Source of the DNA: an uncultured Cytophagales bacterium | GTDB taxonomy: Bacteria > Bacteroidota > Bacteroidia > Cytophagales > UBA9547 | NCBI GenBank assembly: GCA_945957555.1 | Contig: CAMFLX010000028.1 | Location: 1 to 39,462, forward strand | Direction of reading: 5' to 3' | DNA: 39,462 bases | Shown here: one piece after another, positions 1 to 39,462 of the stretch | Layout of the letters: each line of letters opens with the position of its first letter | Numbering within the stretch: the stretch's first letter is position 1 | The notes under the pieces: generated by a model | Databases searched by the model: none | The model's input: only the letters and a program-made list of their open reading frames with translations | Told to the model about the DNA's origin: nothing | Translations under genes and position numbers: made by a program

Positions 1-149
1 GTATAGGCATCCAACCATTCCAAAATTGGGTTGTAAAACTGAGCGCAATCTTCAGGTAGCGATCTCCCTGATATCTCGTATATACCGTTCTCTGGGTCCA
101 AGATTATTTTTGGCGTATCTTCCGTTCCTTCGAGATTTATTTTTTTCAT
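1..149 (-). CDS. SiaC-family (DUF1987) regulatory phosphoprotein, C-terminus beyond window
   Basis: The first 49 residues can be read before the window ends. They start MKKINLEGTEDTPKIILDP and continue with a GIYEISGRSLPED segment, which is the conserved N-terminus of the DUF1987/SiaC family. In Pseudomonas SiaC is a small protein that is phosphorylated by the SiaB kinase, dephosphorylated by the SiaA SpoIIE/PP2C phosphatase, and in its unphosphorylated form activates the diguanylate cyclase SiaD. Here the gene is the last visible one of a minus-strand operon, 19 nt after the SiaB-like gene, so the kinase-substrate pairing is strongly implied. Whether a diguanylate cyclase or another target gene follows cannot be seen. 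The family call is firm; the downstream target is inference. Confidence 0.88.
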   Translation of the reverse strand, partial: MKKINLEGTEDTPKIILDPENGIYEISGRSLPEDCAQFYNPILEWLDAY

Positions 150-168
150 TTTATTAATAATTTTGTGT

Positions 169-741
169 TTAAGCTTCTTTTACCCTTAATATTTTTGTTT
201 GAAAACTAAAGAATGATATGGTCTCATCAATCTTACTGAATGTATAATCCAGTTTCTGACCAGACTTCCTTGCCATATCTATAAACCCTAATCCTGCTCC
301 GCCTTTGTCTGAAAGCTCGGAAGTAGAAAGGGCAGTTTTGTAAAGTTCCTTCAATCCATCTTTATCAAGAGCGTTGATCTCGTCTAATTTAGCTTTAAGT
401 TTATCAACTCTATCGTTGTAAATTACGTTCCCTGTAGCGATCCTGTATTCATTGTTCTCCTTACCGATCATAAAGATCGCAGTATTGAATACTGTATTTT
501 CTGGTCCGAACTCCTCAGAGTGCTTACAGATGTTTTGTAAACATTCTACCATGACATTAAACACTTTCTTCTTGATGTTGGTGTCCTCGTGTAGGGTTTC
601 CATGTTTTTCTCGGCCATCGCAAGCACCGATTTGGTGATTTCTTGCGTGAACTCTCCTTCATAAACCAAGATGATCTTATGACCAATCATCATGTTATGG
701 AGGTCGTAAATGTGCTCTAGTGAGTTTTCTGTTTTTGTCAT
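169..741 (-). CDS. SiaB-family protein kinase (GHKL-like fold)
   Basis: A 190-aa protein of the SiaB/DUF6272 family, the cognate kinase of SiaC-like proteins. A GHKL-type ATP site is suggested by the N-box-like segment NVMVECLQNICKHS (about residues 62-75) and the glycine-rich segment SDKGGAGLGFIDMARKSG (about 142-160). The rest of a histidine kinase is absent, as expected for the family, which phosphorylates Ser/Thr on its partner. The ATG start is clear, 31 nt downstream of the SpoIIE phosphatase gene and 19 nt upstream of the SiaC gene, so kinase, phosphatase and substrate are co-transcribed. The family call rests on motif pattern and gene order; the exact substrate residue is not visible. 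Confidence 0.85.
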   Translation of the reverse strand: MTKTENSLEHIYDLHNMMIGHKIILVYEGEFTQEITKSVLAMAEKNMETLHEDTNIKKKVFNVMVECLQNICKHSEEFGPENTVFNTAIFMIGKENNEYRIATGNVIYNDRVDKLKAKLDEINALDKDGLKELYKTALSTSELSDKGGAGLGFIDMARKSGQKLDYTFSKIDETISFFSFQTKILRVKEA

Positions 742-772
742 GTGAATCAGAACAATAAGTTACATTTAATTA

Positions 773-3487
773 TTATATTTTGAACGCAATCAGTAATACG
801 TCATCCATTTGCTTGTAGTTGCCCTTCCATGTCTCAAAATAATCTTCAAACGCATGAAATTGCTTATCAAAATCAGTAACACTCTTATTATCAAGTATTA
901 ATTGTTTTATTTTAGAAGGTCCAATCTTTTTATTATCTGGACCACCAAACTGGTCTGGATAGCCATCAGAACAGAAATAGAACGCATCCCCTTTCTTATA
1001 GTCAATGTGATGATTTGTAAAATTGGTTTGATTTTTGAAAATCCCACCACCAATAGGAAATTTATCTCCTTTAAACTCCAACACCTCTCCATTCCTAAGT
1101 AAATATAGTGGCCTGTGCGCTCCTGCGTATTGCAGTATGCCCTTCTTTTTGTTGATCCGACACAGACATATATCCATACCATCTTTCATCTCATTTCCTT
1201 CCATATCCTGCTTAAGGGTAGAAGTAACGCCTGCATCTAGCATGTCCAAAATAACCCCAGGCTCTGTAATCTTCTGACTCTTGACAATATCGTTGAGAAG
1301 GAAGTATCCAATCAGTGATAACATAGCTCCTGGCACACCATGACCCGTACAATCCACTGCAGCAATATAGATGTCATCACCTGACTCAACAAACCAAGGG
1401 AAATCACCACTTACCACATCTCGAGGTTTATAGAAGAGGAAGAACTCAGGAAAGAGCTGCTTGATTCTCGCATAATCTGGAAGTATGGCCACTTGAATCC
1501 TTTTCGCATAGTTGATACTCTCAGTAATCTTCTTGTTTTTATTTTGGATCTCTAGTTCTGTCTTTTTACGTTCTGTGACATCACTAGAAACCAATAAGAT
1601 AGACTCGATTTCACGTCCTTCTCCAAATTCAGGAATGGCATTAACACTCATGACAAGGCTACCGCTATCATTGGTTGGAAACTGCATCTCCACCTGCACC
1701 TTTTCCTTGTTATCGATTACCTCTTTAATAAGACCTTTCCATGATGTTTTGATGGCATCATCGAGCACCGTATCTTCAATATTTTTTTGCAAATACTGTA
1801 CTGGTTTTGCGGAGGTAAGTCTCTCAATAGTTGGATTGATATAAAAAATCTTCCCCTCATTGTTCAGCCTAGTGATCAAATCCGGAGAATTTTCCGAGAG
1901 CGATTGCATTTGTGAACGCATACGTGCTTCTTTTTCTGCTTCTTTTCTAGCAGATATATCTCTCACATTGAGCACTATACCAGCAATAGCCGGTTCTGCC
2001 AACATGTTCTTGATAGCACTATCTGTGTAAATAAAATCACCATTTTTCTTTTGAATCCTTAGTTCTGCATTCAGCGTTAAACCTTGGCTATCTGAAACTT
2101 CCTCTAGTATGTAATCAAGTTCCTTCACATCTTCAGGGTGTAGGTAGGCCTTGATATTTTGTGCATCTAATATCTCGTCGGTAGTATATCCCAAAATCTT
2201 CGAAATCGATGGGCTTACATAGAAACAGTTCGCTTTTTGGTCTACCACCATAATGATCTCCGAAGAGTTTTCCAAGAGTGCCTGTGTCTTTTTCTGAGAC
2301 TTGTTCACTTCTTCAATTTGGATATTAAGCTTATGGTTACTTCTTTGCAACTCTTCTTGGGTAGCTTGCATTTCTTCAGCATTTTGTTGCAGTGCCATTG
2401 ACTGTTCTTTGAGTTCGGCTCCCATCCTTTGAGACTCTGAGAGTAAACTACTGGTGCGCTCGTTTACCTGAAGGTTAAATATGGTCTGGGCAATGATCTC
2501 GCTTACTTCTCTTACAATCTCTACCTCCATCTCATCAAACTTCCTAACGGAGGCAAATTCCAAAAGACCATATATTTTCTCATTGGTAATAAGTGGCATA
2601 ATCAATAAACACTTAGGACGATTCTCTCCAATGAGACCAGATGTAATAGATACGTAATCATTAGGAATCTCTACCCGAAATACCATATCCATTTCTATAG
2701 CTGACTGCCCAACGAGACCCTCTCCAAATTTAAACGTCTTCTTGGCATACTTTTTCTTATTGTACGCATATAAATTGAGCAATTTTATATAAGGAGTACC
2801 AGCCCTTTCATCTTCTTCAATAATATAGAATGCTCCTTGAATTGCTTTTATCTTATTACAAAGGTATTTCAAAAGATCATCCCCCATATTATCAAGATGA
2901 TTATGTGAACGTAATATATTACTGATTTCAGCGTTACATACTACAATTTTGTTTCTCGCCTCGTCTTTTAAGGAGGCAGTGATCAAGTTATCTCTCATGT
3001 TGAGCAATGCATGACCTAAGGCATCACTCTTACTTAATGGCTTATAGTTTGCATCTAGCTCTCCTTGACCAATTTTCACTGCAAAATGAGCTGTCTCATT
3101 TAAGTTCGAAACCATGGTTTCTAGACCTAAAACCATATCGCCCATTTCGTCATTGGGTACATCTTCGATACTTATTTTAGGTGTTTCACCTTTTGAAAGC
3201 TTGTCTACAATAAAGTTTAGTGTAGATAGATTTTTGATGATAATCTTTGACAAATACAGAAGTAATATAAAACAAACTACCATGAATGCCACCCCAAATA
3301 TCATGGTTTTGAACATCATTTGTTCCAGTACACCCTGAATATAGCTTTCATTGTGTGTATTGTTTTTTAAGGCATCTTTGACATGCAAAATCTCCGACAC
3401 GTTTAATATCGCATATATTAATATGGGCATCAGTATGATAACAAGCCCTATTAATATTTTTATTTTTATCGTTAATCTCAGTTTCAT
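773..3487 (-). CDS. Membrane HAMP-GAF-PAS-PAS-SpoIIE (PP2C-type) phosphatase, SiaA-like
   Basis: A 904-aa inner-membrane sensor phosphatase. Visible parts in order: TM1 (about 8-30), a very short extracytoplasmic loop, TM2 (60-82), a HAMP-like linker (83-140), GAF (180-345), coiled coil (350-402), PAS (403-518), PAS (525-643), and a SpoIIE/PP2C phosphatase domain (650-904). Metal-binding acidic residues are present: D695 in VSGDF, D712 in VDCTGHGVPGA, D841 in CSDGY, and D895/D896 near the C-terminus. The usual GDFYW motif reads GDFPW here, a small departure next to the metal site. By analogy with SiaA it should dephosphorylate the SiaC-like protein in response to a signal sensed by the GAF/PAS domains. 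The small periplasmic loop suggests intracellular or membrane sensing. It starts 7 nt after the upstream GAF gene. Confidence 0.87.
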   Translation of the reverse strand: MKLRLTIKIKILIGLVIILMPILIYAILNVSEILHVKDALKNNTHNESYIQGVLEQMMFKTMIFGVAFMVVCFILLLYLSKIIIKNLSTLNFIVDKLSKGETPKISIEDVPNDEMGDMVLGLETMVSNLNETAHFAVKIGQGELDANYKPLSKSDALGHALLNMRDNLITASLKDEARNKIVVCNAEISNILRSHNHLDNMGDDLLKYLCNKIKAIQGAFYIIEEDERAGTPYIKLLNLYAYNKKKYAKKTFKFGEGLVGQSAIEMDMVFRVEIPNDYVSITSGLIGENRPKCLLIMPLITNEKIYGLLEFASVRKFDEMEVEIVREVSEIIAQTIFNLQVNERTSSLLSESQRMGAELKEQSMALQQNAEEMQATQEELQRSNHKLNIQIEEVNKSQKKTQALLENSSEIIMVVDQKANCFYVSPSISKILGYTTDEILDAQNIKAYLHPEDVKELDYILEEVSDSQGLTLNAELRIQKKNGDFIYTDSAIKNMLAEPAIAGIVLNVRDISARKEAEKEARMRSQMQSLSENSPDLITRLNNEGKIFYINPTIERLTSAKPVQYLQKNIEDTVLDDAIKTSWKGLIKEVIDNKEKVQVEMQFPTNDSGSLVMSVNAIPEFGEGREIESILLVSSDVTERKKTELEIQNKNKKITESINYAKRIQVAILPDYARIKQLFPEFFLFYKPRDVVSGDFPWFVESGDDIYIAAVDCTGHGVPGAMLSLIGYFLLNDIVKSQKITEPGVILDMLDAGVTSTLKQDMEGNEMKDGMDICLCRINKKKGILQYAGAHRPLYLLRNGEVLEFKGDKFPIGGGIFKNQTNFTNHHIDYKKGDAFYFCSDGYPDQFGGPDNKKIGPSKIKQLILDNKSVTDFDKQFHAFEDYFETWKGNYKQMDDVLLIAFKI

Positions 3488-3494
3488 AGCAAGC

Positions 3495-4280
3495 TTACAT
3501 TAATATGTTTGAAAATACTGTTTGTGAGATCTGATATATAGTTTGAACTTCCTTAGTATTCAAAGCACCAAAGCCTGAAACTTCTATGAGTCCAATAACT
3601 TCATTTTTTGGATTTTTAATAGGCACGATCAGTAATAGTGTTGGATTACTCTCCCCTAGCCCAGAAATAACTTTAAGGTAATTGTCGGGGACATCATCAA
3701 TAAATATAGGCTCTCCTGAATAAGCCACCTGACCATTGATACCTACACCGACTTCAAATCGATTGATCCTGCTCAAATCACCGATATATGCAAATGTTGT
3801 CAAGAGTTCGAAGGTTGATTCTTCGGCACCTGAAGCTCTTTTGTAGACTAGTCCCTGTGAGAGTGACAATTCGTTACAGAAAGCCCAAAGTGCCTTTTCT
3901 ACTTTTTGTGCAGCAAGGGTTTCTTTTTCTACTTTTGAAAAAATCTTTGATTGGATAAGCTCTATCTTATCCTGATAACGATTATGAATTTCTTCCTCAA
4001 TAATTTCTTGCGTCGTCTTATTAAGACTAGCAAGTTCATCTTGCTTCACTATCATGGTTTCTTTAGCTTCATACACAGAGAAGAGTAGATAAATCAAAGC
4101 ATAGAACAATGGTAACATAAACACAACGACCAGTATGAAGGGGTTTGAGATTCTGTACACCCACAAGTCTACGTGATAGTTCTTGTCAAACGCCAAAGAA
4201 TCCAAAACCAGCTTGGTAAAAACGAGTATCGATGCTGCGGCTAGCAACAGGTAAATGATAATATGGATATATCTCTTCAT
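3495..4280 (-). CDS. Membrane-anchored GAF-domain protein
   Basis: A 261-aa protein with two N-terminal membrane segments (about 5-24 and 48-70), a charged coiled-coil stretch (75-120) and a C-terminal GAF domain (125-261). There is no output domain. The GAF core (GINGQVAYSGEPIFIDDVPD, then ISGLGESNP) clearly resembles the GAF domains of the downstream SpoIIE phosphatase and the divergent sensor at 6035-7543. It probably acts as a sensory partner or scaffold for the phosphatase, inferred from the 7-nt spacing and shared architecture. The ATG start lies 23 nt after cheB. Confidence 0.75.
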   Translation of the reverse strand: MKRYIHIIIYLLLAAASILVFTKLVLDSLAFDKNYHVDLWVYRISNPFILVVVFMLPLFYALIYLLFSVYEAKETMIVKQDELASLNKTTQEIIEEEIHNRYQDKIELIQSKIFSKVEKETLAAQKVEKALWAFCNELSLSQGLVYKRASGAEESTFELLTTFAYIGDLSRINRFEVGVGINGQVAYSGEPIFIDDVPDNYLKVISGLGESNPTLLLIVPIKNPKNEVIGLIEVSGFGALNTKEVQTIYQISQTVFSNILM

Positions 4281-4303
4281 AATTTATAAAATTCAATCTT
4301 TTC

Positions 4304-4894
4304 TCATACCAAAGAATTTAATACTTTGATAATATCGCTTGTATGTAAAATCATATCAACCTGAGTTGCCTTGATCGCAGCAGTGGGCATTGTATCAATC
4401 GTACATTCACTTGGCTCTTGTACAATTGCAAACCCTCCTCTATCCTTCAGTCTTTTCATTCCCCAAGCACCGTCTTTGTTTGCACCTGTTAGCATAATAC
4501 CCAAGGTCTTATTTTTATACACATAAGAAGCTGAATCAAACGTAACATCTATTGCTGGCCTAGAATTATTGATCATCTCTTCTGTGGAAAGGGCTATTTT
4601 GTAACCAAGCTCCACACTCATGTGATAATTAGACGGAGCCAAGTATACTATGCCCCTTTTAATGCTTTCTTTATCGTCTGGTTCTACTATGTTGAGTTTC
4701 GATTTTAACATGAGTGCTTCTACGAAACCATTACGTACATGTTTTAACCTGTGTAATGCCATAAAAATTGGCAAATCAAACCCAGGATTAATTTCTGCTA
4801 ATATCTTTGTTACCACCTGAAAACTTCCCGCCGAACCCCCAATTACTACCGCCTTAAACCTTGATTTGTCAATATTTAAATTCTGCAAACTCAT
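4304..4894 (-). CDS. cheB: CheB-type methylesterase domain protein without receiver
   Basis: A 196-aa stand-alone CheB catalytic domain (protein-glutamate methylesterase/deamidase). The catalytic triad is visible as S21 in VIGGSAGS, H48 in FMALHRL and D141 in LTGANKDGAWG. The family segment VYLAPSNYHM and the C-terminal MPTAAIKA are also present. Canonical CheB has an N-terminal response-regulator receiver of about 120 residues; here the protein begins directly at the esterase, so phosphorylation by CheA is not the control. It follows cheR by 34 nt. No chemoreceptor, CheA or CheW gene is in the window, so the methylated substrate is unknown. Enzyme class is certain; chemotaxis function is doubtful. 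Confidence 0.87.
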   Translation of the reverse strand: MSLQNLNIDKSRFKAVVIGGSAGSFQVVTKILAEINPGFDLPIFMALHRLKHVRNGFVEALMLKSKLNIVEPDDKESIKRGIVYLAPSNYHMSVELGYKIALSTEEMINNSRPAIDVTFDSASYVYKNKTLGIMLTGANKDGAWGMKRLKDRGGFAIVQEPSECTIDTMPTAAIKATQVDMILHTSDIIKVLNSLV

Positions 4895-4928
4895 TCTAAA
4901 AATTAATCACGAGGTATATATTGTATTG

Positions 4929-5759
4929 TTATTCCTTCACTTTTTTAAATATTTTTTCTTCTTGATTTATGGTGATGAATTTACCAGCAATCTCACTCCA
5001 TATCAAGGTTTCCTTAGAACCGATGATAAAATAGCTATAGTTGAATAGACTTTCGTGAAAGAGCTTGAAGACTTCATTTTGAAGCTGTTGATTAAAGTAG
5101 ATCATTACATTGCGACAAAGGATAAGGTCAAACTTGTTGAAGATTCCAGATTTCACTAAGTCATGGGTTCTATAGGTAACATTAGATACCAAGGAGGTAT
5201 CCATATGTGCAACACCATGTTCCTCTTTATAATAATCGGAGAGTTTACCCGTACCCCCATAACGAATGTAGTTTTTTTCGTTTACTTCAAACATGTTCTT
5301 CATGTTGTATTTGGGAGCTTTGGCTTTCGCTAAAATATTTTCGTCGATATCGGTTGCCCAAATCTTGACGTTGTCTAACCAGCCGTTTTCTTTTAATAAT
5401 ATACACATTGAGTATACTTCCTCTCCAGATGAGCACCCTGCATGCCAAATCTTTATTGTTTCTTGAGTAGAAAACAAATTGGGCAACACTTTGTCTCTTA
5501 TATCCCTCCAGAGAGAAGGGTCTCTGAACATCTCCGTAACATTTACGGTAAGTTCATTCATAAATGTTTTAAAAAAAGCTGGATCAGTTTTGATCTTCTC
5601 AATGAGCACCGTCATATTAGGTACCTTGAACAACTCTAAAAATCTTATAACCCTTCTTTTAAATGATGAAATAGCATAGTTATTAAAATCGTATTTGTAC
5701 TTCTCCTGTATTACTTGGCATAAGGTGCGCAATTCACCAATTTCGATATCTTCAATCAT
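4929..5759 (-). CDS. cheR: CheR-type protein-glutamate O-methyltransferase
   Basis: A 276-aa SAM-dependent methyltransferase of the CheR family and the first gene of the signalling operon. The N-terminal helical domain carries NELTVNVTEMFRDP (the NxTxFFRD-type motif), followed by the SAM-binding HAGCSSGEEVYSM segment, WATDIDENILAKA, and the LILCRNVMIYFN motif. I chose the ATG at 5759 (MIEDIEIGELRTL). An in-frame TTG 21 nt upstream would add MFKNILF, which does not belong to the family N-terminus. Expected reaction: methylation of receptor-type glutamates, reversed by the adjacent CheB. No receptor gene is present. Confidence 0.88.
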   Translation of the reverse strand: MIEDIEIGELRTLCQVIQEKYKYDFNNYAISSFKRRVIRFLELFKVPNMTVLIEKIKTDPAFFKTFMNELTVNVTEMFRDPSLWRDIRDKVLPNLFSTQETIKIWHAGCSSGEEVYSMCILLKENGWLDNVKIWATDIDENILAKAKAPKYNMKNMFEVNEKNYIRYGGTGKLSDYYKEEHGVAHMDTSLVSNVTYRTHDLVKSGIFNKFDLILCRNVMIYFNQQLQNEVFKLFHESLFNYSYFIIGSKETLIWSEIAGKFITINQEEKIFKKVKE

Positions 5760-6034
5760 GAACAAGATATTTTTAAACAAAGATCATATACGGAGAATAC
5801 GCACTGAAAGGTTATAGCTTTGATCCAATAAAGAAAATAAAATTCAATTTAGAATTGATAAAAATTATTAGCGAAACCATATCCTATCTTTTGTCTAAAT
5901 ACATTCATTTTATTCTTACAAAAGAAGATATTATGTGTTTAACAGTGACATCAAATCTCAAAAATGAAATGAAACCGCTAGCATTATAAAAGCGTAATAC
6001 CAGGTTATCAAGTCACTAATAAAATTTATCCGCA

Positions 6035-7543
6035 ATGACAACTATTCTTTTATTGACAATTTTATTGGCCGTTTCTATAGCCACATCTATATTTCTCTTC
6101 TTCAAACAAAGATTAATTGTCAAAGACCGTTTATTAGCGGTACAGAAATATCAAGAGCTTGAAAAAAACCTGGAAACCAATATCAGTCATGCAAAACAAA
6201 TTGCTTCTGGCGATTATAGCGTGATCAATGCCATCGGTATAGATGATGAACTAGGAAAATCGTTGGTTGAAATGAGTACCAACCTCAAATCGGCTGAAAT
6301 AGAAGATGGTAAAAGAAGCTGGTCCATGGCTGGGCTTACCAAATTGGCCGAAATCATTCGTGTGTCCAACCACGACCTAGTGGGCCTCTCTAACAATCTT
6401 ATTGTTTTTTTAGTCAAATATTTAGACGCTAACCAAGGTGGGTTATTTGTACTTGACGACTCTAATCCTGAACAAAAATTTCTGGAACTTAAGGCTTGTT
6501 ATGCGTATGAAAGAAAAAAATTCTTAGAGAAAAGAATAGCACTCGATGAAGGCCTACTCGGACAATCCGTTCAGGAAAATGACACCATATATTTGACAGA
6601 CATTCCTCAAGATTATATGAGTATTACTTCTGGGCTAGGTACGGGCAATCCCAGCTCATTGATCATAGTACCACTCAAAACAGAAGAAAGTGTGGTTGGT
6701 GCTTTGGAGATTGCAAGCTTCAAAGTTTTTGAAGCACACGAAAGGGAATTTTTGGAGAAAGCATCCGAAAGTATTGCTTCTTCTATATTAACCTCTAGAA
6801 TTAACGAAAACACCAGTAGATTACTGCGAGAGTCTCAAGACTTAACAGAACAACTTAGGCAACAGGAGGAAGAGGTGCGCCAGAACATGGAGGAGCTGCA
6901 AGCTACTCAAGACGAAATGCTTCGTAAAGAAAAGGAAATCAACAGACTACTTCTGGAATCTCGCAAAAACGAGCAACTTCTAGAGGAGAAAATGAAAGAG
7001 AATAATCGCTTAGAAGAAGAAAACAAAATAAAAACGGAAAAGATGCTCAAAGAAATTGAGCATAACAGGAAGATCATGACGCTGGTCATGAACAAACTGC
7101 CCCAAAAGATATTTCTTAAAAATGAAGAAGGCAGGTTCCTACTTTTAAATGAATCAGTAGCCAACGACCTAAATAAAACCATTGACGAACTTATAGGCAA
7201 AAACGACTTTGATTTATTCTCTAAGGAAGATGCTACCAAATTCTGGAAAGCTGAGAAGGAAGAGGTTCTTGACAAATTGAATAAAATAGCAAATTACGAA
7301 GATTTTGAAGTGGATGGGGTAAGAAAATACTTTTATACCGTAAAGATGCCCTTTAAATTCCCAGATTCTGACATACATGGCATCTTGGGCTATCAGTCGG
7401 ACATCACAGAACTTAAAAACCTTGAGAATAGGATTAAGGATGCTGAAATTGAAACACAAAGAAAAGAAAATGAAATGCGTGAAGAACTCGTTGCAAAACA
7501 AATGCTCATTAATGAATTGCAGAGCAAACTGAACAAAAAATAA
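6035..7543 (+). CDS. Membrane-anchored HAMP-GAF-PAS coiled-coil sensor protein
   Basis: A 502-aa protein transcribed divergently from cheR. It has one N-terminal membrane segment (about 2-22), a HAMP-like stretch (25-100), a GAF domain (105-260), a long charged coiled coil (262-350), a PAS domain (352-465) and a short C-terminal coiled coil. The GAF core (DEGLLGQSVQENDTIYLTDI, then DYMSITSGLG) and the following coil (QNMEELQATQDEM) closely match the SpoIIE phosphatase at 773-3487, so the two share ancestry. There is no kinase, cyclase or phosphatase output. The long coils rich in Glu/Gln could offer methylation sites for the neighbouring CheR/CheB, which is inference. A strong terminator follows. 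Confidence 0.8.
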   Translation: MTTILLLTILLAVSIATSIFLFFKQRLIVKDRLLAVQKYQELEKNLETNISHAKQIASGDYSVINAIGIDDELGKSLVEMSTNLKSAEIEDGKRSWSMAGLTKLAEIIRVSNHDLVGLSNNLIVFLVKYLDANQGGLFVLDDSNPEQKFLELKACYAYERKKFLEKRIALDEGLLGQSVQENDTIYLTDIPQDYMSITSGLGTGNPSSLIIVPLKTEESVVGALEIASFKVFEAHEREFLEKASESIASSILTSRINENTSRLLRESQDLTEQLRQQEEEVRQNMEELQATQDEMLRKEKEINRLLLESRKNEQLLEEKMKENNRLEEENKIKTEKMLKEIEHNRKIMTLVMNKLPQKIFLKNEEGRFLLLNESVANDLNKTIDELIGKNDFDLFSKEDATKFWKAEKEEVLDKLNKIANYEDFEVDGVRKYFYTVKMPFKFPDSDIHGILGYQSDITELKNLENRIKDAEIETQRKENEMREELVAKQMLINELQSKLNKK

Positions 7544-7562
7544 TCCCTTAATAATCTATTGC

Positions 7563-7596
7563 AAAAGCTGAAATGTTGTAACATTTCGGCTTTTTT
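7563..7596 (+). terminator. Rho-independent terminator
   Basis: A near-perfect hairpin with arms AAAAGCTGAAATG and CATTTCGGCTTTT (one T-G wobble) is followed directly by a T run. It ends the sensor transcript and insulates the dehydrogenase gene that starts 31 nt later. Confidence 0.9.
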
Positions 7597-7626
7597 GTTT
7601 TTATTTGAATACAAATTTTGTCAAAC

Positions 7627-8559
7627 ATGAATATTGTATTTTTAGATGCGGACACTATGGGCAAGGATGTGGATCTGGAACCTATTGCAAAACTTGGCAA
7701 CTTAAAGCTTTATGCACACACCAGACCCGATGAAGTCATAGAGCGGTCTAAACCTGCTGAGGTTTTGATCACCAATAAGGTGGTGCTCAATGCCGAGATT
7801 ATGGCTCAATTACCCAACTTGAAACTCATTTGTGTAGCTGCTACTGGTATGAACAATATTGATCTCGACCATGCAAAGGCGCACAATGTTCTCGTTAAAA
7901 ACGCTATTAACTATTCCACACAAAGTGTGGCACAACATACATTCACTATGTTGTTTGCGCTCATTGGCAATATTCATTGGCACGACAACTTTGTAAAAAG
8001 TGGGCTGTACACGCAATGTCCACAATTCACAAAACTGGAAAAACCCTATTTTGAGATTGCTGGTAAAACATGGGGAATCATTGGCATGGGCAATATCGGT
8101 CGCAGGGTCGCTGAAATCGCCAGTATCTTTGGCGCTAAAGTCATTTATTCATCTGTGAGTGGCACACCAAGAACCGAGGCTTATCCTGCCGTTAGTTTGG
8201 AGGAACTCCTCAAAACCTCTGATATTGTAAGTATACATTCACCATTGAATGAACACACCAAAAACCTGATCAACGCAGAAAGAATAGCCTTGCTTAAAAA
8301 CAATGCTGTTTTGGTAAATGTAGGCAGGGGTGGCATTGTGGACGAACAGGCTTTGGCAAAAGCCATTGACAACAACAGAATCTTAGGGGCATGTGTTGAT
8401 GTGTTCGAAAAGGAGCCCATTCTAGAAAACAACCCCCTACTGCATGTGGTAAATAAAGACAAACTCATTTTAACTCCTCATACTGCTTGGGCCAGTAGAG
8501 AAGCAAGACGGAAGTTGATTGACATCATTGCGGAGAATATAGCTTCCACCTCATTTTAA
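7627..8559 (+). CDS. D-2-hydroxyacid dehydrogenase (glycerate/hydroxypyruvate type)
   Basis: A 310-aa NAD(P)-dependent D-isomer specific 2-hydroxyacid dehydrogenase. The Rossmann motif GMGNIGRRVAEIASIFGAKV sits near residue 153. The catalytic Arg is in NVGRGGIVDE, Glu in VDVFEKEP and His in LTPHTAWAS, so all three family residues are intact. The family interconverts 2-oxoacids and D-2-hydroxyacids; resemblance is closest to glycerate/hydroxypyruvate reductases, but substrate cannot be fixed from sequence. I start at the ATG at 7627 (MNIVFLDAD) rather than the in-frame TTG at 7618. It is a single gene, preceded by a terminator and facing a convergent membrane protein gene whose stop is 5 nt away. 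Confidence 0.9.
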   Translation: MNIVFLDADTMGKDVDLEPIAKLGNLKLYAHTRPDEVIERSKPAEVLITNKVVLNAEIMAQLPNLKLICVAATGMNNIDLDHAKAHNVLVKNAINYSTQSVAQHTFTMLFALIGNIHWHDNFVKSGLYTQCPQFTKLEKPYFEIAGKTWGIIGMGNIGRRVAEIASIFGAKVIYSSVSGTPRTEAYPAVSLEELLKTSDIVSIHSPLNEHTKNLINAERIALLKNNAVLVNVGRGGIVDEQALAKAIDNNRILGACVDVFEKEPILENNPLLHVVNKDKLILTPHTAWASREARRKLIDIIAENIASTSF

Positions 8560-8564
8560 ATAAC

Positions 8565-9641
8565 TCAAAGAGCACTTAAAGCCGCCTTATCTGTTCTCAA
8601 TTTCCAAATGAAACCATCAAGGACATAGTGTGTAACCTGCGGCACGGCTAATAAGGGAACAAGGAATAGTTTCAGTGTAGTTCCCAGTTCTGTGCCCCAA
8701 ATCCAATGAAAGCTAAAGTATTCGGGGTGATCGTGCCATACCAAAGAGTCCCAAAGGGTTTCTTCCAAGTATGCCAAACCCAGCAGAATCAACACGAAAG
8801 CAATGATTCCTTTGGTCGAAAACACCAAGGTCTGGATCTCTGAAAACTGAAATGTCTTTTGCGCCATTCTCTTGTGGCCATACATCCACACCAAAGCCAT
8901 GTAAGGTACTCCATGACTCACCACGTTTAAAAAAGTAAAGATGAGATCAGAGTTATAATACACGATTCCAAAATACCAAGACAGCGCAGTACCTAGTAGA
9001 ATCATGTTCTTGGGAATATTAACAAACTTGGTGGTCAAAAAAGCTTGAAACTCCTGATACAAATAAATCAACCAGATAAGCCCATACGCTAAAGTGATAT
9101 AGGGAATTAATTCCCTTCGCTCTGTGAGCAGAAAATCATTTTGCACAAACCAAGTGAAGTTTTTCGCCCCTGAAACATGCCAAATCAACACAGGATACAA
9201 AGTCGCCGCATAAATCATGAGGGTAGAAACAGTTTTGCGAAATGGTGTCAAAACTTCAGTTCGGCCATACAGTTTAAAGAAACCATACTGCTGCCTCACA
9301 AAATGGAAAACAGCAAGATAGGCCATAATCCTCCAGAACATGAGATCTCCAAACAGATACATAATGATGCCCGCAACCCAAACTACCAGAGGAATACCAT
9401 ATAAAAGCAGCTTATGATTTTGTCGCATATCAGGATCGAGATAAGTTCTGTAAATGGTACTATACACATGGCTCACATCAACCATCATGACTAGTATGAA
9501 CCAATGGAAAGGTTCTACTTCATGATGCAAAGAAAAATAGGGTGCACAGACAAAAACTACTGCCAAACAAACAAATGGCGGGGCAATGATAAAAAGCCAA
9601 TCAGACCAAGGTGTATAGAGATAGTTTGGCTTTTTAGACAT
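8565..9641 (-). CDS. Histidine-rich polytopic membrane protein, function unknown
   Basis: A 358-aa integral membrane protein with about nine or ten hydrophobic segments. I do not recognise a named family. Histidines recur at membrane borders in recognisable contexts: MVDVSHVYSTIYR, AVFHFVRQQYGF, NVVSHGVPYMALVW and PQVTHYVLDGFIWK. This recalls membrane di-metal oxygenases/desaturases or Brp/Blh-like proteins in layout, but the canonical HxxxH boxes are not obvious. It is the last gene of the polyamine-type operon and overlaps the FAD oxidoreductase gene by 8 nt, so the two are probably translationally coupled and work together. A role as a membrane partner or metal/haem-binding oxidoreductase is speculation. 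Confidence 0.7.
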   Translation of the reverse strand: MSKKPNYLYTPWSDWLFIIAPPFVCLAVVFVCAPYFSLHHEVEPFHWFILVMMVDVSHVYSTIYRTYLDPDMRQNHKLLLYGIPLVVWVAGIIMYLFGDLMFWRIMAYLAVFHFVRQQYGFFKLYGRTEVLTPFRKTVSTLMIYAATLYPVLIWHVSGAKNFTWFVQNDFLLTERRELIPYITLAYGLIWLIYLYQEFQAFLTTKFVNIPKNMILLGTALSWYFGIVYYNSDLIFTFLNVVSHGVPYMALVWMYGHKRMAQKTFQFSEIQTLVFSTKGIIAFVLILLGLAYLEETLWDSLVWHDHPEYFSFHWIWGTELGTTLKLFLVPLLAVPQVTHYVLDGFIWKLRTDKAALSAL

Positions 9642-11271
9642 GATGTGTCGTTTTTAACAGTTCATTAGCCACTTCGGTCCCCCTGATGAAACCTTCTTCA
9701 AACAGCGACATACCGCTCAAATCCGTATGTGCAAAATACAAAGAACCATTGATGCTTTGGGCTGCTTTGGCTCTTGGCCCATCCCACATAAAACCCACAC
9801 TTGGTTTTATCATGGCATGGCCCCACACGCACACATCACTACTGAGTACCCAATCTGAAAAGCCCGAGTACACTTTTTCCATATCTGTACACATGAGCGC
9901 TACCCATTCTTCACGAGTTTTCTTTATAACTTTCTTTCTTGCTTCCTTTCCAGATTCGGGAAAGAGATAATACCATGTAAAATTGTATCGATCTTTATGT
10001 CTTTCCAGCTTTTGGTTGCTGCTGTTGATATAGCCCAAAGACTGTGTCCCATAAATCACATTGTCCCAAGACAATGGGGTACCATTTCGCTCTGCCACTT
10101 TTGAGGCGTCTAACTCAGCGTTGACAATCACCCAAGTTGAATAGCTAAATTCCGCATCTGTACGTTCTTTAAGTTCTTTGATATTCGTTTTGATATGTCT
10201 TTGTACAAACTGTGGACACGAAAAAATCACATTTTGAGCAATTATCCTTTTTACGGAACCGTCAGAATAATCCATATAATCGATCTCATACTTCTCATCG
10301 GCATTTTGATGGACTTCAAATACCATACAAGAACTTCTTAAGTGTTCCTTGCTCGTTTCCAAGAGCTTCTCCGCCAACCAGCCATTTCCTTCTGGCCATG
10401 TGATCACCTGTTCATGGTTGGCATTGCCAGCGGCGCCACGTCTTCCTGCAAAATAATGAATTCCCGCCCAGGCGGACGTTTCTTCGAGTGTACTTCCAAA
10501 GTCGTCCTTGCAACAATAAGATACATACCAGTGTAAATAAGGAGAATGCAAGTGATTGTTTTCCAAGAACTGCTGCATGGAAATCTTGTCCAAACTACGA
10601 AAAACCTGATCTGCAGAACTACGGTCTACTGGCAAGTCAAAGGCATATTTACCATCGCTACCTTTGGCGTTTTTATAGGTGTCCATGAGCGTAATAAACT
10701 TACGAATCTGCACTTGTTCGTCTTTAGGAACGCCAAAATGTGGGATGAGCCCTTCCTGCCAGTGACCGTTGATAAAAAGTCTTTCATCTGGATCGTGACA
10801 AAGATGCCTTTCTTCATAATGTGGCAAGCCCTTCTCGTCGATGTGTGTAATGAGCTCTATTTCTTGCAATAATGCTATGAGCTCCTTGAATTCTGGAGAA
10901 GGAATGGGCAAGTAATGTGCTCCCAAGGGAAATTTACCTGTTTTATTTTCACCAAATCGAGAATTACCGCCAGCATGATCCTCAAGTTCTAAAAGTAAAA
11001 AATCGTCATATCCTTTTTTCTTTAATTGCCTAGCAGCACACAAGCCACTGATACCCCCACCTATGATAACCGTACCAATTTGCTGACTACTAGAAGGTTT
11101 GCTGAACATCATTTTAAAGATATTGTGCCCTCTTTGGTATGCTGCACCTAACATACGGCCAGGGATCAATCGTTTATCCTCAGCAAACAGTTTCTTCCAT
11201 GTCCAATACAGCGGAGCCGTAGCCACTAAAGCTGTTGTCACATAAAAAAACCGTCGTCTCGAATTTTGCAT
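9634..11271 (-). CDS. FAD-dependent oxidoreductase with twin-arginine N-terminus
   Basis: A 545-aa flavoprotein of the amine oxidase/phytoene desaturase-like NAD(P)/FAD-binding class. The N-terminus NSRRRFFYVTTALVATAPLY fits a Tat signal or signal anchor. The dinucleotide motif VIIGGGISGLCAARQLKKKG begins near residue 68, with the ribose-binding acid about 25 residues on, followed by GGNSR. It should therefore act outside the cytoplasm after folding with FAD. Its gene lies 140 nt after the membrane aminopropyltransferase, the gap holding a heptamer repeat, and overlaps the polytopic membrane protein gene by 8 nt. An attractive but unproven idea is oxidation of a polyamine-derived or lipid product made by the upstream enzymes. 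Substrate unknown. Confidence 0.8.
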   Translation of the reverse strand: MQNSRRRFFYVTTALVATAPLYWTWKKLFAEDKRLIPGRMLGAAYQRGHNIFKMMFSKPSSSQQIGTVIIGGGISGLCAARQLKKKGYDDFLLLELEDHAGGNSRFGENKTGKFPLGAHYLPIPSPEFKELIALLQEIELITHIDEKGLPHYEERHLCHDPDERLFINGHWQEGLIPHFGVPKDEQVQIRKFITLMDTYKNAKGSDGKYAFDLPVDRSSADQVFRSLDKISMQQFLENNHLHSPYLHWYVSYCCKDDFGSTLEETSAWAGIHYFAGRRGAAGNANHEQVITWPEGNGWLAEKLLETSKEHLRSSCMVFEVHQNADEKYEIDYMDYSDGSVKRIIAQNVIFSCPQFVQRHIKTNIKELKERTDAEFSYSTWVIVNAELDASKVAERNGTPLSWDNVIYGTQSLGYINSSNQKLERHKDRYNFTWYYLFPESGKEARKKVIKKTREEWVALMCTDMEKVYSGFSDWVLSSDVCVWGHAMIKPSVGFMWDGPRAKAAQSINGSLYFAHTDLSGMSLFEEGFIRGTEVANELLKTTHHV

Positions 11272-11328
11272 GGATGTTTTTGTTGAAAGCCAAAGGCGGA
11301 ACGCTTAATGCCAAACGCAGCACGACAG

Positions 11329-11398
11329 TCTTTTCTCCTTAATCTTTTCTCTAAAATCTAAACTCTTATGTCTTGGCTCTTGTGTCTTGTATCTTGAC
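11329..11398. repeat. Heptamer repeat (TCTnnnn), about 10 units
   Basis: Ten consecutive 7-bp steps each begin TCT or TCC. The right half is best conserved: TCTTATG, TCTTGGC, TCTTGTG, TCTTGTA, TCTTGAC. On the transcribed (minus) strand this reads as repeated CAAGA blocks. It fills most of the 140-nt gap between the aminopropyltransferase and FAD oxidoreductase genes of one operon. Confidence 0.75.
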
Positions 11399-11411
11399 TC
11401 ATTCCCAAGTC

Positions 11412-12947
11412 TCAATTAATCTTCCCCCACTCTTCCTCAAAGTAACGCACCAGTGCTTGGTTGTTCAATTGGTTCACCTCTACCTTACGTCGTTGCATGT
11501 CTTTGGTGAAATGACACATGGCTGCAAATGCGTCGGAACTATAATATTGCAGTGAATCGGGCAACACACCCAATTTGGGCAAAGCCCCTTTATATGCCAT
11601 GATATAGCCCCAATCGCCAAAAGCTGGTACAAAAGTATGATAGGGAAGCGTCTGAAAACCCGCCTTGATCAAAGTTGCCTCTACACACCAATAAGACTTG
11701 GGTGCGACTAATGGCGAAGTTGATTGGATCACCACCACACCTCCATCACTCAACATCTGAAAGAGTTTTCTATAGAAAGTGAGGCTGTAGAGCTTACCCA
11801 CCGAAAAATTTGAAGGATCTGGAAAATCGATAATGAAGGCATTAAAAGTTTTCTTTTGGTCCAAGAGCCAAATAAAGGCATCCTGATTCAACACTTCAAT
11901 GTTGGGATTATTGAATACGTTTTTATTCAAAGGTGTCAGCAAAGGATGTGACTTAAAAAGCTGTGTTACTTCAGGATCCAAATCCACCAAATATACTTTC
12001 TTCACATCTTTATATTTGAATACTTCCCTTGCGGCCAAGCCATCTCCTCCCCCTAAAATCACTATAGTATCCCTATTATTCAAAGAACTCATGAGGGGAT
12101 GGACCAAGGATTCGTGGTAGCGGTACTCGTCTACTGAAGAAAACTGCAAGTTGTTATTGAGAAACAGACGTACGTCATTCTTATGTTTGGTGAGCACGAT
12201 CCTTTGATAAGGGCTCGATTTGGAATAAATAACTTTGTCGTGGTACGAAAGTTCCTCTGCAAAATTCTGGATCTTATTAGCAAAGGCAAAGGCGAGCACT
12301 AACACTGCTATCACTATAAACCCAATGGTTTTGAGCCATTGAATCTTGTGATTTTTCTCGGTAAGCGTGTAGCACACCCAAAGTGCTACGCCAGCATTGA
12401 GCAAGCCAAAAAACAAAGAGGTGCGAATGAGCCCAATGTGAGGAACAAAAAAGAGCGGGAAGATTAGGGAGGCGAGCAGTGCCCCTATGTAGTCAAAAGT
12501 AAAAATCTCCGAGACCAAATCGCTGAAGCTGAAGCGATCCTTAAGCATGCGCATGAGTAGCGGAATCTCCAAACCCACGAGTAAGCCCGTTAAAAACACC
12601 AAGGCGTATAAAATGAGCCTGAAGTAAGCCACTTGCTCAAACAATACAAAAAGCAAAGCCGAAGAGAAGCCCCCTACGAGGGCAATCATGAGCTCTATCT
12701 GTATAAATCGTACAAACAAATGAGTATTGATATACCGCGAAAGGTACGAGCCCACTCCCATAGCAAAAAGATAGGTGCCGATGATGGTCGAAAACTGCGT
12801 TACAGAATCTCCCAATACATAACTGGCCAAGGTACCTGCAACCAATTCATAAATAAGGCCACAGGTAGCAATGACAAACACCGAAAGCAACAGCAATGCG
12901 GGCTTCGCAAAACCCTGCTGTTGTGTCTCTTCCCTACTACTATCCAT
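11412..12947 (-). CDS. speE: Membrane-fused polyamine aminopropyltransferase (spermidine synthase-like)
   Basis: A 511-aa two-part protein. Residues 1 to about 220 form some seven membrane segments; the C-terminal half is a spermidine-synthase fold. The cofactor motif ILGGGDGLAAREVFKYKDVK, the acidic VYLVDLDPEV strand end and the catalytic FIIDFPDPSNFSVGKLYS segment are intact, so aminopropyl transfer from decarboxylated AdoMet is chemically plausible. AdoMet decarboxylase is encoded at the head of the same operon. The membrane domain suggests the acceptor is membrane-associated or that the product is made at the membrane. I start at the ATG at 12947 (MDSSREETQQ), which overlaps the DUF350 stop by 8 nt; an in-frame TTG at 12962 is less likely. 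The acceptor amine is unknown. Confidence 0.85.
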   Translation of the reverse strand: MDSSREETQQQGFAKPALLLLSVFVIATCGLIYELVAGTLASYVLGDSVTQFSTIIGTYLFAMGVGSYLSRYINTHLFVRFIQIELMIALVGGFSSALLFVLFEQVAYFRLILYALVFLTGLLVGLEIPLLMRMLKDRFSFSDLVSEIFTFDYIGALLASLIFPLFFVPHIGLIRTSLFFGLLNAGVALWVCYTLTEKNHKIQWLKTIGFIVIAVLVLAFAFANKIQNFAEELSYHDKVIYSKSSPYQRIVLTKHKNDVRLFLNNNLQFSSVDEYRYHESLVHPLMSSLNNRDTIVILGGGDGLAAREVFKYKDVKKVYLVDLDPEVTQLFKSHPLLTPLNKNVFNNPNIEVLNQDAFIWLLDQKKTFNAFIIDFPDPSNFSVGKLYSLTFYRKLFQMLSDGGVVVIQSTSPLVAPKSYWCVEATLIKAGFQTLPYHTFVPAFGDWGYIMAYKGALPKLGVLPDSLQYYSSDAFAAMCHFTKDMQRRKVEVNQLNNQALVRYFEEEWGKIN

Positions 12948-13158
12948 GTATGGCTGATGCAATGATGATGGCGATTGCCAACATAAATGCCGACAACATG
13001 ATAGCCAAGGCCACGTTTTTATTCACCAGAATCTCCTTGTACAGGTTTTCAGGGGTTACTTTTTCTATCACCCAAAAAGAAAACACTAAAATAATGATAC
13101 CAATAAAGGAGTAAACGATTGACGCCGTTATGTACTTGATGTTGAGTAAATGTTCCAT
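12940..13158 (-). CDS. DUF350-family small membrane protein
   Basis: A 72-aa protein starting MEHLLNIKYITASIVYSFIG with two membrane segments (about 10-33 and 48-70) joined by a charged loop containing ENLYKEILVNKNVALA. This is one DUF350 unit, roughly half the length of E. coli YjfL, which has two such units. I use the ATG at 13158, since the upstream extension is unlike the family. DUF350 genes are known to sit beside DUF4178 and spermidine-synthase-like genes, as here. Function is unknown; a membrane-stress or channel-like role has been guessed for the family. It overlaps the aminopropyltransferase start by 8 nt. Confidence 0.78.
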   Translation of the reverse strand: MEHLLNIKYITASIVYSFIGIIILVFSFWVIEKVTPENLYKEILVNKNVALAIMLSAFMLAIAIIIASAIHG

Positions 13159-13180
13159 TGTATTTCTTTTAAAAAATTTA

Positions 13181-13327
13181 TTATTTGTGAGACTGTCCTT
13201 GCGATTCTGGCGACCATTTCTCAGACTGAGAACCAAAATACCTCATGCCCAACAAATTGCTGATGGCAAAAAACACCAGCAGTACCACCAAAAATATCAA
13301 ATAGTATTTTCCTTGTTTTATTTCCAT
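13181..13327 (-). CDS. 48-aa single-pass membrane protein
   Basis: A short protein beginning MEIKQGKYYLIFLVVLL with one strong membrane segment (about 8-27) and a hydrophilic tail ending SQGQSHK. It starts 1 nt after the DUF4178 stop and ends 22 nt before the DUF350 start, so its place in the operon argues that it is real. An alternative ATG at 13339 (MELDMEIK) would overlap the upstream gene by 11 nt. I do not recognise the family. Such tiny genes are easily missed; it may be a subunit of the membrane complex formed by its neighbours. Confidence 0.62.
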   Translation of the reverse strand: MEIKQGKYYLIFLVVLLVFFAISNLLGMRYFGSQSEKWSPESQGQSHK

Positions 13328-13328
13328 A

Positions 13329-14612
13329 TCAAGCTCCATATTCACTGTTGCCCCATCTGCTACTTTCCCGAGTACTTTTTCTGATCCACACATAGATAGG
13401 ATATACCAGTATGAGCAATATGACCATCACATAATTACTCGTAATCGCCGTGTTTTGATCTATGGCCACATTGTACAAAGCCACTTTAGGCGTAGGCCTC
13501 ACTCCAAAACTAGTAGTAGATTCCGTATGTGGGGTTATACTTAGTTTATAGGTACCATCGGGCACCATAGAAAGGATCTTGTCTTGAGAACGACTACCTT
13601 CGCTCCAGTTTTCGCCACCTTCATAGCCGTGATAGTACTCCATGCCTACTTCAGCATTATATTCATCATCGGTGGTCTGGTTGATGAGATTGACCTCTGC
13701 TTCTAACCAGGTATTGTCCAGTGGTGCATCGAGCGTAATCCGTAAGGAGCTATAGCCCAAGGCACTGTTGAGTTTGAAGTCATTAGACACAAAAGTTTTG
13801 TAAGATTCTGGCTTACCAGGTAAGGTGTCCACAGAGAGCGCCTCGTTAAACACTCGCTCTGAGGGCGTAATCATCATTTGCAGGAAGAGTACCAAAGCAA
13901 TACCTATGATGAACCCTATGGTATACTTCCACACCCAGGTGGCTTTTTCTATATAAGGGTTGGGCTGATTGCTGTACACGCCTACCGGACTAGCAGTTTT
14001 CACCGACAAACTCGCTTTGAATGCAGCTTTAAGCGCATCGGGACTTAAATAGGTCGCTTGGTGCCATTCCACCTTGCCATCGTTTTCTTCCCTTAGGATA
14101 CTATGCGGTGGTGCTATGTATTCAGAAACTTTGTTGTCTTTCTTAGGGATCAGGTTCCAAGTAAATTCTCCCTCCGCCGCCGCATAAAACATGTCGTACT
14201 TTGAGAACAGATCATATTTTACGCCTTCGTAGGTGTAGTTACTTCCTTTTGCTTTAGGCGCAGATATGGGCCTTACTATGTTCCAATGACCGCTGTATTC
14301 ACTGAGGGTGAGGTAGCCATGGTCTTGGTTATACAGGATGTATTCGTTCCAGAAATAGAAGGTGTTGACCTCCTTGCCGATCAAAAGGCCTACCACTACA
14401 TAATCTATGTTATCAAACTTACCTACAGAACCAATAGGGATCCTTGCAGACATTTCTTTTACAAAGTCCCCCTCTATCCTGATTACATGGCTTTTGTCAG
14501 AAAAATAGGTACGACAGCTCCCACAGCTAAAATACTGCGCTCTCGCACCCGTGTATCTGGGCATTCTGTGCTTGCACTTGGGGCAAATAACTTCGCTTTG
14601 AGGATATATCAT
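13329..14612 (-). CDS. DUF4178 membrane protein with N-terminal zinc ribbon
   Basis: A 427-aa protein. The N-terminus has a zinc ribbon of two CxxC pairs (CPKC near residue 10 and CGSC near 30). A DUF4178-type beta domain follows (about 50-200, with GSVGKFDNIDYVVVG and LTLSEYSGHWNIVRPI). There is a membrane segment at about 228-247, a beta-rich probably extracytoplasmic region (260-390) and a final membrane segment (about 397-417) with a basic tail. DUF4178 proteins are known companions of polyamine-type genes and DUF350, but no molecular function is established. It lies 11 nt after a smaller protein with the same ribbon layout. Two membrane segments place the C-terminal beta region outside the cytoplasm if the ribbon is inside. 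Confidence 0.8.
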   Translation of the reverse strand: MIYPQSEVICPKCKHRMPRYTGARAQYFSCGSCRTYFSDKSHVIRIEGDFVKEMSARIPIGSVGKFDNIDYVVVGLLIGKEVNTFYFWNEYILYNQDHGYLTLSEYSGHWNIVRPISAPKAKGSNYTYEGVKYDLFSKYDMFYAAAEGEFTWNLIPKKDNKVSEYIAPPHSILREENDGKVEWHQATYLSPDALKAAFKASLSVKTASPVGVYSNQPNPYIEKATWVWKYTIGFIIGIALVLFLQMMITPSERVFNEALSVDTLPGKPESYKTFVSNDFKLNSALGYSSLRITLDAPLDNTWLEAEVNLINQTTDDEYNAEVGMEYYHGYEGGENWSEGSRSQDKILSMVPDGTYKLSITPHTESTTSFGVRPTPKVALYNVAIDQNTAITSNYVMVILLILVYPIYVWIRKSTRESSRWGNSEYGA

Positions 14613-14623
14613 ATTCGGTACAG

Positions 14624-15214
14624 CTAGCGCAAAATACTAATAATTTCGTTAAAAGTAATGTCCATTCCTGTGAAAAATATTTGTGCGCCTTGTGCATCCT
14701 GATGGATGATGAGTATTTGCTTGTCATTGCTACACTCTATGGAGCTAAATTCAGAGAAATAGGTATCAAAATCGGGCAATTCGCCTTCCATACTATAGCC
14801 CAAGGCTTGGTGAATGGCATCCACCGAATAGCTGACACCCTCATGGGTTACCGTGTCTTCAACCTCCAGATCTTTGGGGAAACGCCCAGCCACTGAAGGC
14901 ATCAACATAAAGTAATGACCCATAGACTCACAAATCCACAAATGCTTGCCTTCAAAACACAGAGGCCATTTGTTCAAATATCCCTCTGTATAAAAGTAAC
15001 GCAAGCGTCCTGTAACTATGCCTTGGGTCTTTTTGAGGGATACTGTTTTATGGATCAGATCCAAACAGTATTCATCAGGCACGGGCTCAGGTTTGTACAA
15101 ACTTTTATCTAAGGGATCTAATGACACTACATAGCCGCACTGTTCACATACTTTCGCGATCGTGAAATGGTATCGAAACAAGAGGTGATTGCCACAATTT
15201 CTACAATGTGCCAT
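14624..15214 (-). CDS. Small zinc-ribbon/DUF4178-like protein
   Basis: A 196-aa soluble protein beginning MAHCRNCGNHLLFRY, with CRNC and CEQC pairs forming a zinc ribbon in the first 27 residues, followed by a beta-rich region. The order of elements (ribbon, GIVTGRLRYFYTEGYLNKW, LWICESMGHYFMLMP, VEDTVTHEGVSYSVDAI) parallels the DUF4178 part of the next gene, so it looks like a soluble paralogue or partner without membrane segments. It sits 3 nt after the AdoMet decarboxylase gene and 11 nt before the membrane DUF4178 gene. Function unknown. Confidence 0.7.
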   Translation of the reverse strand: MAHCRNCGNHLLFRYHFTIAKVCEQCGYVVSLDPLDKSLYKPEPVPDEYCLDLIHKTVSLKKTQGIVTGRLRYFYTEGYLNKWPLCFEGKHLWICESMGHYFMLMPSVAGRFPKDLEVEDTVTHEGVSYSVDAIHQALGYSMEGELPDFDTYFSEFSSIECSNDKQILIIHQDAQGAQIFFTGMDITFNEIISILR

Positions 15215-15217
15215 CTT

Positions 15218-15583
15218 TTATCGCTTCAGTTCAGTTTTGGTATATTTTGAACACTCAAAGTACTTTACGCAGTCCTCAAAAAATGCCTGCGCTTTTCCGT
15301 CATTCACCTGTTCGTAATTAGACAAATACACGTCCAAAGTAAGATAACCAAACTCTGGCCAAGTATGTAGCGATATGTGCGACTCCGTAAGGCATACAAT
15401 ACCTGTATAGCCGCTATGTGCGCCAAAACTATGGTAGTGATCGCCGAGTTTGTGTAAACCATAGTGTACAATGCGACCGTCTATGAAGGTACGTACTGCT
15501 TCCACAGCAATCAGTAAATGTTCAGAAGAGGTATGGAGTTCTCCGAGTACGTGTAATCCAGGTTGATATGGTGTTGGTGTCAT
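15218..15583 (-). CDS. speD: S-adenosylmethionine decarboxylase proenzyme
   Basis: A 121-aa short (Thermotoga/Bacillus SpeH-type) AdoMet decarboxylase. The self-cleavage motif CLTESHISLHTWPEFGYLTL is intact: cleavage between E67 and S68 would make the pyruvoyl group on the alpha chain. It produces decarboxylated AdoMet, the aminopropyl donor. I use the ATG at 15583 (MTPTPYQPGLHVLGEL), which matches the family N-terminus; the open frame extends further upstream but is AT-rich and unlike the family. It leads an operon ending near 8565 whose sixth gene is an aminopropyltransferase. A possible -7 box lies 22-29 nt upstream. Confidence 0.92.
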   Translation of the reverse strand: MTPTPYQPGLHVLGELHTSSEHLLIAVEAVRTFIDGRIVHYGLHKLGDHYHSFGAHSGYTGIVCLTESHISLHTWPEFGYLTLDVYLSNYEQVNDGKAQAFFEDCVKYFECSKYTKTELKR

Positions 15584-15604
15584 AGTACTGTTTCTGTGTT
15601 CACA

Positions 15605-15612
15605 CAAAAATA
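15605..15612 (-). promoter_or_regulatory. Possible -7 box for the speD operon
   Basis: On the minus strand the sequence is TATTTTTG, matching TAnnTTTG, and would give a leader of about 15-20 nt before speD. No TTG/TTTG -33 element is found at the usual spacing, so this is tentative. Confidence 0.35.
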
Positions 15613-15691
15613 TATTATTTTTTTTAATTTGATGAATTCCCAAGCAAAAACCTCTTAAAATCGCAGGATTCAAAGGATTGAATATTCTTGT

Positions 15692-15722
15692 TATAATAAT
15701 ATTTGTTCTAACAATTATTATA
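15692..15722. promoter_or_regulatory. AT-rich imperfect palindrome upstream of speD
   Basis: TATAATAAT-att-TGTT and AACA-ATTATTATA are complementary around a 2-nt centre, apart from a 3-nt insertion in the left arm. It lies about 110 nt upstream of speD and could be an operator or DNA cruciform. No regulator is identified. Confidence 0.35.
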
Positions 15723-15773
15723 TTTTTAAGAATGCTTGTTTTATAATTTAGAGATTATTAATTTTAATTAATC

Positions 15774-15910
15774 AAGTGCTGGAAAGACTTGAAGCCATCA
15801 CGTAAGGCCAGCAAATGATGTAGAATGTGCTTAAATAATAATCACCTTACCATTCATTGGTATGTTTAAATCTTGCTTGAAGGGCTCATGGCTTCTTCAA
15901 GCAAGATTGT
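15774..15910. other. Structured intergenic stretch with perfect 14-bp inverted repeat
   Basis: In the 541-bp gap 15584-16124, arms at 15869-15882 (AATCTTGCTTGAAG) and 15895-15908 (CTTCAAGCAAGATT) are perfectly complementary with a 12-nt loop. The segment GAAGCCAT at 15791-15798 can instead pair with ATGGCTTC at 15888-15895, and GCTGG/CCAGC at 15778-15782/15808-15812 forms another stem, so mutually exclusive folds are possible. It may be a small RNA, leader structure or remnant of an inserted element; strand unknown. The rest of the gap (to 16124) shows no gene. Confidence 0.4.
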
Positions 15911-16124
15911 CTATTTTAAGGCTCCTCCCGTTTTAATTATATTTACAACAGTACAAAAAACCTTGGTCTAAACTCGCTATTTTCAGTAACTATCCAACAA
16001 ACCGATCCTCGTGATTTCCAAAGATGTACTAACTTTGAAGTATAAATCCCCTACTTAAGCTTAGAAAGAGCTCTTACTGATTTAAAATCATCCAAGGCAG
16101 ATTGAATAGTTAGTTAAATACAGA

Positions 16125-16958
16125 TTAAAAATCAAAATATAAGCCTATATTGAATAATAATCTTTTGTATTTAGGATATGTAACCGATACAATAGATGTT
16201 TCATTAAGTACCGTAGTTCGGTCATAGGTCTTCCGTTCATTTAGTATGCCTTCTACTTCCAAATTTCTTGAAAACGAATACAATACCTGAATGTTAAAAC
16301 CAAAATGTTTTGAAATTTTAGAACTATAATTTATAAAAGGGTCAAGTGTCGCGAATCCTTTGTTTCTGAAAATCACCGTATCACTAAGAGTTGTTGCCGT
16401 CATATTGGCTCTTCCTGGATCATCCGAAAAAATTGTGGTATTTATAAATTCACCGTATTTAACATAATTACTACGTACGCCTAATGATACTGTCAGCCTT
16501 TTGCTACCAACATAAGAACAATAAGTTGTAATGTTTAGCTTTTCATACTTTGTGTTAAGGCTCGCCTTTCTCACAATTCTGATATCAAAAATAGGAATCG
16601 CAGTATTATCATCTTTATAATTCATTTTTGTGAAACCATACATACCATGTATATTCCAATGGAACGTCTTTTTTTTTATAGGCACATAACCAAGGCCAAG
16701 ATCCAGCGATGTACCCTTGCTACCAAACCATACGTTAGAAATTGCCCCTGTTACATATAGTTTTTTAAGAAACGAATATGAAGCATTAGCTTCAATTTTT
16801 CTAGTTCCAATATATGTAGTTCCGATAAGCATAGAAGAATCTTTAAATACAGGAACAGATACTTTTGTATTCATATAGCTACTACTATTACACGATGAGC
16901 ATATAAAAACAACACACAAAAAGTAAAACAGATAAACAATCAATGTTCTAGGATTCAT
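16125..16958 (-). CDS. Predicted outer-membrane-associated lipoprotein, unknown family
   Basis: A 277-aa protein with a lipoprotein-like N-terminus (MNPRTLIVYLFYFLCVVFIC, then SSCNSSS; probable acylated Cys at 23). The remainder has alternating hydrophobic/polar strands with aromatic residues and ends in LLFNIGLYFDF, a C-terminal pattern seen in outer-membrane beta barrels. I start at the ATG at 16958; the upstream in-frame start is a TTG. It is AT-rich and monocistronic. It could be a small beta-barrel or a periplasmic beta protein; no function can be assigned. It stands next to the Septu-like defence pair but on the opposite strand. Confidence 0.68.
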   Translation of the reverse strand: MNPRTLIVYLFYFLCVVFICSSCNSSSYMNTKVSVPVFKDSSMLIGTTYIGTRKIEANASYSFLKKLYVTGAISNVWFGSKGTSLDLGLGYVPIKKKTFHWNIHGMYGFTKMNYKDDNTAIPIFDIRIVRKASLNTKYEKLNITTYCSYVGSKRLTVSLGVRSNYVKYGEFINTTIFSDDPGRANMTATTLSDTVIFRNKGFATLDPFINYSSKISKHFGFNIQVLYSFSRNLEVEGILNERKTYDRTTVLNETSIVSVTYPKYKRLLFNIGLYFDF

Positions 16959-16988
16959 ATAAAATTTCAATTAGATTTTAAATCAATG

Positions 16989-16996
16989 CAAATTTA
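16989..16996 (-). promoter_or_regulatory. Possible -7 box for the lipoprotein gene
   Basis: The minus strand reads TAAATTTG (TAnnTTTG consensus) 31-38 nt upstream of the ATG. No -33 element at standard spacing. Confidence 0.35.
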
Positions 16997-17109
16997 TGAA
17001 AAATTCTCAATTTTAGACGTTCTCTGCTCACTTCAAATTCTATTTTACATCATTTAAAACCATGAACCGATGACTTACAAATTGGTCTTGGCCTGTACAA
17101 AACCCCCAT

Positions 17110-17140
17110 TTTGTCTTACGTAGTGGATTCCCTATATTTA
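17110..17140 (+). promoter_or_regulatory. Bacteroidota-type promoter of the Septu-like operon
   Basis: TTTG at 17110-17113, a 19-bp spacer, then TATATTTA at 17133-17140 (one mismatch to TAnnTTTG). This predicts transcription from about 17146 and a leader of about 15 nt before the ATG at 17161. Confidence 0.65.
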
Positions 17141-17160
17141 CCCTACTGATCATACGCAAT

Positions 17161-19080
17161 ATGGAACTACTCTACGTCTGGATAGACGAATACAAAAACA
17201 TCTCCAAACAAGGCATTAATTTTTCTCCTGAGTTTCACTTTACTTATGATCATGAAAAGGATGAACTTGACTTTGAGAAAATAGATGGATTACCTAAGGA
17301 CTTTTGGGGCGAGAATGTAATGAATCTTACCCTATTGTTGGGGAAAAATGGAGCAGGGAAAACATCGATACTTGAATATTTGTACAAGCCTTATTTAAAG
17401 CCCATTTTTATATTCAGAGAAAATCTTAACAGTGATAGCTTACTAATATACAAAAACGCTAATTACCTGAAATCAACAAAGATCAATGAAATAGGCACCA
17501 ATACAGGATTTAAAATTCATTATGATAGACCTAGCTCTTCTAAGTTTGAAGATTATTTCGATGGTATGTGTCGTGTCTATTATAATCCAATATTTCGCGG
17601 CGATGGTCGGAAAATTGACCAATATTTGCAACAATCTGCCAGTCGTAGTAATGGTATTGAATTACCTCATTTCGATATCTCACAAGATGTCTTACTTTAT
17701 AAAAGTATTTTGGACGATAAAAATCCTCCCATAAACGCAAATAATTTGTTCCATAAATATAACAAGAGTGAGACATGTGGACATTTGATGTTTCTGAGAT
17801 TGGATGAAAAATTCTTCAGTATGATTTTTCATAGTGGAACTCCTAGTATTGAAATTTCAAAAAGATATAAATATTTAAAGGTTTATCAATTAAATGCTGA
17901 TGTTGTGGAGACATTTGATAGACTATTAGCGAGAAAAAAAGCTATGGCTGAAGATAACCATAGTAATAAAACTTCAAAGAGCAAGAACACTTTGATAAAT
18001 CTGTTTTTTACCAATTGTATGATTGGACATATTATTGAACTCACTGATCTAATATCTACTGTAGATTTTCATCATGAAAAGGTAACTTATCTTGAGGAAT
18101 ATTGCTCTAATCCAGATTTTGAAGATATTAACAATTTCGATTTAGTGGCCTGTTATCATGGATTATTAAAATTATTCGATAAATATATTAACCATTTTAA
18201 TGACGAACGCTTAAGATCTCATTTCAATTCTGTTAAAGAAAAAATAGAAACAATAGATATACCATCTTACATCAAAAAAATTAGTTTAAAATATGTAGAT
18301 TATATCGAAACAGGAAATGGAGATGTAATCATTTATAGACCTAATAATTTTAAAGAATTTAAAGAATTCGAGCCTCTACAATGGTTTGACACATTGGATT
18401 ATTCTAGTAGCAATGTATCAATATTTGACTTTAGATGGACAGGATTGAGTAATGGTCAATTATTTCGGCTTACTTTATTTGGAAGGATATATAACAATAT
18501 TCGATATGCCCTATTAGCAGAAAGACATATTCACACAATTTTATTTTGTTTAGATGAAGGTGAAACCACCCTTCATCCCCATTGGCAAAAACAATATATC
18601 AAATGGATCACTGAATACATCCGTATGATGTTTCCTGAGAAAAAGATTCAGTTTATACTTGCCACCAACAACCCCATCATTGCTTCCGATGTACCCAGTA
18701 GTAATATTATAAAATTAAAACCCGATGAAAAAAGTAATGCAAGGGTTGTAGAAACAAATTCAAAAACTTTCGGGGCCAATATTTATGATTTATTAAAAGA
18801 TGACTTCTTTATAGAAGATGGCTTTATGGGCGAATTCGCAAAAACCAAAATTGACGAAACCATAAGTTGGCTAAATAATACCTCCAGAGATTTGTCCAAA
18901 TCCAATGATATCTTAAGGATTATAAACACTATTGGAGAACGCTTTATTTATCAAAAACTACTAGAAAAATACGAAGAAGTTACTGGTCAAAACGCTAGGC
19001 TATTAACTATTCAAAGAAAAATAAAAGAACTTCAAGAAGAAGAACTGAAATTAAAACTTCAAAAAAGAAATAATCTATGA
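17161..19080 (+). CDS. ptuA: Septu-like (PtuA-type) AAA/ABC-class ATPase
   Basis: A 639-aa ATPase of the OLD/ABC-like AAA class. Walker A is LLLGKNGAGKTSILEYL (near residue 61). Walker B is ILFCLDEGETTLHPHW (near 461-475), preceded by a signature-like RWTGLSNGQLFRLTLFG segment and followed by FILATNNPIIASDVPSSN. The stretch between the Walker motifs is long and not recognisable. The C-terminus is a charged coil (EELKLKLQKR). The downstream HNH nuclease gene overlaps by 4 nt (ATGA), the arrangement of Septu systems in which PtuA binds PtuB and nucleotide controls the nuclease. No reverse transcriptase is nearby, so this is not a retron. A related but unnamed ATPase-HNH pair is possible. Confidence 0.8.
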   Translation: MELLYVWIDEYKNISKQGINFSPEFHFTYDHEKDELDFEKIDGLPKDFWGENVMNLTLLLGKNGAGKTSILEYLYKPYLKPIFIFRENLNSDSLLIYKNANYLKSTKINEIGTNTGFKIHYDRPSSSKFEDYFDGMCRVYYNPIFRGDGRKIDQYLQQSASRSNGIELPHFDISQDVLLYKSILDDKNPPINANNLFHKYNKSETCGHLMFLRLDEKFFSMIFHSGTPSIEISKRYKYLKVYQLNADVVETFDRLLARKKAMAEDNHSNKTSKSKNTLINLFFTNCMIGHIIELTDLISTVDFHHEKVTYLEEYCSNPDFEDINNFDLVACYHGLLKLFDKYINHFNDERLRSHFNSVKEKIETIDIPSYIKKISLKYVDYIETGNGDVIIYRPNNFKEFKEFEPLQWFDTLDYSSSNVSIFDFRWTGLSNGQLFRLTLFGRIYNNIRYALLAERHIHTILFCLDEGETTLHPHWQKQYIKWITEYIRMMFPEKKIQFILATNNPIIASDVPSSNIIKLKPDEKSNARVVETNSKTFGANIYDLLKDDFFIEDGFMGEFAKTKIDETISWLNNTSRDLSKSNDILRIINTIGERFIYQKLLEKYEEVTGQNARLLTIQRKIKELQEEELKLKLQKRNNL

Positions 19081-19979
19081 TTTATTTGCCACATCCCTCC
19101 ATTGAAACTCTAGATGAGTTCCAAAAGATTATTTTACCCAAGGTAAAGTCACGTTTAGAGAAAGCAAAACGACATAATAGGCATCTAAAAGATTATTTTG
19201 AAGATGAAAAAATTAAAGAAATATTATTAAGTAAACCAAGGGAGCTAGAAAAACTTAGTGTAACCATATATGATTTATTTAGAAGTAAAACAAGTTTAAA
19301 ATCTTTAGGAGAGATTTTTGATTATAAATCAATTATTTCGGAAAGCCAATCCACATCTTATAAAATAGCAAGTTTAATGAATAGAAATACTTGTACTTAT
19401 TGCAATAGGAATTACACCTTGACAGTAATAAAAAATAGACACAAAAAGAAACACAATAATTCTGACAGAATTGCGAGACCACAATTTGATCACTGGTTCC
19501 CTCAAAGCAAATATCCAATTTTAGCACTCTCATACTTTAACTTAATACCAAGTTGTTCCATGTGTAATACCACCTTAAAAGGTACTATAGAATTTAACAC
19601 AAAAGACTATGTTCACCCCTATATTGATGAAAAAGAAACTTACAGTTTTGATTTTTTTTATGATAGTACGAATGAATTAAAAGTAACAGTAGAAGTGGTA
19701 AAAGATTCCAAAATGGATAAAACTTTAAAGGTTTTTGAAATAGAAGAAATCTATAATGCTCATAGTAATTTGGAATTAAAAGATTTAATCGACTTACGTC
19801 AAAAATATTCAACAAACTACATAGAATCCATTACAGATATCTTTAAGAACGAACATATTGGAAAAGATGACATTTTAAGAATGGTTTTTGGAATAGAATC
19901 AAATATTGATAATTATCACAAAAGAACTATGAATAAGTTCAAAATTGACATTTTGAAAGTATTGGGGGTTGAAATATAA
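19077..19979 (+). CDS. ptuB: Septu-like (PtuB-type) HNH endonuclease
   Basis: A 300-aa HNH nuclease. The zinc-binding CxxC pairs are C106/C109 (CTYCNRNYT) and C159/C162 (CSMCN). Between them lies the beta-beta-alpha core with H139 in PQFDHWFPQSKYP and N154 in SYFNLIPSC. Catalytic and metal-binding residues are thus present. The N-terminal 100 residues are helical and the C-terminal part charged, possibly for ATPase binding. The gene starts inside the ATPase stop codon, which implies coupled translation. Expected role: nuclease effector against phage DNA, by analogy with Septu. GC is visibly lower than in neighbouring housekeeping genes, which fits horizontal transfer. Inference: antiphage function; the nuclease fold itself is clear. 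Confidence 0.82.
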   Translation: MIYLPHPSIETLDEFQKIILPKVKSRLEKAKRHNRHLKDYFEDEKIKEILLSKPRELEKLSVTIYDLFRSKTSLKSLGEIFDYKSIISESQSTSYKIASLMNRNTCTYCNRNYTLTVIKNRHKKKHNNSDRIARPQFDHWFPQSKYPILALSYFNLIPSCSMCNTTLKGTIEFNTKDYVHPYIDEKETYSFDFFYDSTNELKVTVEVVKDSKMDKTLKVFEIEEIYNAHSNLELKDLIDLRQKYSTNYIESITDIFKNEHIGKDDILRMVFGIESNIDNYHKRTMNKFKIDILKVLGVEI

Positions 19980-20023
19980 ACCATTTGATCACAACTCACC
20001 CACGATCTACTTTCGGGGCTCAA

Positions 20024-20480
20024 AATTGTAAGTGAATTTGATTGAGACTAGTCACCCGTAACTTTACAAACGACTACTCTCGTTTGGGACTAGTCACCCG
20101 TAACTTTACAAACGACCACTCTCGTTTGAGACTAGTCATACGTAACTTTACAACCCACTACTCTCGTTTGGGACTAGTCTCCTGCAACTTTACAAACGAC
20201 CACTCTCGTTTCGGACTAGTCATCCGCAACTTTATAACCTACCACTCTCATTTGAGACTAGTCATCCGCAACTTTACAACCTACTACTCTCGTTTCGGAC
20301 TAGTCATCCGCAACTTTACAACCTACTACTCTCGTTTGGGACTAGTCACCCGTAACTTTACAACCTACTACTCTCGTTTTGGACTAGTCACCTGCAACTT
20401 TACAAACGACTACTCTCATTTCGGACTAGTCATCCGCAACTTTACAAACGACTACTCTCATTTGGGACTAGTCGCTGGAC
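20024..20480. repeat. 42-bp tandem repeat array with 19-bp leader
   Basis: After the leader AATTGTAAGTGAATTTGAT (20024-20042) come ten full 42-bp units and a diverged eleventh. Each unit carries the 8-bp palindrome GACTAGTC or a near variant, then a CGTAACTTTACAA/CGCAACTTTACAA block and ACTCTCGTTT/ACTCTCATTT. In several units CAAACGA and TCGTTTG form a 7-bp stem. Units differ by scattered substitutions only, with no unique spacers. This fills the 554-bp gap between the Septu-like pair and the T9SS cargo gene. Confidence 0.92.
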
Positions 20481-20533
20481 ACTTGTCTGATGACCCTTTA
20501 AATTTTGTTGACCTTCAGCCCTTGCTTTTGGGT

Positions 20534-21520
20534 TTACAGTCCCGACTTTACAACTTTATGGTAAGTTTGATCCACAATCACAAAATAAACACCAGGTTTT
20601 AACTGTCCAAAATCAATCACGGATTGATCCTCTTCGTACACAGCGACCAGATCTAAAATAGGCATACCTAAATAATCGACAACCTTTATGGGGCCAATAT
20701 GTCGTACATACACATACCTTTGGGTAGGGTTAGGATATACCTCGGAAACATCACTATTCCTAACTGACTTGATACCAGTACTGTAACTGTTGTACTGATC
20801 GCTAGCCACTACTCTGTAATAATTGACCCCTGAGCCTACACTTACATCTTTAACCTCATAAGACTGTGCTATATTAATATCTAAAGGCACAACAACATGG
20901 GAAATCACCTCCCAAGTAATCGCATCGTGAGATCTCTGCACTTCATACTTCGCATTTGGGGTACTGGATGATGCTGTCCATTGTATACAAATATCCCGGT
21001 CGCACTGGCTTAGGTCAAATCCCCAAAAAGTGATCGGTAGTAGTAGTTGAATCGACAGGTCGTCAAACAGCACGCCACAAGTACTCTGCTCCGAAAACAG
21101 AGCTGTAATATTGAGTTGATGGGTGGCTCTTGTGGCTTTGAACTCAAAACTTGAGGTGGTAAGGTTAAAGGTAGGGTTTGTCTTGCTCAAATTTTGATTC
21201 AAAGCTCCCCCATCGATAGAAAAATTGATATTGGCTGGGTTAGGTGAGCAGTCGCTGCTACGTCGTGAGGACTTGAAAGACAGTCGATAGGTATTACCAA
21301 TAGTAAAACCCGAGATGGTCTGACACAGGGATACCTCCGAATCTACCTCACCAACTATGTTGGTAGAAGAGCTGCCGCCGTAGGCAATATCTGTATGCTC
21401 TGTTTCATGTAGACAATCTGTCCATCCTGTTTCACCCGCACTAAAATCCCCGTTGGTAATTACCTGAGCCTGAGTAGTATATAAACACCCATAGGTTATT
21501 ACTAAAAACCTAAAAAACAT
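20534..21520 (-). CDS. Secreted protein with type A T9SS sorting domain
   Basis: A 328-aa exported protein. A signal peptide (residues 1 to about 18, ending TTQAQ) is followed by a jelly-roll-like carbohydrate-binding-type domain (VITNGDFSAGETGWTDC at the start, VLFDDLSIQLL at the end; about 20-160). A fibronectin-like region comes next (about 165-255, with YEVQRSHDAITWEVIS). The C-terminal T9SS type A sorting domain (from EVYPNPTQRYVYV to the end) has IDFGQLKPGVYFVIV and a terminal KVVKSG. It should pass the inner membrane by Sec and the outer membrane by T9SS, then be anchored or released after tail cleavage. No enzymatic motif is seen. The 42-bp array begins about 55 bp beyond its stop. 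Confidence 0.85.
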   Translation of the reverse strand: MFFRFLVITYGCLYTTQAQVITNGDFSAGETGWTDCLHETEHTDIAYGGSSSTNIVGEVDSEVSLCQTISGFTIGNTYRLSFKSSRRSSDCSPNPANINFSIDGGALNQNLSKTNPTFNLTTSSFEFKATRATHQLNITALFSEQSTCGVLFDDLSIQLLLPITFWGFDLSQCDRDICIQWTASSSTPNAKYEVQRSHDAITWEVISHVVVPLDINIAQSYEVKDVSVGSGVNYYRVVASDQYNSYSTGIKSVRNSDVSEVYPNPTQRYVYVRHIGPIKVVDYLGMPILDLVAVYEEDQSVIDFGQLKPGVYFVIVDQTYHKVVKSGL

Positions 21521-21733
21521 AATGTTGTTAGCTATTGTCTTGATTTTTTAAAAATACTTTCCACAAATCAAAAAGTAACGATCCCTACATAAACTATGGA
21601 AGTCGTACAGCACAATCGCATTTGAATGCAAGCCACAAACACATCAAAACAGGTGCTTTATTATGAAACTATTCTATGATCTCATGTACAACTGTTAAAA
21701 CGATGAGAATTTTTTTTTTTAGCGGGCAACCTT

Positions 21734-21741
21734 TACCTTTG
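21734..21741 (+). promoter_or_regulatory. -7 box of the pirin-like/dioxygenase operon
   Basis: TACCTTTG matches TAnnTTTG exactly. The preceding 12-base T tract (about 21709-21720) occupies the -33 position. The predicted leader is near 38 nt and contains a GGGAGG at 21773-21778. Confidence 0.55.
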
Positions 21742-21772
21742 AGTTCTAGACTTTCTTATTGTACAGAGTAAC

Positions 21773-21778
21773 GGGAGG
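21773..21778 (+). promoter_or_regulatory. Shine-Dalgarno sequence GGGAGG
   Basis: GGGAGG lies 5 nt before the ATG at 21784. Strong Shine-Dalgarno sequences are rare in this window, and this one fixes the start of the pirin-like gene. Confidence 0.6.
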
Positions 21779-21783
21779 ATTTT

Positions 21784-22470
21784 ATGTTGGGGGACTGCAA
21801 GTCAAAGATATTTAAAGCAAGTCAACGGGGTCTAAGCTCCTCGCAAGATTTCCAAAAACAATTTACGTTCAATTATGGCACATACTGGAATATCGACAAA
21901 AAGCCCGTAAACCCCCTGCTATATTTAAATGATGAATCACTCATACAAACCTACTCAGAAACATATTTAGCACAAGAGGATCATTCTGCTCTTGTTATAC
22001 CAATTACAGGTTCAGTTTCATGCGTTACTCAGTCCAAACCAGAGCCTACTTTGGTTCAAGCAGAGCAGATTCAGCTTTTGCGACTACAAAAAGGTGAAAA
22101 ATACGTACTGAGCAACCCTCTAGACTCACATACTATAAATTTCTTGCATGTCGGATTCCGCACAGCGAACACAGAGACCAAGACTTTAGATATCAACTTA
22201 CTAAAGCTAAATGCACTTGCGAGCATAGCACTTCCTGATATTGGCATAAAGGCATGTATTGGAGTATATGAAGGCCGAGCGGAGGGCACCTACACTGTAG
22301 CGCCCAACAATGGCGTGTTTTGCTATGTGGTCAATGGTGCCTTTGAAATGCAAAACAGGCTTATCGAGCATCGTGATGGGCTTTGGCTCTGGAATATTGT
22401 AAACTTGGAGTTTGAGGCCTTGGCCCAGCATTCAACCTTATTGCTTTTAGAATTACCAAATAATCAATAA
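21784..22470 (+). CDS. Pirin-like cupin protein
   Basis: A 228-aa predicted cytoplasmic protein resembling the Bacteroidota pirin-like/YhhW bicupins. The N-terminal part has KIFKASQRG and FTFNYGTYWN, then HSALVIPITGSVSC and a LRLQKGEKYVLSNP strand pair typical of these cupins. The usual pirin metal residues (His, His, Glu, His in the N-terminal cupin) are not evident, so quercetinase activity is doubtful. Such proteins often stand beside oxygenases. It is followed 17 nt later by the intradiol dioxygenase gene, so the two form an operon from the promoter at 21734. Confidence 0.68.
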   Translation: MLGDCKSKIFKASQRGLSSSQDFQKQFTFNYGTYWNIDKKPVNPLLYLNDESLIQTYSETYLAQEDHSALVIPITGSVSCVTQSKPEPTLVQAEQIQLLRLQKGEKYVLSNPLDSHTINFLHVGFRTANTETKTLDINLLKLNALASIALPDIGIKACIGVYEGRAEGTYTVAPNNGVFCYVVNGAFEMQNRLIEHRDGLWLWNIVNLEFEALAQHSTLLLLELPNNQ

Positions 22471-22487
22471 ACTCAAACAGTCAGAAA

Positions 22488-23495
22488 ATGAAAAGAAGTG
22501 ACTTTTTAAAAAACGGAGTAGGCTTTCTAGGTATGGCCCTTATAGCTCCATCAATTGTAAAAGCTGATATCACCAAAACTGATGCATGCTCTGTGGATAG
22601 TAGCGAAACAGAAGGGCCCTTTCCTACCAAAGCGCCTTCAGATCTATTGCGTAGCAATATTGTTGGCGACAGAACGGGCATAGCCTTCACAATTAATATT
22701 ACCATTAAAAACACTAACAATGACTGCGGTCCATTGCAAGGTGCCATAGTGGATATTTGGCACTGCGACAAAGACGGTTACTATTCCGAATATGGAGGCA
22801 CTTCTATGCAAACGGTGGATTATACAAGTAACCACTTTCTGAGAGGAAGACAAGTTACCGACGCAAATGGATTGGTCACCTTCACTTCAATATTTCCAGG
22901 ATGGTACATGAGCAGAGCCACACACATACATGTCCATATTTACAACTCCAGCGGTACTTCGCTATTGGTTACGCAGATCGCGTTTCCTGAAGGCAGCAAT
23001 AGTGCCGTAGTTACCGTGAACAGTGCTACTGCATACGGATACACAAAGGGCATGAATGGATACACTTACAATGCCAGCGACAACGTATTTGCAGACAGCG
23101 CTGCTAATGAAATGTCTACCGTGACTGGCTCGGTTGCCGAGGGTTATGTACTTGCTAGCGATATATATGTAGCTGGCCCTACCGGAGTATCTAGCCTAAG
23201 CGATGAAAACGCCGAAAGCCAATTTACCATAGGACAAAACTATCCCAACCCGTTTGTGGACGAAACCACTTTGCCAATATTACTCAATCAAAGCTCTGAT
23301 GTGAGTATAGAGGTATACAACATGATGGGTAGAAAGATAGGACAAGAACAATACAATGGATTAAGTGCTGGAGAGCAGGTGCTTCCATTGAACGCCGAAA
23401 AACTTGGACTTACCAAAGGTAACTACATCTGTAATGTGCAGATAAGCAATAACAGCGGTACTTACAAGCAAGCAAGAGTAATTACCAAAAAGTAA
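22488..23495 (+). CDS. Exported intradiol ring-cleavage dioxygenase with T9SS tail
   Basis: A 335-aa protein. The N-terminus MKRSDFLKNGVGFLGMALIA is a signal sequence with a weak Tat-like KRxDFLK pattern. The intradiol dioxygenase domain spans about 40-215. The four Fe(III) ligands are identifiable: Y99 in DGYYSEYG, Y140 in PGWYMSR, and H146 and H148 in ATHIHVH. DIWHCDKDG and the opening TEGPF are also family features. The C-terminal 85 residues form a type A T9SS sorting domain beginning NYPNPFVDE and ending ARVITKK. The enzyme should cleave catechol-type rings at the cell surface or outside. Intradiol enzymes of aromatic catabolism are normally cytoplasmic, so the surface location points to extracellular plant- or algal-phenolic breakdown or detoxification, which is inference. 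Confidence 0.88.
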   Translation: MKRSDFLKNGVGFLGMALIAPSIVKADITKTDACSVDSSETEGPFPTKAPSDLLRSNIVGDRTGIAFTINITIKNTNNDCGPLQGAIVDIWHCDKDGYYSEYGGTSMQTVDYTSNHFLRGRQVTDANGLVTFTSIFPGWYMSRATHIHVHIYNSSGTSLLVTQIAFPEGSNSAVVTVNSATAYGYTKGMNGYTYNASDNVFADSAANEMSTVTGSVAEGYVLASDIYVAGPTGVSSLSDENAESQFTIGQNYPNPFVDETTLPILLNQSSDVSIEVYNMMGRKIGQEQYNGLSAGEQVLPLNAEKLGLTKGNYICNVQISNNSGTYKQARVITKK

Positions 23496-23502
23496 CACCT
23501 AG

Positions 23503-23536
23503 GAGACCATCCTTGTGGATTTGCAAGGATGGTCTC
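23503..23536 (+). terminator. 13-bp perfect hairpin after the dioxygenase gene
   Basis: GAGACCATCCTTG and CAAGGATGGTCTC pair perfectly around an 8-nt loop, 8 nt after the stop codon. The following sequence is only mildly T-rich (TTCGTAATTGTT), so it may be an mRNA-stabilising hairpin as well as a terminator. Confidence 0.65.
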
Positions 23537-23598
23537 TTCGTAATTGTTGGCCTAATCAAATGTTGTGCAGTCACACACCGATAGTTTCTAGAGCAGGT

Positions 23599-23765
23599 AA
23601 TTGTAAGTGAATTTGATGGAGCGGAATCATTCAAAAATTTACAAACAAAACTCTCATTTGGGACTAGTAGCTCGACACTTGAAATATGACTACTCTCATT
23701 TCAGACTAGTCGCCCGACACGTGGATGATGACCACTCCGACTTACGACTGGTCACGAGCTATTCA
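23599..23765. repeat. Second, decayed copy of the 42-bp repeat array
   Basis: It starts with the same leader AATTGTAAGTGAATTTGAT (23599-23617) as the array at 20024. About three diverged 42-bp units follow, two of them with GACTAGT and the ACTCTCATTT block, and a partial fourth with GACTGGTCAC. The variant GACACTTG/ATGAC seen here also occurs in the last unit of the first array, so the two arrays are homologous. Together with the hairpin it fills the 23496-23789 gap. Confidence 0.82.
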
Positions 23766-23789
23766 CAATTCAAACCCAGCATTTATAAC

Positions 23790-24338
23790 TCACAATTCCT
23801 TTCTAGCCTTGAAATATTCTATTGCCGAGGCAATGTTTCTGTATGACTTATTCAAGCTTGAAAGCGGACATCTGATTACCCCCTCGGTATGTTCAATTAG
23901 CAAATATCGTTTTGTTTCTTTGCCCGTATTTACTTCATGTATGTAGGTATTCACTATGCTATTCCAATACAAAGCTGATTTGTTGATCCCAATGCCTTGT
24001 TTATTGATTTGAATGAGTGTTACCTCTGGTTTATAGTTATATTGAAAATAGGCCATAGGAATGAGTGCAATACAAACGACTATACTCATGATCAAAGCAT
24101 TTTGATCTAGTAAGCCTATTAACAGAAAAAGTAATGCCAAAAGCACCATACCAACGGCAAGAATCTTAGGGATAATAGACGCAGTAGCTTCAAAATCCCC
24201 TTCTGGATAAATCTTCACACTGAGCTCTTGGGTGGTACTGATACATGTAAAGCTTTTAAAGAGTGAATGATGACCTTCTCTAGCTACTTTTTCCTGATAC
24301 TGTTTATACTCTCGTATTAACTTTTCATCTGCGGTCAT
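23790..24338 (-). CDS. Small membrane protein with PH-like C-terminal region
   Basis: A 182-aa protein starting MTADEKLIREYKQYQ. It has a soluble N-terminal 50 residues, two adjacent membrane segments (about 57-80 and 84-103) and a C-terminal beta region (110-182) with ITLIQ-like strands, a Trp-containing YWNSIVNTYIHE segment and LLIEHTEGVIRCPLSSLN. This layout, a two-TM hairpin followed by a small beta domain, resembles bacterial PH-like membrane proteins, but the match is not certain. I use the ATG at 24338; the longer frame starts with TTG. No operon partners. Confidence 0.65.
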   Translation of the reverse strand: MTADEKLIREYKQYQEKVAREGHHSLFKSFTCISTTQELSVKIYPEGDFEATASIIPKILAVGMVLLALLFLLIGLLDQNALIMSIVVCIALIPMAYFQYNYKPEVTLIQINKQGIGINKSALYWNSIVNTYIHEVNTGKETKRYLLIEHTEGVIRCPLSSLNKSYRNIASAIEYFKARKEL

Positions 24339-24386
24339 AGGCAATTTATTTAAGTCTCCTATAAATACAAATATAAGGAATCACAG

Positions 24387-24735
24387 AAAAGATGCACTAC
24401 TCTCGATGATTGATGCGCTTTCCGAGACGATTGATGCACTTTCCACGGTGATTGATGTACTTTCCGCGATGATTGATGCGCTTTCCGCGACAATTGATGT
24501 ACTTTCCGCGGCGATTGATGCACTTTCCGCGGCGATTGATGCACTTTCCGCGGTGATTGATGCGCTTTCCGCAGTCATCGTTATCCATTTCTTGGACATC
24601 GATGCTCATTTCTCGAACATTGATTGACTTTTCTCTGACACTGTTGCCCATTTCTCGGACATTGATGCGCTCCTCTCGATGATTGATGGGCTTTTCTTAC
24701 ACATTGATGCGCTTTTCTCGGTCATAGATGAGAGC
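24387..24735. repeat. 21-bp tandem repeat array, about 16 units
   Basis: Units follow GATTGATGCGCTTTCCG plus four variable bases. The left part (24408-24576) is highly regular; the right part (24577-24735) keeps the 21-bp spacing but changes to ATTGATGCxCTTTTCTCG/ATTTCTCGGAC variants. Because 21 is a multiple of three, several frames stay open on both strands. It lies between the small membrane protein and a candidate RNA, with no gene in it that I can support. Confidence 0.9.
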
Positions 24736-24767
24736 GTAAACCTGATTGTGTGAACTCGCCCCCCTAT

Positions 24768-24803
24768 AAAAAAAACAGACCCTAAGCAGTGCTAAGAGTC
24801 TGT
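24768..24803 (-). terminator. Rho-independent terminator (minus strand)
   Basis: On the minus strand ACAGACTCTTAGC... pairs with ...GCTTAGGGTCTGT (one T-T mismatch and one wobble), directly followed by eight T. It ends whatever is transcribed leftward from the 24804-25087 gap. Confidence 0.85.
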
Positions 24804-24992
24804 TCGATTATAAAATTCTAATACCATGAATAAGAACTGGCCCTTAGGCTGTCCTCGTCTTTGACCTTCCAGAATACTAGTTCTTCCTAGCTTCTAGAAG
24901 TTAAATCATATCTTGTTTGTGCTTTTGAATCTATAGCTTTTGCGGTTCAGCGTCATTATATCTGTAAAAAATGTATGCCTAATGTATTGTCA
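24768..24992 (-). ncRNA. Candidate small RNA of about 225 nt
   Basis: A consensus -7 box (TATATTTG, 25003-24996 on the minus strand) lies about 190 nt before the strong terminator, and no ORF of note lies between. The transcript would contain complementary segments AAGAACT and AGTTCTT about 50 nt apart. It could alternatively be the long 3' untranslated region of the porP/sprF-like gene, whose stop is at 25088. No Rfam family is recognised. Confidence 0.4.
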
Positions 24993-24995
24993 AGT

Positions 24996-25003
24996 CAAAT
25001 ATA
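24996..25003 (-). promoter_or_regulatory. -7 box of candidate small RNA
   Basis: TATATTTG on the minus strand matches TAnnTTTG exactly; the -33 element is not apparent at usual spacing. Confidence 0.4.
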
Positions 25004-25087
25004 GTATTTTTTTATGCTGCATGGCAGAGTGTTCATAAAAAAATTGAACACATATAGCTGGAAGGCATAATTGTAGCAATATGATGA

Positions 25088-26146
25088 CTACAAATACGGG
25101 CTTGGCATTCTTTGGATACTTTTGGGAGCTTTGATCCTCGCTTGGCGACCATTGTGTTTGTCTACATACTTGCCCCAGCGGAACTCATATATAAAGGAGA
25201 TCTCGTGCGCACCACCGCTGTTCATGCCTAGTGAAGAGATGGTCATGTCATAACTGTAACCAAAGGAATATCCATTTGCCTTGATCCCGGCCATAAACAC
25301 CAGAGCGTCATGGTTGATGCCTTTGTTTAAGGATTTCTTAACCAAAGGCAAACCACGATACCAAAGTCCTACCAAAATAGGCTCATAGTAAAAGTAAGCT
25401 CCCAGATCCAATTGGTCAAACTTACCCTGAGCCTTGTACATAAATGTAGGAGTAAACGAAACTTCCTTGAGGGTGCCCATACGTTCGGCATAAGGATCGT
25501 AAGGTGTCATGTTAAATTTATATCCACCCTGTAGACTGATCTTGGTAGGCAGTTTACTCTTGCCTTCCAGCACACTTTGATTAGGCCTGTTCATGTGGTG
25601 TAGCGACAGCCCCAACCAGAGGCTTTCGTTATGCACCATACCCCCCGTGGAAATATCTGCGTAGTTTACGTTTTGGGCGCTGCCCAATTGCTCAGTATTG
25701 TTGGCACCCGTAAGACCGGCGCTATTGTATTGCTCGTTAAATGTCAAATTATTGAAGTTCGTATTGCGCGACACCAAGTTCACCTGGATGGCAGGCCTCA
25801 GGTTCCATTCATCACTAAGCTTCATATTATAGTTGTACATCATCCCCAATTCTGTAGAAGCGATACGAGCAGTCGCGACCCTGTCATGGTTCAGATATAC
25901 CCCTACCCCACTGGACAAATGCGGAAAATAGTGATCTGCGCCAGCAGCATAGCTGATATATTTGCCTTGAAGATTTGGCCATTGGTTCCTAAAGCTGGCC
26001 ATAAGTCTCGTATTGTCACCCGTTCCTGCAAAGGCTGGGTTCATATACAATGGATTGGCGTAATATTGAGAATATTGCATGTCTTGTGCCTTGAGTCCCA
26101 AGCTTGAAATCAGCAGAAATACAAGTAGACAAATAATAGATTTCAT
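25088..26146 (-). CDS. PorP/SprF-family T9SS outer-membrane protein
   Basis: A 352-aa outer-membrane beta-barrel protein of the PorP/SprF family. The signal peptide (1-20) ends GLKAQDMQYSQYYANPLYM; the phrase YSQYYANPLYMNPAFAGTG is the hallmark N-terminus of the family, and FRNQWPNL follows. Strands continue to HEISFIYEFRWGKYV, and a basic tail ends the protein. PorP and SprF are needed for T9SS transport or surface anchoring of partner proteins; SprF serves SprB, a type B CTD adhesin in Flavobacterium. The gene is divergent from a type B CTD surface protein 109 bp away (ATG to ATG), so that protein is its likely client. Confidence 0.93.
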   Translation of the reverse strand: MKSIICLLVFLLISSLGLKAQDMQYSQYYANPLYMNPAFAGTGDNTRLMASFRNQWPNLQGKYISYAAGADHYFPHLSSGVGVYLNHDRVATARIASTELGMMYNYNMKLSDEWNLRPAIQVNLVSRNTNFNNLTFNEQYNSAGLTGANNTEQLGSAQNVNYADISTGGMVHNESLWLGLSLHHMNRPNQSVLEGKSKLPTKISLQGGYKFNMTPYDPYAERMGTLKEVSFTPTFMYKAQGKFDQLDLGAYFYYEPILVGLWYRGLPLVKKSLNKGINHDALVFMAGIKANGYSFGYSYDMTISSLGMNSGGAHEISFIYEFRWGKYVDKHNGRQARIKAPKSIQRMPSPYL

Positions 26147-26170
26147 ATTTAAAAACGCAGTATTGCGCTA

Positions 26171-26178
26171 CAAAATTA
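26171..26178 (-). promoter_or_regulatory. -7 box of the porP/sprF-like gene
   Basis: The minus strand reads TAATTTTG, matching TAnnTTTG, 25-32 nt before the ATG at 26146. Confidence 0.45.
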
Positions 26179-26231
26179 GTTATAATTCTTTCATTTTGTA
26201 ACATTTGCGTGTTTTAAAAAATATTTGTTGG

Positions 26232-26239
26232 TATTTTTG
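26232..26239 (+). promoter_or_regulatory. -7 box of the type B CTD protein gene
   Basis: TATTTTTG matches TAnnTTTG and lies 17-24 nt before the ATG at 26256, back to back with the porP/sprF-like promoter; a TTTG at 26204-26207 is slightly too far for a standard -33. Confidence 0.45.
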
Positions 26240-26255
26240 CCCAAATATCAAAACA

Positions 26256-29042
26256 ATGAAATTATATATAAAGTATATAATTGTCTTCCTAAGTATCTCG
26301 TGGACCTGCTTTGCCAAAACCCAAGTATGCAGTCCAAATCTATGTAGTGCCACACTCAACTTGGGCAGCGATACGGCGATTTGTATGTTTCCTTATACCC
26401 TTAAATCTGGGTATCCCTGTGCCACACACCTTTGGTCTGATGGCAGCAGCAAAGATTCATTAATAGTTTATAAAGCAGGAACCTACGTTGTAGAACTTAC
26501 CGATGGTGCCTGTTCTTTAAAGGACACCATAGTCATACGTGGTCGAGCGGCGGCATTGTCTAAGGAGGCCAATGTTTGGTATTTTGGCAATAGCGCAGGC
26601 TTGGACTTTAATACCAGTCCTGTAAGTACAATGGGCAACAGCCCGATCCAAGCGAGAAGTACTGCGAGTATCTGCGACAGCGTGGGCAACCTACTGTTTT
26701 ACACTGATGGCGTAAACGTTTGGGACAAAAATCATAACGTGATGACCAATGGCACGGGACTCCTTGGCGACCCCAATGCCACACAATCGAGTATCATCAT
26801 TCCACAGCCTAGTAGCGACAGCCTTTATATAATCTTCACCTGTCCTTCTTTTGCTGGAAAAGTAAACGGCCCTACGGCTGGTTTCAACTATAGCATCGTA
26901 GATATATCACTAAATGGTGGCTTGGGAGATGTAATCTCCAAAAACAATTTGCTCTTCAAACCCAGTTCTGAAAAAGTGGCAGCAGTGCGCCATGCCAATG
27001 GCACCGACGTATGGGTGATGGCCCATGAGTCCAATTCTAAAAACTTCAGAGCCTACTTGGTAAGTGCTACTGGAGTAAGTAATACGGCTGTTATAAGTGC
27101 TTTGGGCACGACTTATTCAAGTTCGCTTCATAATGTGGGCCAAATGAAGTTTTCACCTGATGGTACAAAGTTGCTTACCACCGCTGGTGGCGTTTACGAA
27201 TTATACAACTTTGACAAGACTACTGGCTTATTGAGCAATCTTATTTCAATCACCAAATTTGGGACCGTGCCTTATGGTTGTGAATTTTCGCCCGATGGTA
27301 CCAAAATCTATTTGACGGACACTGCATTAGCCATCATCAGGCAAGTTGATATTTCCTCTGGCTTTTTGTCTTCTTTTATAAATACCAATATTGCCACGAC
27401 TGGCAAGGTTAAATATGGACTACAAATGGGCCCGGATGGTAAAATCTACGTGGTCGACAATAATAAAGGCAATACACTAGGAATCATTAACAATCCTGAT
27501 GGCCTAGGGGCTCTTTCAAATTATCAATCAGGTCAAATTGCCCTTCCCAGTGGCTCAGTGGTGCAAGGCACTCTGCCCAACTTTATGAAGGACTTATTAA
27601 CTCCACTCAAACCCAATTTTAGCTATACCGACACCTGTGTGTTTTCGGGTACACAGTTTAAATTGATCCATTTTGCAGACACGGTGGGTTCATCCTGGGA
27701 TTTTGGCGATGGTAGCAGCGCTTCAGACACAATCCATATCTATACTGACAAAGGACTCAAGACCGTAAAATTCGCTTATATCGATGGTTGTGCTTTGAGT
27801 GGCCGAGATACGATTTCGAAAACACTAAAAATAGTGGGTCCAATTCTTAAACTCAAAGACAGTGTCTCTTGTACTTTACCGATTACACTCGATGCACAAA
27901 ACACTGGAGCTAGCTATACATGGAATACTGGCGAAAGTTCTCAAACCATAAGCGCTGATACGGTAGGTTCCTACTCAGTAAGTGTGACATTGGAAAGTTG
28001 TACCGCTTTAGACACTGCTGTAATTGATACCGTACATATTGCCAATAGGGAGTTTAGCTATATTGATACATGTTTTGCAAACCCCACACAGTTCCATTTG
28101 GCAAGCTTGGCCGACACCAGCAATCTTTCTTGGGACTTTGGCGATAACGGCAGTTCTTCTAAAGCGGAACCCTCACATTTATTCCAAACCAAAGGTATCC
28201 AAACTATTACGCTGAACTACATCGATACTTGTGGCAAAACCAGAGCTCATATCAAGCACCTGACCATACTTCCCTCCGATCCCATATCCTTAGCTCTTGC
28301 TAAAGACAGCATTTGTGCAGGGGAGACCATCACGTTTACCGCCGATTCTATTAAAGGTGGGGGTACCTTGCCAAGTCTGGAATGGCGGCTCAACGGTAAG
28401 GCTCAAAGTACCAACTATACCTTCAGTACCTCAACCTTACAAAACAATGACAAAATCTCAGTGTATGTAACCAGCGATGCCGCCTGTACTCAACCCAAGG
28501 AAGCGGAAAGCAACAGCATCACTATACATGTAATACCTGCCCCCAAAGTAACGCTTGAACCACAGACCCTATTTTGCGAGGAAGAAAAGGGAAGCATCGT
28601 ACTAGACGCCTCACAAGCCAATATCAAAACCTACCTTTGGTCTACTGGGGAAAGCACAGCCAACATTAGTGTCAACAAAGCAGGAACCTACTCGGTGACA
28701 ATTACCAATCTACAAAACTGTACTACAACCAGTAGTACTGAAGTGCTCAACAACTGCGAGCCGAAAGTTTTTATCCCATCTGCATTCACACCCAATGATG
28801 ATGGCAAAAATGACAAACTTGAGTTCTTTACGGCGTTCACATCCACGTTCAGTATCAAATTTTACAACCGATGGGGTGAACTGATCTACGAATCAAACGA
28901 CCACAACGCTACTTGGGACGGCATGTATCTTGGCAAAACCTTGCCTTCAGGAGTATATAACTATGTATGTACCTACAGCGGAACTGTGAGGGGTAAAACT
29001 GAAACTAAAAAGATCAAAGGTGATGTAGCCATTTTGGAGTAA
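26256..29042 (+). CDS. Large surface protein with gliding-type (type B) T9SS C-terminal domain
   Basis: A 928-aa secreted protein. A signal peptide (about 1-21) is followed by an Ig-like module (LWSDGSSKDS...GTYVVELTDG). Next is a beta-propeller-like region (about 95-450, with repeats such as FSPDGTKLL, FSPDGTKIYL and MGPDGKIYVV). Two PKD-type modules follow (SWDFGDGSS and SWDFGDNGSS), interleaved with two more Ig-like modules (YTWNTGESSQTIS; YLWSTGESTANIS). The last 90 residues, from VFIPSAFTPNDDGKNDKLEF through YNRWGELIYES and LPSGVYNYV, are the type B CTD. It is exported through T9SS and displayed on the surface, perhaps for adhesion or gliding. The ATG at 26256 gives a proper signal peptide; the longer frame begins with TTG. 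Confidence 0.92.
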   Translation: MKLYIKYIIVFLSISWTCFAKTQVCSPNLCSATLNLGSDTAICMFPYTLKSGYPCATHLWSDGSSKDSLIVYKAGTYVVELTDGACSLKDTIVIRGRAAALSKEANVWYFGNSAGLDFNTSPVSTMGNSPIQARSTASICDSVGNLLFYTDGVNVWDKNHNVMTNGTGLLGDPNATQSSIIIPQPSSDSLYIIFTCPSFAGKVNGPTAGFNYSIVDISLNGGLGDVISKNNLLFKPSSEKVAAVRHANGTDVWVMAHESNSKNFRAYLVSATGVSNTAVISALGTTYSSSLHNVGQMKFSPDGTKLLTTAGGVYELYNFDKTTGLLSNLISITKFGTVPYGCEFSPDGTKIYLTDTALAIIRQVDISSGFLSSFINTNIATTGKVKYGLQMGPDGKIYVVDNNKGNTLGIINNPDGLGALSNYQSGQIALPSGSVVQGTLPNFMKDLLTPLKPNFSYTDTCVFSGTQFKLIHFADTVGSSWDFGDGSSASDTIHIYTDKGLKTVKFAYIDGCALSGRDTISKTLKIVGPILKLKDSVSCTLPITLDAQNTGASYTWNTGESSQTISADTVGSYSVSVTLESCTALDTAVIDTVHIANREFSYIDTCFANPTQFHLASLADTSNLSWDFGDNGSSSKAEPSHLFQTKGIQTITLNYIDTCGKTRAHIKHLTILPSDPISLALAKDSICAGETITFTADSIKGGGTLPSLEWRLNGKAQSTNYTFSTSTLQNNDKISVYVTSDAACTQPKEAESNSITIHVIPAPKVTLEPQTLFCEEEKGSIVLDASQANIKTYLWSTGESTANISVNKAGTYSVTITNLQNCTTTSSTEVLNNCEPKVFIPSAFTPNDDGKNDKLEFFTAFTSTFSIKFYNRWGELIYESNDHNATWDGMYLGKTLPSGVYNYVCTYSGTVRGKTETKKIKGDVAILE

Positions 29043-29049
29043 TCCAAAA

Positions 29050-29082
29050 TTTGATAAAAAGTGATTTTATTTTTTATCTTTG
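29050..29082 (+). promoter_or_regulatory. Promoter of the PP2C-type phosphatase gene
   Basis: TTTG at 29050-29053, 21 bp, then TATCTTTG at 29075-29082. The start codon at 29090 is only 7 nt beyond the -7 box, so the mRNA would be nearly leaderless. Confidence 0.55.
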
Positions 29083-29089
29083 GTCAATT

Positions 29090-29821
29090 ATGAAAGTGTA
29101 TAAGACCCTTACTATCGGAGAATTTCACAAAAATTTCTGCGAAGACTACTTGATTTCAGCAGAATATGGAAAAAACAAACAGCTCTTCGCCGTACTAGAC
29201 GGTTGTAGCATGGGCAACGAAAGCCACTTTGCCGCTACCCTCACTGGCAAAATCCTCAAAAAAATAGCTCAACACTTATTGCATACTGATACCGAAAATC
29301 CCCAAAACCTTGAAGCCGATCTTAAGGAAATCTTAAAGCAAATATTTGAAAACCTCAAAATTTTCAGGAACCAACTGCTCTTGGAAAAGAATGATCTTTT
29401 AGCAACGCTCATCTTACTGGTGCTCGATACACATACAAACCATGGGGAGCTCATTGCTGTTGGCGATGGCTATGTGGCACTTGATGGCAATATCACAGAA
29501 TACGATCACAACAACATACCTGATTATCTGGGGTATCACTTAACTGAAGATTTCGAAAGTTGGTACGAAAGCCAAACTCAAAGGATCAGTTTCACAAGCT
29601 TTAAAGACTTAAGCATTTGCACTGATGGAATCCTTACTTTTAATCAATTTGAAGAGAAGAAGAAGAAAGATGAGTCTATAGACCCTATCCACTATATGCT
29701 GCTAGATCATGAATTTGCGGAAAGCAAAAACATGTTTGTAAAAAAACTCACGCACTTAGAGAAGGCATTCAGCCTCAAACATACCGATGACCTTGCGATC
29801 ATCAGAATTATTAATGCTTGA
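29090..29821 (+). CDS. PP2C-family Ser/Thr protein phosphatase
   Basis: A 243-aa cytoplasmic PP2C-like phosphatase. Metal-site residues are visible as D19 (FCEDYL), D37-G38 (FAVLDGCSMG), the ICTDGI segment near residue 180, and the DD of KHTDDLAIIRI at the C-terminus. It is at the short end of the family, and the first motif lacks the usual NED form but keeps the acidic residue. The ATG at 29090 is used; an in-frame TTG at 29051 would place the promoter inside the gene. No kinase partner is adjacent; it converges on the nagZ-like gene with a 7-nt gap. Confidence 0.82.
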   Translation: MKVYKTLTIGEFHKNFCEDYLISAEYGKNKQLFAVLDGCSMGNESHFAATLTGKILKKIAQHLLHTDTENPQNLEADLKEILKQIFENLKIFRNQLLLEKNDLLATLILLVLDTHTNHGELIAVGDGYVALDGNITEYDHNNIPDYLGYHLTEDFESWYESQTQRISFTSFKDLSICTDGILTFNQFEEKKKKDESIDPIHYMLLDHEFAESKNMFVKKLTHLEKAFSLKHTDDLAIIRIINA

Positions 29822-29828
29822 GAGGAGG

Positions 29829-31064
29829 TTATTCAAGCAAACCAATCTTTCTTTTGAGTTTGAGGATTCTTTTATAAGATTCAGAAATTCTAAGGGGCGA
29901 AACCTTCCCTTCTTTTACCAACCTTTTGATGAGTGAATTGAGCTGTGAAGCTGTTACTTGTTGGGTAGCTACTACGTTATTGCCTAACAACAAAATATCC
30001 ACACCTGCATTGATACAGAGCGTTACGGCCTTCTCCAAACCATAGTTTTTACTGATGGCGTACATTTGCATGTCATCAGAAAAGATCACTCCATCATATT
30101 TCAAACTATCTCTCAGTAAACCAGTGATGATCTTTTTAGAAAGCGTTGCTGGCAAACAAGTGCTATCCAACTTACAATTAACAATATGTGCTGTCATCAC
30201 TGCATCGCAAGTATTTGATTTAATCAAGTTGACGAATGGCATCAATTCTTGACGAGACCAAGTCTTAGTCACATCCGTAAGACCCAGATGAGAATCTGTA
30301 TTAGAGCTACCATGTCCTGGAAAGTGTTTGATCACTGTTGCCACCCCATTCTTTTGATGTGCTTTTATGGCAATACCCGCATGTTTGGTTACCATATCAG
30401 GATCACTCGAATAGCTTCTCCACATTTTATAAATCACAGGGTTTCTGAGATTCACTGCCATATCTACCGAAGGTGCAAAGTTCATGTTGATGCCCAAGTC
30501 CTTAAGTTGCTTGGCCAATCTATCATAGTAATATACAGAACTATCTGCATTATCTAGCTTACCCAGATAAGCCGCAGAAGGCATTTTCACAAAACCATAC
30601 TTCTCTTTGAGTCGGTGTACCTGCCCCCCTTCTTCATCAATGGAAATAAATAGGGGAATCCTCGCTTTTCTTTGTAAGGAGTCTATGCAAGTTTTAAGAG
30701 TTTGAAAGGAATTGACATTACTCACATTTTTCTCAAATAGTATAATGCTACCAATCTTATTTTGTGCTATCTCAGAAATGATGGAATCTTTGCTACTCAG
30801 CAATTTTGCGTCCTTAATCCCCACCAAAATCATTTGACCAATCTTGAGAGTCAAGCTATCCTCCTCGCTCAGTTGGGGCACTACTACAGCGATGTCCTTC
30901 TTCTTATCACTTTTATTGTCCTTCTTATCTTTGTCTTTCTCAGAGACTTTGGTCTTAGCAGTGGCTACGTTTGTTTTTTTGGATGATTTACAGGTACCGC
31001 ACAAAAAAATTAATAAAACACCGATAACTAGTTTAATGATGGATAGCCTTGACAACAACAACAT
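29829..31064 (-). CDS. nagZ: GH3 beta-N-acetylglucosaminidase, NagZ-like lipoprotein
   Basis: A 411-aa glycoside hydrolase family 3 enzyme. A lipoprotein signal (MLLLSRLSIIKLVIGVLLIF, then LCGTCKSS) and a Lys/Asp-rich linker precede the catalytic TIM barrel. The motif KHFPGHG followed by TDSHLGL gives the Asp-His dyad special to NagZ, and the nucleophile Asp is in GVIFSDDMQM. NagZ cleaves GlcNAc from anhydro-muropeptides or peptidoglycan chains; the lipid anchor puts this one in the periplasm, unlike cytoplasmic E. coli NagZ. The ATG at 31064 lies inside the end of tilS (32-nt overlap), so the two are co-transcribed. Confidence 0.88.
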   Translation of the reverse strand: MLLLSRLSIIKLVIGVLLIFLCGTCKSSKKTNVATAKTKVSEKDKDKKDNKSDKKKDIAVVVPQLSEEDSLTLKIGQMILVGIKDAKLLSSKDSIISEIAQNKIGSIILFEKNVSNVNSFQTLKTCIDSLQRKARIPLFISIDEEGGQVHRLKEKYGFVKMPSAAYLGKLDNADSSVYYYDRLAKQLKDLGINMNFAPSVDMAVNLRNPVIYKMWRSYSSDPDMVTKHAGIAIKAHQKNGVATVIKHFPGHGSSNTDSHLGLTDVTKTWSRQELMPFVNLIKSNTCDAVMTAHIVNCKLDSTCLPATLSKKIITGLLRDSLKYDGVIFSDDMQMYAISKNYGLEKAVTLCINAGVDILLLGNNVVATQQVTASQLNSLIKRLVKEGKVSPLRISESYKRILKLKRKIGLLE

Positions 31065-32361
31065 TTTCTCCTTTTTCAACTTTACAATACTGTGATGATC
31101 GTATGCCCACCACCCAAATGATTTCATCTTCAATTTGAAAGATAGGGATATAATTTTTCAAATTCAAAGGAATTTTAGCGTCATTCAAAACATCGGCTAT
31201 TTTCTTCCTTTTACCATTCATACCATAAGGAGCCATACTATCCCCAGCCTGCAAGTATCGTATGGTAAGTTTTTCAGAAAGGTATCTTTCAGGCAACAAT
31301 AGATCCAATTTAGAGAGTGCTAAGCCTTCTTCAAATTCCCTGCTTTCGGTTTCAAAAGTATAAGAACCAAACGTAAACGAAACAGGAATGCCTTGCAAAA
31401 CAAGGGCTGAAACAGTGTTGCTCAATATAGGCGCAAGGACAAAAGCCTTTTTACCACAAACCAAGTGATGGCTTTCGCTCAGAAATGATGCACCGGGCTC
31501 AGATCTATCATGTTCCGCTATTTTAAGACATTTGTGGAAATCAAAACCATAATCTCTTAACAATTCTGAAAGGAGAAAAGCCAAAGGTACTCCCGTATCC
31601 AAAATTGTGTAACTAATTTCCAAAACACCCCCAGCTTTGAAGCAGACATGTTCGTTCTTGATTTTCTCTATTTGGTATTGGATAAATTCATTGGCTGCAC
31701 TCATTTTCTCCGCAGTCCTAGAAAATGCCTCTTCCACTTTTGGATTAATCTCCTTAAGCAAGGGCATTACATTTAATCTCAAATGATTACGTTGGTATTT
31801 ATCCAGACTATTAGAGCTGTCTTCACGCCAATTCAGTCCATGCTGCTCAGCAAACCCTTCAAGCTCTCGCTTCTCAAAAATCAATAAAGGCCTTAGAAGT
31901 CTACCATTCACTGCTTTGATACCTGCCAAACCTGCATGCCCCGTTCCCTTAACCAAGTTAAGCAGTATAGTTTCTGCAAGATCATTTTTGTGGTGTGCCG
32001 TTACTATAAAATCAAAACCTTTTTCATCAGTAAGCTCCTGAAACCATTTATACCTCAATTCCCGCGCAGCCATCTGAATAGAAACCTTTTGTGAATCAGC
32101 ATACGACTCCGTGTCAAAACGTTTCAAAAAAAAATCTTTATGGATTTTCTGAGTCAATATGCTTACTGATCTTTCATCAGCATCAGAATCAACACCCCTC
32201 AATTGAAAATTACAATGGGCAATTGCGAAATCCAAACCAAGGTCTTTAAATAAAGCAACCAAAACCACCGAATCCACACCGCCACTTACTGCCAAAAGAT
32301 ACTTTCTCTTGGTGTAATCTTTGATTACCTTTGAAAGATGTAATTTTAACTCATTTATCAT
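31033..32361 (-). CDS. tilS: tRNA(Ile)-lysidine synthase TilS
   Basis: A 442-aa N-type PP-loop ATPase that makes lysidine at C34 of tRNA-Ile2, changing AUG reading to AUA. The PP-loop SGGVDS (residues 26-31) is followed by IAHCNFQLRGVDSDADE, VTAHHKNDLAETILLNLVKG and the RPLL segment with the substrate-binding WREDSSN stretch. Length fits the long form with a C-terminal domain (DSMAPYGMNGKRKKIADVLN). It is an essential housekeeping gene, divergent from the OstA-like gene and overlapping the nagZ-like gene. Confidence 0.95.
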   Translation of the reverse strand: MINELKLHLSKVIKDYTKRKYLLAVSGGVDSVVLVALFKDLGLDFAIAHCNFQLRGVDSDADERSVSILTQKIHKDFFLKRFDTESYADSQKVSIQMAARELRYKWFQELTDEKGFDFIVTAHHKNDLAETILLNLVKGTGHAGLAGIKAVNGRLLRPLLIFEKRELEGFAEQHGLNWREDSSNSLDKYQRNHLRLNVMPLLKEINPKVEEAFSRTAEKMSAANEFIQYQIEKIKNEHVCFKAGGVLEISYTILDTGVPLAFLLSELLRDYGFDFHKCLKIAEHDRSEPGASFLSESHHLVCGKKAFVLAPILSNTVSALVLQGIPVSFTFGSYTFETESREFEEGLALSKLDLLLPERYLSEKLTIRYLQAGDSMAPYGMNGKRKKIADVLNDAKIPLNLKNYIPIFQIEDEIIWVVGIRSSQYCKVEKGENVVVVKAIHH

Positions 32362-32383
32362 TACACGAATATAGCATTTTTGT

Positions 32384-32391
32384 TAATTTTG
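32384..32391 (+). promoter_or_regulatory. -7 box of the OstA-like/LEA/rnhA operon
   Basis: TAATTTTG matches TAnnTTTG, 18-25 nt before the GTG start at 32409. Confidence 0.45.
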
Positions 32392-32408
32392 AAACTCAAT
32401 AAATTAAA

Positions 32409-34034
32409 GTGAAAAACATTTTCCCATATATTCAGGCCATCGCTTCATACTTCAAGATTGAATCATGGCCCAAAATCTACCTTGCCCTGATCTTCTTGTG
32501 TACCGCAGTAACTTATGCACAACAAGGTGTGGAACTCGTACAAGCTGGAGCTTTAGAAGGAACAACTTTTAGAGGGTTGGAAGTACGAAAACTTACTCAA
32601 AATGTGATTTTAAAAAATGGCAACGTAATGCTATACTGCGATACTGCCTATCAATTTGTAGCAAACCAGAACGTTGAGGCCTACGGCCATGTAAAAGTTG
32701 TGGAAAATGGCAACTTTGAAGTAACGGGCAAAAAGATGGTATTCGTAAAAGCAACCAATGTTGCTGTGGTAACGGGAGATGTAGTGCTCACCACCAAAGA
32801 TGGCTCAAGACTCACCACCCCTATGATGGACTATGACTTTAAAAACAAAGTGATGCACTACTATGGAGGAGGGGAAATCAACGACAAAGGCAGCGTACTT
32901 AAAAGTCAATTTGGACACTACGACATCAATAGTAAAATTATGACTTTCAAAAAAGACGTAAAAATCAAAGGCCAAGATTTTGAAAGTGAATCAGACACCT
33001 TAAGATATGACACCCAATCCAAAATTGCCTATTTCCTTAGTCCTACCAAAATCAAATCAAAAGACGGGAACCTAATCACCGAAAAGGGTGAGTATAACAC
33101 CGCAACCAAGAAATCAAAGTTTACAGGACGCACCTCTATCTTAAAAGATGATTTCAGTGTCTCTGCAAACCAGTTAGATTATGATGAAGTTTCAGGTTAC
33201 GGCTACGCAGTTGGCAATGTGAAAATCATCTCACTTAAAGACAGCGTAGAGGTGATAGGCGAAGAAGCTGAATACAAAGGGAGATCATACTTGAGGGTTA
33301 ATAACAATGCAATTCTTAAATTACTTGTAAGTGGCGATACCATGTTCATCCGCGCCGATACCCTTTTGTCTATTGACGATACCATTAAAAACATCAAAAT
33401 CTTAAGGGCCTTCAATCATGCCAAAATCCTTAAGAGCGATTTCTCGGCCATTTGTGATTCTTTGGTGTACAACAGAGTGGACTCCCTCATTTACTTCTAC
33501 AAAGATCCTGTATTATGGAGCAATAAGAGTCAACTTACTGCCGACTCCATTCGTGTGACCATGAGACAGAATAAGATCGACAAACTGTTCATGAATCAAA
33601 ACAGCTTTATCATTTCTGAAGACAGCGCCAGAAACCTCAACCAAGTCAAAGGGAAAAACATGATCGCCCAATTTGCCAATAGTAAGATCAGTAAAGTGGA
33701 TATTGATGGCAATGGCGAAAGTATCTACTTCGCCATGGACAAAGATTCCATCTTTGTGGGAGTTAACAAGATCTCATGTAGCAAAATGGTTGTACGCTTT
33801 GGGGATAAAAATCAGCCCAAAACTTTTACATTTGTTAAGAAGCCTGAAGCGCAATTCATACCACCAAAACAGTTGAGCGATATGGATAAAAAGCTTAAAG
33901 GTTTTAAGTGGCGCATTATTGAAATGCCCACCAGAGCTATGATTTATGCTAAAGTATCCCCAAATCCTAAACCTATCACCAAGCGAGAAGAGCGTCGTGA
34001 AAAAAGAAAAGAAAAGAAGGAGAAGAAAAAATAG
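32409..34034 (+). CDS. OstA/LptA-like periplasmic protein
   Basis: A 541-aa exported protein related to the OstA/LptA family of LPS-transport beta proteins. A signal peptide (about 18-38, ending VTYAQQ) is preceded by an unusually long n-region. Repeated beta strands run through 45-450, with LptA-like phrases such as NVILKNGNVMLYCDTAYQF, AYGHVKVVENGNFEVTGKK and VVTGDVVLTTKDGSRLTT. The tail is very basic (KREERREKRKEKKEKKK). The start is GTG: an in-frame TAA lies at 32400-32402 and no ATG occurs before the signal peptide. Probable role: bridge or chaperone in lipopolysaccharide export. First gene of a three-gene operon (6-nt gap to the next). Confidence 0.86.
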   Translation: MKNIFPYIQAIASYFKIESWPKIYLALIFLCTAVTYAQQGVELVQAGALEGTTFRGLEVRKLTQNVILKNGNVMLYCDTAYQFVANQNVEAYGHVKVVENGNFEVTGKKMVFVKATNVAVVTGDVVLTTKDGSRLTTPMMDYDFKNKVMHYYGGGEINDKGSVLKSQFGHYDINSKIMTFKKDVKIKGQDFESESDTLRYDTQSKIAYFLSPTKIKSKDGNLITEKGEYNTATKKSKFTGRTSILKDDFSVSANQLDYDEVSGYGYAVGNVKIISLKDSVEVIGEEAEYKGRSYLRVNNNAILKLLVSGDTMFIRADTLLSIDDTIKNIKILRAFNHAKILKSDFSAICDSLVYNRVDSLIYFYKDPVLWSNKSQLTADSIRVTMRQNKIDKLFMNQNSFIISEDSARNLNQVKGKNMIAQFANSKISKVDIDGNGESIYFAMDKDSIFVGVNKISCSKMVVRFGDKNQPKTFTFVKKPEAQFIPPKQLSDMDKKLKGFKWRIIEMPTRAMIYAKVSPNPKPITKREERREKRKEKKEKKK

Positions 34035-34040
34035 ACAATT

Positions 34041-34499
34041 ATGAAGGCATCCATTGCGACAACAATATTCCTAGCACTGTTAGTATTCACTAGCTCATGT
34101 GCATTCCAACCGCTTTACATTGAGAATGTGGAAAAACCAGACATTGATAACATCAACCTGAGCAAATCAGACGTCCGTTTCAATGTTGTTCTCAAAAATC
34201 CTAATAGCTTGGGTTTCCGACTTGTTAAATCTGACCTAAATGTGATGGTCAACAGCATAGAAATCGGCAAAATCAACTTGGCGAGCAAACAAAAAATAAA
34301 GCCAAACTCCAGTACACCCATTCCCGTATCGTTAAAGTTAGACAACAGTAAATTGCTCTCCATTGGAGCCATGTCCCTCTTTTCTGATCCCAAAGTGAGC
34401 TTGAAAGGTTATATCAAAGGACGTAAATTTATTTTTCCCAAGAAATATAAAGTAGACTTTCAGGACAATTTTTCGCTCTCAGATTTTCTTGGCCAATGA
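34041..34499 (+). CDS. LEA14-like (WHy domain) lipoprotein
   Basis: A 152-aa lipoprotein with signal MKASIATTIFLALLVFTSSC (Cys 20 acylated), followed by a single LEA-2/WHy-type beta-sandwich domain. VRFNVVLKNPNSLGFRLVKS and INLASKQKIKPNSSTPIPV are the typical features. The family is linked to desiccation/stress protection in plants, but in Bacteroidota lipoproteins of this type the role is unknown; an envelope role next to the OstA-like gene is plausible. Its stop overlaps the rnhA start by 4 nt (ATGA). Confidence 0.83.
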   Translation: MKASIATTIFLALLVFTSSCAFQPLYIENVEKPDIDNINLSKSDVRFNVVLKNPNSLGFRLVKSDLNVMVNSIEIGKINLASKQKIKPNSSTPIPVSLKLDNSKLLSIGAMSLFSDPKVSLKGYIKGRKFIFPKKYKVDFQDNFSLSDFLGQ

Positions 34500-34969
34500 T
34501 TGTAATCTATACAGATGGAGCCTGTTCTGGCAATCCAGGTCCTGGAGGTTTCGGCACCATACTCACCTTCATGGGTCATGAAAAGGAGATTTCGGCTGGC
34601 TTTAGACTCACCACCAACAACCGCATGGAGCTGCTAGCGGTAATTGTAGGTTTAGAAGCCATTAAAGACCCAAGTCATGAAGTTACCATTGTGAGCGACT
34701 CTAAATATGTAGTAGACGCTATTAACCAAGGCTGGCTCAAGGGATGGATCGCAAAAAATTTCAACAAGGTTAAGAACGCTGATCTTTGGATGCGTTTTCA
34801 TAGAATCTCCAAGGGTAAGAAAATAAAATTCAAATGGATCAAAGGGCACGCAGGACACCACTACAACGAACGTTGTGATGTGCTTGCCACTACGGCTGCC
34901 GCTAAGCCACTCAATACACTCCTCATAGACCAAGGCTACGTTGATAGCAAAAAAGAGGGGAACATATAA
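34496..34969 (+). CDS. rnhA: Ribonuclease HI
   Basis: A 157-aa RNase H type 1, which cuts RNA in RNA-DNA hybrids. Catalytic acids are visible: D7 in IYTDGACSGNPGPGG, E45 in NNRMELLAV, D68 in IVSDSKYVV and the final Asp in NERCDVLA. The basic handle region (WIAKNFNKVKNADLW) and the KWIKGHAGHHYNE loop are present, so it is a full-length active form. Translationally coupled to the preceding lipoprotein gene. Confidence 0.95.
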   Translation: MIVIYTDGACSGNPGPGGFGTILTFMGHEKEISAGFRLTTNNRMELLAVIVGLEAIKDPSHEVTIVSDSKYVVDAINQGWLKGWIAKNFNKVKNADLWMRFHRISKGKKIKFKWIKGHAGHHYNERCDVLATTAAAKPLNTLLIDQGYVDSKKEGNI

Positions 34970-35042
34970 ACAGAAAACACTTTTTAGATTGTATTTAAAT
35001 ATCAAAAAAGCATACTAATTAAGTCAATTGAGGCCAACCCCT

Positions 35043-35050
35043 TAACTTTG
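35043..35050 (+). promoter_or_regulatory. -7 box of the Fe-S oxidoreductase gene
   Basis: TAACTTTG matches TAnnTTTG exactly, 36-43 nt before the ATG at 35086; no -33 element at usual spacing. Confidence 0.45.
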
Positions 35051-35085
35051 TTTTCGTTATACAAGAAGATATAAATGGTGAGATC

Positions 35086-36402
35086 ATGTTAGCACAAATC
35101 ATTTTTGCGGTATGCCTAGGAGTAGCAGCCTTTTTTATTTTTAAAAGTATCAAGAGAATCTACAGGAACATCAACCTAGGTAAAGCGTTTGACCCCAAAG
35201 GCAATACAAGCGAACGTCTCAAAAAAATGCTTTTAATAGCATTTGGTCAAAAGAAGATGTTTGACAGACCCATACCTGCTTTACTCCATCTATTCATCTA
35301 TGTGGGATTCATGATCGTTAACATAGAAATGTTAGAAATAGCCATCGATGGCCTCTTTGGAACACACAGGGTTTTTGCCCCTATCCTTGGTAAAGCTTAT
35401 CCTTTTGTCATTAACGTATTCGAATTCTTCGCTGTGGCTGTCATCATTGTATGTATCGTCTTTTTAATTAGACGCAACATTTTAAAGATTAGTCGTTTCC
35501 ATAAACCAGAGCTTACCAAATGGCCTTTATTGGATGCCAATTTAATACTTACCTTTGAAATCGTGCTCATGTTTGCCTTTCTAAACATGAATGCCACCGA
35601 TCTTACCTTACAGGAAAAAGGTTCAGAACATTATTTTGCTACTGGAAACTTTTTCTTCAGTGGTTTGATCAAAGATCTCTATAACAATGCTTCAGTAACT
35701 GGCTTAATCATCGCAGAAAGGACATATTGGTGGATACATATTATAGGCGTGATGATTTTTGCCAATTATCTGCCTTATTCCAAACATTTACATATACTAT
35801 TGGCATTCCCCAATACCTATTTCTCTAATCTTGATCCAGCAGGGAAATTCAAAAACATGCCAATCGTAACCAACGAAGTTAAATCTATGTTGGGCTTGCC
35901 TGTAGAAAATACCGAAGCTGTAGATCCCAATGCACCTATGCGATTCGGCGCTAAAGATGTGCAAGATCTAACATGGAAGAATCTACTCGATGCCTATACC
36001 TGTACCGAATGTGGTCGTTGCACCTCCGTTTGCCCAGCAAATTTAACCGGCAAAAAACTCTCTCCGCGTAAGATCATGATGGATACCAGAGATAGAGCAG
36101 AAGAAATTGGGACAATTATAGATACTAAAGGCAAATTTGAAGACGATGGTAAATCACTCTATAGCGATACTTATATCTCTAAAGAAGAACTCTTAGCTTG
36201 TACCTCTTGTAACGCCTGTGTGGACGCATGCCCAGTGAACATAAATCCTCTAGAGATCATCATAGATCTGCGCCGTTATATGATTATGGAGGAGTCAAAA
36301 GCACCAAACTCATGGAATGCGATGTTTGGAAATATAGAAAACAACCAAGCGCCTTGGAAGTTTTCATCAAACGATAGGTTAAACTGGAAGGAGCTTTTAT
36401 AG
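35086..36402 (+). CDS. Membrane-bound 4Fe-4S dicluster (HdrC/GlpC-like) electron-transfer protein
   Basis: A 438-aa protein. The N-terminal half has about five membrane segments (about 2-20, 62-84, 105-128, 150-166, 205-228) with membrane histidines, resembling the NarI-like cytochrome b region of such proteins. The C-terminal half carries two 4Fe-4S motifs: CTECGRCTSVCP near residue 305 and CTSCNACVDACP near 372. It should pass electrons between the quinone pool and a soluble Fe-S partner. In many Bacteroidota this gene is directly followed by a CCG-domain (HdrB/GlpC-type) Fe-S gene; here threonine synthase follows on the other strand, so the partner must be elsewhere. The start at 35086 follows a consensus -7 box. 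Confidence 0.88.
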   Translation: MLAQIIFAVCLGVAAFFIFKSIKRIYRNINLGKAFDPKGNTSERLKKMLLIAFGQKKMFDRPIPALLHLFIYVGFMIVNIEMLEIAIDGLFGTHRVFAPILGKAYPFVINVFEFFAVAVIIVCIVFLIRRNILKISRFHKPELTKWPLLDANLILTFEIVLMFAFLNMNATDLTLQEKGSEHYFATGNFFFSGLIKDLYNNASVTGLIIAERTYWWIHIIGVMIFANYLPYSKHLHILLAFPNTYFSNLDPAGKFKNMPIVTNEVKSMLGLPVENTEAVDPNAPMRFGAKDVQDLTWKNLLDAYTCTECGRCTSVCPANLTGKKLSPRKIMMDTRDRAEEIGTIIDTKGKFEDDGKSLYSDTYISKEELLACTSCNACVDACPVNINPLEIIIDLRRYMIMEESKAPNSWNAMFGNIENNQAPWKFSSNDRLNWKELL

Positions 36403-36414
36403 CCCTTCCAGTTT
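36381..36414. terminator. Hairpin at the end of the Fe-S gene, between convergent genes
   Basis: AAACTGGAAGG and CCTTCCAGTTT pair perfectly, extended inside by GCT/AGC past one bulged A. The left arm and loop include the last codons and the TAG stop. It can act for both the Fe-S gene and thrC, which ends at 36425, though neither side has a long T run. Confidence 0.6.
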
Positions 36415-36424
36415 GGTCTCATTT

Positions 36425-37735
36425 CTATTTATTCAACAAGAAGCTTTTAAGCTCTTCAAACTCTGGCTGAATAAATTTTGCTTCTTTCTTTCTTGATAGT
36501 AAATCCGACAATTCTTTAGGTACCGAAACCTTCGCTGCAATCTCTGGCTTTAATTCATTTACGAATTTAGCTGGATGAGCAGTAGACAATAATACTCCAT
36601 AAAGATCCTTGCGTGATTCTTCTTTCAGATATTTTGTAAGGCCCAAATAGCCCACTGCAGTATGTGGACACATCATATAGCCATATTGCTCATATACCTC
36701 AACAATTGTTTTTTCGGTTTCAGCATCTGTAAAACTATAAGAAGCCATATCCTTTCTCAGCTCTTCAACTTTGCCTCCATATAGATCACTGATACGTTGG
36801 TAATTACTTGGATTACCAACATCCATTGCATTAGATAATGTCTTAACGGAAGGACGAGGATTAAATGAACCTGTATTTAAATATTGTGTAAATATGTCAT
36901 TGGCATTGGTCGCTGCTACAAATTTATGAACAGGCAAGCCCATTCTCTTAGCAAGCAAGCCTGCGCCAATATTTCCGAAATTACCACTTGGCACACAGAA
37001 AACAATATCAGTTTTGATACCTCTTCTTCTTATTTGTGCAACTGCATTGAAATAATAAAAAGTTTGAGGAATCAATCTTGAAATATTGATTGAGTTGGCC
37101 GAAGACAAATTCAGTTGTTTCGACAATTTTTCATCCAAGAAAGCCTCTTTCACGAGTTTCTGACAATCATCAAAAGTACCATTGACTTCCAAAGCTTTAA
37201 TGTTACCCCCCAAAGAAGTTAACTGCATTTCTTGGTAGTTACTCACCTTACCAGTAGGATATAAAATAGTAACTTCTATGCCTGGAGTGTTCAAAAAACC
37301 CATCGCAACTGCACCCCCAGTATCACCAGAGGTAGCCACTAGAATATTTAGCTTTTGTGAAGATTTTTTAAGGAAATAACCCATCACACGACTCATGAAC
37401 CTTGCACCAAAATCCTTAAATGCCAATGATGGGCCATGGAAAAGTTCTAGTACACCAATAGTATTGTTAAGTTCTTTAACAGGTGCAGTAAAATTGATAG
37501 CTTCATCAATTAATTCCTTGAGAACATCTTTAGGAATCTCATCACCTATTAGATTATAAGAAACCTCAAAAGCAATTTCTTGTAAGGTTTTATGTTCAAG
37601 ACTTTGGATAAATTCATCAGACAATTTCGGAATCTCATAAGGCATGTATAAGCCATTATCATTGGGCAATCCTTTAAAAATTGCTTCCTCAAAATTCACA
37701 TCTGGTGATGTATGTTTGGTGCTGTATAATTTCAT
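36425..37735 (-). CDS. thrC: Threonine synthase
   Basis: A 436-aa PLP enzyme converting O-phosphohomoserine to threonine. The PLP lysine is K107 in HGPSLAFKDFGARF; the phosphate-binding loop is VATSGDTGGAVAMGF, and IPQTFYYFNAVAQ and VCVPSGNFGNIGAG follow. The N-terminus MKLYSTKHTSPDVNFEEAI is typical of the long (E. coli/yeast-like) class. Other threonine pathway genes (homoserine kinase, aspartokinase) are not in the window. Two overlapping -7 boxes precede it. Confidence 0.95.
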   Translation of the reverse strand: MKLYSTKHTSPDVNFEEAIFKGLPNDNGLYMPYEIPKLSDEFIQSLEHKTLQEIAFEVSYNLIGDEIPKDVLKELIDEAINFTAPVKELNNTIGVLELFHGPSLAFKDFGARFMSRVMGYFLKKSSQKLNILVATSGDTGGAVAMGFLNTPGIEVTILYPTGKVSNYQEMQLTSLGGNIKALEVNGTFDDCQKLVKEAFLDEKLSKQLNLSSANSINISRLIPQTFYYFNAVAQIRRRGIKTDIVFCVPSGNFGNIGAGLLAKRMGLPVHKFVAATNANDIFTQYLNTGSFNPRPSVKTLSNAMDVGNPSNYQRISDLYGGKVEELRKDMASYSFTDAETEKTIVEVYEQYGYMMCPHTAVGYLGLTKYLKEESRKDLYGVLLSTAHPAKFVNELKPEIAAKVSVPKELSDLLSRKKEAKFIQPEFEELKSFLLNK

Positions 37736-37739
37736 ATTA

Positions 37740-37760
37740 CAAAACTAGGGCACAAAGTTA
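37740..37760 (-). promoter_or_regulatory. Two candidate -7 boxes for thrC
   Basis: On the minus strand, TAACTTTG (37760-37753) and TAGTTTTG (37747-37740) both match TAnnTTTG. The first would give a leader of about 12 nt; the second a leaderless or nearly leaderless mRNA. Confidence 0.45.
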
Positions 37761-38176
37761 TGTATAATCCCGCAGAGAATGAAGGGGGTAGGGTAAAAAA
37801 ACAAAGTAGCAAATACTCAAAAACTCAGTGAACGTTAACTTTATTAATTTTCGGGGAACAAAATACCCAAACCCTGCTAAAAACGAGATATCCACATAAA
37901 TCAGAATACCTTACCATGTATTGCTTTTGAATCTTCCACTAGTATTGATGATTTTTGCGGGATCCATCTTGGAGTACCAAAAATATCTCTTAGAACGTCA
38001 TGCTACTTCGTGAACAAATCACTACCAAAATAATGCTATTTTAAGGAAAAATCCAGACAAGCGAAACACCCGATATAATTTCATAAGCACCTCAATATTG
38101 ATGAATTAAGTTTCATATTCTTAGAAAAAAAACTCTAAATAAAAAGCTACTTTCTGATTCAAAGATGAAATTAATG
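37761..38176. other. Long intergenic region without recognisable gene
   Basis: About 415 bp between thrC and the beta-propeller-like gene. AT-rich, with no ORF, tRNA-like fold, tandem repeat or strong hairpin that I can support. It may be the decayed end of the accessory segment that begins at its right. Confidence 0.5.
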
Positions 38177-39163
38177 TTACCATTCAAAACAAACATTTTT
38201 CAATTTTGAATGTTTAAAAATAAGTTCCGATTTTGTTTCAATGTTTAATAACCTTTCTTGATATTTACCATTGTAAATACATTGTATGAATAGATTCTTT
38301 CCATCAGGTGTACAGCGTATTTCCTCTAAAATGATAGTATTTGGAAATTCAAAAAAAAGTTTATTTTCTTTATTAATAAGATCGTATTTCCAAATCTGAT
38401 TATTTTTAATGTATAAAATTTGATTTTCAGAGAGCCATAAAGCAATATCACTTTGCTTTATAAAATCAATTTGCTTATTTCTCAAAACATCAAATACATA
38501 TGAGCCATATGAGATAGTATCATAAGAATAGTTTAAAGTTAATCCATTTCTTGAAACCTTTTTGATAGTAAAAACAAACTTGTTTCCATCTGGAGACCAT
38601 GGATTTTTAGAAAATAAAAGCCTATCAGCACTTATGTTTGGAAAACAATCTAAATTAATCTTATCGATCTTGTCATCCAAATTTAAAAGGTTCAATTTTC
38701 TTTTAGCATTCATCCTTAAATCCAATGAATCTATATCTTTAATCCCTTTAGATGCGGGATGACTTTCAAAAGATGTATATAATATTCTCTTGCCATTACA
38801 ATCAGGAAAAATAGAACCGATATAATGATTTCTAGAATTATTTGTTAAATTCTCCAATAAATTACCCTTCATGTCAAGAACAACCAAATCACTTAATACT
38901 GTTCCTTTCCTATAAACTGTGTTGCCTTTCACCGCTAACAATTTATTTTTACTGCTTAAAAATTTAATTCCAGATATTTTCTGACCTTTAGTATCTCTAA
39001 AATCCGAATCTATTAAAAACCTAGCACTTACTTTCCCTTTTGAAACAATCTTACACAAATCAACATCTTCAATTACAATTTTATTGACACAATCAAATAT
39101 TGATTTTTGTGTAAATGCTTTAAAACTTGTTAATAAATAAATATAAAATATCAATTCCTTCAT
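38177..39163 (-). CDS. Secreted WD40/TolB-like beta-propeller protein, unknown role
   Basis: A 328-aa AT-rich protein with a signal peptide (about 1-18, MKELIFYIYLLTSFKAFTQ). Its repeated strands contain propeller-type phrases: GIKFLSSKNKLLAV, ILYTSFESHP, NPWSPDGNKFVFTIKK, IWKYDLINKEN and IRCTPDGKNLFIQCIYNG. There is no T9SS tail or lipobox, so it is probably periplasmic. Its ATG overlaps the stop of the upstream gene (ATGA), so it is translated together with it. If the upstream protein is a toxin, this could be its accessory or protective partner, but a beta-propeller immunity protein would be unusual. Family unassigned. Confidence 0.72.
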   Translation of the reverse strand: MKELIFYIYLLTSFKAFTQKSIFDCVNKIVIEDVDLCKIVSKGKVSARFLIDSDFRDTKGQKISGIKFLSSKNKLLAVKGNTVYRKGTVLSDLVVLDMKGNLLENLTNNSRNHYIGSIFPDCNGKRILYTSFESHPASKGIKDIDSLDLRMNAKRKLNLLNLDDKIDKINLDCFPNISADRLLFSKNPWSPDGNKFVFTIKKVSRNGLTLNYSYDTISYGSYVFDVLRNKQIDFIKQSDIALWLSENQILYIKNNQIWKYDLINKENKLFFEFPNTIILEEIRCTPDGKNLFIQCIYNGKYQERLLNIETKSELIFKHSKLKNVCFEW

Positions 39164-39462
39164 TTTATTAATGGTTCTGTAGGTAAATCTTCTTTACTAT
39201 TCCAAGTGCCTGACCTCTCTGAATTATTCCAACTTTCTGGCAACGGACCACCTTGATTAAAATCGGCACCACCCTTTTTTAAACCTTTACAAACATAATC
39301 TTTGCAATTGCGCCAAATTACATTATACCTCCATCTTTTCCTATTGCGTCTCTCAAAAAAAGCCTCAGCTTTTTCAGGATTGGGAACGACTATTGGAAAT
39401 AAGTCTATATGTCCTCTGCCTCCCCTATAGTTCCAGAACTTATCACGACCTCTAGGTCCACC
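39160..39462 (-). CDS. C-terminus of a larger protein, possible toxin-tip domain (partial)
   Basis: The last 100 residues of a minus-strand gene that begins outside the window. The visible part starts GGPRGRDKFWNYRGGRGHID and contains NVIWRNCKDYVCKGLKKGG before ending PTEPLIK. An NC(x)DYV/NCxxFV element near the C-terminus is a common feature of papain/NlpC-like or LRAT-like domains at the tips of RHS-type polymorphic toxins, with the Cys as nucleophile. That assignment is inferred from one motif and must be treated as tentative; the body of the protein, which would decide, is not in view. Its TGA overlaps the next gene's ATG by 4 nt. Confidence 0.6.
   Translation of the reverse strand, partial: GGPRGRDKFWNYRGGRGHIDLFPIVVPNPEKAEAFFERRNRKRWRYNVIWRNCKDYVCKGLKKGGADFNQGGPLPESWNNSERSGTWNSKEDLPTEPLIK

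Follow-up and report, generated by a model that had tools for sequence, protein, structure and literature searches.

The window analysed here is the entire 39,462-nucleotide contig C28 of the host genome (G000), that of an uncultured Cytophagales bacterium, and it opens with a series of closely spaced minus-strand genes headed by cheR. This gene (4929-5759, minus strand) encodes a stand-alone CheR methyltransferase composed of CheR_N and CheR domains (PF01739; CheR, 143 bits). Its start was assigned to the ATG at 5759, with an in-frame TTG farther upstream at 5780. The nearest solved relative is the B. subtilis CheR (5ftw, E 1e-29), and the SAM motif HAGCSSGEE as well as the arginines of the substrate helix are invariant in 11 orthologues. 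Next comes cheB (4304-4894, minus strand), which codes for a methylesterase domain alone (PF01339, 162 bits), no receiver domain being detected in this protein by domain profile search. Residues S21, H48 and D141 align with the CheB catalytic triad and are invariant among orthologues; structure matches were 3sft and 1chd. The catalytic and substrate roles of these conserved CheR and CheB residues are well established in both families and, judged by alignment, the active-site residues of the two enzymes are intact.

The third gene (3495-4280, minus strand; GAF_2, PF13185) encodes a membrane-anchored GAF protein, here termed TM-GAF, in which two hydrophobic helices, judged by eye, precede a coil and the GAF domain. 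It is followed by the gene for a TM-GAF-coil-PAS-PAS-SpoIIE (PP2C) phosphatase (773-3487, minus strand; PF07228, PAS, GAF), the C-terminus of which is SiaA-like and matches the PP2C domain of SiaA (6k4e, E 2.4e-36). The last two genes are siaB (169-741, minus strand), coding for a SiaB-family kinase (NF038262, 176 bits at a cut-off of 85) that matches the SiaB structure 6kko (E 4.6e-11), and the N-terminal part of siaC (1-149, minus strand; PF09345, 51 bits over profile positions 1-44 of 120), which ends at the contig edge. From cheR to siaC the genes are separated by 34, 23, 7, 31 and 19 bp, and gaps of 7-34 bp make a single transcript likely. A sequence-only reading of this DNA had recognised SiaC-like, SiaB-like and SpoIIE-type genes behind CheR and CheB, and profile matches placed all of them there on the minus strand. 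Its remark that no receptor, CheA, CheW or CheY is present holds for the operon; the genome has a separate MCP/CheA/CheW/CheY operon on contig C78. Upstream of cheR, a divergent gene (6035-7543, plus strand; PF13185 and PAS) encodes a GAF-coil-PAS sensor with no recognised output domain.

The Sia genes and their surroundings

The locus provides a SiaC with a conserved threonine, a SiaB-family kinase and a SiaA-like PP2C phosphatase, the three components by which a Sia-type switch was recognised. Scores against the equivalog models of the Pseudomonas SiaABCD system stayed below the cut-offs for both SiaA (191 of 700 bits) and SiaB (90 of 225 bits), while the cut-off of the SiaB family was passed, so the locus is classified as a Sia-type switch and not as SiaABCD itself. 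The missing half of SiaC was found at the beginning of contig C151 of the same genome, the ends of the two contigs overlapping by 9 bp. The joined frame gives an in-frame SiaC of 121 amino acids with an FNTASS site that aligns with all orthologues, the phosphorylation site in P. aeruginosa being T68 (PMC7647112). Both genes that follow siaC on C151 are the same as in intact relatives (L059, L145). It is the reading frame and the conserved order that make the join credible, as a 9-base overlap is weak by itself.

The product of the gene next to siaC combines a helical domain at its N-terminus with an FHA-like domain and an ABC-2 transporter. The FHA-like assignment comes from Foldseek and is weak (best E 0.036), with nearly all top matches being FHA domains. 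A GGDEF effector had been expected beyond position 1, and this expectation has to be given up: the neighbour encodes an ABC transporter instead, which rules out a GGDEF/SiaD diguanylate cyclase next to siaC. FHA domains bind phosphothreonine and, in view of this property and of its position, the transporter is the most likely output and probably the effector of SiaC. An ABC transporter follows siaC in 15 of 29 orthologous loci examined; relatives L060, L061 and L064 have other genes in its place.

Conservation of the gene order was surveyed using a window-type CheR, defined by an E-value below 1e-80, which 33 of 59 relatives encode. Among the 29 loci, cheR and cheB stand together in 28, cheR-cheB-GAF with TM-GAF as the third gene in 24, and the complete series cheR-cheB-GAF-SpoIIE-siaB-siaC is contiguous in 19 loci from many genera. 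The survey that the earlier reading had called for thus yielded an order conserved far beyond chance, and an arrangement peculiar to one genome is ruled out. Contig ends truncate several of the incomplete loci (L023, L063, L069 and that of the window itself), and one (L068) was counted as incomplete because antisense frames confused the calling of open reading frames; genuine rearrangements of the operon occur in L040, L042, L046 and L072. Genome G343 has a second siaB-siaC copy, located behind cheR, and cheB-GAF-SpoIIE-siaB-siaC at another place (L123, L277, L278). As a separate observation, Sia-type switches are greatly expanded in one relative (G054, family f15), which has 42 SiaC matches where other relatives with SiaC have 1-19.

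Other parts of the window hold features of their own. At 17161-19979, an AAA ATPase gene overlaps an HNH-type gene; the best PADLOC matches of this pair are to the candidate defence pair PDC-M62A/B, followed by weaker matches to Septu PtuA/PtuB. A tandem array in which a unit of 42 bp is repeated in 10.3 copies with 88% matches (20042-20473) adjoins the defence-like pair. The cluster at 11412-15673 includes genes that, as judged by eye from their translations, resemble those for S-adenosylmethionine decarboxylase and for spermidine synthase, the latter coding for a membrane protein.

A coiled-coil motif and its carriers

A coiled-coil motif, AQEEEMRQNMEELQATQEEM, combines glutamate pairs seven residues apart with an exact match to the methylation consensus of methyl-accepting chemotaxis proteins (MCPs), Glu-Glu-x-x-Ala-Thr. 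In the operon it is found as a candidate methylation helix in the GAF-PAS linker of the SpoIIE protein (2300-2431, minus strand; E 1.7e-17 with the motif model A3, which has 44 columns), where QNAEEMQATQEEL holds an exact EE-x-x-A-T site. A second copy lies in the divergent neighbour gene (6836-6964; E 1.6e-15, model A3), and both the host MCP (C78) and a GAF-PilJ protein encoded on C151 have kindred segments. TM-GAF does not contain the motif. The earlier proposal that methylation tunes the phosphatase or its membrane partner is therefore borne out in part: the phosphatase linker offers an exact site, but TM-GAF has none, and in several lineages (L070, L071, L075 and L062) the SpoIIE site is degenerate while the receptors keep exact motifs.

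Genomes with the motif contain 2-37 copies (model A3). When 77 copies were aligned on the core, glutamate or glutamine occupied heptad positions b and c across three successive heptads, and Ala-Thr occupied positions f and g after the middle Glu/Gln pair. The exact EExxA[S/T] was present in 68 of 79 copies, and three pairs at seven-residue spacing likewise in 68 of 79, compared to 0.17% of random windows. The conservation of the core in these figures is inflated, since the copies were found, and hence selected, by the motif model; that the b and c positions are fixed, in contrast to the variable e positions, remains informative despite this selection. The coiled coil was read from the heptad pattern only. 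Both the consensus and the seven-residue spacing match Tsr and FrzCD, the MCP methylation consensus used for comparison being taken from PMC1079850. A literature search found no heptad description of methylation helices.

A census of 56 motif proteins, operon phosphatases excluded, revealed GAF domains in 54 and PAS domains in at least 37, HAMP in 11, Cache-type sensors in about 10, PilJ, 4HB_MCP, CHASE3 or MASE6 in a few and SpoIIE in 2. Histidine kinase, receiver, GGDEF and MCP signalling domains were all absent from the 25 most frequent of 30 domain families, so that the motif proteins look, by their domain content, like receptors without an output. Some have two to five motif copies, the extra ones sitting between PAS domains. 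Most share a paralogous GAF-coil module, and part of the motif conservation is thus due to common descent. At three other loci (L146, L149 and L040), a motif receptor adjoins the cheR operon or sits inside it. The most consistent candidate methyl-acceptors are these genome-wide GAF/PAS sensors, mostly without an output domain and including the neighbour at 6035-7543. The acceptors would likely form a receptor family of which the phosphatase is one member in many species.

Co-occurrence of CheR and the motif

Presence of the motif follows that of the window-type CheR. It was found in 32 of 33 relatives with this enzyme and in none of the 26 without, in 96 of 97 versus 11 of 194 among 291 genomes of the order (Fisher p 4e-63, ignoring phylogeny) and, in a phylum-wide sample, in 4 of 4 genomes with it versus three marginal single hits in 243 without. 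The 1e-80 cut-off was placed at a gap in the scores of the 59 relatives once their results were known, ahead of the search through the order; independent of this choice are only the counts for the order, whose set includes the 59, and for the phylum. Families f1, f9, f16 and f20 hold both states, and CheR and motif covary in each of them apart from the exceptions named below. Two broader associations were ruled out: ten genomes with SiaC and without a window-type CheR lack the motif, and so do genomes with only other types of CheR, those that neighbour hybrid kinases.

Of the 11 exceptions in the order, four, all of genus g181, have a CheR that narrowly misses the cut-off and that adjoins Sia genes in the one genome checked (G343), and another (G344) has a diverged cheR-cheB-GAF locus. 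The remaining six genomes are incomplete (75-92%), and in five of them (G350, G362, G371, G389 and G433, 81-92% complete) no CheR was found. The sole genome with a window-type CheR and no motif, G011, has cheR-cheB alone, with no adjacent GAF or SpoIIE genes. As the motif co-occurs with the operon as a whole, co-occurrence by itself does not single out CheR from its operon mates.

This leaves room for a different explanation, in which the motif is a docking or coiled-coil segment that assembles the sensors with SpoIIE or TM-GAF, the link to CheR reflects the shared operon and CheR and CheB act elsewhere. The motif is indeed common to phosphatase and sensors, the entire operon co-occurs with it, and in G011, where cheR-cheB has no adjacent GAF or SpoIIE, it is absent. 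This is countered by the lineages with a decayed SpoIIE motif, which nevertheless keep exact receptor motifs, by the conserved face, which consists of acidic pairs and A-T as in the MCP methylation consensus, and by a genome without CheR. In this genome, G025, which is 99% complete, a search for CheR at E 0.001 found no match. G025 encodes TM-GAF and SpoIIE side by side with a GAF receptor, a group not preceded by cheR or cheB, and has two further GAF receptors, three in total; their GAF domains align well with those of motif receptors, yet the motif is eroded. EExxA[S/T] occurs in none of the four linkers (KEEELKHSQIAMEEAQQKM, EQEDSTLKKLQELESAKQIA, AQEEETRKNVEELRVTQEES and QKELQENALKMAASQEEIQ), two of which retain three acidic/amide pairs, and motif scores drop from around 47 bits to around 16 or less. 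In this one lineage the partners persist without an intact motif, which is thus apparently not maintained by the partnership of sensors and phosphatase alone. Docking is on balance an unlikely explanation.

A narrower alternative, in which CheR and CheB chiefly modify TM-GAF itself or the coil of the phosphatase for local adaptation, the rest of the motif proteins being unrelated paralogues, would fit the position of TM-GAF after cheB in 24 of the 29 loci and the site in the SpoIIE linker. It is improbable in view of the missing motif in TM-GAF and of the several lineages in which the SpoIIE motif has degenerated and orphan receptors keep theirs. That the operon enzymes mainly modify true MCPs elsewhere and are merely co-expressed with the Sia switch is very improbable and largely contradicted: the host MCP in its separate Che operon does carry the motif, but this operon has a CheR and a CheB of its own, and, among the 33 relatives that have the window-type CheR, 16 gave no match to an MCP signalling domain and three more gave sub-cut-off matches only.

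The same counts indicate that CheR and CheB do not serve chemoreceptors only, the outcome named beforehand as fatal to the earlier reading, and a window-type CheR devoted to MCPs is ruled out for the MCP-free genomes. Nor does the operon qualify as a chemotaxis pathway: it encodes no MCP, CheW, CheA or CheY, and an MCP is not found in every genome with a window-type CheR. The host Che operon on C78 (L004, 1777-11322) comprises a PAS-HAMP-MCP with the motif, CheW, CheY, CheB, CheA, a 206-aa protein, CheR, a SpoIIE phosphatase and SiaC. Since it ends in SpoIIE and SiaC, this genome may have two Sia switches under chemosensory control, in different architectures, and the C78 operon may represent a second, CheA-based coupling. 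A third host CheR is encoded beside a CHASE3-GAF hybrid histidine kinase on contig C12 (L005, 3932-8280). The coil of this kinase, QQEELRQSNEELEEQ, has glutamate pairs seven apart and no A-T. Among the matches listed in a search of genome contigs, most were other CheR types, and the pairing of CheR with hybrid kinases recurs in many phyla; it may have a methylation motif of its own.

A possible adaptation step and related systems

The reading favoured here, to which we assign a probability of about 0.6, is that of a Sia-type partner switch equipped with its own adaptation enzymes, which would act on the motif-bearing sensors. Sensors with Cache, HAMP, GAF and PAS domains, and often the SpoIIE phosphatase, would present a coil, one face of which bears a glutamate pair every seven residues. 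These glutamates would be methylated by CheR and demethylated by CheB, as on methylation helix 1 of MCPs, and methylation would shift the sensor output until adapted. The sensors may act on the SpoIIE phosphatase directly or through TM-GAF, a coupling suggested by the shared motif and by gene linkage. By opposing SiaB, the phosphatase would set the phosphorylation of the SiaC threonine, and the effector under the control of SiaC would probably be the FHA-like ABC transporter encoded downstream.

A more far-reaching idea, to be taken as tentative and with slightly less than even odds, is a class of non-MCP receptors: up to tens of output-less GAF/PAS/Cache sensors per genome could be adapted by CheR and CheB through the shared coil and feed a PP2C phosphatase and SiaC instead of CheA and CheY, a chemotaxis-like pathway without the chemotaxis parts. 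As far as found, the substrates of CheR and CheB in genomes with few or no chemoreceptors had not been established, and a specific candidate motif with its carriers can now be named. If true, receptor methylation would be tied to a protein-phosphatase switch, and a role is suggested for a large set of sensors without a recognised output domain. The results suggest a use of adaptation by methylation beyond chemotaxis. The arrangement was not described in the literature searched, a weak negative given that the search took in few subscription journals.

Like SiaABC(D) of P. aeruginosa, the operon combines in consecutive genes a PP2C phosphatase domain, a SiaB kinase and a SiaC with a conserved threonine site. 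It differs in the sensor half, which is TM-GAF-PAS-PAS here, in the cheR-cheB head and in the gene after siaC, which encodes an FHA-like ABC transporter here and a diguanylate cyclase there. Wsp-type chemosensory systems also use CheR and CheB to feed a non-motility output, but their MCP, CheW and CheA analogues and GGDEF regulator are all missing from the operon described here. The hybrid histidine kinase systems, as on C12, likewise place CheR/CheB beside a non-MCP sensor, but their CheR is of another type (around 42-46% identical), their output is a kinase and their coil motif differs. Adaptation by CheR and CheB in E. coli Tsr and M. xanthus FrzCD/FrzF shares with the present system the two enzymes and the glutamate pairs seven apart, whereas the candidate acceptors here are GAF/PAS sensors without an MCP signalling domain, the operon is free of CheA, CheW and CheY, and its CheB consists of the methylesterase domain without a receiver.
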